IMG/VR virus record: IMGVR_UViG_3300042298_002501
Location: 1 to 40,679 of that record
Length of the DNA: 40,679 bases
Origin: a virus
Strand: one strand, 5' to 3'
Position numbers and translations under genes: made by a program. The notes beneath the pieces are model-generated. The model did no database searches and was not told the origin of the DNA. It saw only the letters and a list, made by a program, of their open reading frames with translations. Shown here piece after piece: positions 1 to 40,679 of the stretch (position 1 is its first letter; each line of letters opens with the position of its first letter).

Positions 1-5
1 TCCAT
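1..5 (-). CDS. Start of a gene running off the left edge (partial)
   Basis: An ATG on the minus strand lies at positions 5-3. It is preceded by AAGGATAATC, the same ribosome-binding arrangement used by many genes in this window. Only the first codon and two more bases are inside the window, so the product cannot be judged. It sits just after the stop codon of the 66-residue gene to its right, so it continues the same minus-strand operon. Confidence 0.5.
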
Positions 6-7
6 GA

Positions 8-208
8 TTATCCTTGTGCTTCTTCGGCTATTCTTTTGATGAAATTAGCTGCTGCCAGTTTATCTTCAGTTGACATCTCTTTCAGTGAATGGAAGCCTAA
101 TTTCTTAAGCTGTCTTTCATACGGTACTAATGTTTCAGTTAAGTTGTCCACTACTAAATAAACTCGTCGAAGTGCGGCGACTAACTGAGTTTGGTTTAGA
201 CTTGCCAT
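8..208 (-). CDS. Hypothetical protein, 66 aa
   Basis: I do not recognise this small protein. It reads as mostly helical and charged, with no Cys, no signal peptide and no membrane segment. Its ATG at 208 is preceded by AAGGAT about 12 bases upstream. It directly follows the zinc-ribbon microprotein at 211-351, separated by two bases. It is probably the 3' part of the same thyX transcript. The function is unknown. Confidence 0.65.
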   Translation of the reverse strand: MASLNQTQLVAALRRVYLVVDNLTETLVPYERQLKKLGFHSLKEMSTEDKLAAANFIKRIAEEAQG

Positions 209-210
209 GC

Positions 211-351
211 TTATTTACTTATCCTTATTGTTGATTTTTGCTTACAGTATGGGCACTTAATTCCATCTCTACCATCACGATCAGACCAAATAGCTTTACA
301 ACCTTTACACTTGTGTCTGTACTTGCTTTTCCGTGTAGTTTTGGTGTTCAT
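211..351 (-). CDS. Zinc-ribbon microprotein, 46 aa
   Basis: A short gene encodes a basic protein with two CxxC pairs, CKGC and CPYC, about 18 residues apart, the layout of a rubredoxin/zinc-ribbon knuckle. The N-terminus (MNTKTTRKSKYRHKC) is strongly basic. Its ATG overlaps the thyX stop as ATGA, and AGGGAA lies 6 bases upstream of the start, so translation is probably coupled to thyX. Such microproteins usually bind nucleic acid or structure a partner protein. The exact role is unknown; the coding call rests on the overlap, the ribosome-binding site and the clean Cys pattern. Confidence 0.7.
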   Translation of the reverse strand: MNTKTTRKSKYRHKCKGCKAIWSDRDGRDGIKCPYCKQKSTIRISK

Positions 352-1421
352 GATAGTTTCCCTACAAATTCTTTCCATTCACGATCAGTCATGGAGGAGG
401 GTTTGTCATACTCACTAAAATCGGGAACGGAGTCTGTGTATCTAACAAACAATTCCCTTATTACTTCCATTTCCATACGAGAAAACCTTTTGGCATGAAG
501 AACGTAATCTTCAAATGCTTCACAAGCAACTGGACAAACTTGTTGGACAATCTCAAACATGCAATTAGCAAATGAACGAATCTCTAATTGAGCATGGCTA
601 TCCATACGCAATCGGAGAAAGTTAAAGATGTTATGTAAGTCACATTTCCAATAAGCCCTAGTATAAGTGGAAAGAGGTAAGTCTTTACGTGCTTGCTCTT
701 TGGCGATACCAAATCGAAGTCTTTCCTTGTATATTTGTTGTGCTTGTTTATGAAAAGTATATTCTTCATTAGTCAAATAATTTCCTGCATCAGAAAATGG
801 TTGATTGTTGTATTCTTCATAATCAAAATCTTCTGGCCAATCTTTTGGTTGTAGAAATCCTGATGATCCTTGTTTGTTATCTGTTGCTTGTAATCGCCAT
901 TCAGCAGGGTCAGTAACTTGGAAAAAGTCCAAAGCTTCTGTATAACGGGTAGAGTATTCGTTAATAGAAGCAGTACGATGACGAACCCATTGACGCCAAC
1001 AATCCATTGGTGTTTGAACTAGAAAAACTAATTCGCACATTTCAAATGGAGATGTATGTCCATCTCGCATTAAGCGACGAATAAGTCCTCGGTCATCTTC
1101 ATAAGCTTTGGAAAGTTTTGGTGCAATTTCGTCCCAAAAGATCCTATCTTTTGAGGTTTCTTTATAGAGAATACGTTCTCCGCCATCAAGGGTAATAATA
1201 ATATCTTCAGATCCTGGATTGAGGCGATCATATTCTAAAATCGGCAATTGTAGACGTTCTGCCCATAGTCTTCTTTTTAACTGCAACATGCTTTTCCCAT
1301 CTCTATTGTAAGATGTTCTTGCACGTTCAGCGATTGTTGTGTCTGTACCCATGTTGTCGGCCAGGCAAATGAAGGCGTTTTTGTCTGTTAGCGGGTAATA
1401 CTTTTTCCATTTGACAGTCAT
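348..1421 (-). CDS. thyX: Flavin-dependent thymidylate synthase ThyX
   Basis: ThyX makes dTMP from dUMP using FAD, NADPH and methylene-tetrahydrofolate. The family signature RHRxxSxNExSxRY is present as RHRTASINEYSTRY at about residues 147-160. It is preceded by the usual helix ending in GHTSPFE. At 357 residues it is longer than a typical ThyX (about 220-300). The extra length is mainly a roughly 60-residue insertion after the RTSYN segment near the N-terminus. I chose the second of two adjacent ATG codons (1424 and 1421) because GAGAAG lies just upstream. A longer TTG-started reading frame to 1475 lacks a ribosome-binding site. It lies downstream of the NUDIX-like gene and is coupled to the zinc-ribbon microprotein, forming a nucleotide-supply cluster. 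Confidence 0.95.
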   Translation of the reverse strand: MTVKWKKYYPLTDKNAFICLADNMGTDTTIAERARTSYNRDGKSMLQLKRRLWAERLQLPILEYDRLNPGSEDIIITLDGGERILYKETSKDRIFWDEIAPKLSKAYEDDRGLIRRLMRDGHTSPFEMCELVFLVQTPMDCWRQWVRHRTASINEYSTRYTEALDFFQVTDPAEWRLQATDNKQGSSGFLQPKDWPEDFDYEEYNNQPFSDAGNYLTNEEYTFHKQAQQIYKERLRFGIAKEQARKDLPLSTYTRAYWKCDLHNIFNFLRLRMDSHAQLEIRSFANCMFEIVQQVCPVACEAFEDYVLHAKRFSRMEMEVIRELFVRYTDSVPDFSEYDKPSSMTDREWKEFVGKLS

Positions 1422-1481
1422 CATCTTCTCGATTGTAAGGGATTTCAGGAACAAAGAATAAACAAAGGTAGGCAAGAAGTC

Positions 1482-2159
1482 TTATAAAACGTGTTGGATA
1501 CATATTTGACTCCAAATTTCATAATCTTCTATGTTATCTTTAATTCTTTCCAATGGGCGATAATAGGCATTAGCCATCGATTTTTCTGGGGTGAAGGGGA
1601 TGTGACGTACATGGCAATATGGGAAGTCGTGCTCTACGCGACACTTTAGGACTACACCCATATGGACCTTTCCTACTTCGTTGGATGGGTCATAGATGAA
1701 TCCTTCTATTGTAGCACGAATTTGGATTGGCATGTTTTGTAAAAGGCAATTAAATTTGTATAGTGTTGGGTCCCAGCCATTAACGTCGTTAACTGTAACT
1801 CCGAGTTCTTCATAGAGTTCTCTATTAAGTCCGTTAAAGAAAGCGTTGTATGGTATATAGGCATCGTTGTCGTTTATATGCCCTCCAATACCCAATGAGT
1901 ATTTGCCATGAAGTCGATCTTCTCCTTGTAGTTTGGTACGTTGATACGAGAATACATCTTTGTGGCTCTCAAAGATCATGTAGGGGATTATCTGAACATA
2001 ATTGAAGTTCTTTTCTGCTTGTTCTCTGGGGATGAATTCCAGGTAGGGTAGTTGTAGAAGTGCTTCTAATTCGAGAAGGTTTGATTTTTGGAATACCTTT
2101 CCGTCAAAGAAGTGTGGGATATGTTGAGTTGGGATTACGAGTACGTTTTCGTCTGTCAT
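1482..2159 (-). CDS. NUDIX-like hydrolase domain protein
   Basis: This 225-residue protein carries GIGGHIN followed, after an unusually long gap, by NRELYEELGV, which matches the REUxEExGU half of the NUDIX box. NUDIX enzymes hydrolyse nucleoside diphosphates linked to another moiety, using a divalent metal bound by the Glu cluster. The segment between GG and RE is longer than the standard 23-residue box, so the fold is likely but the activity is uncertain. The start at 2159 is supported by an ATGA overlap with the upstream gene and by AGAGG upstream. An earlier in-frame start at 2201 is possible but less likely. It lies directly before thyX, consistent with a nucleotide-sanitising role. Confidence 0.75.
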   Translation of the reverse strand: MTDENVLVIPTQHIPHFFDGKVFQKSNLLELEALLQLPYLEFIPREQAEKNFNYVQIIPYMIFESHKDVFSYQRTKLQGEDRLHGKYSLGIGGHINDNDAYIPYNAFFNGLNRELYEELGVTVNDVNGWDPTLYKFNCLLQNMPIQIRATIEGFIYDPSNEVGKVHMGVVLKCRVEHDFPYCHVRHIPFTPEKSMANAYYRPLERIKDNIEDYEIWSQICIQHVL

Positions 2160-2461
2160 TGTGGGGCCTCTGTTGAGAAGGAAATTTCTGTTGCAAACCA
2201 AATTCGTTTTGATTCTGCATCTTCAATGGCGGCTCCGACTTCCATGCTCCAATGCCTCAATATTCCGCGACTCCACAAACCGCCAATGCGAAACCAGCAC
2301 TCGTCACCAAGCCTGTCGGGCCGGCTTGCTTGCATCTGGTTAAAGGTTGTATGATTTTTTAACCTTTCAGCAACTCGTTCAATAATTAGAATTTGATTTG
2401 GAGTCAAATTACATGGAAGCGTAAAAAGTCCTTTAATGATTTCTTCAACTAGTTTATCCAT
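2156..2461 (-). CDS. Hypothetical protein, 101 aa
   Basis: Unrecognised. The first 45 residues look helical and the rest mixed, with the aromatic-rich stretch DECWFRIGGLWSRGIL near residue 55. No signal peptide or membrane segment is visible. Its stop overlaps the NUDIX-like start as ATGA, and its own start lies inside the end of the upstream membrane-protein gene. It therefore belongs to the same operon. The function is unknown. Confidence 0.7.
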   Translation of the reverse strand: MDKLVEEIIKGLFTLPCNLTPNQILIIERVAERLKNHTTFNQMQASRPDRLGDECWFRIGGLWSRGILRHWSMEVGAAIEDAESKRIWFATEISFSTEAPQ

Positions 2462-2685
2462 TTTTGTTCCTTGAGTTTCTTGTAGGCTTCTGTGGCTTTT
2501 TGGATATGATCTTCCATATTGCCGCCTGATTTGAGGTAAAGTTCAGTAGCCGTCTTTTCTACCCATTTACGTTGTTTTGCGTTTTCACCTACTTTGTACA
2601 TACATGGACCTAATCCTAATAAAACGAACAGGGCAAGCATAATTAGGAATACAAGTTGACCCCATGTTAATTCGTCACCGGGCAT
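2449..2685 (-). CDS. Small membrane protein, 78 aa
   Basis: One clear transmembrane segment (QLVFLIMLALFVLLGLG) spans about residues 10-27. It is followed by a charged, probably coiled-coil tail rich in Lys and Glu. The N-terminus is short, so the tail is probably cytoplasmic, but topology was not computed. The gene overlaps its neighbours at both ends. Phage genes of this shape include holin- or spanin-like and superinfection-exclusion proteins. Nothing here decides between them. Confidence 0.65.
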   Translation of the reverse strand: MPGDELTWGQLVFLIMLALFVLLGLGPCMYKVGENAKQRKWVEKTATELYLKSGGNMEDHIQKATEAYKKLKEQKWIN

Positions 2686-3046
2686 AAGTGCGTTTCCTTT
2701 TGTATTCGATGATTGCTAATCGATCATCTAGGGAAGCTACATGGTAATTGTAACCGATAAGTTTGTTACCGTATTTCCATGCACGGATGTTAAACTTAAG
2801 CAAGTCTTCTTTGTGGCAGCGACAATACTTGTAGTTGCCATCTGGTCCTCGGTAATAAGAAATCGTTTTACCAGAAATTAAAACGTCTACTTTACCATCA
2901 TACCTACCTTCAACTATGGTGGTGAATGTAGGGTCATTGCTGAATTGACATGGAACCATATAATAGTTTGGTTCCAGTTTTTGCGTTAACTCCTGGGGAC
3001 GGGTGTTAGTTGTTGGAATGATCCAGAGTAGGGCGAGGATGAGCAT
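2675..3046 (-). CDS. Secreted hypothetical protein with signal peptide
   Basis: The N-terminus MLILALLWIIPTTNT looks like a signal peptide, and the mature part of roughly 105 residues is basic. I chose the ATG at 3046 because GGAG lies 7 bases upstream; the longer frame starts with GTG at 3058 and lacks a comparable site. The mature region contains three Cys, two of them in CRC, that could form disulfides. No family is recognised. The gene overlaps the small membrane gene to its right by about 40 bases, which is unusual but supported by good ribosome-binding sites on both. Confidence 0.65.
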   Translation of the reverse strand: MLILALLWIIPTTNTRPQELTQKLEPNYYMVPCQFSNDPTFTTIVEGRYDGKVDVLISGKTISYYRGPDGNYKYCRCHKEDLLKFNIRAWKYGNKLIGYNYHVASLDDRLAIIEYKRKRTYAR

Positions 3047-3200
3047 TATCTTCTCCACAGGTAAAACTGCTTTTGTTTGGTGCTGTTCTTGTCTTTGCGA
3101 TTGCTCGTCTAACGATCTCTTTTTCTGTCCAATCTTGGATCAGAGTTCTAATTACGATAAAAGAGACTACGGAAAATCCTATGACTGTTAATTCGAACAT
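3006..3200 (-). CDS. Small membrane protein, 64 aa
   Basis: Residues 3-20 (ELTVIGFSVVSFIVIRTL) form a transmembrane segment or uncleaved signal. They are followed by a charged soluble tail ending in a Pro/His/Asn-rich stretch. The start at 3200 has a strong site, CTTAAGGATAACC directly before ATG. The 3' end overlaps the following secreted-protein gene. The function is unknown. It belongs to a run of small membrane or secreted proteins at 2449-4234, which suggests envelope or host-takeover functions. Confidence 0.65.
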   Translation of the reverse strand: MFELTVIGFSVVSFIVIRTLIQDWTEKEIVRRAIAKTRTAPNKSSFTCGEDNAHPRPTLDHSNN

Positions 3201-3208
3201 GGTTATCC

Positions 3209-3562
3209 TTAAGATTGGAATAGATTAGATACTGTACCATCATAGAATGTCTTAGCTACCGGTCCAAGATTTTTCGGTTCTTGTTTAGTTTGTAGGCGGT
3301 CTCTTTCAGATAGAACACACATTGCCCAACCGACTTTGGCAAGATGATTTTCAGTACGGTCTCCTTCGAGGTAACGAAGTAAATGATCTATTGCATGGTT
3401 GATGCGTTCTTCAACCCATTCAGGGTCATTGAGTCCTCGTTTCCAGTTATCTTTACCGTACTTAGCAGCTCCTTCAGCAAAGATAGAGGATAGGGCACGG
3501 ATATAATGAGGTGGGATTTGGGTGTAGTTAAGTCCAAGGACTTCTGTTTTAGCTTTGTTCAT
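3209..3562 (-). CDS. dATP/dGTP diphosphohydrolase-like protein (DUF5664 type)
   Basis: This 117-residue protein matches the phage family annotated as the dATP/dGTP diphosphohydrolase N-terminal domain. Key segments are IPPHYIRALSSIFAEGAAKYG, DNWKRGL, a paired-helix core with RINHAIDHLLRYLEGD, and HLAKVGWAMCVL. Members are all-alpha, MazG-like enzymes that remove pyrophosphate from purine dNTPs. The start at 3562 follows AAGAGACTAACC; a longer frame to 3604 is possible. With thyX and the NUDIX-like gene it suggests control of the dNTP pool. PurZ, the partner expected for a 2-aminoadenine genome, is not seen. Confidence 0.75.
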   Translation of the reverse strand: MNKAKTEVLGLNYTQIPPHYIRALSSIFAEGAAKYGKDNWKRGLNDPEWVEERINHAIDHLLRYLEGDRTENHLAKVGWAMCVLSERDRLQTKQEPKNLGPVAKTFYDGTVSNLFQS

Positions 3563-3740
3563 GGTTAGTCTCTTTTGAGGGTTCTTGATAGGGTTTGCCG
3601 TCATTTGTACCCCAAGTTAACATTTGACGAGCATGGTCGGGATCTACATTTAGTCCTCGTTCTTTGAGAAATTCTCCAGCATTTAAATACTGGTATAGTA
3701 ATCTTTGTTCACCATGAGTTAGTCGTCTTTGGTCATTCAT
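3549..3740 (-). CDS. Hypothetical protein, 63 aa
   Basis: A small, charged, soluble protein containing the helix-like stretch RLTHGEQRLLYQYLNAGEFL. The ATG at 3740 is preceded by AGAGGAACAACA, a strong site; the longer frame to 3797 has none. Its last residues overlap the start of the dNTP hydrolase-like gene. No family recognised. Confidence 0.65.
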   Translation of the reverse strand: MNDQRRLTHGEQRLLYQYLNAGEFLKERGLNVDPDHARQMLTWGTNDGKPYQEPSKETNHEQS

Positions 3741-3750
3741 TGTTGTTCCT

Positions 3751-3954
3751 CTATCTGGCAGAATCAGATGCTCGTTTATTTGCTTCTTCACACGCATGTT
3801 CTTTAGTATACGGTCCTATTGGGGCATCCCAGCCCACTCGTGTGACCCACCAAGCCTCATTATGTTCGATGCAAATGTACCAATCCCCACCTTTGTAACC
3901 ATACCAAATTGGTTGTTGAGGGACTGTACCAGGTAATGTTAGTTGGTTACTCAT
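3751..3954 (-). CDS. Hypothetical protein, 67 aa
   Basis: A small protein rich in Trp and Tyr (GYKGGDWYICIEHNEAWWVT) with a C-terminal helix rich in Glu, Ala and Lys. It looks like a compact beta-sheet plus helix, with no signal peptide or membrane segment. The start overlaps the end of the upstream membrane-protein gene, as elsewhere in this operon. The function is unknown. Confidence 0.65.
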   Translation of the reverse strand: MSNQLTLPGTVPQQPIWYGYKGGDWYICIEHNEAWWVTRVGWDAPIGPYTKEHACEEANKRASDSAR

Positions 3955-4234
3955 CGAAAAAGCCTTTGGAATCGAGTATGTGTGCTATATTAATAATACG
4001 TTGATGTTCTTCGTTTGAAATATCAATAGGAAGTTCACTCCGAAGCCTATAGTCTATTAAAGAAGTCATTCTTTCATTTATCCAGGCTTTGATTCGTGCT
4101 TCTTTAGCAACTTCTTTTCTTAATTGGAAGTATTCTTCTATGTTAGGTTTTACTCCATTGAGTATGTACCAACCTATTGCATAGATCCAACAAGCAAAAA
4201 ATATCCAACTAAAGATGTAGATTGCAATTTCCAT
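3947..4234 (-). CDS. Membrane-anchored protein, 95 aa
   Basis: An N-terminal transmembrane segment (residues 4-26, rich in Ile, Trp and Phe) is followed by about 65 soluble residues that look helical and charged. The start overlaps the stop of the preceding gene as TAATG, which implies coupled translation. No family recognised. It belongs to the local run of small membrane and secreted proteins. Confidence 0.65.
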   Translation of the reverse strand: MEIAIYIFSWIFFACWIYAIGWYILNGVKPNIEEYFQLRKEVAKEARIKAWINERMTSLIDYRLRSELPIDISNEEHQRIINIAHILDSKGFFDE

Positions 4235-4563
4235 TATTGTTCCATTTCGTGTTGCATTTTGGCAAGTTCTGTTATCCGTGGCATGTTATCGAGAAGCTCT
4301 TTAAGGATTGCTGCTCGAAATGTGTCAACTAATTTCGTTGATGGAATTAGTCTTGTATCATGATCTCGATTTCTGATTGAAGATGCCATGTTATGTAAAA
4401 CTGTGGCAATATCTTCTCCGCACCATTGATTATCAGCATCGTTGGGACGATACAATGGATTTAATGCGTGTTGTACTGTTTGGCGTACTTTCTCCAAAAA
4501 TGATTTGGCTTTTTGTTCTGCAAGTTTGTCAATTGTGTTACTGAGGCTTGATTCGGTTGTCAT
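4234..4563 (-). CDS. Hypothetical helical protein, 109 aa
   Basis: An all-helical, charged protein starting MTTESSLSNTIDKLAEQ. AGGAACAACC lies directly before the ATG at 4563; the longer frame to 4629 would read through the terminator and tRNA-like region and is rejected. It is the first gene after the terminator at 4579-4616, so it probably begins a new transcript or depends on read-through. The function is unknown. Confidence 0.65.
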   Translation of the reverse strand: MTTESSLSNTIDKLAEQKAKSFLEKVRQTVQHALNPLYRPNDADNQWCGEDIATVLHNMASSIRNRDHDTRLIPSTKLVDTFRAAILKELLDNMPRITELAKMQHEMEQ

Positions 4564-4578
4564 GGTTGTTCCTAGGAG

Positions 4579-4616
4579 AAAAAAGTGCCTGGTTAGCCAG
4601 CGTAGAGTCCCAGGCA
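4579..4616 (-). terminator. Rho-independent terminator after the tRNA-like element
   Basis: On the minus strand TGCCTGG (4616-4610) pairs with CCAGGCA (4592-4586) across a 17-base loop and is followed by C and six T (4584-4579). It lies two bases downstream of the tRNA-like element. It probably ends the transcript carrying that element. Confidence 0.75.
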
Positions 4617-4617
4617 A

Positions 4618-4675
4618 GGGGTTGGGCAAGGATTCGAACCTGCTGTGATGCGTGTACCCACCACGCCGCCAACCC
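4618..4675 (-). tRNA. tRNA-Pro(GGG)-like element lacking a D arm
   Basis: On the minus strand a 7-bp acceptor stem is formed by GGGTTGG (4675-4669) and CCAACCC (4625-4619). A 5-bp anticodon stem GCGTG/CACGC encloses the 7-base loop GTGGGTA, which has T33 and would give anticodon GGG. It is followed by a canonical T loop in GGTTCGAATCC. Only two bases separate the acceptor and anticodon stems, so there is no D arm. The T stem needs a bulge and no CCA end is encoded. It could be a truncated tRNA, a pseudo-tRNA or a tRNA-derived attachment site. The pairing is seen directly; function is inferred. Confidence 0.45.
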
Positions 4676-4682
4676 AGGCCGA

Positions 4683-5189
4683 TTAACGGCTATATGCTGC
4701 GGACCAATACCAACGACCATCTCTACCTTGAGCACAAGCTCGTGCTAGAAGTTGGCCTCTACCTACACAGTGAGCAGGTTGATTAGGGCTATCACTTACT
4801 CCTACTCCTTGCATTCTGGCTCCTGGGGCGACTCCGGTGATATGTCCGTGCTGTCCACGCATTGCTTGAAGTTGGGCTTCTCGGAGACAGTGGGCATAGA
4901 CTGAGCTACCATATGAGGTAGAGTCTGCAACAGTACTTTTAATGTATGTTGTTGTGTTGAGCGTTGGCGGTGAAATTCGTTGGCTGATTGGTTGGGTAAT
5001 TCGTATTGCGGAATTGACGCCGAGACGTACAATCGGTTGTACAGTAGGTCGTGTAAGTCGTTGTACGACTTGAGGCAGGGGACTATTGGGGGCACTCCGC
5101 GGTGGGCCATAACATACTCCGTTACTACATTGAGCAAAGACGTTGGACGAAACGATAAGCAGGGAAAGGGTAAAGAGCATCCTAAACAT
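4683..5189 (-). CDS. Secreted protein with planctomycete-type C-terminal module
   Basis: A signal peptide (MFRMLFTLSLLIVSSNVFA) precedes a Pro/Arg/Thr-rich linker and a C-terminal module of about 75 residues. That module has AHCLREA, GHITGVAPGARMQGVGVS and a final RDGRWYWSAAY. Its pattern of Gly-His, EGVGxS-like and a terminal Gly-Tyr/Trp strand resembles small secreted proteins I associate with Planctomycetes. That assignment is from memory and was not searched. The 168-residue gene starts at an ATG with AGGAATTTAC upstream. It lies between a terminator on its right and the tRNA-like element on its left. The role is unknown; cell-surface or lysis-linked functions are possible. Confidence 0.7.
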   Translation of the reverse strand: MFRMLFTLSLLIVSSNVFAQCSNGVCYGPPRSAPNSPLPQVVQRLTRPTVQPIVRLGVNSAIRITQPISQRISPPTLNTTTYIKSTVADSTSYGSSVYAHCLREAQLQAMRGQHGHITGVAPGARMQGVGVSDSPNQPAHCVGRGQLLARACAQGRDGRWYWSAAYSR

Positions 5190-5212
5190 TGTAAATTCCT
5201 AAAGTGTTGAGA

Positions 5213-5243
5213 AACAAAAGTGGGCAGTTTATACTGGTGCCCA
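5213..5243 (-). terminator. Probable terminator after the DUF669-like gene
   Basis: On the minus strand TGGGCA (5243-5238) pairs with TGCCCA (5226-5221), with a possible inner CAGT/ACTG helix. It is followed by CTTTTGTTT. It lies 16 bases past the stop of the gene at 5259-5873. The stem is short, so efficiency is uncertain. Confidence 0.5.
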
Positions 5244-5258
5244 GCAGTAAAGTTCAGA

Positions 5259-5873
5259 CTAGGCCGTAATTTCCGATGCCGGAACAGTACGGAGCTTTTC
5301 TGGATTATTCACGTTACGGAGAGTAACTTGATCTCCGTCACGAGACACTACATGGTACTTGCCGCCCATGTATTCAACGATGTCAGACTTAACTGAGTCT
5401 GGTGCATCACAAGCAAAGCACTTGCACTCTGCTCGACCTTTGTAGCCTTCCTTGACTTCAAAGGTAACATAGTGCGGAGTGTTAAGCAGATCCTGAGCCA
5501 GTTCATCAATGCTTTGATGAGACTCACGGACTTCACGGGACAAGCCCATGTCTTCGAGATCGTCGAGACAGATAGCCATTCGACCAGCTGCATCCATCTT
5601 TTCCGAGTCATAAAGACTATGGATAGCTCCAGTGAACTTCTTGCCACGATATTCTTCAGGTTCAATAACCTCAATTTCAACAGCGATGTAGGGGTTGCCT
5701 TCACTACCTTTAGCCTTATCTGCTTTGAAGTCAACAATCAATGCCTTACCCGCAGTTCCTTTGGGGACAGGAATACCTCGGACTTGCTTTTCTGCCGTCT
5801 TGGCAGTTTCAAAAGCACGAGCCTTTTGGGTATAGAACTTGCTGAAATCGCTGGAAACTTTTGACTTACTCAT
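5259..5873 (-). CDS. DUF669-like recombination-associated protein
   Basis: This 204-residue soluble protein opens with a Lys/Ser-rich segment and has a beta-rich core (GKALIVDFKAD, NPYIAVEIEVIEPEEYRGK). It also has CKCFACD and a C-terminal SH3-like strand pattern. It matches the usual phage layout in which a DUF669-type protein, thought to act with single-stranded DNA, follows a Sak4-like ATPase. The CxCxxC motif may bind metal. The start at 5873 has GAGAG upstream. The gene is separated from the ATPase by 42 bases and followed by a terminator, so it closes the recombination transcript. Confidence 0.6.
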   Translation of the reverse strand: MSKSKVSSDFSKFYTQKARAFETAKTAEKQVRGIPVPKGTAGKALIVDFKADKAKGSEGNPYIAVEIEVIEPEEYRGKKFTGAIHSLYDSEKMDAAGRMAICLDDLEDMGLSREVRESHQSIDELAQDLLNTPHYVTFEVKEGYKGRAECKCFACDAPDSVKSDIVEYMGGKYHVVSRDGDQVTLRNVNNPEKLRTVPASEITA

Positions 5874-5915
5874 AATACTCTCAAATGTAAAGGAAATTGG
5901 AAATTGGGTTTAGGT

Positions 5916-6698
5916 TTATTTAGATAACATTTCCTTGAAGTTTTGGGGAAGGGCTGCCAAAAAGTTTGCATATGCTTCTTCTTCGCTGTCTCCTGCACTA
6001 ATGTAAGGGGGAAGGTTTAGTTTGTTCTTTGCTGAGTGAACTAAAGATTGTCCAGTGAAGATCATTCTATAATCTTCATCTTTCATCTTCGCTTCAATAG
6101 GTTTCTTTTGATTCTTGTTACCAATAAATTTGGTGTATCGTTCTACATTGGAATCAACACAAAGGTACAAGATGGATTGTGCCCATCTTTTAAATACATC
6201 ACGAATACCTTTATCGGCATCGAGGTCAATTGTATCGTAGTCCACACCCCTTGGGTTCTTTACCTTTTCCTGGGTGGAGTGGGCTATGAGTATAACATTC
6301 TTGCCTTGGGTTCGTAGGTTCTCAAAGACCGTGCATAATTCTTCAGCGTACTTTGGTGCTTGGGTTCTTGGGCCTTTGAAGTACGAGTAGAATTCTTCGG
6401 CGTCTCCTTCATAGTCCTTTTCGATGCTGTATTGGAAGATAGAGTTTTGTAGTCCGTGGAGACTATCAATTACAAGGGTCTTTTCCGTGGCACGAGAAAG
6501 ACAAATCTTAACTTCTTGGTAGGATTCAGCGTCAATGTTGACGCAACCTTCTGGTACTTTACCTATGTCATCTAGGTCAACGTATCCTGCTTCTGGTTTG
6601 AGGGTGATACATTTCAGGGGTTTGGAAAATTGTAAGGCAAAGCTCGTTTTGCCTACACCAGATTGTCCATACAATATAATTCCTACTCCACGTGGCAT
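5916..6698 (-). CDS. Sak4-like AAA/RecA-type ATPase
   Basis: A P-loop ATPase of 260 residues with Walker A GQSGVGKT at residues 11-18, Walker B TLVIDS at about 74-79 and a sensor-like ILIAHS near 136. This pattern fits the AAA_24/Sak4 group of phage recombination ATPases, which work with single-strand annealing or SSB-like proteins. The start overlaps the nuclease stop as TAATG, and GAGGAA lies 11 bases upstream. It sits between a PD-(D/E)XK nuclease and a DUF669-like gene, the standard phage recombination cassette. Confidence 0.85.
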   Translation of the reverse strand: MPRGVGIILYGQSGVGKTSFALQFSKPLKCITLKPEAGYVDLDDIGKVPEGCVNIDAESYQEVKICLSRATEKTLVIDSLHGLQNSIFQYSIEKDYEGDAEEFYSYFKGPRTQAPKYAEELCTVFENLRTQGKNVILIAHSTQEKVKNPRGVDYDTIDLDADKGIRDVFKRWAQSILYLCVDSNVERYTKFIGNKNQKKPIEAKMKDEDYRMIFTGQSLVHSAKNKLNLPPYISAGDSEEEAYANFLAALPQNFKEMLSK

Positions 6699-7738
6699 TA
6701 TTCAAGTTCCTCGAAGAAGTTTTCTTTGATTGGGAGATTTTCTATGCCGTCAATACCGACAAGAACGTTATACATTTTACGTTTGAAACTGTCAGTAGCA
6801 GATGGCATAAAGGTTCGTAAAGGGAAGCGATAAAAAGTTGAATTGTAACATGCTGGGTTACAAATATCAAATTTTGGATCGGTTACATATTCATACCACT
6901 CGTGCATACGATGTAGGAGAGGTATGAAAGTTTGATACCAAAAATTATTAACATCTTCGTCACTTATGTTAATTGGTTGTTGGCTAACCCAATTTTGTCT
7001 ATACTGATGGATTGGTAATGTTGCTTTAGCCCCATTATGTCCATAGTATATTTGATTGGTGAAATCTTCCTTACTTTGTTTTAGTCGTCGAGTAGGGAGG
7101 ACCCACGGCTTTTGTGCTTCTGGAATTAGGATTAGGTCGTAGTGTACCAGCCTCGGCCCATATATTCCAGCGTATAGCATTGTTTGTGTATCAAGTTTTA
7201 ACTCGTATTTGAGGGTCTCTGGTTTGATATATCCTTTGCACTTATGTTCTGCCATACTTTCCCATGAGGCAGATAATCCATCCAGTTTACCACGAAGGCG
7301 AAATGGAAGTGAGCATTTGAACTGTGTGTCCCATATGTTAATGTCAAATTTGACTTCAGTTTTCCATTTTTCTTCTCCCAGGTAAGATAATGAGTATTGA
7401 TTAAGCATGTTGACCAGGCTTGATTCAATGTCAATATCTTTGTGAGAAATTGGTGGATGTTCTTTGAGTCGAGCAAGCATCTTTGGAACTGCAACTTGTA
7501 TGTCACGAGTTTCAATTAGATGCTCAAGACCAACGTGAAATGAGTCACCCCAAATTAGATTGAAGTAAGGGGTTCCTGGTTCAGGTGTCTCTCTGGGTTC
7601 GTCCAGGCCTAAAACTAGGCTCAGGTAGGCCGTGTACGGGTCTTGTATCCATTCGTTGAGGAGACTCTGGCTTACTCCGTCTACTATTGGTCCCTTCCAT
7701 TTTGGAGGCTTCGACCTTAGCTCTGTTAATAGTGACAT
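6698..7738 (-). CDS. PD-(D/E)XK nuclease (RecB/Cas4-like exonuclease)
   Basis: Typical features of the PDDEXK_1 family are present: VSQSLLNEWIQDPYTAYL near the N-terminus, GDSFHVGLEHL, then LRGKLDG (Asp about 153), AEHKCK (Glu about 164, Lys about 166) and DTQTMLYA. Three C-terminal Cys include the pair in CNPACY. Such enzymes resect DNA ends in phage recombination, next to Sak4 and SSB-like proteins as here. The start could be ATG 7738 or TTG 7759; the TTG has the better upstream site (GAGG). Either start lies inside the CsrA-like gene, so the first dozen codons are read in two frames. Confidence 0.85.
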   Translation of the reverse strand: MSLLTELRSKPPKWKGPIVDGVSQSLLNEWIQDPYTAYLSLVLGLDEPRETPEPGTPYFNLIWGDSFHVGLEHLIETRDIQVAVPKMLARLKEHPPISHKDIDIESSLVNMLNQYSLSYLGEEKWKTEVKFDINIWDTQFKCSLPFRLRGKLDGLSASWESMAEHKCKGYIKPETLKYELKLDTQTMLYAGIYGPRLVHYDLILIPEAQKPWVLPTRRLKQSKEDFTNQIYYGHNGAKATLPIHQYRQNWVSQQPINISDEDVNNFWYQTFIPLLHRMHEWYEYVTDPKFDICNPACYNSTFYRFPLRTFMPSATDSFKRKMYNVLVGIDGIENLPIKENFFEELE

Positions 7739-7958
7739 CTCGTGGGGCTGAAAGTCCAAAGCTACTACCTCGGGCTGAAAATTTGAGTAAGGAACATTTA
7801 ATGTTTGGTGCTAGCTCAACATTCTCTTTCAAGTTGAGGAGATAACGCCTAGTTTCATATTCGACTACTGCAAATTTTGGTCGAATAACTAATACTTCTA
7901 AAACCGATTCGTGGTTAATGATGACCTTGTGTGTTTGCCTTAGTGTTAGACAGAGCAT
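7581..7958 (-). CDS. CsrA-like translational regulator with an internal insertion
   Basis: The N-terminus MLCLTLRQTHKVIINHES is followed by VLEVLVI, matching the first strands of CsrA. Residues 67-79, FGLSAPRDVTINR, match the family end motif (LGIxAPxxVxxxR), including the RNA-contacting Arg. Between them lie about 30 extra residues not found in ordinary CsrA of about 60-70 residues. CsrA homodimers bind GGA in mRNA leaders and block or alter translation. The ATG at 7958 has AAGG 9 bases upstream. The 3' half overlaps the nuclease gene in another frame; residues after about 86 are probably an unconstrained tail. Arg6 of E. coli CsrA is Leu here, but Arg7 is kept. Confidence 0.65.
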   Translation of the reverse strand: MLCLTLRQTHKVIINHESVLEVLVIRPKFAVVEYETRRYLLNLKENVELAPNIKCSLLKFSARGSSFGLSAPRDVTINRAKVEASKMEGTNSRRSKPESPQRMDTRPVHGLPEPSFRPGRTQRDT

Positions 7959-8457
7959 GTAAAAACCTTGAAAGTAAAAGGGCTTGTTCTTTTACGGAGT
8001 ATAGGGGATATTCCATCACAATAATCGATGAAATACTGGACATCGTATGGGTTGGTAATTTTGTTTTATACTTCTTTGCTTTATCTCCTATGAATACAAT
8101 TGCTTGAGGTTTGTAGTAAATAATTAGTTCGTTGAGTTTAGGCTTGCAAGCCTCTATCTCCTGGGGTGTGGGTAGTTCGCCGTAGCAGGATACTAGGTGC
8201 GTTATGCAAAAGCTGTGTGGTACGGTGACTTTATTGAATATGATGTTTAAGAATCTGCCTGTTTCTCCAATGAAAGGAAGTCTTGCAATATCGTCTGTGC
8301 TGCTTGGCGAATCTCCGATGTATAGGACTTTGGTGGCGGTGAGTTTGTCTCCAACATGTCCAACTCGTGAAAGCACAACTCCTCTTCGAGACTCACAGCG
8401 GGTGCAGTTGTTGCAGGAATTCCATCTTCCTTCTCCAATGTAAGTTGTATTAGGCAT
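7915..8457 (-). CDS. Uracil-DNA glycosylase, Fe-S (family 4-like)
   Basis: This 180-residue protein has the family 4/5 glycosylase pattern. It begins with a Cys cluster (C15, C18, C21), then KVLYIGDSPSSTDD and LPFIGETGRFLN, the uracil-pocket region. ITHLVSC and EIEAC supply the remaining cluster Cys (C91, C104). Such enzymes remove uracil from DNA and carry a 4Fe-4S cluster. The catalytic Glu/Asp position of motif 1 reads GDSPSSTDD rather than GExPGxxED, so substrate range may differ. The C-terminus overlaps the CsrA-like start, and the N-terminus overlaps the HTH gene by 211 bases. It probably repairs uracil in the phage genome, in line with ThyX. Confidence 0.8.
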   Translation of the reverse strand: MPNTTYIGEGRWNSCNNCTRCESRRGVVLSRVGHVGDKLTATKVLYIGDSPSSTDDIARLPFIGETGRFLNIIFNKVTVPHSFCITHLVSCYGELPTPQEIEACKPKLNELIIYYKPQAIVFIGDKAKKYKTKLPTHTMSSISSIIVMEYPLYSVKEQALLLSRFLHALSNTKANTQGHH

Positions 8458-8699
8458 TCTGTGACCTGTAGTGGTGTTCCAGATAGAAGTTTTTTGAGAA
8501 CTCCAACGGAAATTGGTTTTTGCCCGGTCAGATACATATGAACATTTGATGCGTGCAATCCAACTTTTCTAATGTATGCTGCAAAAGAGCATTGGATATT
8601 GCATACGATCATGTCTCTGATTTCATTTCCATCTTTTTCGTTTAGAAGCAGGGATGTATGGTCTGAAACCGTTTTTGTCAAGTGTAATATTTGGTGCAT
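8247..8699 (-). CDS. HTH-like (XRE-type) protein
   Basis: Residues about 38-75 (CSFAAYIRKVGLHASNVHMY, then LTGQKPISVGVLKKLL) fit a Cro/CI-type helix-turn-helix: helix, recognition helix with Asn-Val, then GxxPIS and a final helix. The remainder is acidic and unrecognised. ATG 8699 is preceded by TTAGGATTTACC, a strong site, so the gene is probably real despite overlapping the glycosylase gene by 211 bases. A phage regulator is the most likely role, but operator sites cannot be assigned to it. Confidence 0.6.
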   Translation of the reverse strand: MHQILHLTKTVSDHTSLLLNEKDGNEIRDMIVCNIQCSFAAYIRKVGLHASNVHMYLTGQKPISVGVLKKLLSGTPLQVTECLIQLTLEKEDGIPATTAPAVSLEEELCFHELDMLETNSPPPKSYTSEIRQAAQTILQDFLSLEKQADS

Positions 8700-9024
8700 G
8701 GTAAATCCTAAGGAATTTGGCTACAAGTTCACAAGTCTCAACTATTCTACTCGGTCCAAGGTGTGATGATGTAAAATAAAGGACAGTCCAGCCTAATAAA
8801 CGGGCTGCGTTACCCTTATCGCAATCATTTGTCATACCTTTTAATGAACAGTGACCGGGGCCTTGTCCTTGGATTTCAACTGCTACCTTATGTTCTGGCC
8901 AGCAAAAATCAAAACGCCATTGACGTTCTGTGTGAAAGTGATACTGAAGTGTTGGAGGTAAAGAGTAAGTACGTTTCCAACACTTGTAAAATGCTTCTTC
9001 AAGTTCTGATTCAATCTCACTCAT
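8623..9024 (-). CDS. DUF559/VSR-like restriction-fold nuclease
   Basis: A single-domain nuclease-like protein of 133 residues. RFDFCWPEHKVAVEIQGQG carries the Asp and the E-x-Q variant of the PD-(D/E)XK site. It is followed by NDCDKGNAARLLGWTVLYFT, the typical KxxxLxxxGWxVlrft end of DUF559- and VSR-type enzymes. Such phage proteins may process branched or mismatched DNA. The start at 9024 is supported by an 8-base overlap with the ligase stop; the longer frame adds a hydrophobic extension that looks spurious. It sits between ligase and glycosylase genes, so a repair role is likely. Confidence 0.75.
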   Translation of the reverse strand: MSEIESELEEAFYKCWKRTYSLPPTLQYHFHTERQWRFDFCWPEHKVAVEIQGQGPGHCSLKGMTNDCDKGNAARLLGWTVLYFTSSHLGPSRIVETCELVAKFLRIYHAPNITLDKNGFRPYIPASKRKRWK

Positions 9025-10057
9025 AGAAATAAGAGTCACAAATAGGCTGTTTAGGTAGCCCAGACTCATAAAAACCATGATGTCGTATGCGAGCATACAA
9101 GTTGTCAAGGATTACAGGTTGGTTTTCGTATACAGCTTTGCGGTATTCTAGACTACCTGTGAGTCGAGCTTGGAAAGTTAGTGGTTTGAATGGACCGTTC
9201 TTTTCAAGTGAGCAGATTGCAATTGCACAACCTTTTTCTCTGCCTTTGGTAGAGCAAGTCCAACCAGTGATGCGAAATTCACTTGTGTCGAATCGTTTGT
9301 ACTTCTGAAGTGAAGCAGAGCGTTGTCCATATTCGTATTTGGTGTAAGGGTGACGAACAATAGTGCCTTCATAACCTTGCCCAATGAAATGGTCAGTGAC
9401 CCTTTCAACATCTTCCTTTTTCCCTGGGATGGTTTCTACGGCCACGATATGTTCGTTTAGTAGGCTTAGGGATTCGAGGACTTGATTGACTTGCTGATGT
9501 CGCATGAAGAATGGGTCATCGGATTGAATATCAAATACGTGGTATTTGATCTTCATGAATTCTTCATGGGGCGAGTCTGGTCGGATCAGTTTTTGGTGGG
9601 TTTGGAAGTCTAGTCCATGACAGTATAGTTCTCCGTCAAGAACAATGTTGTCAGGGATGTTGGACAAGAGCATGGCAATATGCGGTACGGAATTGATGCG
9701 AGTATTTTGCCTGGACATCAATTCAGAATTATTGGCGATGCAACGAATACCGTCAAGTTTGGGTTGGAAGAAAACATCTGAAGGAAGTTTGTCAAGATTC
9801 GATTCGAACTCCAAAGCCAACATAGGTTGCTTTGGAAAATTGTACGGGTTTTCAGAGTAGAGTTCTCTGTCAACTTTCTTGTTCCAACGGCTTGCTGCTT
9901 CTGCTGATGCACTTGCAGGAGAAGCGAGTTCGAGTGATTCGGTTTGGTATTGTCCATTGAAGATTCCATGTTTAATTGTGATCCATTGGTCTTTTACCGA
10001 AATTTCCCAGAAGTTGTTCTTCTTGTATAGTTTAGGAAAGGTTTTCGTGTAAGTCAT
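9017..10057 (-). CDS. ATP-dependent DNA ligase with N-terminal WGR-like region
   Basis: The nucleotidyltransferase motifs are all present: PKLDGIR with catalytic Lys100, SRQN, DGELY, a YHVFD strand, EGTIVRH and SLQKYKR. The enzyme seals nicks through a lysine-AMP intermediate. The first roughly 65 residues (WEISVKDQWITIKHGIFNGQ) resemble a WGR-type DNA/protein-binding module, and the C-terminal part looks like the OB domain. At 346 residues it is the size of small phage/bacterial LigB-type ligases. AAGGAA lies about 11 bases before the ATG at 10057. It probably joins Okazaki fragments or recombination products. Confidence 0.95.
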   Translation of the reverse strand: MTYTKTFPKLYKKNNFWEISVKDQWITIKHGIFNGQYQTESLELASPASASAEAASRWNKKVDRELYSENPYNFPKQPMLALEFESNLDKLPSDVFFQPKLDGIRCIANNSELMSRQNTRINSVPHIAMLLSNIPDNIVLDGELYCHGLDFQTHQKLIRPDSPHEEFMKIKYHVFDIQSDDPFFMRHQQVNQVLESLSLLNEHIVAVETIPGKKEDVERVTDHFIGQGYEGTIVRHPYTKYEYGQRSASLQKYKRFDTSEFRITGWTCSTKGREKGCAIAICSLEKNGPFKPLTFQARLTGSLEYRKAVYENQPVILDNLYARIRHHGFYESGLPKQPICDSYFYE

Positions 10058-10532
10058 CGCAGTATTTCCTTATTAACTGATCTGCGTTATGGAATTGGTG
10101 ATTGAGTCGAAATAAGACTCGTTCTATCGGTGTTATTGGAAGTGTAAAATGAACTGAATCTAAGTCTATTAGTGGATATCCAGTTTCTTTGGCGTATTGC
10201 CCAGTTGCATTAAAAGTTGGTGTACGATCACCAATGGTTCTGAATAGCACTACGGGGGCATTTGGTTTTGTTCCTGGGTGGAGGGGTGAGTGTGCTAGTA
10301 TTAGTTTGATGTGTTTGCTTTTCATTTGGAGGGCCGCTGTGGCCCCATCTGAAAATCCAAATAATACTGTTGGCATTGTAAGGGACAAGTCTAACCAGTT
10401 GGTGTTGAACTTGTTCCAATTAAGTGTTCGTGGAAAGTGGGTTGTATAACGGAGTTGTGGAAAACGGGGTTGGATTCGGTATCTGAAACCGTTTAAGCCG
10501 ACAACTTGAAAGCTTTGAAGAAGGGCGGGCAT
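10032..10532 (-). CDS. Alpha/beta-hydrolase-like protein
   Basis: The nucleophile-elbow pattern GFSDGATAAL (GxSxG) lies near residue 60, with a later GDRTPTF (possible acid Asp) and a DSVHFTLP (possible His). This suggests a short alpha/beta-hydrolase fold of 166 residues, shorter than most family members. ATG 10532 is preferred over 10541 because AGGA lies 8 bases upstream of it. No substrate can be proposed. It overlaps the ligase start and the upstream unknown gene, so it is part of the same operon. Confidence 0.6.
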   Translation of the reverse strand: MPALLQSFQVVGLNGFRYRIQPRFPQLRYTTHFPRTLNWNKFNTNWLDLSLTMPTVLFGFSDGATAALQMKSKHIKLILAHSPLHPGTKPNAPVVLFRTIGDRTPTFNATGQYAKETGYPLIDLDSVHFTLPITPIERVLFRLNHQFHNADQLIRKYCDDLHENLS

Positions 10533-10828
10533 AATACCCATTCCTGTACGATTTTAGGTGGTTTGTTGTATCCGAAAATGCTACCAGGTACATATGCGGG
10601 ATAACCCAGGTCTTTGAGGATATGGAGCCTTACTCCTGTATTTACGAATAATCCAGGAAATGTATCAAGAGCAATAGAGGCATGGCGTCCTTCTGCTACT
10701 AAGATTGATTTTGAGGAAAGTTCGTAGTTGTGTGGGTTAACATTCAGATAGAATTGTGAATTATTCATCTGAATTTGTATTTTTAGCCAATCATCCTTGT
10801 GTTGTTTGTTTAAAACAAGTAGTTTCAT
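10493..10828 (-). CDS. Hypothetical protein, 111 aa
   Basis: Unrecognised, mixed alpha/beta in appearance, starting MKLLVLNKQHKDDWLKIQI. It contains YVPGSIFGYNKPP and a Cys-containing C-terminal stretch. AAAGGACTGAA precedes the ATG at 10828. Its start overlaps the zinc-ribbon gene stop as ATGA and its end overlaps the hydrolase-like gene, so the three are co-translated. The function is unknown. Confidence 0.65.
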   Translation of the reverse strand: MKLLVLNKQHKDDWLKIQIQMNNSQFYLNVNPHNYELSSKSILVAEGRHASIALDTFPGLFVNTGVRLHILKDLGYPAYVPGSIFGYNKPPKIVQEWVLCPPFFKAFKLSA

Positions 10829-10989
10829 TTCAGTCCTTTGATATGACGGTACTCTATTATTGGGTTAATAGTGTGTACGGCTATTTTGGGTTCTTTGTTG
10901 TTCTTGTCTTGGCAAATACTACAGATTCTATTGCCAGCACCTCGCGAATCGAACATTTTATCACACTTTAGACACTTGCGTTCCATCAT
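10825..10989 (-). CDS. Zinc-ribbon microprotein, 54 aa
   Basis: The N-terminal half contains RKCLKC and RICSIC, two CxxC pairs separated by about 13 residues around FDSRGAGNR. It looks like a zinc knuckle with a basic, Gly-rich loop. The start ATG overlaps the helicase stop as ATGA and the stop overlaps the next ATG, so both ends are coupled. The C-terminal half (about 28 residues) is basic and unstructured in appearance. The tight coupling to the helicase suggests an accessory nucleic-acid-binding role, not shown. Confidence 0.7.
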   Translation of the reverse strand: MMERKCLKCDKMFDSRGAGNRICSICQDKNNKEPKIAVHTINPIIEYRHIKGLK

Positions 10990-12473
10990 TGTACCCAGTA
11001 TTGATTTTTTGAAGTCCGTGTAATAGCAACAAAATGTAGATTTTGTTCTTGCTTTTTAGTAATTGGGTGGCTTGATGCCAAAGGATGCTCAATTGGTGGA
11101 TTCATTATGAATACATTGTTAGCTTCTAGTCCTTTTGATTTGTGGATGGTGGAAAGTAAGAATCGATCTGGTTTATCGACTTCTTGAACAACAACTTTGA
11201 TGTTAGCGTAGAGATCGTTAAGGTTTTTACAACCTTCAGCTATTCCTACAATGGCACCGCAGAGTTCTTCTGCCATAATTCCTGCCATTGGGTGCGGCTT
11301 TTTAGCCTCAATTTCTTGATATTGTTCAAGTTTATCGAGCAAATCTGGGATTGAATTAGCACGTGTTTTCTTGATAAAGCTGATGATTTTGCCACCAAAG
11401 TCTTTATCGGCTAATTCAACACCAAATCCATTCTTTACAAGAGACAAACCAAGTGGTAAAAGTGGTGCATTTGTCCGTGAAACAATCATTACGTTCAGCT
11501 TTTTACCTTCACGTGCAGGTAATGTTTTAAGCCTACTGAGCATAGATTGGAAAGATATTGACATATCTTCGCCAATTTCTTTGTTGGGGCCGGGCAAAAC
11601 TGATCCTGGGATCAATTTGTTGGCACGTTCAACGATATTGACTGGGTTTCGGAATGTAGTCTTGAGTGGAAGGACAACATCTGAAATAGTTAATACTTTG
11701 TTGAACATTTCCTCATCTGCACCAGCAAAAGCCATAATTGCCTGGTTTCTGTCCCCAACTAGGACTAGATTTCGGCAAATTGCTTGCACTAATGCAAAAG
11801 TGGATCGACTTAAGTCTTGACATTCATCAATAAAACCTATGTCGTATCGAGCACTTCTGATATGTTTTAGTGCCATCCAAACCATATCGTCATGATCGAC
11901 GCATCTATTTGGGATTTGGCACCTCAAAAGTAGTGATTCTACCTTTGGTTTCCAATCATCAGGCATCTTTTGTACTGAGTCCATTGCAACCATATCCGGG
12001 TATTTAGACCGAATATAGTCGTAATTTTCTTCAGTTGGTTTCATATTCTCGACTTTGAAGTGACCGATTAGGCTTTTGACCCTATACCAGCCAAGTTTCT
12101 CAGTAAAAGGCATATCTTCATATGACTTTTCTGCAAAGGCTTGAATAAAACCGTCAAGACGACCACTATCGTATTTTTGGTAGCCGAGTTGTTTGATTAA
12201 CTCAACATATCCTGCACCGTGGAAGGTGTAAACAGGTGTTTTCTTAGGCAAACGAGCAATCATGTTTTCCTTGGCAGTATTTGTGTGTGCCAAGTAGACC
12301 ACCTTATACGGCTTTTCCCTGGGAGGGAAGTGGGTGCGTAGGGTGTCATAGATTACTTGCTGTTCATCTGATGTTGGTAACTTCGGTACGTGTGCTCCTT
12401 GGATATGATGGTAAGCGTTTGTAATGGTGTAAGTTTTGCCAGAGCCTGGCCCGGCTTCAATTGTTAGGATCAT
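10986..12473 (-). CDS. UvrD/Rep-family superfamily 1 DNA helicase
   Basis: The SF1A motifs occur in order: Walker A AGPGSGKT (residues 7-14), motif Ia-like VVYLAHTN, DECQD (about 216-220), GDRNQAIMAFAGAD (about 240-253) and TTFRNP. STIHKSKGLEANNV (motif V) and HFVAITRT (motif VI) follow. At 495 residues it is shorter than UvrD (about 720) and seems to lack most of the 1B/2B insertions. It unwinds DNA 3'-5' using ATP. The start at 12473 places Walker A close to the N-terminus as usual; the longer frame to 12524 adds an unlikely Lys-rich extension. It is probably the replication or recombination helicase of this phage. Confidence 0.92.
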   Translation of the reverse strand: MILTIEAGPGSGKTYTITNAYHHIQGAHVPKLPTSDEQQVIYDTLRTHFPPREKPYKVVYLAHTNTAKENMIARLPKKTPVYTFHGAGYVELIKQLGYQKYDSGRLDGFIQAFAEKSYEDMPFTEKLGWYRVKSLIGHFKVENMKPTEENYDYIRSKYPDMVAMDSVQKMPDDWKPKVESLLLRCQIPNRCVDHDDMVWMALKHIRSARYDIGFIDECQDLSRSTFALVQAICRNLVLVGDRNQAIMAFAGADEEMFNKVLTISDVVLPLKTTFRNPVNIVERANKLIPGSVLPGPNKEIGEDMSISFQSMLSRLKTLPAREGKKLNVMIVSRTNAPLLPLGLSLVKNGFGVELADKDFGGKIISFIKKTRANSIPDLLDKLEQYQEIEAKKPHPMAGIMAEELCGAIVGIAEGCKNLNDLYANIKVVVQEVDKPDRFLLSTIHKSKGLEANNVFIMNPPIEHPLASSHPITKKQEQNLHFVAITRTSKNQYWVQ

Positions 12474-12693
12474 GGTTGGGGTTATTTGCGAGGATTTTTG
12501 TACGAACTTCACGCAAACCTTCATGGAGGAAGATTAGGTCTTGTTTAAGTCCTTCGATTTGTTCTTTTTGTTTTTCATCAAGTTGTTCATCAGAAGAATG
12601 TTCTAAGAAGAAGAGCCGTTCCGAAGATGCTAACAGTTCAGCAGAAGCGGCTAGAAGTTTGCGGGTTTCTATGAGTCTCTGTGCATATTTCAT
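12457..12693 (-). CDS. Coiled-coil hypothetical protein, 78 aa
   Basis: Mostly helical with heptad-like Leu spacing (LLAASAELLASSERLFFLEH and KEQIEGLKQDLIFLHEGL), so probably a small coiled coil. AAGGAATGACCA precedes the ATG. It overlaps the helicase start by 17 bases and may be translated with it. A helicase partner is possible but unproven. Confidence 0.65.
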   Translation of the reverse strand: MKYAQRLIETRKLLAASAELLASSERLFFLEHSSDEQLDEKQKEQIEGLKQDLIFLHEGLREVRTKILANNPNHDPNN

Positions 12694-12696
12694 TGG

Positions 12697-12903
12697 TCAT
12701 TCCTTGGATTCGATTATTTTGTTAAGAGCATCACGAAGTTTGGTAACCTCTGATGGGTCTAGGTGGACGGCAAATATACCATTTGGATGAACTTCCATTT
12801 CTTCTCTAGGGTCGTCTATGAACTGTACAGTTCCTTGAACGAAGTAGAGAAAACAGGTTTCGGATATGTCGTCGTCGAGAACGTGGGAGAAAGTAGATGC
12901 CAT
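12697..12903 (-). CDS. Hypothetical protein, 68 aa
   Basis: A small acidic protein with strand-like segments (CFLYFVQGTVQFID, GIFAVHLD) and a C-terminal helix (KLRDALNKIIES). It begins within the stop of the preceding gene (TGATG) and ends just before the next start, so it is operonic. No family recognised. Confidence 0.65.
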   Translation of the reverse strand: MASTFSHVLDDDISETCFLYFVQGTVQFIDDPREEMEVHPNGIFAVHLDPSEVTKLRDALNKIIESKE

Positions 12904-13253
12904 CAGTTTTCACTTGGTTTGATTTTGAAGAGGTTTTCATTTTTGTAGCCGAGCATCATCTTATCTACTTCGCCTCTCATCCAGTTAAAGAACTCTTGTC
13001 CTTCTGGACTTAGTGTTGCCTTAACTTCTGGGTTGTTTTCTATGGCGTGCATGGTTGCCATGTCCATTCCAAATCGGAAGTTTGAGATTTGAGACATCAT
13101 TGCTTCTACTTGTTTTGTAGTTTTTTCTGGAGGGGTTAGGCCAATTCCTTCCATATATTTGATCGATTTGAGGGTGCTTATTGTGTTTTGGATGGATTGT
13201 ATGTAACACTGGGCCATTTTCAGAGTGTCTTTGGCGAATTGAAGGTTGTCCAT
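12903..13253 (-). CDS. Helical hypothetical protein, 116 aa
   Basis: All-helical with a Met-rich middle (MMSQISNFRFGMDMATMHAI) and no Cys beyond one near the start. ATG 13253 is taken because the longer frame reads through the upstream small membrane peptide gene. The ribosome-binding site is weak (CAAAGCAT). Its stop overlaps the next ATG as TGATG. The function is unknown. Confidence 0.6.
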   Translation of the reverse strand: MDNLQFAKDTLKMAQCYIQSIQNTISTLKSIKYMEGIGLTPPEKTTKQVEAMMSQISNFRFGMDMATMHAIENNPEVKATLSPEGQEFFNWMRGEVDKMMLGYKNENLFKIKPSEN

Positions 13254-13255
13254 AA

Positions 13256-13342
13256 TTATGCTTTGTAGATTGTGTAGGCCATTATTAGGCAAGAAGTGAA
13301 ACCGATTGAGCAAACAACTGTAAAAGGTAGAATCCATTCCAT
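13256..13342 (-). CDS. 28-residue membrane peptide
   Basis: A minimal gene coding for MEWILPFTVVCSIGF and 13 further hydrophobic residues ending YTIYKA, essentially a single transmembrane helix. It is real on translation signals: AAGGAGTACAAT directly before the ATG at 13342, the best site in this area. It is the first gene downstream of the inverted-repeat element at 13358-13432. Phage membrane peptides of this size can modulate host envelope functions or act as toxins. No specific role can be assigned. Confidence 0.65.
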   Translation of the reverse strand: MEWILPFTVVCSIGFTSCLIMAYTIYKA

Positions 13343-13357
13343 ATTGTACTCCTTATG

Positions 13358-13432
13358 TATACGCAGGGTATAATTATTATCATTCCCCAAAAGTGGTATA
13401 TATCGGGTGACTTTTGTTATACCCTGCGTATA
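13358..13432. repeat. Inverted-repeat element A with 21-base core
   Basis: Perfect 16-bp inverted repeats TATACGCAGGGTATAA (13358-13373) and TTATACCCTGCGTATA (13417-13432) flank a 43-base centre. That centre contains a second 7-bp pair, CAAAAGT/ACTTTTG. The core at 13368-13388, whose minus strand includes AATGATAATAATTATAC, is identical over 21 bases to element B at 22699-22719 on the plus strand. The core resembles a Fur box (about 15 of 19 positions by eye). It lies 15 bases upstream of the 28-residue peptide start region, so a regulatory site or structured leader is likely. Confidence 0.8.
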
Positions 13433-13445
13433 ATACATGATTTTG

Positions 13446-13724
13446 TTACTTAGCTTGTCTACGGGCTATTCGTTTTGCACGAGTAGAAGCTTTTGAGAAA
13501 CCTGGTCGATTAGGAATTGGGTGATTTACCTGATTCCTTTTACGTCGTTGAGTCTGAGAATTGGGATTAAACTCGGAAACAATTGGTTTATGGGTTGGTC
13601 TAGGACCCATATGTCCGTGTTGGTCTCTTCCATGAATGGAAAGAGATAATTTACTAGGCACTTGATCACGAGGTAGAGTCGAACCAAGTAGATAAAGAGC
13701 AGACATGAGAGTGTTTGCGTTCAT
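13446..13724 (-). CDS. Basic hypothetical protein, 92 aa
   Basis: Strongly basic, rich in Arg, Asn, Pro and His, with a central GRDQHGHMGPRPTHKP and a C-terminal RAKRIARRQAK. It is likely disordered and may bind nucleic acid. TTAAGGAATTACT precedes the ATG, which overlaps the epimerase stop as ATGA. It is the last gene before the inverted-repeat element, so it ends the sugar-cassette transcript. The function is unknown. Confidence 0.6.
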   Translation of the reverse strand: MNANTLMSALYLLGSTLPRDQVPSKLSLSIHGRDQHGHMGPRPTHKPIVSEFNPNSQTQRRKRNQVNHPIPNRPGFSKASTRAKRIARRQAK

Positions 13725-14776
13725 AGTAATTCCTTAATGTATTGAGATGCTTTACCGTCACCAAAAGGACAATCAGAGTTGATTTCTGGATTGTCCACAA
13801 TTGCCTCAAAGTTGGCAAGGAGTAGTTCACTTGTTGGACATAGTAGGATATGTCCTGAATCTATCCCTTCTTGCCGCTCAGTGGTTTCCCTACATAATAG
13901 TACACGTTTTTGTAACCAGACTGCTTCTTCTTGTAACCCTCCGGAATCAGTAATGACGAAACGACAATGACGAAGATGACTAATAAGTTGTTGATGGGGA
14001 ACAGGATCGAAGAATAGTAATCGACTATTCTTAGGATAGTGTTTGGTAACTGCTGGGTTTGTATGTTTGTAAACAACAAACTCCAAATGATGATGATGGT
14101 CAGCTATGATGGATAAGGCCTGGAACCAATCATCAAGTTTATCCCAATTTTCTCTACGGTGTAAAGTAATTAGAACTGTATTTGAGTAACTGGTTGGAAG
14201 TGGATCGATTTCATCCAGTGTTGTACTCCCAACAACATGAACATCTTCACCAGTTAGGTTAGATGCAATTAGATGATGAATATTTTCAGCATCACTTTCA
14301 GTTGTGCAGAAGTGCTTTGTAGCAATCTGCGAGATCATCCGCCTGAAGCCTTCTTCTGGGAAGGGGTTGTATAGGTCGCTGGATCGCATACCAGCTTCTA
14401 CGTGATAGACCGGTATCTGATTTAAGAACCCGAATAGTGCTCCGCAAAAGGCTGAAGTTGTATCACCTTGGACAATGATAGTAAATTTGTCTAATAGGTT
14501 GAGTGCAATATGTTTGTTTATGTAGTCAAGTTTATGCTCTCGTCTTCCTTGGGTATACATGCGGCTAATTTCGCTTACAATCCAATTGATTTGGTTTTGC
14601 AATGAATCGTGTTGCCAGTTTTCGCAGTAGTATATTGCGACGTCTAGTCGGTTAAACTGGAGGGACAGGTTTGGTTGTTGGCAAGTGCAAATAACAATTG
14701 CATCTTCTACCTTTTCAATGACTGGCTTGAGTTTAATATACTCTGGCCTAGTTCCTATGATGAATATGTATTTCAT
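13721..14776 (-). CDS. wecB: UDP-N-acetylglucosamine 2-epimerase
   Basis: GTRPEYIKLKPV opens the protein, followed by IIVQGDTTSAF, HVEAGMRSSDLYNPFPEEGF, TLHRREN and ITDSGGLQEEA. These are the conserved blocks of non-hydrolysing UDP-GlcNAc 2-epimerases, which convert UDP-GlcNAc to UDP-ManNAc. The length (351 residues) is normal. ATG 14776 is chosen because it overlaps the upstream glycosyltransferase stop as ATGA and has AAGG at good spacing. It sits in a cassette with GT32- and GT8-like genes, suggesting ManNAc-containing glycan or a modified sugar made by the phage. The symbol is by family, not proven orthology. Confidence 0.9.
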   Translation of the reverse strand: MKYIFIIGTRPEYIKLKPVIEKVEDAIVICTCQQPNLSLQFNRLDVAIYYCENWQHDSLQNQINWIVSEISRMYTQGRREHKLDYINKHIALNLLDKFTIIVQGDTTSAFCGALFGFLNQIPVYHVEAGMRSSDLYNPFPEEGFRRMISQIATKHFCTTESDAENIHHLIASNLTGEDVHVVGSTTLDEIDPLPTSYSNTVLITLHRRENWDKLDDWFQALSIIADHHHHLEFVVYKHTNPAVTKHYPKNSRLLFFDPVPHQQLISHLRHCRFVITDSGGLQEEAVWLQKRVLLCRETTERQEGIDSGHILLCPTSELLLANFEAIVDNPEINSDCPFGDGKASQYIKELL

Positions 14777-15408
14777 TTCCATGATCCTTGGAAGTGGTGG
14801 ATGGCAACAGTTCTGGGACTCATAATAATTTTACGACGACGATGATCGTAAGGACAGAAAATGTCACTTGGATAAAGGACTCCGTTACCATGTAGGTAAA
14901 GGGTTTTATCTAGTGCTTGTTTCTTGACAAATAACTGAAGTAATTTAGTTAGGAACTTGGTATTTGGGATGGGTTGAAATTCATCAAGACAATCATAATA
15001 GTCTATGACGAGTTGACAAAAGGGGTGGTTTGGTACAGCTCCCATTGTTGCAGTGATTAGAACTTGTCCATTAACTTCTTGACCTGAGACAAAACTGTGT
15101 TGTCTATATGGATCAAGAGACTTGACAAGTTCAACATCAGCGTCTAATGAGAAACCACCATGAGTATACAGGAATCGAAATCGCCAATAGTCTGCGACAT
15201 AGGCCCATTTGCGTTGTTCCCGGGCTTGTCTGACAAAACGTGGTTCTGAGTCAAGAACATCAATGTAAGGGCTTAGTGAGGATACTAATTCGTCATTGAT
15301 TTCAATGATTTCGTAATTGAATCTTTGCCAAGATTCAATACAACGTTTAACTAGATCAGGTTTGGGGTTATTACCAAACCAACAGTAATGAATTTTGTTT
15401 GGGATCAT
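14773..15408 (-). CDS. GT32-like (DXD) glycosyltransferase
   Basis: The start MIPNKIHYCWFG, then WAYVADYWRFRFLYTHGG and LDADVELVKSLDP, matches the glycosyltransferase sugar-binding-region family (DXD motif, GT32-like). Asp89-Ala-Asp91 would bind a metal and the nucleotide sugar. At 211 residues it is a compact single domain without membrane segments. Its stop overlaps the epimerase start, and its start overlaps a small basic gene. It probably transfers a sugar from a nucleotide donor to an unknown acceptor (surface glycan, capsid or DNA). Confidence 0.88.
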   Translation of the reverse strand: MIPNKIHYCWFGNNPKPDLVKRCIESWQRFNYEIIEINDELVSSLSPYIDVLDSEPRFVRQAREQRKWAYVADYWRFRFLYTHGGFSLDADVELVKSLDPYRQHSFVSGQEVNGQVLITATMGAVPNHPFCQLVIDYYDCLDEFQPIPNTKFLTKLLQLFVKKQALDKTLYLHGNGVLYPSDIFCPYDHRRRKIIMSPRTVAIHHFQGSWK

Positions 15409-15644
15409 GATTTAGTTTTCAGATTCAAGTTTATTATTATTCGGTTCCATTTTTGGAGCATGTCTTTCAGGTATTTACTAAACCACTTTTTGTTTTGTTC
15501 TTTACCTTTTGTAAATAAAGAATAAATACGTTTTGTAGTATTTACTCTTGGAAGGTTTTTTGTATGTACTATTACCCAAAGTCGATATTGTATAAGTCCC
15601 CTTACTCTTTGGTACCACTCTTTATCGTATTTGATGATGTTCAT
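15405..15644 (-). CDS. Small basic hypothetical protein in the sugar cassette, 79 aa
   Basis: Rich in Lys, Arg, Trp and Tyr, with YQRVRGLIQYRLWVIVHTKN and KKWFSKYLKDMLQKWNR, so probably amphipathic helices. Both ends are coupled by ATGA overlaps to the flanking glycosyltransferase genes. No family recognised. The basic, aromatic surface would fit a membrane-peripheral or partner protein of the glycosyltransferases, which is only a guess. Confidence 0.6.
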   Translation of the reverse strand: MNIIKYDKEWYQRVRGLIQYRLWVIVHTKNLPRVNTTKRIYSLFTKGKEQNKKWFSKYLKDMLQKWNRIIINLNLKTKS

Positions 15645-16375
15645 AGTTGTTGAAACCTGTTATTCCATTCGGTCCAGTGGTGAGAGAGAGGAAGTTTATC
15701 AATCCAAGGATCTTTTATGCCAGCATAGTGGACGATAAAAGGATGGGAGATACGAGGTAAGGCGTTTATTGGGCAAGTTGATTGACAAAGATTGTAATGA
15801 ACTGGCAGAATTTGAATACAACCCTTACAAGTAAGGTTGAGTATGTCTTGGTCATTAGTTGGGAATGACCTAGATTTGGCTAGGTGAATGATTTTGTTTG
15901 GGTGTGCAAAACAAGGATGAGAGAAGTCCATGTATAACACACCGGCATTTACATAATCATTTTGGGGAGGTAACCCAATACGTTTCTTGTAAGAAGGTGT
16001 AATACCAATGTCTACTGCACCTGCCATAGCCATATTATCTTCTAGTTCGATATCTGGTATCTTGTTGACAACTATTGTGTCAGCGTCCAGATACAGCACC
16101 TTTTTTCCTGGGAGGAGTTGTGGTAACATAAGCCGGTACATGGTGGCTTGTGTGAATCGTCCATTAACATGCATCTTTGGGAAGGTGAAGGTGTTAATGA
16201 AGTGGATGGCTGTTCTTGGTTCTGTTTTGAGCAAGTCAGGAAGAATGGAGAGGTATGCTGTTTCGGAGCATACTAAGTAAACTTCTTCTACTTGTGGGTT
16301 GTTAGTAAGTAGAGCGTACAGTTGTGTTGGGATGTACTTTGCCCAGTTATCGGTAAAGCAATATGCGACTATCAT
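15641..16375 (-). CDS. GT8-family glycosyltransferase
   Basis: MIVAYCFTDNWAKYIPTQLY at the start, KVLYLDADTIVV with DAD at residues 97-99, DYVNAGVLYMDF, NDQDILNLTC and a final HYAG...PW pattern are the hallmarks of GT8. This family is retaining, Mn-dependent and uses UDP-sugars (glycogenin/LPS galactosyl type). ATG 16375 overlaps the upstream stop as ATGA and has GGAAATTCTC before it. At 244 residues it is a minimal GT8 domain. It is co-transcribed with the GT32-like and epimerase genes. Confidence 0.92.
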   Translation of the reverse strand: MIVAYCFTDNWAKYIPTQLYALLTNNPQVEEVYLVCSETAYLSILPDLLKTEPRTAIHFINTFTFPKMHVNGRFTQATMYRLMLPQLLPGKKVLYLDADTIVVNKIPDIELEDNMAMAGAVDIGITPSYKKRIGLPPQNDYVNAGVLYMDFSHPCFAHPNKIIHLAKSRSFPTNDQDILNLTCKGCIQILPVHYNLCQSTCPINALPRISHPFIVHYAGIKDPWIDKLPLSHHWTEWNNRFQQL

Positions 16376-16743
16376 GAGAATTTCCATTCGAGGTTATGAG
16401 AAGTGGCGAGGTTTTTTAGTTCTTTCTTCCAATCGGAGACAGGCCTCTTATCGTGAATTGATTGTAATTCCCGGATAAAGTATCGGAATTTATCAGGAAC
16501 TAATTCTTTTTCTACAAGTGCATTCCAGGTTCCTGTTTCCATAGTAGACGAATAATGTTCATCAGGGATAAGGATCCCAGCTGCACATTTGCAATCATCA
16601 ATGCCGCGATAAGCACAGATTCCATCTACATAGTCTATGTGAGCATATGGTTTTAGCAGTGACTTTTTGTTTTGAGTAAGTAGGTGGTTAGCTACTATGT
16701 CAAAAACTTCTTGTTCAGTTGCTGGTAGTTCAAAGAGTGTCAT
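16372..16743 (-). CDS. Hypothetical protein, copy 2 of a tandem duplication
   Basis: This 123-residue protein is clearly paralogous to the adjacent gene at 16730-17101. Both start MTxFELPxTEQE, share FDIVANHLLTQ, a CxYRG segment, KCAAGILIPDEHYS, ELQSIHD and end EWKFS. The middle Cys-containing loop resembles a family of bacterial/phage unknowns with C(A/V)xGxLIPDxxY. The function is unknown. Its start lies inside the end of its twin, so the two are co-translated; its end is coupled to the GT8 gene. Confidence 0.7.
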   Translation of the reverse strand: MTLFELPATEQEVFDIVANHLLTQNKKSLLKPYAHIDYVDGICAYRGIDDCKCAAGILIPDEHYSSTMETGTWNALVEKELVPDKFRYFIRELQSIHDKRPVSDWKKELKNLATSHNLEWKFS

Positions 16744-17101
16744 TAGAGAATTTCCATTCGAGTTTTTGGGTTTTGGCTAGTTCTTCTAGTTTTTCTTTCC
16801 AACGAATAGGCTTGTGCATATCGTGGATGGATTGTAGTTCTGAAATTAGAAAGGCAAATCTATAAGGGGCAAAACCTTTTTCTACTAATTTTAGCCAGGA
16901 ATGTTCTTCTAATTTTTTAGAATAATGTTCATCGGGGATGAGGATACCTGCTGCACATTTGGTGTTTTTTGTTCCACGGTAAACACATTGCTCATCACCA
17001 AACTTATCTAATCTTAATGATTGTGTTCCTTGAGTTAGTAGATGATTGGCAACTATGTCAAAAATTTCTTGTTCAGTTGACGGTAATTCAAAGGGGGTCA
17101 T
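16730..17101 (-). CDS. Hypothetical protein, copy 1 of a tandem duplication
   Basis: This 123-residue protein is the twin of 16372-16743, with roughly half its residues identical by eye. The same blocks are conserved: FDIVANHLLTQ, CVYRG, KCAAGILIPDEHYS and ELQSIHD. AAGGACAACC directly precedes the ATG at 17101; the longer frame is not supported. The tandem copy with moderate divergence suggests a retained, perhaps specialised, duplication. The function is unknown. Confidence 0.7.
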   Translation of the reverse strand: MTPFELPSTEQEIFDIVANHLLTQGTQSLRLDKFGDEQCVYRGTKNTKCAAGILIPDEHYSKKLEEHSWLKLVEKGFAPYRFAFLISELQSIHDMHKPIRWKEKLEELAKTQKLEWKFSNDTL

Positions 17102-17468
17102 GGTTGTCCTTAGAGAATGGTGTCCAAAGTTTGTTAAGATGTTCCCATCTTGTTTTGAGGAATGTTTCAACTTCTGGTAGTTCTTGTTCTGTAACGTCAA
17201 TAGTTACAAAACAATAATGTCCTTTTCTTTGAAGGACATAGAATAGAGTAAGGAGTAAATACTTTTTTACACCTATGGAAAAATCCATAATTATTTTTTC
17301 TTCAAGATCGAACCTAAATAGTAGGTTCCAATCTTTATTTTCATCGATACGAGTTTCTTTGAAGGATTTCCAAGTGGGATAATGTTCTGAGTATACTTCC
17401 GGTTCATCAGGACTTGCAAGATAGTTTTGCTTTTTGCAATAGAAGGGATGATTTGTTACTTTTAACAT
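17088..17468 (-). CDS. Hypothetical protein, 126 aa
   Basis: Soluble, mixed structure, with FRFDLEEKIIMDFSIGVKKY and a hydrophobic stretch LLLTLFYVLQRK too short to call a membrane segment firmly. The start ATG 17468 has CTAAGGACAACC before it, identical in form to the next gene's site. Its end overlaps the duplicated gene. No family recognised. Confidence 0.65.
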   Translation of the reverse strand: MLKVTNHPFYCKKQNYLASPDEPEVYSEHYPTWKSFKETRIDENKDWNLLFRFDLEEKIIMDFSIGVKKYLLLTLFYVLQRKGHYCFVTIDVTEQELPEVETFLKTRWEHLNKLWTPFSKDNHDPL

Positions 17469-17476
17469 GGTTGTCC

Positions 17477-17851
17477 TTAGTATTGGTGTTCTTCGTCACA
17501 AGTAACTTGATTAGAGTTTTGTAGCCAGGTTTTGTAAACTTCTGGCATATCTTTCATTGCAGTCTCGTCCCAACGTTCAGGGACATTAGAATCTAACCAA
17601 AAGGCTTGTTCAACTGAGAGGGAGTTATCAGAGTTATAGTTGACATAGACTTCGTGATAAGTACCGGAGTCATGAGGAGAACCTTTAAGACGTAAAGTGA
17701 TAAGACGTTCCTTGAACTTTTCATCAAGGATACGATAAAGTTGGGCAATGAATAGTTGCGACTCAATACGATAAAGTTGTGAGTAGTTGTTTTGACCAAC
17801 TTGTACACAGTTTTCAGCATAGGGGACAGATCCAAGGGACATAGATTCCAT
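17477..17851 (-). CDS. Hypothetical protein, 124 aa
   Basis: Soluble, with NYSQLYRIESQLFIAQLYRI and HEVYVNYNSDNSLSVEQAFW. ATG 17851 with GGATAACACT upstream is preferred over a TTG at 17878. It lies in the leftward early-type operon of small unknowns after the promoter at 18540-18568. No family recognised. Confidence 0.65.
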   Translation of the reverse strand: MESMSLGSVPYAENCVQVGQNNYSQLYRIESQLFIAQLYRILDEKFKERLITLRLKGSPHDSGTYHEVYVNYNSDNSLSVEQAFWLDSNVPERWDETAMKDMPEVYKTWLQNSNQVTCDEEHQY

Positions 17852-17867
17852 AGTGTTATCCGTAAAG

Positions 17868-18137
17868 TTAGAAGCCAAGGCTAGTAAGGATTCCAGATGT
17901 TATTGGTTTTGCTTGTTCTCTTAGTAGTTGCAACTGTCCTACTTGAGGTAATTCAGAAAACGTGAATAAGCAAACTAAGGCATGAACTTGTTCTAGTGTT
18001 GCTTTTGTTTGAAAGATTTGTATACGCTCTTTGAATATGGTGACTTCATAACCAATAATAGTGACGTTTTTGTCATGGACTGAATGTACTCTTAGTGTTA
18101 GGTTGCCACGTTCACAAGTGATATCATTCTTTGCCAT
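17868..18137 (-). CDS. Hypothetical protein, 89 aa
   Basis: A beta-rich N-terminus (NLTLRVHSVHDKNVTIIGYE) is followed by a helical segment with LEQVHALVCLF. Its ATG overlaps the stop of the first gene of the operon as TAATG, so it is translationally coupled. No family recognised. Confidence 0.65.
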   Translation of the reverse strand: MAKNDITCERGNLTLRVHSVHDKNVTIIGYEVTIFKERIQIFQTKATLEQVHALVCLFTFSELPQVGQLQLLREQAKPITSGILTSLGF

Positions 18138-18469
18138 TATTTAGTCGCCTTGACAAGACGAAACGGGGCATTGTACTTGGTCAGGGCCTTATTGGCCGCC
18201 CCTATCTGTTCCTGGGGTGGGATGGTTTGGGTGATGACCATTAGTTCGATGCCTAGTAGACTAGGCTGTATTTCACCACGTATAACAATGGTCAGTGGGT
18301 GGCAGTTTGATAATAGGTCAGTCAAGACACGGGTCTTGGGTTGAACCTTGACACCTAGGGCATGAAGTATCTGTCCGACTAAATCATGCTTGCCCGACTT
18401 TTCATCATGGATATACTTTTGTCGGTGTGAAATGTCGGATAGATGAATCGGAATCGTTTTGAGTTCCAT
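18137..18469 (-). CDS. First gene of the leftward operon, hypothetical, 110 aa
   Basis: A small soluble protein starting MELKTIPIHLSDISHRQKYI, with strand-like TRVLTDLLSNCHPLTIVIRG and ELMVITQTIPPQEQ. TTTAAGGATAACTC precedes the ATG. It is the first gene after a consensus promoter with an operator-like palindrome, so it may be made early. No regulatory domain is visible. The function is unknown. Confidence 0.65.
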   Translation of the reverse strand: MELKTIPIHLSDISHRQKYIHDEKSGKHDLVGQILHALGVKVQPKTRVLTDLLSNCHPLTIVIRGEIQPSLLGIELMVITQTIPPQEQIGAANKALTKYNAPFRLVKATK

Positions 18470-18530
18470 GAGTTATCCTTAAAGTTTGCAAGTAAGATGA
18501 GTGCGGTCGCAAAATGAGACTATATCTTCC

Positions 18531-18548
18531 GCCTATAATATTATAGGC
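18531..18548. promoter_or_regulatory. 18-bp perfect palindrome overlapping the -10 box (operator-like)
   Basis: GCCTATAATATTATAGGC is a perfect palindrome placed exactly over the -10 element of the leftward promoter. A dimeric repressor bound here would block transcription of the operon starting at 18469. The HTH gene at 8247-8699 is one candidate for the binder, without direct evidence. Confidence 0.65.
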
Positions 18549-18568
18549 CGCAGATAGTTTAGAGTCAA
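18540..18568 (-). promoter_or_regulatory. Sigma70-type promoter for the leftward operon
   Basis: On the minus strand TTGACT (18568-18563) is followed after 17 bases by TATAAT (18545-18540). This is near-consensus spacing and sequence. It lies about 70 bases upstream of the ATG at 18469. It is the clearest promoter in the window. Confidence 0.75.
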
Positions 18569-18701
18569 CCCTACGTTGAAAAATTATTTTCGTCATATTG
18601 GCCGCCGCAAAATCGGCGAGAAGCGGGGGAAATAGAGGGATTCCCCAATCCACCCAAGGGTACACCCCCCAAGGAAGAACCTATAGAAAACGCAGGCAAG
18701 C

Positions 18702-18945
18702 TGCACAACCTAGGCAAGATGGGTAGTGTACACAAGCTAGGCAAGGCTGGCAGGATGGGGCGACTAGGCAAGCTAGATAAGATAAGCAAGCTAGGTAAGA
18801 TAGGCTAACTAGCTAGGATAGGCAAGGTGGGGTAGGTAGGCAAGCTAGGTTAACTAGTTGGGATAGGTAAGCTAGTCAAGATGGGGCGACTAGATAAGAT
18901 AGGTGAGCTAGGCCAAGTAGATAAGATAGGCAAGATAGCCTTGGC
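18702..18945. repeat. Degenerate TAGGCAAG octamer array
   Basis: Within about 240 bases the plus strand carries at least six TAGGCAAG and several variants (TAGATAAG three times, TAGGTAAG twice, TAGTCAAG, TAAGCAAG). All are in the same direction at irregular spacings of roughly 8-25 bases. GATGGGGCGACTAG occurs twice, showing partial duplication. The regular core and the fixed direction suggest a binding array or remnants of slippage. Confidence 0.7.
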
Positions 18946-18982
18946 CTAGTGTACAAAGATAACCTAGTGAACGGGTTGACAC

Positions 18983-19136
18983 CTATAAAGAAAAATCTAA
19001 CTATAAGAAAAATCTAACTATAAGAAAAATCTAATAGTAAGAAAAATCTAATAGTAAGAAAAATCTTATTATAAGAAAAATCTAACTATAAGAAAAATCT
19101 AACTATAAGAAAAATCTAATAGTAAGAAAAATCATA
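18983..19136. repeat. 17-bp tandem (iteron-like) repeats, nine copies
   Basis: Nine head-to-tail copies of a 17-bp unit, consensus CTATAAGAAAAATCTAA, with variants beginning TAG or TTA. The first copy is 18 bp and the last is degenerate at its end. Length and arrangement match plasmid iterons, which bind a replication initiator or partition protein. It lies just past the terminator of the ParB-like gene. Confidence 0.85.
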
Positions 19137-19140
19137 TAAC

Positions 19141-19171
19141 AAAAAAACCTTAGGGGGTCAGCCCTAAGGTT
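19141..19171 (-). terminator. Terminator of the ParB-like gene
   Basis: On the minus strand AACCTTAGGG (19171-19162) pairs with CCCTAAGGTT (19155-19146) over a 6-base loop and runs into seven T in total. It is a strong rho-independent terminator located about 30 bases after the stop at 19200. It separates the gene from the 17-bp array. Confidence 0.88.
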
Positions 19172-19199
19172 ATCGGTTATCGGTTAGGATCGGTGGCGA

Positions 19200-20660
19200 T
19201 TACGCGGTTCGTAGGCCTTTGGGAGTGTCCGGACCGCCAAAATGGGGGTATCGTGCCGGGTTGTCTTTGGTAGCCTTTTCTCCCTTAGCTAGCCAGTTAC
19301 TGGCGTGAGGGATGGGGTTACTTTCGCTCTTTGGACGGGCTACCGTGTCCCCGTCAAAGTGTAGAGAGATGAGGTTAAGAACCGCACCCATCTTCTCCCG
19401 GTTGTCGAGTTTCTTCGCATCGGCAACGGCACCCCATAGCTTGCCAAACTCTGTCGGAGCCGTAGAGGCCGTCTCAAGTTGTGCAAGGAATGTTCTACAT
19501 TGTTCAATCGGAACCTCTACAGTTCCTACGTCCAGTGTAGAGGGGTCTAAACATTCTTCTGGGAACTGTTTCGACGCGAAGTAAAGCGACAACCCCGCAG
19601 CAACATAATGGGGGGCGATAATCTTACCCCAAGTACTTACACCCCCTCTACCGATATCGGCATTATGAACGTCCTGAACTAGTTGCTCAAGGTTACTAAA
19701 TCCCCCCTTAATCCTATAGAACACCGCATTCTTAGCGGTTGTATCTAACCCCTTAGAACTCATAGAGGCGTTAACGTCTGCACCGGACAATCTATGGTAG
19801 AGAACGGTCTCGACACTTGCCAACATGCGGGCAAGCTTCTGCTTAATTTCCGCCACCTTAGACGGAGAATGTTCCTTCCCGTCGATATTACGGAGCGTAT
19901 CAATGGGTAGCACAGTGGGGTCGCGGAATTGAGTGTCAATAGCGGTTCTTGAGCGTCCAGTGTCAATTGTATTGACGAATAGAGCCGGGATACCCACGAC
20001 GACGATGAGGGGTACAGATCCTTCCCACCCACCTAGAACCGCCATCTGCATAGCGGTTGTACGATGATTACAGCTAGCCCCCATACCCTGACTATCGAAA
20101 ATGAACGTCTCACCGTTCATCGCCCATTTATGGGCGGAGAAGGTATAGGAAAGAGCCTTAGACGCATCCTCCCGCAGTTTCCGATTGTTAGGATGGAATC
20201 GGTTTTTAAAATTCCGTTTACCCTCCTTCCGGCTAACCGTGTATGACCAATCCGCGACCATGGGCGAATCGGGGTCGATTTTCATAACCTGCGAACCGTC
20301 TTTAGCCAATACGGGTTCGCCAGCTTCATTTAGAGCCGGAATTACACGCGGTTTCACCTCCTCTATCCCTGACCATTCTATAACTTCCGCAGACCTATAT
20401 TCCCCTACGAAAACCTCTACATTTTCGAGGGTGTACCGATTCAGACTTTGAATCAGGTCTGCTGGACAATCAGAGAAAGAGCGTATTTTCCCGGTTACCA
20501 AATCGATTTTAGTATCTTCCCAAACTGCACCATCCGAAAACACGTGGTCGAATTCCCGTTGCGTCATTGGGGCTAGAATCGTCTCCCCCTCGTGTACCGC
20601 TTGGGGTTGGTTCCGACAATCGGCAAGGGCTAGGGCGACGTTTGCAAACTTTGTTGACAT
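19200..20660 (-). CDS. ParB/Srx-like domain protein, 486 aa
   Basis: The central part reads ETFIFDSQGMGASCNHRTTA followed by WEGSVPLIVVVGIPALFVNTIDTGRSRT. This is the pattern of phage and plasmid proteins with a ParB-like N-domain (DGQHRL...V.GL...F.TID.G..RT). The Gln-His of the usual GQHR box is Asn-His here (CNHR). Upstream it has RFHPNNRKLREDASKAL, and downstream a long helical region. The gene has AAGG 9 bases before its ATG, a leader with three hairpins, and a strong terminator followed by iteron-like repeats. Codon choice is more G+C rich than the flanking phage genes. Partition, replication control or DNA modification are all possible. Specific DNA binding to the repeats is inference. 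Confidence 0.7.
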   Translation of the reverse strand: MSTKFANVALALADCRNQPQAVHEGETILAPMTQREFDHVFSDGAVWEDTKIDLVTGKIRSFSDCPADLIQSLNRYTLENVEVFVGEYRSAEVIEWSGIEEVKPRVIPALNEAGEPVLAKDGSQVMKIDPDSPMVADWSYTVSRKEGKRNFKNRFHPNNRKLREDASKALSYTFSAHKWAMNGETFIFDSQGMGASCNHRTTAMQMAVLGGWEGSVPLIVVVGIPALFVNTIDTGRSRTAIDTQFRDPTVLPIDTLRNIDGKEHSPSKVAEIKQKLARMLASVETVLYHRLSGADVNASMSSKGLDTTAKNAVFYRIKGGFSNLEQLVQDVHNADIGRGGVSTWGKIIAPHYVAAGLSLYFASKQFPEECLDPSTLDVGTVEVPIEQCRTFLAQLETASTAPTEFGKLWGAVADAKKLDNREKMGAVLNLISLHFDGDTVARPKSESNPIPHASNWLAKGEKATKDNPARYPHFGGPDTPKGLRTA

Positions 20661-20679
20661 AATTGAAAACCTTATGAAC

Positions 20680-20754
20680 TATCGTTAAACCGTAACGATA
20701 CGGCCACAATTGAACCCGATTGTGGGGGCGGGTTGACGATAAAACCCATCGTCA
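20680..20754 (-). promoter_or_regulatory. Three consecutive leader hairpins with GGUU-type loops
   Basis: In the minus-strand leader of the ParB-like gene there are three perfect stem-loops: 20754-20734 (7 bp, loop GGGTTTT), 20725-20704 (7 bp, loop CGGGTTCA) and 20700-20680 (8 bp, loop CGGTT). The stem sequences differ, but GGTT is kept in every loop. The last hairpin ends about 10 bases before the AAGG ribosome-binding site. Repeated loop identity with changing stems suggests an RNA- or single-strand-DNA-binding site rather than a terminator. Confidence 0.75.
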
Positions 20755-20770
20755 GGGGGTGTTCGGTTAC

Positions 20771-21127
20771 TTATAAGATTGGGGTATGAGTTTCGTTTGG
20801 GCCATTTAAAGAAAAGACATAACCGGACCAAATTATATCTTTTGAATACGCTTCACAATCTTTCTTGCCACTATATGAAGTTATCATGTAACGCCATTTT
20901 AAATCACCAAATGCCATCTTATAGGCTACTAATGCGGGATAGCTTAGTGTCCGAAGTTTCTTATATTCGTTTGGCCTAAAATCATATAACGGGGTTAGTG
21001 GACGGGTTGAACAATAATCACAAGAATCATCACCGCAGGGAGGGGTTAACCATGAATTGCATTTTCCGCAAAAATAGGCGTCATACTTGTCAGAGTATTC
21101 GCTATCATGTTCGCATTTCATCGTCAT
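20771..21127 (-). CDS. Zinc-ribbon-containing hypothetical protein
   Basis: The N-terminal 40 residues hold CEHD, FCGKCNSWL and CGDDSCDYC, a multi-Cys zinc-binding region of a type common in phage unknowns. The C-terminal 60 residues (YKKLRTLSYPALVAYKMAFG) look like a mixed fold. The start could be 21127 (ATGA overlap with the upstream stop) or 21121. It belongs to the four-gene operon that ends in the ParB-like gene. The function is unknown. Confidence 0.65.
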   Translation of the reverse strand: MTMKCEHDSEYSDKYDAYFCGKCNSWLTPPCGDDSCDYCSTRPLTPLYDFRPNEYKKLRTLSYPALVAYKMAFGDLKWRYMITSYSGKKDCEAYSKDIIWSGYVFSLNGPNETHTPIL

Positions 21128-21459
21128 ACCCCACTATATTCTTTGGGGAGGATAGAGGCGAAGGAGGGGGTATCTTCCCAAATAACAGTGGGGCGGTACA
21201 TAGCGGAAAGTACTTTGACGGCGACTAGGTTGTTATGCGTTACGATTGTAAGTGTATCAATTGTAGCCTTGCGTATCGTCAAGGTACGTGGAGCGTGATA
21301 TCGGCCCGAAGTGTCAACCAACCAACCCGCGAACACGTCCACAATGCCAACCTCAACGCCATGTAATCGGCATATGACACCTTCGCCACGCATAACAGCG
21401 GAGCGGATTAAAGACACCATTTTGGACGTTATACGGGCCGTTGTGCTTTGTCGCTTCAT
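21124..21459 (-). CDS. Hypothetical protein, 111 aa
   Basis: Beta-rich, with ITSKMVSLIRSAVMRGEGVI, HGVEVGIVDVFAGWLV and TLTIRKATIDTLTIV, suggesting a small barrel. ATG 21459 with CGGATAACCAG upstream is chosen. The longer frame to 21525 would read through the poly-C (poly-G on plus) tract and encode a Pro run, so it is rejected. Its stop overlaps the zinc-ribbon gene. The function is unknown. Confidence 0.6.
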   Translation of the reverse strand: MKRQSTTARITSKMVSLIRSAVMRGEGVICRLHGVEVGIVDVFAGWLVDTSGRYHAPRTLTIRKATIDTLTIVTHNNLVAVKVLSAMYRPTVIWEDTPSFASILPKEYSGV

Positions 21460-21476
21460 TCTGGTTATCCGTTCAA

Positions 21477-21497
21477 GGGGGTGGGGGGGGGGGGGGG
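21477..21497. repeat. Poly-G tract (G5-T-G15)
   Basis: A homopolymer of five and fifteen G, separated by one T, lies between the stop of the 59-residue gene and the ribosome-binding site of the next. On the transcribed strand it is poly-C. Such tracts slip during replication and can change promoter spacing or read-through. Sequencing error in the exact length is possible. Confidence 0.8.
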
Positions 21498-21499
21498 TA

Positions 21500-21679
21500 T
21501 TAGGGTAAATAGGCAACAACGGCATATTCGTCGTTGGGATTGCCTATTTTGGCTAGATACTGGCATGCTTCGCGGTACGTATCGAATAGCAATGGCATGT
21601 CGTTTAATACGTGAGTTATTTCGTTTTCGACGATGGCGATATACGCCCCAAGTACTTCGTTCTTAATCGCCCAGATCAT
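21500..21679 (-). CDS. Hypothetical protein, 59 aa, first gene of the island operon
   Basis: A small protein with MIWAIKNEVLGAYIAIVE and a C-terminal helical part ending NDEYAVVAYLP. ATG 21679 has CGGAAAACG upstream; the longer frame reads through GTTTC repeats and is rejected. It is the first gene leftward of the 1.2-kb non-coding region. No family recognised. Confidence 0.55.
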   Translation of the reverse strand: MIWAIKNEVLGAYIAIVENEITHVLNDMPLLFDTYREACQYLAKIGNPNDEYAVVAYLP

Positions 21680-22022
21680 TATCGTTTTCCGTTTCGTTTC
21701 GTTTCGTCGTTTCGTCCTGACACAACGAACTATATCGGGAGGGCAAGGGTTTCCGCGATAGGGGATAGTCCAAAATAATCCCGAAAACACGTTTTGACCC
21801 GTATTTTACGGGCTAAAAAACTTTTCAAGAATTTTCCGATTTTAGTTTCTGGACACTTAGTTTTTGGGCGACCCCAAAGTTAAGGGGGTGGATTCTACCC
21901 TTAAACCGGAGTTAACGGGAATAACCCCGCCGTAGGGCCTATTCGGCAGGGGGTTGACTACGGGGTCGGGGGGTTTCCTTATATATTATAGGGGGGATAG
22001 TGTACGGTTGTAACCTAGTGCC

Positions 22023-22208
22023 GTTGTCGGTCAATATACGACAAAGTTATCGTGAATTGAAAAGCATGAATTGAAAAGCATGAATTGAAAAGCATGAATT
22101 GAAAAGCATGAATTGAAAAGCATGAATTGAAAAGCATGAATTGAAAAGCATGAATTGAAAAGCATGAATTGGGGGACGCGACATGGTTGTCGGTAATTGA
22201 AAAGCATG
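22023..22208. repeat. 14-bp tandem array bracketed by GTTGTCGGT
   Basis: Eight perfect head-to-tail copies of GAATTGAAAAGCAT run from 22054 to 22165, followed by a partial copy and an isolated TAATTGAAAAGCATG at 22194-22208. The array is bracketed by direct repeats GTTGTCGGT at 22023-22031 and 22186-22194. Perfect copies point to recent amplification or strong constraint. The left bracket also forms a TTGTCG/CGACAA hairpin. Confidence 0.88.
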
Positions 22209-22278
22209 AAAAGCGAATCGGGGTAGGTGAGTGCAGGGACAGAGTGAAGTCACCCCCAAACCCCTCACATCCAGGCTC

Positions 22279-22447
22279 TACGTGAGGGAAATCTGAGATT
22301 GTTTTTTTTATATTTGGGTTAGCTACACGTGAAGGACTTTTGAGATTGTTTTTTTACACACGTGGGGGAATGATTAGATTGTTTTTTTACACACGTGAAA
22401 GAGATTAGAGATTGTTTTTTTTAGATGGGATTAGAGATTGTTTTTTG
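22279..22447. repeat. Degenerate ACGTG...AGATTGTTTTTT repeats
   Basis: Four and a half copies of a 30-45-base unit occur. Each has ACGTG plus a purine-rich stretch, then (G)AGATTGTTTTTT and often ACACACGTG. The T runs are six to eight bases long. The unit could be a protein-binding plus AT-rich unwinding module, or a set of terminators. It lies between the 14-bp array and the large hairpin. Confidence 0.7.
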
Positions 22448-22454
22448 AGGCACG

Positions 22455-22510
22455 CCAAAAACGACAACACCCTCCCAACAACGCAGCGAAGCGAAGTGGG
22501 AGGGGTCGTT
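22455..22510 (-). terminator. Large hairpin, probable end of the tail operon
   Basis: AACGAC (22460-22465) pairs with GTCGTT (22505-22510), and CCCTCCCA (22470-22477) with TGGGAGGG (22497-22504), around a GC-rich loop. On the minus strand the stem is followed by a T run (22460-22457 region). It would stop leftward transcription coming from the structural genes. It lies about 380 bases after the last stop, so it may instead be a structured origin element. Confidence 0.5.
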
Positions 22511-22647
22511 TGTGCCGTTATTCCTACTGGTCGCAAGTAGCTAAGGGGCTGTTCCCGAATAAGTTATATAAGCATTATTGCGAACGGATTAGAAAAGTCA
22601 AGTAAAAACGGAGATAATTTTAGAAAAGAAAAGTAGAAACGAATAAA

Positions 22648-22736
22648 CCCTAGTTATAAGCAAAATATAACTATTCACCCCCGGCATACACCATTTATGG
22701 GGAATGATAATAATTATACTTTACATATAACTAGGG
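22648..22736. repeat. Inverted-repeat element B with 21-base core
   Basis: Arms beginning CCCTAGTTATA (22648-22658) and ending TATAACTAGGG (22726-22736) extend inward as imperfect pairs. Inside, positions 22699-22719 are identical over 21 bases to the core of element A, but on the opposite strand. Flanking sequence also aligns with element A (TTATAxGCAxxxTATAAC on one side, CACC...ATAxACCAxTT before the core). It is the same type of element, about 9.3 kb from A and in inverted orientation. Confidence 0.8.
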
Positions 22737-22886
22737 TCTGTCGGATAGGGGGAAGTTATCCCCTATAATTCGATTCTAGGCACCTAGCTTGCTCTAGGAT
22801 GCGTGTTGATGGGTGGGTTTGGGTAATGAGTCAAGGGGTTAGAAAAGTGGCTCTATTAGACCAGTTTGTATAAGCTACATATAATA

Positions 22887-23564
22887 CTACTCTATGATGT
22901 TACCATATCTTAGCATCATAACATCTTTAGCGTGCTTATTGTAGTGCCCCACGTTTACTAATCTTCCTGGGGTAGGGAAGTTGTGGGGTAGTGGTGTTCT
23001 TACATAGTTAAACCATTGTGGAAGTAGTTCGGGTTCTAGTCCGCATAGGTTTCCGTATATGCTCTCAATTAGTCGGGGTCGCGTAGTAATTTGGTACTGC
23101 GTGATGAGGGCTTCTAATTGTTTTTTATTGTACACCATTGGGTAATGGCTAGAGAAGTTCTTTGAGTTGGGTGGCAATACCTTTACCGTCTCATTCTTAA
23201 CTCCACCCCAAGTAGAAACTGGAGTTGATTTAAGTAATAGCCCGGAATACCGAGGTGTTATCAATTCTTGTACGTTGAGAGAATCGAGAACAAAAGTATC
23301 ATCATACAACCACAGAAAATCATCACTAACTCTTGGATCGTTTATTATATTGAGTAGTTTAATTGCTGAATCAAACCACTTACCGAATACTCCTTTAGGT
23401 GGTAGCGGACTGGCAATATGTTCTGCCCAGGGTACTGCGTCACCGCATACCAAATAGTTTTTTGCATCAACTAGAAAGTGTTTGGCTAGTTTAATGCTAA
23501 CTTCAATTTCATTTGATGCTTGGGGTAAACCGTAGTATACCCAGACTACTGATAGCTTACTCAA
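22887..23564 (-). CDS. Glycosyltransferase-like (Stealth-type) protein
   Basis: VVWVYYGLPQASNEIEVSI opens like a nucleotide-sugar enzyme. DDFLWLYDDTFVLDSL (DD at residues 88-89) matches the DDD/DDx metal site of Stealth-type capsule phosphotransferases and related phage glycosyltransferases. A later SSHYPMVYNKKQLEAL fits the acceptor-side part of that group. It has no membrane segment (225 residues). Start codon TTG 23564 is supported by GGAG 7 bases upstream and an overlap with the preceding stop. As the last gene of the tail operon it may modify virion proteins or the host surface. Confidence 0.65.
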   Translation of the reverse strand: MSKLSVVWVYYGLPQASNEIEVSIKLAKHFLVDAKNYLVCGDAVPWAEHIASPLPPKGVFGKWFDSAIKLLNIINDPRVSDDFLWLYDDTFVLDSLNVQELITPRYSGLLLKSTPVSTWGGVKNETVKVLPPNSKNFSSHYPMVYNKKQLEALITQYQITTRPRLIESIYGNLCGLEPELLPQWFNYVRTPLPHNFPTPGRLVNVGHYNKHAKDVMMLRYGNIIE

Positions 23565-23775
23565 AATTTATCTCCGTATGATTAGGACAACCAAAACAAT
23601 AGTTCATCACAACTTGTTCCCGTTTATCAGTTGCGAACCAGGTCACTAACACTTTTCCTGGGGTGAGTCGGGACTTCATGCAATGTTTATGTACTTCGCA
23701 TTGAAACACTGACTTAGTTCCTTTGCATCTACAATTTGCCATTCCAATGTCTTCACCTAAATGTTTACAACTCAT
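23557..23775 (-). CDS. Cys/His-rich zinc-binding protein, 72 aa
   Basis: CKHLGEDIG, CRCKG, VFQCEVHKHCM and CFGCPNH give a C-H-C-C-C-H-C-C-C pattern. I recall this as a planctomycete small-protein motif often found next to glycosyltransferases (CxHLGE...VFxCxVHxxCT...CxxC). Here too it precedes a glycosyltransferase-like gene, with an 8-base overlap. Likely a metal-binding partner or adaptor. The taxonomic hint is from memory only. Confidence 0.65.
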   Translation of the reverse strand: MSCKHLGEDIGMANCRCKGTKSVFQCEVHKHCMKSRLTPGKVLVTWFATDKREQVVMNYCFGCPNHTEINFE

Positions 23776-24637
23776 ATTGCACTATACTCCAACGGTAAAT
23801 ACGGGGTACTCCTTCATATTCGGTGAAGTCCATGTTTCCATTTTCGTCTATTGGGTAAGAGTCCTCGAAAACTCCAAGTTTTAGATAGGGTACTATGATT
23901 GCTTGCCCATCTGGTAAAGTTTCATTTAAGTTTCTAATGCTAATGGGTCCACAGCTATCAAAGTTAGCCTGGGCTTGCTGCCATTCTCCATCTCCTGGGG
24001 TAGTTATTGATCCTTGGGATGATATATGGATTGCTGAGTCTTTGTTGATTCCAAGAAACCATACTGATGCGTTTCCCGGGTTGTTCCAGAACTCTGGTAA
24101 ATCGTTACTGATACCACCTGTTACACTTGCTACCCAATCAATCAATATTGTATTGCATATAAATCCTTCTTGTTGTACACCGTCAATAAGGTAGGGTTGC
24201 CAGTTAGGTCGGAATTTTAAGTCGAATTGATATTCGATGATCTTGTTTGTAAAAGTGTAGTCATCATATTCTTCAAATTTAATTCCAGCTCCGGGGAAGT
24301 CTTCACTTCCTCTAGTGTCTACACTACATTTGTTGTGGAGAAATGGAGCAGGAGCTAACCCCATCTCAATTTCCGCCCCAGGGTATTGATAAGATACAAA
24401 GCCACCTGCAAGACACGTAGCTTCTGGGATTTCAATAGATAGTGAAATAGGATAGGTCCAAGATATTTTGTAATACCTAGCACCTATACCTGCTTCTGTT
24501 GTTAGTACATGCAGAACGATATTCCTATTTGCGTTTGGGTCAGCGTAGTCTAAATTTAGATAGCGAATACTACCTGGACATAGACAGGGTTGTCTTTGGC
24601 AACAACTACAATCTCCTCCTGGTTTAAACCAATTCAT
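23765..24637 (-). CDS. Putative tail-tip/minor structural protein, 290 aa
   Basis: The start MNWFKPGGDCSCCQRQPCLC is Cys-rich, then a long beta-rich, Gly/Asn/Asp-rich body follows with IEYQFDLKFRPNWQPYLID and WNNPGNASVWFLG. This is typical of structural adhesins or baseplate pieces. Its start overlaps the upstream stop as TAATG. No family recognised; the role is inferred from position in the tail operon downstream of the tape measure. Confidence 0.6.
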   Translation of the reverse strand: MNWFKPGGDCSCCQRQPCLCPGSIRYLNLDYADPNANRNIVLHVLTTEAGIGARYYKISWTYPISLSIEIPEATCLAGGFVSYQYPGAEIEMGLAPAPFLHNKCSVDTRGSEDFPGAGIKFEEYDDYTFTNKIIEYQFDLKFRPNWQPYLIDGVQQEGFICNTILIDWVASVTGGISNDLPEFWNNPGNASVWFLGINKDSAIHISSQGSITTPGDGEWQQAQANFDSCGPISIRNLNETLPDGQAIIVPYLKLGVFEDSYPIDENGNMDFTEYEGVPRIYRWSIVQYEL

Positions 24638-25335
24638 TATGAACCTGTTGGGCAAGGGGCATTGACAAAGTGGTATCCAGTAGATGCTTTGATTGCGTAA
24701 CCAGAATCTCCAGCACGTAGACCAACACCTGCACCTAGTGGATCATAGAGTTGTGCTGATTCAATAAAGATACTATCCATTGTATAGAAGTTGGCAAAGT
24801 TGTAACCAGCTTCATAATCAAAGTCGAGTTCGAATAAAACGTACTCTGCATCTCCACCACCAAGGTTACCTATATTGATGAAGATAGTATTTACACCAAG
24901 TGTATCTCCAATTAAGATGGAAGCTTTACCTCGGTTAGCAGTTACTAATGTATTAGAGTAATCATCATAAGTAACGTATTTGTGTTCTGTGTCAAGTACA
25001 GTGACGTTGGCAAAAGTTGGTCCAGAAACAATACACTTTCCGCCACGCTTGCCAACAATTTTTGCTTGAGGTATGATCCAATTATATTCATTGCAGTTTG
25101 TTGTTAAAATACAGTGTTTCTTAATTGGGTTAGAGACGCTTGCAACAGCAACTGGATTGAAGCGATCTACACTACTTGATGGGCTATCAAACGCACAAAG
25201 GAGTTCAAATGGGCCTAAAGAAAAACCCCCAGCACCTTTTCTGGGTGGGGGGTTTCGCTTTTTTCGTAGTGTATTATTATACCACGCTGCTGTTAGGTGT
25301 GGTAAAATAGGTTCGCCTGCTGCGACTGGTTTCAT
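24637..25335 (-). CDS. Putative tail protein, 232 aa, with hairpin in its coding region
   Basis: It begins MKPVAAGEPILPHLTAAWYN, reminiscent of baseplate/tail proteins of planctomycete-like phages, and continues beta-rich with GDTLGVNTIFINIGNLGGG. ATG 25335 overlaps the upstream stop as ATGA; a longer frame is not needed. Codons 26-40 (KKRNPPPRKGAGG) are encoded by a GC-rich inverted repeat with T runs on both sides. That repeat could terminate transcription. Confidence 0.6.
   Translation of the reverse strand: MKPVAAGEPILPHLTAAWYNNTLRKKRNPPPRKGAGGFSLGPFELLCAFDSPSSSVDRFNPVAVASVSNPIKKHCILTTNCNEYNWIIPQAKIVGKRGGKCIVSGPTFANVTVLDTEHKYVTYDDYSNTLVTANRGKASILIGDTLGVNTIFINIGNLGGGDAEYVLFELDFDYEAGYNFANFYTMDSIFIESAQLYDPLGAGVGLRAGDSGYAIKASTGYHFVNAPCPTGS
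25223..25255 (-). terminator. Terminator-like hairpin inside a coding sequence
   Basis: AAACCCCC (25223-25230) pairs with GGGGGTTT (25248-25255), and inner CACC with GGTG, around TTTTCTG. On the minus strand it is followed by TTTTTCTTT and on the plus strand by CGCTTTTTT, so it could act in both directions. It lies about 80 bases into the coding region 24637-25335. It could attenuate the last four tail genes. Confidence 0.5.
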
Positions 25336-26276
25336 GCTCCTGGTATACCTAAAAGAGAGAAGTCTGATTTTTCGTAGACGCGGTGAGTATAACGCCATCT
25401 AGGATGGAGTAAGATTTGTTCCGTGTTATCGTCGAGTTGTTTTTCGTAACGATAATCAAGAACGTCATGTCCTTCCATAGTTAAGTCTGTAAATGGACTG
25501 TCATCTTTGTCTGTGATATTTGGTTTCATATCAAAGTTAAAAGTGATAGGAACAATTTCTCCAACTGTACCTCCACCACTAACATTGGTAAGTAATGCTT
25601 CACCTATTTCAAAGGTTAGGAATTCGGCATCGTTTACTGTTCTTTGAATCCCGCTTAGTACACGGATAAAGTCAAAAGTAACAGTGGTTGGAAAATAGAA
25701 AACAGTTATGTCTAATTGTAATCCACCAGTCAGTACCTCTGTTCCTTCAATACCATCATCGGTAACACCAATGGCACGACCAGTTAATGGAGCGAGGAAA
25801 GGGATTGAACCTGGGTCGTCGATTCCATCATAACCAGCAATTTCTTTTAGTTCTAGGCTAGTAGTCATTAGCGTTGTTTGTCCGCCAATGTTAAAGTTGA
25901 TTCGAATAAATGGTAGACTTTCAGCTTCTGGATTATTAGGATCACCAGCACCGTTACCATTATTTAAATCATACTTATACTTGGCAGTTGCTTTCCATCT
26001 ATTCATACTCATTTGCTCAAGACTAATGTTGTCCAATGATAAAAAAATTGGATCACCATAATAGTCAGGAAGTATTCGATAAAGAGGAAAGATTGAATAG
26101 GCAGTCTCCAATGCAACTACATCATCCTCTTGCCCCAGGAAATCTCCCTGGGTGAAGGAACTTGATTGGTCAGGGTCTATTTCGAAGCTGATTACTATGT
26201 CCTGGGATGAGCTGGTTTGAGAGATGTCTATTTTTCTTGAGTCTTTCAAAATCTCTAAGTATTCGCAGTTTGTCAT
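25332..26276 (-). CDS. Putative tail/baseplate protein, 314 aa
   Basis: A largely beta-strand protein with ISQTSSSQDIVISFEIDP, NIGGQTTLMTTSLELKEIAG and a C-terminal HPRWRYTHRVYEKSDFSLLG. This is typical of siphovirus distal-tail or baseplate proteins by composition and place, but no family is recognised. The start at 26276 is inside the preceding gene. Its stop overlaps the next ATG. Confidence 0.6.
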   Translation of the reverse strand: MTNCEYLEILKDSRKIDISQTSSSQDIVISFEIDPDQSSSFTQGDFLGQEDDVVALETAYSIFPLYRILPDYYGDPIFLSLDNISLEQMSMNRWKATAKYKYDLNNGNGAGDPNNPEAESLPFIRINFNIGGQTTLMTTSLELKEIAGYDGIDDPGSIPFLAPLTGRAIGVTDDGIEGTEVLTGGLQLDITVFYFPTTVTFDFIRVLSGIQRTVNDAEFLTFEIGEALLTNVSGGGTVGEIVPITFNFDMKPNITDKDDSPFTDLTMEGHDVLDYRYEKQLDDNTEQILLHPRWRYTHRVYEKSDFSLLGIPGA

Positions 26277-26535
26277 AAAGCTGGTACTTTTGTTGAAGGT
26301 GTTTGATTGCGTGTTCTCTATCTACTGCTACATAAAGAACGTCCTTTGTTTCTTGGTCGATAATAACTCGTTTTCGTTCTAGTTGTGGATGAAAGAAAGC
26401 CATATAGACTTCCATCTCAAATTGAACAATAGAGCGAGTAGACTTACACAGCCCAGATAGAATCCGGGCTGCGTAAATCCCACGAGTTGCTTCATCACGG
26501 GCCAAAAACCGCTGGTTCTTGGTTTTCGATTCCAT
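26170..26535 (-). CDS. Hypothetical basic protein after the tape measure, 121 aa
   Basis: Starts MESKTKNQRFLARDEATRG and has helical, basic stretches (KHLQQKYQLYDKLRILRDFE). It overlaps the tape measure stop by 41 bases and the following gene by 107 bases, so only part is free of other constraint. Position suggests a tail-assembly accessory. The coding call is moderate. Confidence 0.5.
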   Translation of the reverse strand: MESKTKNQRFLARDEATRGIYAARILSGLCKSTRSIVQFEMEVYMAFFHPQLERKRVIIDQETKDVLYVAVDREHAIKHLQQKYQLYDKLRILRDFERLKKNRHLSNQLIPGHSNQLRNRP

Positions 26536-29500
26536 CTTTGATACCTTGTAGAAGCTCGTTACGTTCTTCGTCTAGTTTATTGACTTGCAGTTGCATCCGT
26601 TGAGCACGACTTTGTTCATACCCGCCAACTATAGACTTAATGATTTGTCCTGTACCTTGCATTTGGGCTACACGTTTTAACCATTCAGGGCTTAAATCAG
26701 GTTTCATTGCTGATTCATCAAGTTGAGGAAACAGTTTATTGTATTCCTCTAAGTTGTTTAGCAAGTTACCAAATTCAGGTCCAAGGTTAAGCAGTGGGTC
26801 CATCTTATCAGCAAAGCCAATGTCTGTAAATTCATCCATGATTCCTTCAGTAATGTTGTCTGGAAGGCTTGGGCTTGGTAGTCCTTCAGTTGTGATTCTA
26901 CCAAATTCCTTTTCCAATTCGTTCATTGGTACAATACTTTTAGTCATTGTTCCAATAGTACCACGAGCTTTATCCGCTGCTTCCTTGATCTTCTTTTGTG
27001 CATCGTCAAGAAACGCAATGAGAGGATCAGGCATTGTTGCAAGTTGGGCTTCAATTTCTTGTAACCTACCAGCAAGTTCTGGAGTTATTTGTCCACCAGA
27101 TCGAGTAATGCCTTGGATTGCTGCACGGATACTATCTTGTTCATCAAGTAATTCATTCCTTGTTGCTGTTTGTGGATCTAATGCGGCAACACTATCCTCT
27201 GTCCCAGGTAAGTATCTTAACATAGCTGCAAAGCCTCGACCTAAAGCGGCTAAAGCTGAAGCAGCCATACCAATTACACTTACTAAACTTGATCCAATAC
27301 TTTCAATGAATCCAACAATATGGGCAAAGAATGCTTGGAAGTTTTCTGGGGAGAACATGCTTTGCATGGTTTCCACTAATGATTTGTCTGCTGTGATGGC
27401 TAATCCTGCACCACCAACTGCTGTTCCGAATAGAGTACCTATTACAGATAACAATTGATTAAATACGGCGATTACTCCAACAATAGCATTTCGAATCATT
27501 GTAGCACCTGGTTCGATTTCAGTTAAGAAGTCTCTCCAAGTCTTAGCTAATCCTTCTCGAATAGATTCTCCTACCATATTAAATCCAAAACTAATTGAAC
27601 GTAGTCCCGGATCTATTTGCCCATTGAAGATTTCTGTTAATCCACCAAAGATTTCACGGAACCCAGCTCCAGTATCTTTGATAGTCTGTCCTATGTTTGC
27701 AAAAGCTCCAGCAAATGCCGCTCCAAGAGAACCAAGTGCTTCACGAACAACAGGGATCTTATCACCAAAAAGCAGTAAAAATTCACCAATCGCAATTAGA
27801 CCACTAAGTCTAAATGGAATAGAAGCGACTTTAACTAACCCGCTAAATACTCCTTTAATGAGACTTATACTGCCTTTCAATGTAGCGTACAGCCCTCTCA
27901 CCCAGTCAACTTTAGTTGCCCCTGTGATTATATTCTTTACTCCAGTTAAACCAGATTTTAATTTACCTAATCCAGCAACTAAATCTGGAATTAAATTAAA
28001 GTCTGATCTTTCTTTTGTTAAGAATCCAAGGAATCCTTTTGGTTGTTTAGACTTTTCTAATTTCAAGTCTGTGTTTAGTTTAGCTTGACTTTTTCGTACT
28101 CTTTGGGCTAATCTTGCTTCAACAGCATTATTGCGTTCAAGCAAACTTTTTCTTTGGTCTGCTTGCTTTTTCAATAATTTGTTTTCAATATCATTAGCTG
28201 TGTTTAGAGCAGATGGAGCCTTGCCATAAGTTCCTGCCACAAAACTTCCTGGAGTGAGTCCTGCTCGTTCTCTTGCTGCTTGCAGGGCTGCTTGTTGTCT
28301 CTTATTGAGTCTATCTAGTCTTGCTGCGTTTACGATTCTTGCTTTTTGCAAGGCTTCTTGAGCTTTAAGGAGACTCTGTTCTGATTTTAAGGCTCTATTT
28401 GCGTATTTTGCAAAAGCTTGCGATTGTTGATTTTGCAGGACAACTAATTCTTTTGCATGTTTCTTACTTAGAGCGAGTTGCTTTTTCTTTTCTTCATCAA
28501 GAGTATTTGTATATTCTTGTTGAAGTCGAGCTTCCAAATCCTGAAGTCTTTTAAATTCTGCTGTTCTTCCTAAGGCTCCTGCTCCTGCGGCTTGTTGGCG
28601 TACTTGAGTTATTTCATTAGCTTTATCAGATAACAATTTGTAATAATCTGAAGCTAGTTTTGTTTGCTCGCTGAGTTGATTTTTCCTAAGATTTTTTGCT
28701 TGAACTCCAAATGATTTTTGCTGTTTGATTTGCATTTGTTGGGCTTTTTGTGCCCTTTTTGCATTATCAATTACAGTTTGGGATAGCTCAGTTTCATTTT
28801 GCTGAATTGCAGTTCGAGTCCTAACTTGTTCATCAATCTGTCTTTGTGATAAATTCGCAGCAGCAGCTTGGTATTTTTTAGAAATCTCATTAATTTTTTG
28901 ATTTGATTCTCTTTGTACAGCAACCCGTTTATCAGCAAAAGCTCTATCAAGTTGAGCAAGTTTATTTTGATTCCTTTGTTCAAGAGAAGTAGTTCTAGTC
29001 CTAGCCGAAGCTTGGAATTTATTTATCTTATCCTGGACTTGTTTGATGGAGTTAGCAACTTTTTTTTGCGTCTCTAATGTTTTATTTATAGCGGCATTGA
29101 TAAATCCAACATAATTAAACATTCCTTTAAGTGCCTTAACATTTACTCCAACTATTGCAGCAAGAGAAGTAAAGAACATTTTATTCACACCCAGGAGGGG
29201 GCTGAATAGCATGATCACTTTACTAATCATTGTTGACAATAGCAAAAAAGCTGCACTTGTAGCAAGCACAGCTGGAGGAGTAAATAATATGGCTTGCCCT
29301 AGTCGGCTATTCTGTTGTGTCAAAACAGCAAGAGAGTCGAACAATCTCTGGATGGAAGTACCAAAGGTCGTTAGTGGTCCTTCAGTGGTTTGTCCAAGAG
29401 AGATGCTAAATTCTTCTAATGCTGAGCTTGCTCGTCGGAATACACCACCAAGTCTACTATCCATAAGGATAGCACCTTGTCTAGCTTCATCAGTTGAATT

Positions 29501-30430
29501 GCGAATCTCTTTGGTGATATCATCCAAGGTTTTTAAGTCTTGAATTGTTTGACCACCGATACCACGAGCACCCCGAATATTGAATAATTTTCGAAGTGTT
29601 TCTTGTTGTTCAGTAGCACTTAACTCGGACATAGCCGCTTTAAGTTTAACTAGAACTCGAAGTGGTTCTGCAATGTCTTGTTCAGTTATGTAGACACCAG
29701 AACCAACTTTAGCAAGTTCTTTAGTCTTTGTAACCAATTCACCAAAAGCGGTGTTCAATGAGGTACCAGCAAGAGAACCTCGCATACCGGCATTAGACAA
29801 CATAGTTATCATACCTAAGGCATCTTCCAAAGGTATGTTAAGTTGTCTAAAAGTAGTTACGTTGTACTTGAGTGATTCTCCTAACAGAACTAAATCTGTG
29901 GTACCAAGTCGAGCAGCAGTAGCAAGCTTTGATGCTGTTTCTTGTGCTTTTTCTGCTGCAAGATCAAAGGAAGATAAAACGTTAGCGAGGATACGACCAG
30001 CAACATCTGGTTCAACTCGTTCACTTCTTGCTAAGTCCAAAGTAGGCAAAATAGCTGGTCTAAGTTTTTCATCTAAACCAGCTTGTGCCAAGACAGCTGC
30101 GGTTTCCGCAACTTGTTTAGAGGTAAAAGATGTAGTTCGACCTAGCTTTCTAATATAGGCTTCTAGTTCAACTATGTCAACTTTTGTATTCCGTAACTTA
30201 CTTTGTAGAAACAAGATACTATCTTGAAAATCTACAAATTGTTTAACAGGAAAAAAAGCTGCAAAGGTGCCGGCAACTCCTCCCCGAAATAAGTCACCGC
30301 CTATTTCGGAGAGTGAATTTGAAAAAACTCTCATCTTAGAACGAATCGTCCTAAGTTGTTTGTCAATGGTATCCTGGATATTAACCAGAATTACAGCACG
30401 ACCAGCAAGGATGTCAGCACGTACACTCAT
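26495..30430 (-). CDS. Tail tape measure protein, 1311 aa
   Basis: Residues about 50-250 contain the tape-measure core pattern (VAETAAVLAQAGLDEKLRP, GESLKYNVTTFRQL, LEDALGMITMLSNAGMRGSL) of the TP901 family. A long middle part (about 450-830) is coiled-coil, rich in Lys, Gln and Ala. Hydrophobic segments follow at about 395-430, 880-895, and a Gly/Ala-rich stretch near 1010-1040 (VIAVFNQLLSVIGTLFGTAV). In siphoviruses this protein sets tail length and is ejected with DNA. By the usual rule of about 0.15 nm per residue it would fit a tail near 200 nm. It follows the two chaperone genes, in the conserved order. Confidence 0.92.
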   Translation of the reverse strand: MSVRADILAGRAVILVNIQDTIDKQLRTIRSKMRVFSNSLSEIGGDLFRGGVAGTFAAFFPVKQFVDFQDSILFLQSKLRNTKVDIVELEAYIRKLGRTTSFTSKQVAETAAVLAQAGLDEKLRPAILPTLDLARSERVEPDVAGRILANVLSSFDLAAEKAQETASKLATAARLGTTDLVLLGESLKYNVTTFRQLNIPLEDALGMITMLSNAGMRGSLAGTSLNTAFGELVTKTKELAKVGSGVYITEQDIAEPLRVLVKLKAAMSELSATEQQETLRKLFNIRGARGIGGQTIQDLKTLDDITKEIRNSTDEARQGAILMDSRLGGVFRRASSALEEFSISLGQTTEGPLTTFGTSIQRLFDSLAVLTQQNSRLGQAILFTPPAVLATSAAFLLLSTMISKVIMLFSPLLGVNKMFFTSLAAIVGVNVKALKGMFNYVGFINAAINKTLETQKKVANSIKQVQDKINKFQASARTRTTSLEQRNQNKLAQLDRAFADKRVAVQRESNQKINEISKKYQAAAANLSQRQIDEQVRTRTAIQQNETELSQTVIDNAKRAQKAQQMQIKQQKSFGVQAKNLRKNQLSEQTKLASDYYKLLSDKANEITQVRQQAAGAGALGRTAEFKRLQDLEARLQQEYTNTLDEEKKKQLALSKKHAKELVVLQNQQSQAFAKYANRALKSEQSLLKAQEALQKARIVNAARLDRLNKRQQAALQAARERAGLTPGSFVAGTYGKAPSALNTANDIENKLLKKQADQRKSLLERNNAVEARLAQRVRKSQAKLNTDLKLEKSKQPKGFLGFLTKERSDFNLIPDLVAGLGKLKSGLTGVKNIITGATKVDWVRGLYATLKGSISLIKGVFSGLVKVASIPFRLSGLIAIGEFLLLFGDKIPVVREALGSLGAAFAGAFANIGQTIKDTGAGFREIFGGLTEIFNGQIDPGLRSISFGFNMVGESIREGLAKTWRDFLTEIEPGATMIRNAIVGVIAVFNQLLSVIGTLFGTAVGGAGLAITADKSLVETMQSMFSPENFQAFFAHIVGFIESIGSSLVSVIGMAASALAALGRGFAAMLRYLPGTEDSVAALDPQTATRNELLDEQDSIRAAIQGITRSGGQITPELAGRLQEIEAQLATMPDPLIAFLDDAQKKIKEAADKARGTIGTMTKSIVPMNELEKEFGRITTEGLPSPSLPDNITEGIMDEFTDIGFADKMDPLLNLGPEFGNLLNNLEEYNKLFPQLDESAMKPDLSPEWLKRVAQMQGTGQIIKSIVGGYEQSRAQRMQLQVNKLDEERNELLQGIKDGIENQEPAVFGP

Positions 30431-30696
30431 TGGAATTTTTCAAATTGAGAGTTGATATGGGCAGCAATTGCAGCTTTCTTCGCTTGCATTTCCTGGGGTG
30501 TGGTGGGCCTCTTAGGTAACATATCGGATGATTGGGCGGAGCACGCTCTATCAACTTGTGTTTCGTAATCGGCTTCATTTGCTATGGTGATTAGTTCACC
30601 ATAGGTGTATCGGTCCGGGTTTATTCCTGTTCTTGCAATGAGGGAGAGGACAAAGAATCGAAGTTCTTCTTCATTTGTTTCTTTGCTTCTACCCAC
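30427..30696 (-). CDS. Tail assembly chaperone, second part (GT-like)
   Basis: A helical protein (EELRFFVLSLIARTGINPDR, then YTYGELITIANEAD) with a TPQEMQAKKAAIAAHIN end, much like the T part of lambda-type G/GT chaperones. The listed start is GTG; no ribosome-binding site is obvious, and the frame is open upstream into the G-like gene. It is in the -1 frame relative to that gene, so it may be made only as a frameshift fusion. Its stop overlaps the tape measure ATG by a few bases. Confidence 0.7.
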   Translation of the reverse strand: MGRSKETNEEELRFFVLSLIARTGINPDRYTYGELITIANEADYETQVDRACSAQSSDMLPKRPTTPQEMQAKKAAIAAHINSQFEKFQ

Positions 30697-31025
30697 ATCT
30701 TTTGCAAACCGCCACGGACCGAGGGGTTGGAAAACCCCACCACCAGGTTCCAGAAGGATTCTTTGAACTTTTCAAGTCCGTTATCCATACTATCAAGTTC
30801 TTTAAGGAACTCAACCCATTCGATACCTAGTTCTCGGTCAGCATAAAAATATGCTATTTTGAGCATAGTTGCGTCATCGAGAAGAATGGTTTGAAGGACT
30901 TTGTTATTCTCTTGGAACAGGGTCAGAATATCCAATCCATAATTTGGAAGTTCTTCTGACACCAATAACCAGCCAAGTTCGAGGTTAATCGTTTGGCTTC
31001 CAAGATTGAATTTGCTCTTGATCAT
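30621..31025 (-). CDS. Tail assembly chaperone, first part (G-like)
   Basis: This 134-residue helical protein has MIKSKFNLGSQTINLELGWL and LFQENNKVLQTILLDDATML. It sits immediately before the tape measure, where gpG homologues are found. GAGG lies 7 bases before the ATG. It ends 76 bases inside the second chaperone frame. A -1 slip in the A-rich stretch GCAAAGAAACAA would fuse them, but I see no textbook slippery heptamer. Confidence 0.7.
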   Translation of the reverse strand: MIKSKFNLGSQTINLELGWLLVSEELPNYGLDILTLFQENNKVLQTILLDDATMLKIAYFYADRELGIEWVEFLKELDSMDNGLEKFKESFWNLVVGFSNPSVRGGLQKMWVEAKKQMKKNFDSLSSPSLQEQE

Positions 31026-31377
31026 AAAGGCCTCGTTTAGTCAACTCCTCAACTTTAGTATTGGAGAGGAGATTAGGGTCGGGGACAGGGGAAAGTGTAG
31101 GTCCTTCTGCTGCTTGAAAATTGCTTCCTTTCACTTCATCAATTGCATTGAGAAGTTTTTTCAATTTGAAAGAGGCAAGAGTTGTTCTAGCAATTCTTTT
31201 CTCTTTCGGGATGGCGGACCGCCTACTGTTTAATCTAGCTTTGACTTCTTGTTCTCCTACAATGAAGTCAGCCAAGTCTCTGGCACGATCTCCCCCGATT
31301 ATCGCACCAACTTGAGCTAGATCGACCACAACGTCAACAGCGGCGGTCCGCCTTAGATAATAAACCAGTTTGTTCAT
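30985..31377 (-). CDS. Hypothetical tail protein, 130 aa
   Basis: A helical, basic protein starting MNKLVYYLRRTAAVDVVVDL. It has RARDLADFIVGEQEVKARLN and a Pro-rich C-terminal third. Its ATG overlaps the tail-tube stop as ATGA. Position between tail tube and chaperone suggests a tail-completion or assembly protein. No family recognised. Confidence 0.6.
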   Translation of the reverse strand: MNKLVYYLRRTAAVDVVVDLAQVGAIIGGDRARDLADFIVGEQEVKARLNSRRSAIPKEKRIARTTLASFKLKKLLNAIDEVKGSNFQAAEGPTLSPVPDPNLLSNTKVEELTKRGLYDQEQIQSWKPND

Positions 31378-31901
31378 GAACCAACTGCCTCGACAATAGC
31401 TGGATCGTAGTCCTCAACAACGTCGATTCCGGTCACTTTTACTGGGCGTAGTGGGGTGTCCGTACAGGCTGCTGGGCGAAGACTGAAGGCTTGGGTTTGT
31501 GCTCCAGTTCCAGGACCGTTAAAGGTTCGGTCTTTGTTCCAGACATAGCCTCTCCAACCAACAGAATCAATAACGTCCATCGGTGACGTTAAGATCATGA
31601 TGTCGATTGGATTGCCATGAGTACGAGCAGAGTACAGAGTTTGCCAACCTTGATAGGCTGGGTCCATAATCTGAGTACCAGTAATGTTGACATCGGTTTC
31701 CCCGGCAACATATTGCTTGGTTTGACGTTCACGATTACGTGAAGTGATTTCTTCATCATCTTCAACTTCGCTAATTGTTAAGTCGCCGGTGATACCAAGA
31801 TGTTCAACCCACACTGGGGTTTCAGAGTCTCCGGTGTTGTAGTACAGAGTCATCTCCATACCACGGGCATTGCAGTTCAAAGGTGTTGCGGTTGCAGGCA
31901 T
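31374..31901 (-). CDS. Major tail (tube) protein
   Basis: MPATATPLNCNARGMEMTLY leads to WVEHLGITGDLTISEVEDDE, ITSRNRERQTKQYVAGETD and NITGTQIMDPAYQGWQTL, a pattern typical of siphovirus tail-tube subunits (beta-sandwich with an exposed Arg-rich loop). ATG 31901 has GGAG upstream and shares bases with the preceding stop (TGATG). It lies before the chaperone/tape measure genes, in the expected place. Confidence 0.8.
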   Translation of the reverse strand: MPATATPLNCNARGMEMTLYYNTGDSETPVWVEHLGITGDLTISEVEDDEEITSRNRERQTKQYVAGETDVNITGTQIMDPAYQGWQTLYSARTHGNPIDIMILTSPMDVIDSVGWRGYVWNKDRTFNGPGTGAQTQAFSLRPAACTDTPLRPVKVTGIDVVEDYDPAIVEAVGS

Positions 31902-32335
31902 CAAAAACTCCTCAAAATGTAACTAAACTGTGCTTTGAGCTTTCCTCTTGCTGCTAGTCGTTTAACAGCAGAATACATAAAGGATCGCTCTTTGTAAGAA
32001 ACTGCTAAAGTACGTTTTGCTCGGTAAGACAAAACCATACCACCTTTTTCGTGAATGTTAGGAACTGGTCGATTAAAAAAATTACTTCTTGGAAACTTAC
32101 GAGGACCAATATATGCGGAGGTTTCCAATACGTGGAAGTTAATTTCTTTAAGACCGTTTCTCACGTGTGCATGGGGAGGGCTTCCAGGTGATGAGGCTCC
32201 TCCTCGCATATACATTTTTTCACGTGCTTCGCGTCTAATAAGTCCCGCAGTCTGGTAAAGATCACGGTGTATATTCTTTTTAAGACGTCGCTTTAAACGG
32301 TCAAAGAAAATAACAAGTTTGGTACTTAACCGCAT
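31901..32335 (-). CDS. HK97 gp10-like head-tail/tail completion protein
   Basis: A basic 144-residue protein with IRREAREKMYMRGGASSPGS, PPHAHVRNGLKEINF and IHEKGGMVLSYRAKRTLA. The SPGxPPHxH...G pattern is common in gp10-type neck proteins. Position between head-tail joining and tail-tube genes supports this. Its stop overlaps the tail-tube start. Confidence 0.65.
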   Translation of the reverse strand: MRLSTKLVIFFDRLKRRLKKNIHRDLYQTAGLIRREAREKMYMRGGASSPGSPPHAHVRNGLKEINFHVLETSAYIGPRKFPRSNFFNRPVPNIHEKGGMVLSYRAKRTLAVSYKERSFMYSAVKRLAARGKLKAQFSYILRSF

Positions 32336-32793
32336 TCTGATGCCTCATAACCGAAACTGGTTATTGTATTGAAATTTCTGTAATCGAGTTGTTGTTCGTC
32401 TACAGGTTGTGCTTCAACAGATGTAAGTTGGACTCCAAGTGGTTGATTTCTAATCATAAACAATTCTATCAATTCACGAATATCAAGTAATTGTTTTAAC
32501 TCATCCCACGGAGCTATGTCGTTGGTGTCTGCTAAACTTTCAAAGTTTTTGCCAATAATTAAATGAACATATTTGGTTACATTTATGTTTATTTTTCTAC
32601 CGCCTCGTCCTGGACTAGCTTCAATGTTATATTGATTTAGTTCAGGACTGAGAATAACTTTGATTCCAGATTGGTTTAGAACTGCAACCCAGTCAATGGC
32701 TACAACTGCCTCCAGACCTAGCTCCAAGTCCCAGCTTTCTGGGGTGGAGTTGAGTGACTCTTGTATACTTAGTGCTAGGTCGGTAATGAGCAT
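32326..32793 (-). CDS. Putative tail terminator/neck protein, 155 aa
   Basis: Soluble with LITDLALSIQESLNSTPE, INVTKYVHLIIGKN and a C-terminal FNTITSFGYEASECG. By position after the gp10-like gene's right neighbour it is likely a tail-terminator type neck protein, but no family motif is clear. It overlaps both neighbours by 10-19 bases. Confidence 0.55.
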   Translation of the reverse strand: MLITDLALSIQESLNSTPESWDLELGLEAVVAIDWVAVLNQSGIKVILSPELNQYNIEASPGRGGRKININVTKYVHLIIGKNFESLADTNDIAPWDELKQLLDIRELIELFMIRNQPLGVQLTSVEAQPVDEQQLDYRNFNTITSFGYEASECG

Positions 32794-33119
32794 AGTTTGG
32801 CCGGGATGTTCATTGTTCTGCCTTCTGAATCGTCGAAGTGTACACCTATTGAGCGGTCTATGATTACTTCATAGGTTAGTCCAGCGACGATGAATTTAAC
32901 GCCACGACGAACAGGAAAAGTCACGCTTTGTGTAGGTATCATAAACAAAACGTGACTTGTTTCCACTCTTACTCCTTGGGAATTAACATACGAACCAGGG
33001 TTAATTTTGGTTCCACGAATACTGTAATTACCTTCAGCTGTTTGCACAGTTATATCTTCATCACAGTATTGTTTTCTCCAATTATTCTGGTGCTGTACTG
33101 CCCAGGATATAAGGGTCAT
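32775..33119 (-). CDS. Putative head-tail connector, 114 aa
   Basis: Beta-rich, with TVQTAEGNYSIRGTKINPGS, FPVRRGVKFIVAGLTYEVII and ending PAKLCSLPT. It resembles small head-tail joining proteins in size and strand pattern, and it sits between the capsid-cement-like gene and the neck genes. Its ATG shares a base with the upstream stop (TAATG). Function by position only. Confidence 0.55.
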   Translation of the reverse strand: MTLISWAVQHQNNWRKQYCDEDITVQTAEGNYSIRGTKINPGSYVNSQGVRVETSHVLFMIPTQSVTFPVRRGVKFIVAGLTYEVIIDRSIGVHFDDSEGRTMNIPAKLCSLPT

Positions 33120-33625
33120 TAGCTGCCTACAACCGTAATGGCTTTACCGGAGGATACAACTTGAACTTCGGTACTGGTGGCTGTGGCAACTACAGGGTAG
33201 TCGCCTTCATCAGCAGTTTGTGGTTTCATCGCATCGAGACTAAACGTTGCATGACCCAACAAAAAGCCGTTACTGCCAGCCTCAGCAAGAAGGCAAGCAC
33301 GACCACCAGGGAAAGCACCAGAATCAGTATCATCTGGGTTCCAATAAACTTCATCGCCATCCTTGACATCCCCACTGAAGTTGCATGGAAAAACTGCATT
33401 GAACTCAAGCAATACAGTTTTTACGTCTTTAGGTGCAATACGGCTTTGTGCCATACACACCCAAAATTCTGCACCCCCATATGGTCGAAGAACTGGTTCT
33501 CCTGGGAGGATGCTGAGCGTCTCGCTACTGTTAAAGTAGGGTACGCTATGGCGGTCACTTTTAAGACGGCCAACAATAGGATAATCTTCATTGAAGATTG
33601 CTGGTTCGGTAACTGCTTTTGGCAT
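33119..33625 (-). CDS. Capsid cement-like protein (DUF2190 type)
   Basis: YPIVGRLKSDRHSVPYFNSS, SILPGEPVLRPYGGAEFWV and VKDGDEVYWNPDDTDSGAF fit the DUF2190/cement pattern: a barrel with GDxVYW and a final beta hairpin. These proteins stabilise HK97-fold capsids. GGAGAGACACA precedes ATG 33625. It lies right after the capsid gene, the usual place. Confidence 0.7.
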   Translation of the reverse strand: MPKAVTEPAIFNEDYPIVGRLKSDRHSVPYFNSSETLSILPGEPVLRPYGGAEFWVCMAQSRIAPKDVKTVLLEFNAVFPCNFSGDVKDGDEVYWNPDDTDSGAFPGGRACLLAEAGSNGFLLGHATFSLDAMKPQTADEGDYPVVATATSTEVQVVSSGKAITVVGS

Positions 33626-33661
33626 TGTGTCTCTCCAAAGTAAAGGTAAAGTAGGTTAAGC

Positions 33662-35596
33662 TCAGCTTCCAGAACCGGGGAAAGACCAAGCAACAGTTTG
33701 CGATTCACGTTCTTGGACTAAGACGTCCCAGAATCCGCGAGTACCAAATCCAAGCATATCTGCGGGAAGATCAACGGTTTCCGTGGTTGGTCGTCGTTGA
33801 TTTCGCAGGTAAGCAATCGTGTATGGGGATAGTTGTTGACGAACTGGCAACAAACCCCAGGCATACGGATCAGCATTTGGGTGATAACTTTGGTTATCAA
33901 GTTGTGGAAAATGTTCCAGATCTACTTTGTTGTAGAAGTAGTTCTGTGATCCTTGTGGGTTAGATTCAGTACCAGCAACAAAAACAGCTTGCTTGACGAT
34001 TTCCCAAGCAGTACGTTCTAGTTGAGTGGTATGTACCAAAGCCCAACGCGTATTAAAGAAGGTTTTAACTGCTTTATTGCCTTTCTTAATCGCATGTTGC
34101 CGTGCTGCTTCGTAAACCAAGTCGAGGTTTTCACGAGTCAAAGGCAAGTTAAACAAGTTATTCTTGGCCGCTGACAAAAATCCACTTGTTACGCCATTGT
34201 AGATGACGTTGACCATTTGGTAGTCAGGGACCATAGTTGCCCCTTCAACCATCAAGTTCAACATTTCTTCAATGATGCCGATGTCATCATTGAGGATATC
34301 TTCTCGCTTGAACTGGATGATTTGAGCAACGGTACTCAACTTCACTTCGTACTTGACTTCATCGCCAAATGAAGCATGTTGGATTTTGCCATCTTTATCC
34401 AACCCATTCCACATCTGACCGCCTTCAGGCCGAATTCGTCCAGATTTTAGGAAGTTATTTTTGCTCGTTTCATTGATCTTTCCAGGAGTCCAAGGAGGAT
34501 CAAGCTTCCAAGCTTCTTCCATAGTCCACTGACTGATGCGATTCATCAGGTTGGGGAAGTTAAGAGTTGAGAAACTCTGGTTTTTTACGCACCGTTTAAT
34601 GTGAGCACAAATACCACCTTCACCTTCGATGTCACTGTGGCCGTTAAATCGACCACCTTCAGCATTGGCAACATACATCAGCATCTCTTTGAGACCCATA
34701 GTGCCTCGGGAAAGTGCAAAGTCAGTTGCTGGTTTGCCAACTTTGTTTTCGATAACTTCAGGAGCAATACCCAGGCTATGGGCCATCCTTGCTGCAAAGG
34801 AGTTATCAATCTTGTCGTCATGTCGGTGAGGACCAGTTGGCAAAGACTGGTAGTTGTTTTCCAATTGATGCAACTTAATTGCATCGATCACTCCATCTTT
34901 GTCCTTACCATTCTTGATCGACTTTGCAATCAATTCATGATAGCTAGGGTACTTAGCCATCAATTCAACCACGTCTGCCATTTCGATGCTAGCCGGAGCA
35001 GGTGGCGGAGTGGGCGGAACAACTGGAGGTGGAACAACCGGAGGCGTTGTCTTACTATTCGTAATGATCATTGCTGTTTCCTTGGATAAAGGAGTAACGT
35101 TGGTTTCGCTGTCTCGACCAAAGAGAACAGCTGACATTTCGACTAACTCTGATCTATTAACAACATAGATCGGAGCTTCAAAAGTTTTCCCATTAACTTC
35201 AACAGATCCTTCTTCATGGAAAACTACAGATTTTCTGTCAATCTGCAAACCCATACTTGCTTGATATGGGATGCCATTCTTAACACCATTTGCCACCTTC
35301 TGGCTGCGTTCTCCTGGGTCGGAGTAGTGGCCGGTGAGTGTCATTGATCCATTGCTTACACTGATATCGGTTGCGTGTCCGATCAGTTCGTAATGGCCGT
35401 ACAAATATGGGATGGTGTTTTTGAATGTGATGCCTGCTGTGTTGTAGACAACAGGATGTTCAACACCGTAATCACTTAGGTCTACTGCATTGCCAGTGTA
35501 ACCAGTGATTTTGGACTTTGCGATTTCGTTCTCTACAATCTCAACGTCCAACTTGGACTTTGAAAGTTCGAGCAAGTGAAGATTACTCTGTGGCAT
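33662..35596 (-). CDS. Fused prohead protease-major capsid protein, 644 aa
   Basis: The N-terminal about 175 residues form a prohead protease: ITGYTGNAVDLSDYG, PYLYGHYELIGHA (His about 68) and IPYQASMGLQ (Ser about 114), followed by an RSELVEMSAVLFG strand. A Pro/Val/Ala linker (about 184-202) connects to the capsid part. There a delta-like helical segment precedes FGDEVKYEVKLSTVAQIIQF, KREDILNDDIGIIEEML and a long HK97-fold region ending in PTTETVDLPADMLG. Gene order (portal then protease-capsid) is normal, but the fusion without a gap is notable. The protease probably releases itself and the scaffold part by cutting near the linker. GGAGTATTAA precedes the ATG. Confidence 0.9.
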   Translation of the reverse strand: MPQSNLHLLELSKSKLDVEIVENEIAKSKITGYTGNAVDLSDYGVEHPVVYNTAGITFKNTIPYLYGHYELIGHATDISVSNGSMTLTGHYSDPGERSQKVANGVKNGIPYQASMGLQIDRKSVVFHEEGSVEVNGKTFEAPIYVVNRSELVEMSAVLFGRDSETNVTPLSKETAMIITNSKTTPPVVPPPVVPPTPPPAPASIEMADVVELMAKYPSYHELIAKSIKNGKDKDGVIDAIKLHQLENNYQSLPTGPHRHDDKIDNSFAARMAHSLGIAPEVIENKVGKPATDFALSRGTMGLKEMLMYVANAEGGRFNGHSDIEGEGGICAHIKRCVKNQSFSTLNFPNLMNRISQWTMEEAWKLDPPWTPGKINETSKNNFLKSGRIRPEGGQMWNGLDKDGKIQHASFGDEVKYEVKLSTVAQIIQFKREDILNDDIGIIEEMLNLMVEGATMVPDYQMVNVIYNGVTSGFLSAAKNNLFNLPLTRENLDLVYEAARQHAIKKGNKAVKTFFNTRWALVHTTQLERTAWEIVKQAVFVAGTESNPQGSQNYFYNKVDLEHFPQLDNQSYHPNADPYAWGLLPVRQQLSPYTIAYLRNQRRPTTETVDLPADMLGFGTRGFWDVLVQERESQTVAWSFPGSGS

Positions 35597-36992
35597 TTAA
35601 TACTCCAAGGACGTCAAGAGTGTCTTTTGATCGGGAAGTTAAGATGATTTTGATTAGTTCGTCATAAGTGATTCCTAGTAGTTTGGCTTCGGCTAGTAGT
35701 TGTCGTTTAGGATTAAGTCCCATTTCTGCGTAGATTGCGTTTAGGGTTTTAGTACCTGAAATCAAATCTACTTGTCTTGCAGTTGCGTTCTTTAATGGAT
35801 CTGGATGTTGGAATAGCCCATTATACAGATACATATGAGGATAAAAGTTAGGGTATCGTGCCCTAGCTCTACGGGGAACTAAATCACTAACCAGTGTAGC
35901 TGCTGTCCAGAAGTCTATGAAAGAACGACGAAAACAAGGTTCCATATCGAACCTATCTATTTCGCATTTGTTCTTCCAAGGTTGAATATCAACTTGGGCA
36001 GAAGCCATGTTACTGTTACTGCTATCCGCTATTGCTAAGTTTGCTGGCATTTCAACACACAAAGCAGCAGCAGAAGCCATTGTTCGAAGCATCTTATCTT
36101 TATCAGCTGAACTGCTTCCACTACCAGGAACGCCTACTAATTTAGAACCAACTGGTAATGTTGGAATCAAATTAGGTTTGTATTTGAGAATACCTTTTGG
36201 TGCATTATCCCTTTCCGCTGATGGTCCGTAAATAGTTGCATCTAATTCAACTGCCATTGGAAATGAAGTTCTAAATTCTTCACCTTGCACAGCAGCTTCG
36301 AGTAATCGTCTAATGTACGGGTAAATTGTAAATGCTTGAGCACACTCAGGAACTGGATTTAGTCGTCCAGTTTCATAACCTTGTGCCCAATAGATTACGT
36401 CTTTTACACTGTACTCTGAGGTTTCGTACTGATAAAGATAAGGGTCATTTTTAAGATCATCTTTAATAAAATGAAACTTAACAATGTTCCAATCTTTATC
36501 GTACTCGATGCCCGCCACGATCCGATCTTCTGGGGTGGCATTGTAGGGTGTTCTTAGGCTGTCTGCTCCGAACACTTTGTATGCTGTTTGGATGGGGAAT
36601 ATACCGAAGTTTTCTTTCTTGTGCTTGAGCATTAGTCCGATGCCGGTTAATGCTGCCATAGTTCGAAGGTTTCGATATGAATTACCAATTCCATTTGCTA
36701 CACACCAAGCTCGATGACTTTCCTCGATGATGTTGTTTTCTTCTTCATTTTCAGCTAGTCCGATAATAGTCGGAGTTGGTCCTACCACGTGGTTAGCTAG
36801 TTTAGTAATGACTGCTTTGTAGTAGGGATTACGACTATATTCGTCTAGTGAAAATTGAACAAGCTTTCCACGAATATATGGATTCTGCATTGCAGCATCC
36901 ACTTCTTCACGGGACAAGACGTCATAAGGAACGTCTCGTCTTGTTTGGATAATTGTTCCTAATCTATGACGGAGCCACTTAATTGGATTCAT
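35583..36992 (-). CDS. Portal protein (lambda-type)
   Basis: A 469-residue protein with the lambda-portal pattern: DEYSRNPYYKAVITKLANHV, NVGP/GPTPTIIG, a central stem region (SVKDVIYWAQGYETGRLNPV, then AFTIYPYIRRLLEAAVQGEE) and NAIYAEMGLNPKRQLLAEAK near the end. It forms the dodecameric ring for DNA entry. Its ATG overlaps the preceding stop as ATGA and its end overlaps the protease-capsid gene. Confidence 0.9.
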   Translation of the reverse strand: MNPIKWLRHRLGTIIQTRRDVPYDVLSREEVDAAMQNPYIRGKLVQFSLDEYSRNPYYKAVITKLANHVVGPTPTIIGLAENEEENNIIEESHRAWCVANGIGNSYRNLRTMAALTGIGLMLKHKKENFGIFPIQTAYKVFGADSLRTPYNATPEDRIVAGIEYDKDWNIVKFHFIKDDLKNDPYLYQYETSEYSVKDVIYWAQGYETGRLNPVPECAQAFTIYPYIRRLLEAAVQGEEFRTSFPMAVELDATIYGPSAERDNAPKGILKYKPNLIPTLPVGSKLVGVPGSGSSSADKDKMLRTMASAAALCVEMPANLAIADSSNSNMASAQVDIQPWKNKCEIDRFDMEPCFRRSFIDFWTAATLVSDLVPRRARARYPNFYPHMYLYNGLFQHPDPLKNATARQVDLISGTKTLNAIYAEMGLNPKRQLLAEAKLLGITYDELIKIILTSRSKDTLDVLGVLNATE

Positions 36993-37441
36993 TCAGGCAC
37001 TCCGTGACAAAAGGTGCTATCACAAAAGCAAGGTTTTGGATATGTCTTTTTAACATTGAGACTATGGATCATATCTGGACTCCATTGTTCAATATCCATT
37101 TCCTTTGTACGGACTCGTTTAGGCCCGTAATCAGTTAAAGGACTTGGAGTTGGGTTTTGTTGTTGAGAGATAAGTAGTAACTCAAATGTACCTTCATCCC
37201 CACCTTCTTGTACTTTATAAGTAATCAAAGAAGGTGTTAATGGACGATCTGCGGCATTGTAGGCAATACGGTATTTGTAAGCACCGATCTCATCTACTAC
37301 TCCAAGAATAGGCACAAAGTTAAGATTATCAAATGCAACTGAAACTGAAGGATTAACGCCAGTTCTTGGCCAATCAAAAATGATTGGTAAGTTTTCATTG
37401 ATAATCCTATTAACAGGAGAATCAAAGACAATTGTACTCAT
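36989..37441 (-). CDS. Hypothetical protein before the portal, 150 aa
   Basis: Beta-rich, Pro/Asn-rich, with INENLPIIFDWPRTGVNPSV and a C-terminal CFCDSTFCHG zinc-like motif. Coupled to both neighbours by ATGA overlaps. Possibly a head-fibre or scaffold-associated protein by position; no family recognised. Confidence 0.55.
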   Translation of the reverse strand: MSTIVFDSPVNRIINENLPIIFDWPRTGVNPSVSVAFDNLNFVPILGVVDEIGAYKYRIAYNAADRPLTPSLITYKVQEGGDEGTFELLLISQQQNPTPSPLTDYGPKRVRTKEMDIEQWSPDMIHSLNVKKTYPKPCFCDSTFCHGVPE

Positions 37442-39324
37442 GATACTTCGTACCTCTTTAACTGAGTTACTATATTGCTAATTTGAGTTGTACTCAAAAT
37501 AGCTTTGATTCTTCCACTTTCAAGTTCATCTGGTAGACGGTCAAGGATAGGTGTAAAGTCAACATCAATTTCTCCTATCCCTTCCAGGATAGAAGTGATT
37601 CCAGTTTCCAATGTTTCTTGTTCTGCTAATCCGTCACGAATTGCATCAATGGTTTCTTGGTCCAATGAAGTTGGGATTTCGGCAATACCATCTAGGATAG
37701 AAGTGATTCCAGTTTCCAATGTTTCTTCTTTTGCCAGCCCACTTTGAATTGCTTCAATACTATGAACATGGATTGCCGGATTGATAAATCCTACTGAGCC
37801 TACCTCTGGTGGTTCGCTGAACGGTTCCTCAATCTCGATGATTCCGTACTCATCCTCCTGGGTGTAGGAAATAATGGGTGAGTCGTCGTAGGGCAGATTC
37901 GATTCGGCATCCATGTAGAGGACTGTATGGCTGAATGAATCGTTAGTGTACCCTGTTAGATTAACACTAAATCTTCCTACTTCTGGGGTAATGTCATCGG
38001 TGACTTCAAATTCAATTGTTGGGTTTGCTTGTCTTAATTTCTTTAATGTCCAAGCAAGACTATGGTTGGTGTCGTCGTAATCTCGAAGATCAGCTTCATG
38101 AACACCGTCAACAATGTCAGGAATGTTTGCGGAAATTGCCGCTGCTAAGATTGCTGGATCGAGGATTAAACCTGTTCCGGTTTGTAAAAATCCGGTATAT
38201 CCGTAAGTCACGCCGCCTGCAACATTTTGCGTAGATGGGAGTGTTGGTGCATTTAATTGGAATGGTAAGATTTTCCCATTCAAACTGGAAGACGCTGTGT
38301 ACACCATCGCATCTTGGGATGTTTGGTTTATGATTGTGTTGGTTGAAACTATGGTTGAATTACTTATTAGTATTCTTCCACTATTATTGATAGTAGTATT
38401 TGATAAATTGAATAAACAACCATCAACATAAAATGTAGAAGTGGCTAATATAGAAATTGTCTGATTCTGGATGTTTAAAACTGAACTACTACCATTGCCC
38501 GCTATAAAAAACGCTGTAGAGTTAGTTGACTGATAGTTTCCTGTAAAATTAAAAGTACAAGAACCAGTACCTACCGAAAAAATTCTTTGTATAGAACCCG
38601 ACATGTTTCCTGTATAGTTACAAGTGCCTGATCCCGCGAAAACACTTGCTAAAATACCAGCACCGTTTGTAGAAATATCTCCCACAAAGTTAACAGTAAA
38701 GACCGCTTGAAGCGGGATAAGAGTTTGCCCGCTTGATACATTGATTGAAGACGTACTACCGAGATTTGAATGATTCCAAGCACTTCCATTAGGGGAACTT
38801 CCGTTTAGACTCACTAACCGGAAACAGTTAGCACTTGTTGTGAAATACCCAATTGTGTTAAGAATTGTACCAGATCCAGAAACTGAGGCAATTTGTACTG
38901 ATTGTGCGGCGTTATACAATTCATTTTGCGGGTTACTGTCTTTTGCATAAAAATTAAGTGTTCCACCATTTAAATCAATTATTCTATTTCCGGCAGTAGT
39001 ATTTGACGCGGTTATAGACCACCGTCCAATAAAAGTAATAAACATTCCAGCAATAACATTAGTGTTGCAAAGTTTATTACCAAGTAGATTGCTTGAACCC
39101 GAAACAAAAAATCCATTTGTGGCAGTAATCGTTCTTGTTGTTCCGCTGATCTCGAATCGACCACTTACAGTATCCCATGTAATACTTTCGGCTACAAAAT
39201 CAATATCAAAAAGTAATGTATGTCCTTTAATGATTAAGGTGTCACCTGCTTGCGGAATCTGAGCCGGACTCCAATTCGTAGAAGTTGTTAAGTTTACATT
39301 TCCGGTTGAAGTCAAAGTTGCCAT
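37438..39324 (-). CDS. Large beta-rich (right-handed helix-like) surface protein, 628 aa
   Basis: Residues about 1-400 are rich in Ser, Thr, Asn and Gly with repeated short strands (NTIINQTSQD, SVLNIQNQTISILATST), the look of a parallel beta-helix fibre or depolymerase. Near the C-terminus two copies of a unit containing ETLETGITSIL occur in tandem, giving an alpha-helical duplicated module. Location upstream of the portal is unusual for a tail fibre, so a head fibre or receptor-binding protein is possible. No catalytic motif is recognised. Confidence 0.65.
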   Translation of the reverse strand: MATLTSTGNVNLTTSTNWSPAQIPQAGDTLIIKGHTLLFDIDFVAESITWDTVSGRFEISGTTRTITATNGFFVSGSSNLLGNKLCNTNVIAGMFITFIGRWSITASNTTAGNRIIDLNGGTLNFYAKDSNPQNELYNAAQSVQIASVSGSGTILNTIGYFTTSANCFRLVSLNGSSPNGSAWNHSNLGSTSSINVSSGQTLIPLQAVFTVNFVGDISTNGAGILASVFAGSGTCNYTGNMSGSIQRIFSVGTGSCTFNFTGNYQSTNSTAFFIAGNGSSSVLNIQNQTISILATSTFYVDGCLFNLSNTTINNSGRILISNSTIVSTNTIINQTSQDAMVYTASSSLNGKILPFQLNAPTLPSTQNVAGGVTYGYTGFLQTGTGLILDPAILAAAISANIPDIVDGVHEADLRDYDDTNHSLAWTLKKLRQANPTIEFEVTDDITPEVGRFSVNLTGYTNDSFSHTVLYMDAESNLPYDDSPIISYTQEDEYGIIEIEEPFSEPPEVGSVGFINPAIHVHSIEAIQSGLAKEETLETGITSILDGIAEIPTSLDQETIDAIRDGLAEQETLETGITSILEGIGEIDVDFTPILDRLPDELESGRIKAILSTTQISNIVTQLKRYEVS

Positions 39325-39325
39325 A

Positions 39326-39868
39326 TCAAACCCACAAGGTTGAAATTTCTTCGATTAAAGATTCTTCTTTTACTTTTCCAGAACTTATTAGGTCAACAAC
39401 TTGATTTGAGAACTGTTGCCACTTATCTCGCAATTGTGATATGCGTTGAAATTCTTGATTGGCGAGTTGCTGACGATTGTAATTTTCTCTTTCTGATTGA
39501 ATCCAATCAAGAGTTGGTTGTTGTAAACCTAAGTTCTGCCATTTGGGTCCGGTCCATAAAGAATATGACAAAATGAAATTTGTTAATTCTTGGGGCCATT
39601 TAGCCGAAAAAGCAATTTGTTGTATTTGTTTTTGAGCACTATCTGATGAAAGGTTTGCTCCACCGTTTGAAGCTGCATTAAATACAATTTGTGCTTCAAC
39701 ATCTATTTTTGCTACAGACTGAACCGTACTGGCTACAAGTCTACGATACCCTTTATCGGGAAATGCTGTTTCAATATCTTCGAACCGCATTTTCTTACCA
39801 GTTGGGATTTTAACAGTGGTAAGAAGATCATCCAAAATTTCTTGATTGGTTAAATTAAAATCAATCAT
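39326..39868 (-). CDS. Hypothetical helical protein, 180 aa
   Basis: Helical, Gln/Asn-rich, with MIDFNLTNQEILDDLLTTVK and QFSNQVVDLISSGKVKEESL. ATG 39868 has AGGACAAACC upstream and overlaps the upstream stop. By position in the structural block it could be a scaffold, terminase small-subunit-like or assembly protein, but no family is recognised. Confidence 0.55.
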   Translation of the reverse strand: MIDFNLTNQEILDDLLTTVKIPTGKKMRFEDIETAFPDKGYRRLVASTVQSVAKIDVEAQIVFNAASNGGANLSSDSAQKQIQQIAFSAKWPQELTNFILSYSLWTGPKWQNLGLQQPTLDWIQSERENYNRQQLANQEFQRISQLRDKWQQFSNQVVDLISSGKVKEESLIEEISTLWV

Positions 39869-40085
39869 GGTTTGTCCTCTGAAATAAATAGCGGTCCAGT
39901 AGAAGGGATTCTTTTTCAAACTTGTCTAATCGTTCTTCGAGTTCTCTTTGCTTCTTCCAGAGGACATAACGATCAAATGCCTTAGAGCAGATAATCAAGA
40001 ACAAGATGAATGTGACAACGATGTACCACAGAACAATTAAGTTTTCGTCGGAAGCAATGGATTCATAGTGGGTCTGTTTGCTCAT
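39861..40085 (-). CDS. Membrane protein with cytoplasmic coiled coil, 74 aa
   Basis: One transmembrane segment (LIVLWYIVVTFILFLIIC) is followed by a charged coiled-coil tail (LWKKQRELEERLDKFEKESL). AAAGGAACTTCAA precedes the ATG. Shape resembles phage i-spanin or holin-accessory proteins but also other small membrane proteins. It overlaps the next gene by 8 bases. Confidence 0.6.
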   Translation of the reverse strand: MSKQTHYESIASDENLIVLWYIVVTFILFLIICSKAFDRYVLWKKQRELEERLDKFEKESLLLDRYLFQRTNHD

Positions 40086-40206
40086 TTGAAGTTCCTTTGA
40101 ACCAAGCGATCATGTTGAGGGCGAGACGAATCGGGTTCATGTCGAAACTGGGGCACGACAAAATCGGCTCGAAAACATATTCATAAACTACGCGGATAAT
40201 ATTCAT
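40063..40206 (-). CDS. Small hypothetical protein, 47 aa
   Basis: A short gene reading MNIIRVVYEYVFEPILSCPS with a basic amphipathic middle (NPIRLALNMIAWFKG). The ATG overlaps the stop of the 102-residue gene as ATGA and its end overlaps the next gene, which supports translation by coupling. No ribosome-binding site of its own is clear. Function unknown. Confidence 0.5.
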   Translation of the reverse strand: MNIIRVVYEYVFEPILSCPSFDMNPIRLALNMIAWFKGTSNEQTDPL

Positions 40207-40511
40207 TTGGTGTCGCCGGGAAGGAATTGTTGTTGAAGGTCTTTAATACGTTGTTCTAAATGCTCGCAACTTTTCTTTAATGCCGCTCTATCAGATTCGC
40301 ATTCGACGCGATAATCTTCAAGATTCTTAATGTGTTCTTTTCCATGTTTAACATCGATCTCTAAAGAATCAATTCTTGATAGCATGAGTTTAAGATTAAA
40401 CCCATACAAAGTTGCTACTGTAACTGAAAGAGCACTTACAACACCTGTGATAGCCCAAGGTATGTAGCTTGTTAAATCACCTTGAGGGTTATCAGGAAGA
40501 CCTTCAGACAT
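40203..40511 (-). CDS. Holin-like membrane protein with coiled coil, 102 aa
   Basis: A short polar N-terminus, one hydrophobic segment (YIPWAITGVVSALSVTVATL, about residues 16-35), then a long charged coiled coil (DSLEIDVKHGKEHIKNLEDY onward). This is the shape of XhlA/haemolysin-type holin partners and spanin-like proteins. No lysin is visible in the window, so lysis function remains a guess. GAGAAGATA precedes the ATG. Confidence 0.6.
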   Translation of the reverse strand: MSEGLPDNPQGDLTSYIPWAITGVVSALSVTVATLYGFNLKLMLSRIDSLEIDVKHGKEHIKNLEDYRVECESDRAALKKSCEHLEQRIKDLQQQFLPGDTK

Positions 40512-40518
40512 TATCTTC

Positions 40519-40679
40519 TCACTTAATTAAGGAACGAAGAGATTCAGCTGTAATAAAACCTTGATGAATAATTGTTCTTCCATTGTGTTGAATTTCTATT
40601 CTTGGTGCTGAATCAGTAAAATTTGCTGGATTCGCTTCAATAAATGAAATATCAAATTCGTCTTTTAACTTTGGATATG
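40519..40679 (-). CDS. C-terminal end of a gene extending beyond the right edge
   Basis: The 3' part of a minus-strand gene ends with a stop at 40521-40519. The visible part contains NFTDSAPRIEIQHNGRTIIH and GFITAESLRSLIK. The strand, then Gly-turn, then GFxxAExLxxLI pattern is thioredoxin-like, but the catalytic half is outside the window. It opens the operon that runs into the membrane proteins. Confidence 0.6.
   Translation of the reverse strand, partial: YPKLKDEFDISFIEANPANFTDSAPRIEIQHNGRTIIHQGFITAESLRSLIK

Follow-up and report, generated by a model that had tools for sequence, protein, structure and literature searches.

Does the short reading frame at 7958-7581 on the minus strand of this viral DNA encode a CsrA protein, and, if it does, what are the extra residues in the middle of its product? 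The window analyzed here is the whole stretch of 40,679 nucleotides (IMG/VR record IMGVR_UViG_3300042298_002501). An earlier note, made from the letters of the DNA, took the frame for a CsrA-like regulator with an insertion of about 30 residues that overlaps a nuclease gene. In canonical CsrA each RNA-binding surface pairs β1 of one monomer with β5 of the other, and L4 and R44 are critical for binding (PMC7652899); the peripheral strands of each sheet, β1 and β5, are contributed by the partner subunit (PMC7652899; strand order, PMC3791407). Genes for CsrA on phages and plasmids are already known (PMC7366521).

The reading frame and its limits

The frame encodes a protein of 125 amino acids that begins with MLCLTLR (opening sequence MLCLTLRQTHKVIINHESVLEVLVI) and carries FGLSAPRDVTINR at residues 67-79 (7760-7722). 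It lies among replication and recombination genes that are all on a single strand: a uracil-DNA glycosylase (UDG) gene, csrA, an exonuclease gene, and genes for a Sak4-like ATPase and an SSB. The relevant features are as follows.

5259-5873, minus strand: SSB-like protein, recombination module (phrog_9002, E=6e-8)
5916-6698, minus strand: Sak4-like AAA ATPase, recombination module (phrog_124, E=2e-23)
6698-7738, minus strand: PD-(D/E)XK exonuclease-like gene (LDGL..EHK..QTMLYA; weak phrog_1218 exonuclease match)
7581-7958, minus strand: putative tandem (single-chain) csrA gene, 125 aa (open reading frame and translation, Pfam CsrA, tandem-CsrA profile)
7581-7700, minus strand: C-terminal tail, residues 87-125, in the other frame of the nuclease gene; codon-position signal absent
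7707-7838, minus strand: C-terminal CsrA copy, residues ~41-84 (canonical 7-49, β2-β5; APRDVTINR)
7722-7748, minus strand: APRDVTINR motif, residues 71-79 (β4-β5 turn and β5; predicted RNA-binding Arg79)
7854-7958, minus strand: N-terminal CsrA copy, residues 1-35 (canonical 1-35, β1-β4; MLCLTLR with L4)
7915-8457, minus strand: uracil-DNA glycosylase gene (Pfam UDG, E=5.6e-14), overlapping the csrA start by 44 nt
7966-7969, minus strand: Shine-Dalgarno-like AAGG, 7 nt 5' of the csrA ATG (sequence)

The frequency of G at third codon positions is 0.10 in residues 1-86 of csrA, against 0.11-0.12 in the neighboring genes, and 0.22 in residues 87-125, which is unlike the codon-position pattern of those genes. 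The relatives described below, from Pseudomonas phage vsMR and from Vibrio phages, stop at the last strand (β5) or just past it. Because the tail lacks the codon signal and the relatives end at or near β5, the conserved protein appears to comprise about 86 residues, and the 39-residue tail (87-125) is probably a run-on.

Similarity to CsrA and relatives in phages and plasmids

The Pfam CsrA model (PF02599) matched the whole window protein in two stretches with E=1.7e-5 and 25.1 bits, just below the curated cut-off of 27 bits. The better stretch places residues 44-84 on model positions 9-49 without a gap, and trimming the protein to 88 amino acids brings the score to 26.9 bits. PHROG 9500, annotated as a CsrA-like regulator, also matched (E=4e-4). 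The AP-x-x-V-x-V-x-R motif is present as APRDVTINR, with R79 equivalent to Arg44 in β5 of CsrA. The stretch that corresponds to the β1 sequence MLxLTRR reads MLCLTLR, with L4, T5 and R7 retained and R6 replaced by Leu; the LTR of β1 is retained in the vsMR and plasmid proteins.

A tblastn search aligned residues 1-82 with a 92-residue protein of Pseudomonas phage vsMR (29% identity, E=0.3), a match that is weak by itself. The vsMR protein led to relatives in 14 plasmid records (12 from Xanthomonas at ≥99% identity, one from X. citri at 78% and one from Stenotrophomonas at 91%), which are annotated as "carbon storage regulator" on the Xanthomonas plasmids. Two of these proteins, those of pXCV183 and of the X. 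citri plasmid plB, are compared below. An alignment search reached the viral contig L018, and this contig found eight Vibrio phage proteins with 65-86% identity, all annotated "hypothetical". The vsMR and pXCV183 proteins pass the PF02599 cut-off with 58.2 and 78.1 bits. On plB the tandem csrA immediately precedes a csrA of the ordinary kind (L019, 5001-5634), and plB has two copies of this gene pair. The 85-aa products of L022-L028 (Vibrio phages in the Nahant collection, and 209E38-1) are annotated "hypothetical" but belong with the tandem-type CsrA relatives, and their annotation, like that of similar proteins in cultured Vibrio phages, could be changed accordingly.

Other searches gave less. 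Close relatives were not found among viral contigs with the window protein as the single query, and patterns with the tandem spacing had no matches in viral contigs or in 294 Planctomycetota genomes. A genome scan with vsMR peptides returned only ordinary planctomycete CsrA, and the portal, capsid and nuclease queries returned no useful phage kin. The csrA of Burkholderia phage DC1 was considered as a tandem relative and set aside as being of ordinary length, as were two Vibrio/Teredinibacter plasmid matches, which are ordinary CsrA. The planctomycete metagenome-assembled genome G001, which lies behind L003, has 12 csrA matches, an unusually large expansion of the family.

A profile of four relatives, from which the window protein was excluded, matched residues 1-84 end to end with 29.3 bits, whereas the best-scoring of 2000 shuffled sequences reached 8.8 bits; the top of its list contained no other frame of the window. 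A profile dominated by Vibrio sequences scored 19.0 bits, and the highest value among 5000 shuffles was 15.3. These results bear on whether the frame is a spurious by-product of the overlapping nuclease and UDG genes. The overlaps on both sides and the tail without a coding signal would fit a spurious frame, but the full-length profile match far above the shuffles, the ribosome-binding site and the codon signal in residues 1-86 speak against it, as does the conservation of the architecture in other phages and plasmids. This explanation is hardly credible and can be considered largely refuted. Both the CsrA-like reading frame proposed in the earlier note and its kinship to the CsrA family are borne out; judged from its sequence, the 7958-7581 frame is real, coding in appearance and CsrA-related.

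The eight Vibrio-type genes have an intact frame and constant length. Pairwise ω in this branch has a median of 0.14 (range 0.05-0.27, 27 pairs). Purifying selection thus indicates a functional protein in the Vibrio branch; it speaks for that branch and not directly for the window protein.

Two probable CsrA copies in one chain

In the CsrA family one chain holds one five-stranded copy of 60-75 residues. The window protein and its relatives hold two partial copies. The N-terminal halves of five members aligned by hhalign to positions 1-35 of canonical CsrA with a probability of 97%, and the C-terminal halves to positions 7-54 with 98.8%; the alignment of ordinary CsrA proteins included E. coli CsrA. 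Aligned to each other, the N- and C-terminal halves are in register, but weakly so (3%). The N copy is without β5 and the helix. The C copy is without the MLxLTRR strand and, across the members, spans canonical positions 7-54 (β2-β5, with the helix in some).

In vsMR the Pfam CsrA model matched twice, at positions 1-26 and then 5-48. A canonical model of seven ordinary CsrA proteins (among them E. coli CsrA and the first RsmE residues) placed the N and C copies at positions 1-25 and 7-54 in pXCV183, 1-30 and 7-54 in plB, 1-24 and 10-50 in vsMR, and 1-19 and 7-44 in L018. On the window protein it matched only at 1-20, which is not significant, and 30-48. The plasmid proteins and vsMR show strong homology of the N copy to CsrA and the Vibrio type a weak one (E=2.6e-4), and the N-terminal half of the window protein by itself gave a very weak CsrA match (E=0.013). 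The layout of an N copy equivalent to canonical 1-35, a C copy equivalent to 7-54 and complementary losses is found in the window protein by way of its relatives.

A different explanation is a single CsrA domain with a β-hairpin or linker between β2 and β3, similar to RsmN/RsmF except that strands are inserted, which would form a two-site homodimer. In its favor, the match to CsrA in the window and Vibrio proteins, taken by themselves, is confined to the initial ~20 residues and the C-terminal half, and RsmN demonstrates that an insert at β2/β3 can redirect the fold while two sites are kept (PMC3791407). AlphaFold did not settle the choice between a hairpin insertion and a tandem protein; pLDDT was 38 for the window protein alone and 48 with four relatives, and no usable model was obtained. 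The middle of the chain, however, is itself CsrA-like: model positions 7-25 occur twice in the plasmid proteins and positions 5-26 twice in vsMR, and the window protein aligns end to end with these tandem proteins. In RsmN the insert consists of a helix of 16 residues, and RsmN/RsmF match the C-terminal part only and more weakly than ordinary CsrA does. A single domain with a hairpin is thus unlikely, and an RsmN-type insertion was rejected as the main reading since the middle aligns to CsrA strands in the relatives. What the earlier note described as an insertion of ~30 residues is more plausibly the junction left by a tandem CsrA duplication, and the window protein a divergent member of the tandem-CsrA family, the assignment of its own N-terminal half resting on the relatives.

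Nine or more Vibrio-type phage sequences have the tandem architecture, as do vsMR and the 14 Xanthomonas and Stenotrophomonas plasmids. It is not a one-off, because it recurs in these other phages and plasmids. All the members may derive from one event, in which case their shared losses are not independent proofs.

Residues of the predicted RNA sites

M1, L2, the A and P of the motif and the β5 Arg are invariant in 12 of 12 aligned members. Position 4 is L in ten of the 12 and I in the other two. The members are otherwise only 20-30% identical. The fused proteins retain one β1/β5 pair, consisting of the N-copy β1 with L4 and the C-copy β5 with its Arg. The elements of the second site, the β5 of the N copy and the MLxLTRR strand of the C copy, are absent.

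An Arg-Glu salt bridge has been described for RsmA/RsmN (PMC3791407). The window protein has Leu6 and, at the position equivalent to Glu46 in our numbering, Lys81, so that both sides of the bridge are changed together. This joint change fits an arrangement in which the two strands face one another, and it is a single case.

Loss of Arg6 in the window protein, and of one full site in all members, could also mean that these proteins are degenerate and RNA-dead, acting as decoys for FliW- or CesT-like partners or as poisons that insert into host CsrA dimers; the plasmid CsrA RsmQ heterodimerizes with host Rsm proteins (PMC9928087). The retention of RNA-critical position 4 and the β5 Arg across members so divergent argues against RNA-dead proteins, and we regard this explanation as quite improbable.

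The nuclease overlap and other features of the window

The exonuclease-like gene (tblastn to a PD-(D/E)XK nuclease, E=2e-3) has two candidate starts, both inside the csrA frame: the ATG at 7738, with no clear Shine-Dalgarno sequence, and an alternative TTG at 7759 with GAGG before it. The earlier note held that conserved residues of both proteins share DNA here. The ATG at 7738 does lie inside the CsrA motif, but nuclease similarity is recognizable only from residue 22 (~7675), after the CsrA core has come to its end near 7707. The shared DNA encodes CsrA β5 in one frame and a non-conserved nuclease N-terminus in the other. A run of ~38 stop-free codons in the other frame has a chance of about 1/6, estimated from 3 stops in 64 codons. 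The suggested link between nuclease levels and CsrA by way of conserved residues encoded in the same DNA is not upheld, since the overlap consists of the non-conserved nuclease N-terminus and a tail that is absent in the phage relatives. The overlap looks like ordinary gene packing; translational coupling of csrA and the nuclease gene is possible and not indicated.

Several other features were observed in the window. The gene-poor stretch at ~21790-22886 contains 8.5 perfect copies of the 14-mer TGAATTGAAAAGCA (22053-22171) and a 33-mer array (22325-22421), and these arrays are iteron- or origin-like. A 730-nt gap (18733-19137 region) contains 8.8 copies of the 17-mer CTATAAGAAAAATCTAA (18983-19133) and an imperfect 9/18-mer array of CAAGCTAGG (18733-18938). 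Genes for a UDP-GlcNAc 2-epimerase and then two glycosyltransferases (Gly_transf_sug, GT8) at 13721-16387 are a possible surface-sugar or glycosylation cassette. The adjacent genes at 16372-16743 and 16730-17200 encode paralogous small proteins that have 'MTxFELPxTEQExFDIVANHLLTQ' in common, a local gene duplication.

Discussion

Since the fused proteins keep exactly one β1/β5 pair, with the parts needed for a second site missing, we propose a one-chain, one-site CsrA. The two fused copies probably fold like a dimer and retain one RNA site. The architecture is visible in the sequence, whereas fold, monomeric state and RNA binding are predicted from it. The chain would fold on itself like the CsrA dimer, and the N-copy β1 would meet the C-copy β5 to give one intact GGA-binding surface, the opposite surface being gone. 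Such a protein would bind ANGGA sites singly, for instance one within a Shine-Dalgarno sequence, and would serve as a translational regulator or a competitor of host CsrA. It could not bridge two sites. In E. coli, the hfq mRNA has a single CsrA site over its Shine-Dalgarno sequence and glgC is a bridging target; a CsrA dimer with one mutated site does not bridge two sites and does not fully repress glgC (PMC7652899). Single-site targets like hfq would therefore suit the fused protein, and bridging targets such as glgC would not. Subunit exchange with host CsrA is not expected because the partner strands are built in, a point that we purely infer.

The tandem protein resembles canonical CsrA/RsmA/RsmE (PF02599) in its β1 MLxLT(R) and its AP-R-V-x-V-x-R motif, and recognition of GGA in a loop is presumed to be as in canonical CsrA. 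It differs in having two copies with complementary losses, one expected RNA site and no need for subunit swapping. RsmN/RsmF of P. aeruginosa (PMC3791407) is similar in having extra residues after β2 and an altered chain path. In RsmN these residues form a helix in a two-site homodimer, whereas in the tandem protein they are CsrA-like strands; the window protein has no 16-residue helical insert at β2/β3. Dimers of CsrA made in the laboratory, in which a single subunit carries R44A (Mercante et al. 2009, as presented in PMC7652899), likewise have one functional surface, and in both cases loss of bridging is expected; as presented there, those dimers are engineered and consist of two chains, whereas the tandem protein is natural and has one. 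Plasmid RsmQ and other csrA genes of mobile elements (PMC9928087, PMC7366521) are similar in being carried by mobile elements and can act on host regulation, but their products appear to be of ordinary length. RsmQ was modeled as a homodimer and pairs with host proteins, whereas the tandem protein is expected to be blind to host CsrA. No earlier description of a fused, tandem, monomeric or single-chain CsrA was found in the open-access papers searched. We rate the tandem CsrA as a variant of the known CsrA family that is apparently undescribed in the literature searched.

ANGGA occurs near 12 of 49 gene starts in the window and near 13% of random positions; the presence of Shine-Dalgarno sequences could be enough to account for the excess. 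Rfam gave no match to a CsrB-like sponge RNA in the window, and none of the window's intergenic gaps is strikingly ANGGA-rich. Reprogramming of host translation by the phage protein is possible.

More tentatively, the one-chain, one-site CsrA proteins of phages and conjugative plasmids may form a dedicated class, which would regulate GGA-bearing mRNAs, or block host CsrA at them, with neither two-site bridging nor mixing of subunits with the CsrA dimers of the host. CsrA is usually treated as a two-site dimer, and the need for bridging has, to our knowledge, been tested with engineered half-dead dimers. If the proposal is true, a natural one-site, one-chain CsrA on mobile elements would make the bridging question directly testable, and phages and plasmids would have a way to run a Csr-type regulator beside that of the host without forming mixed dimers.
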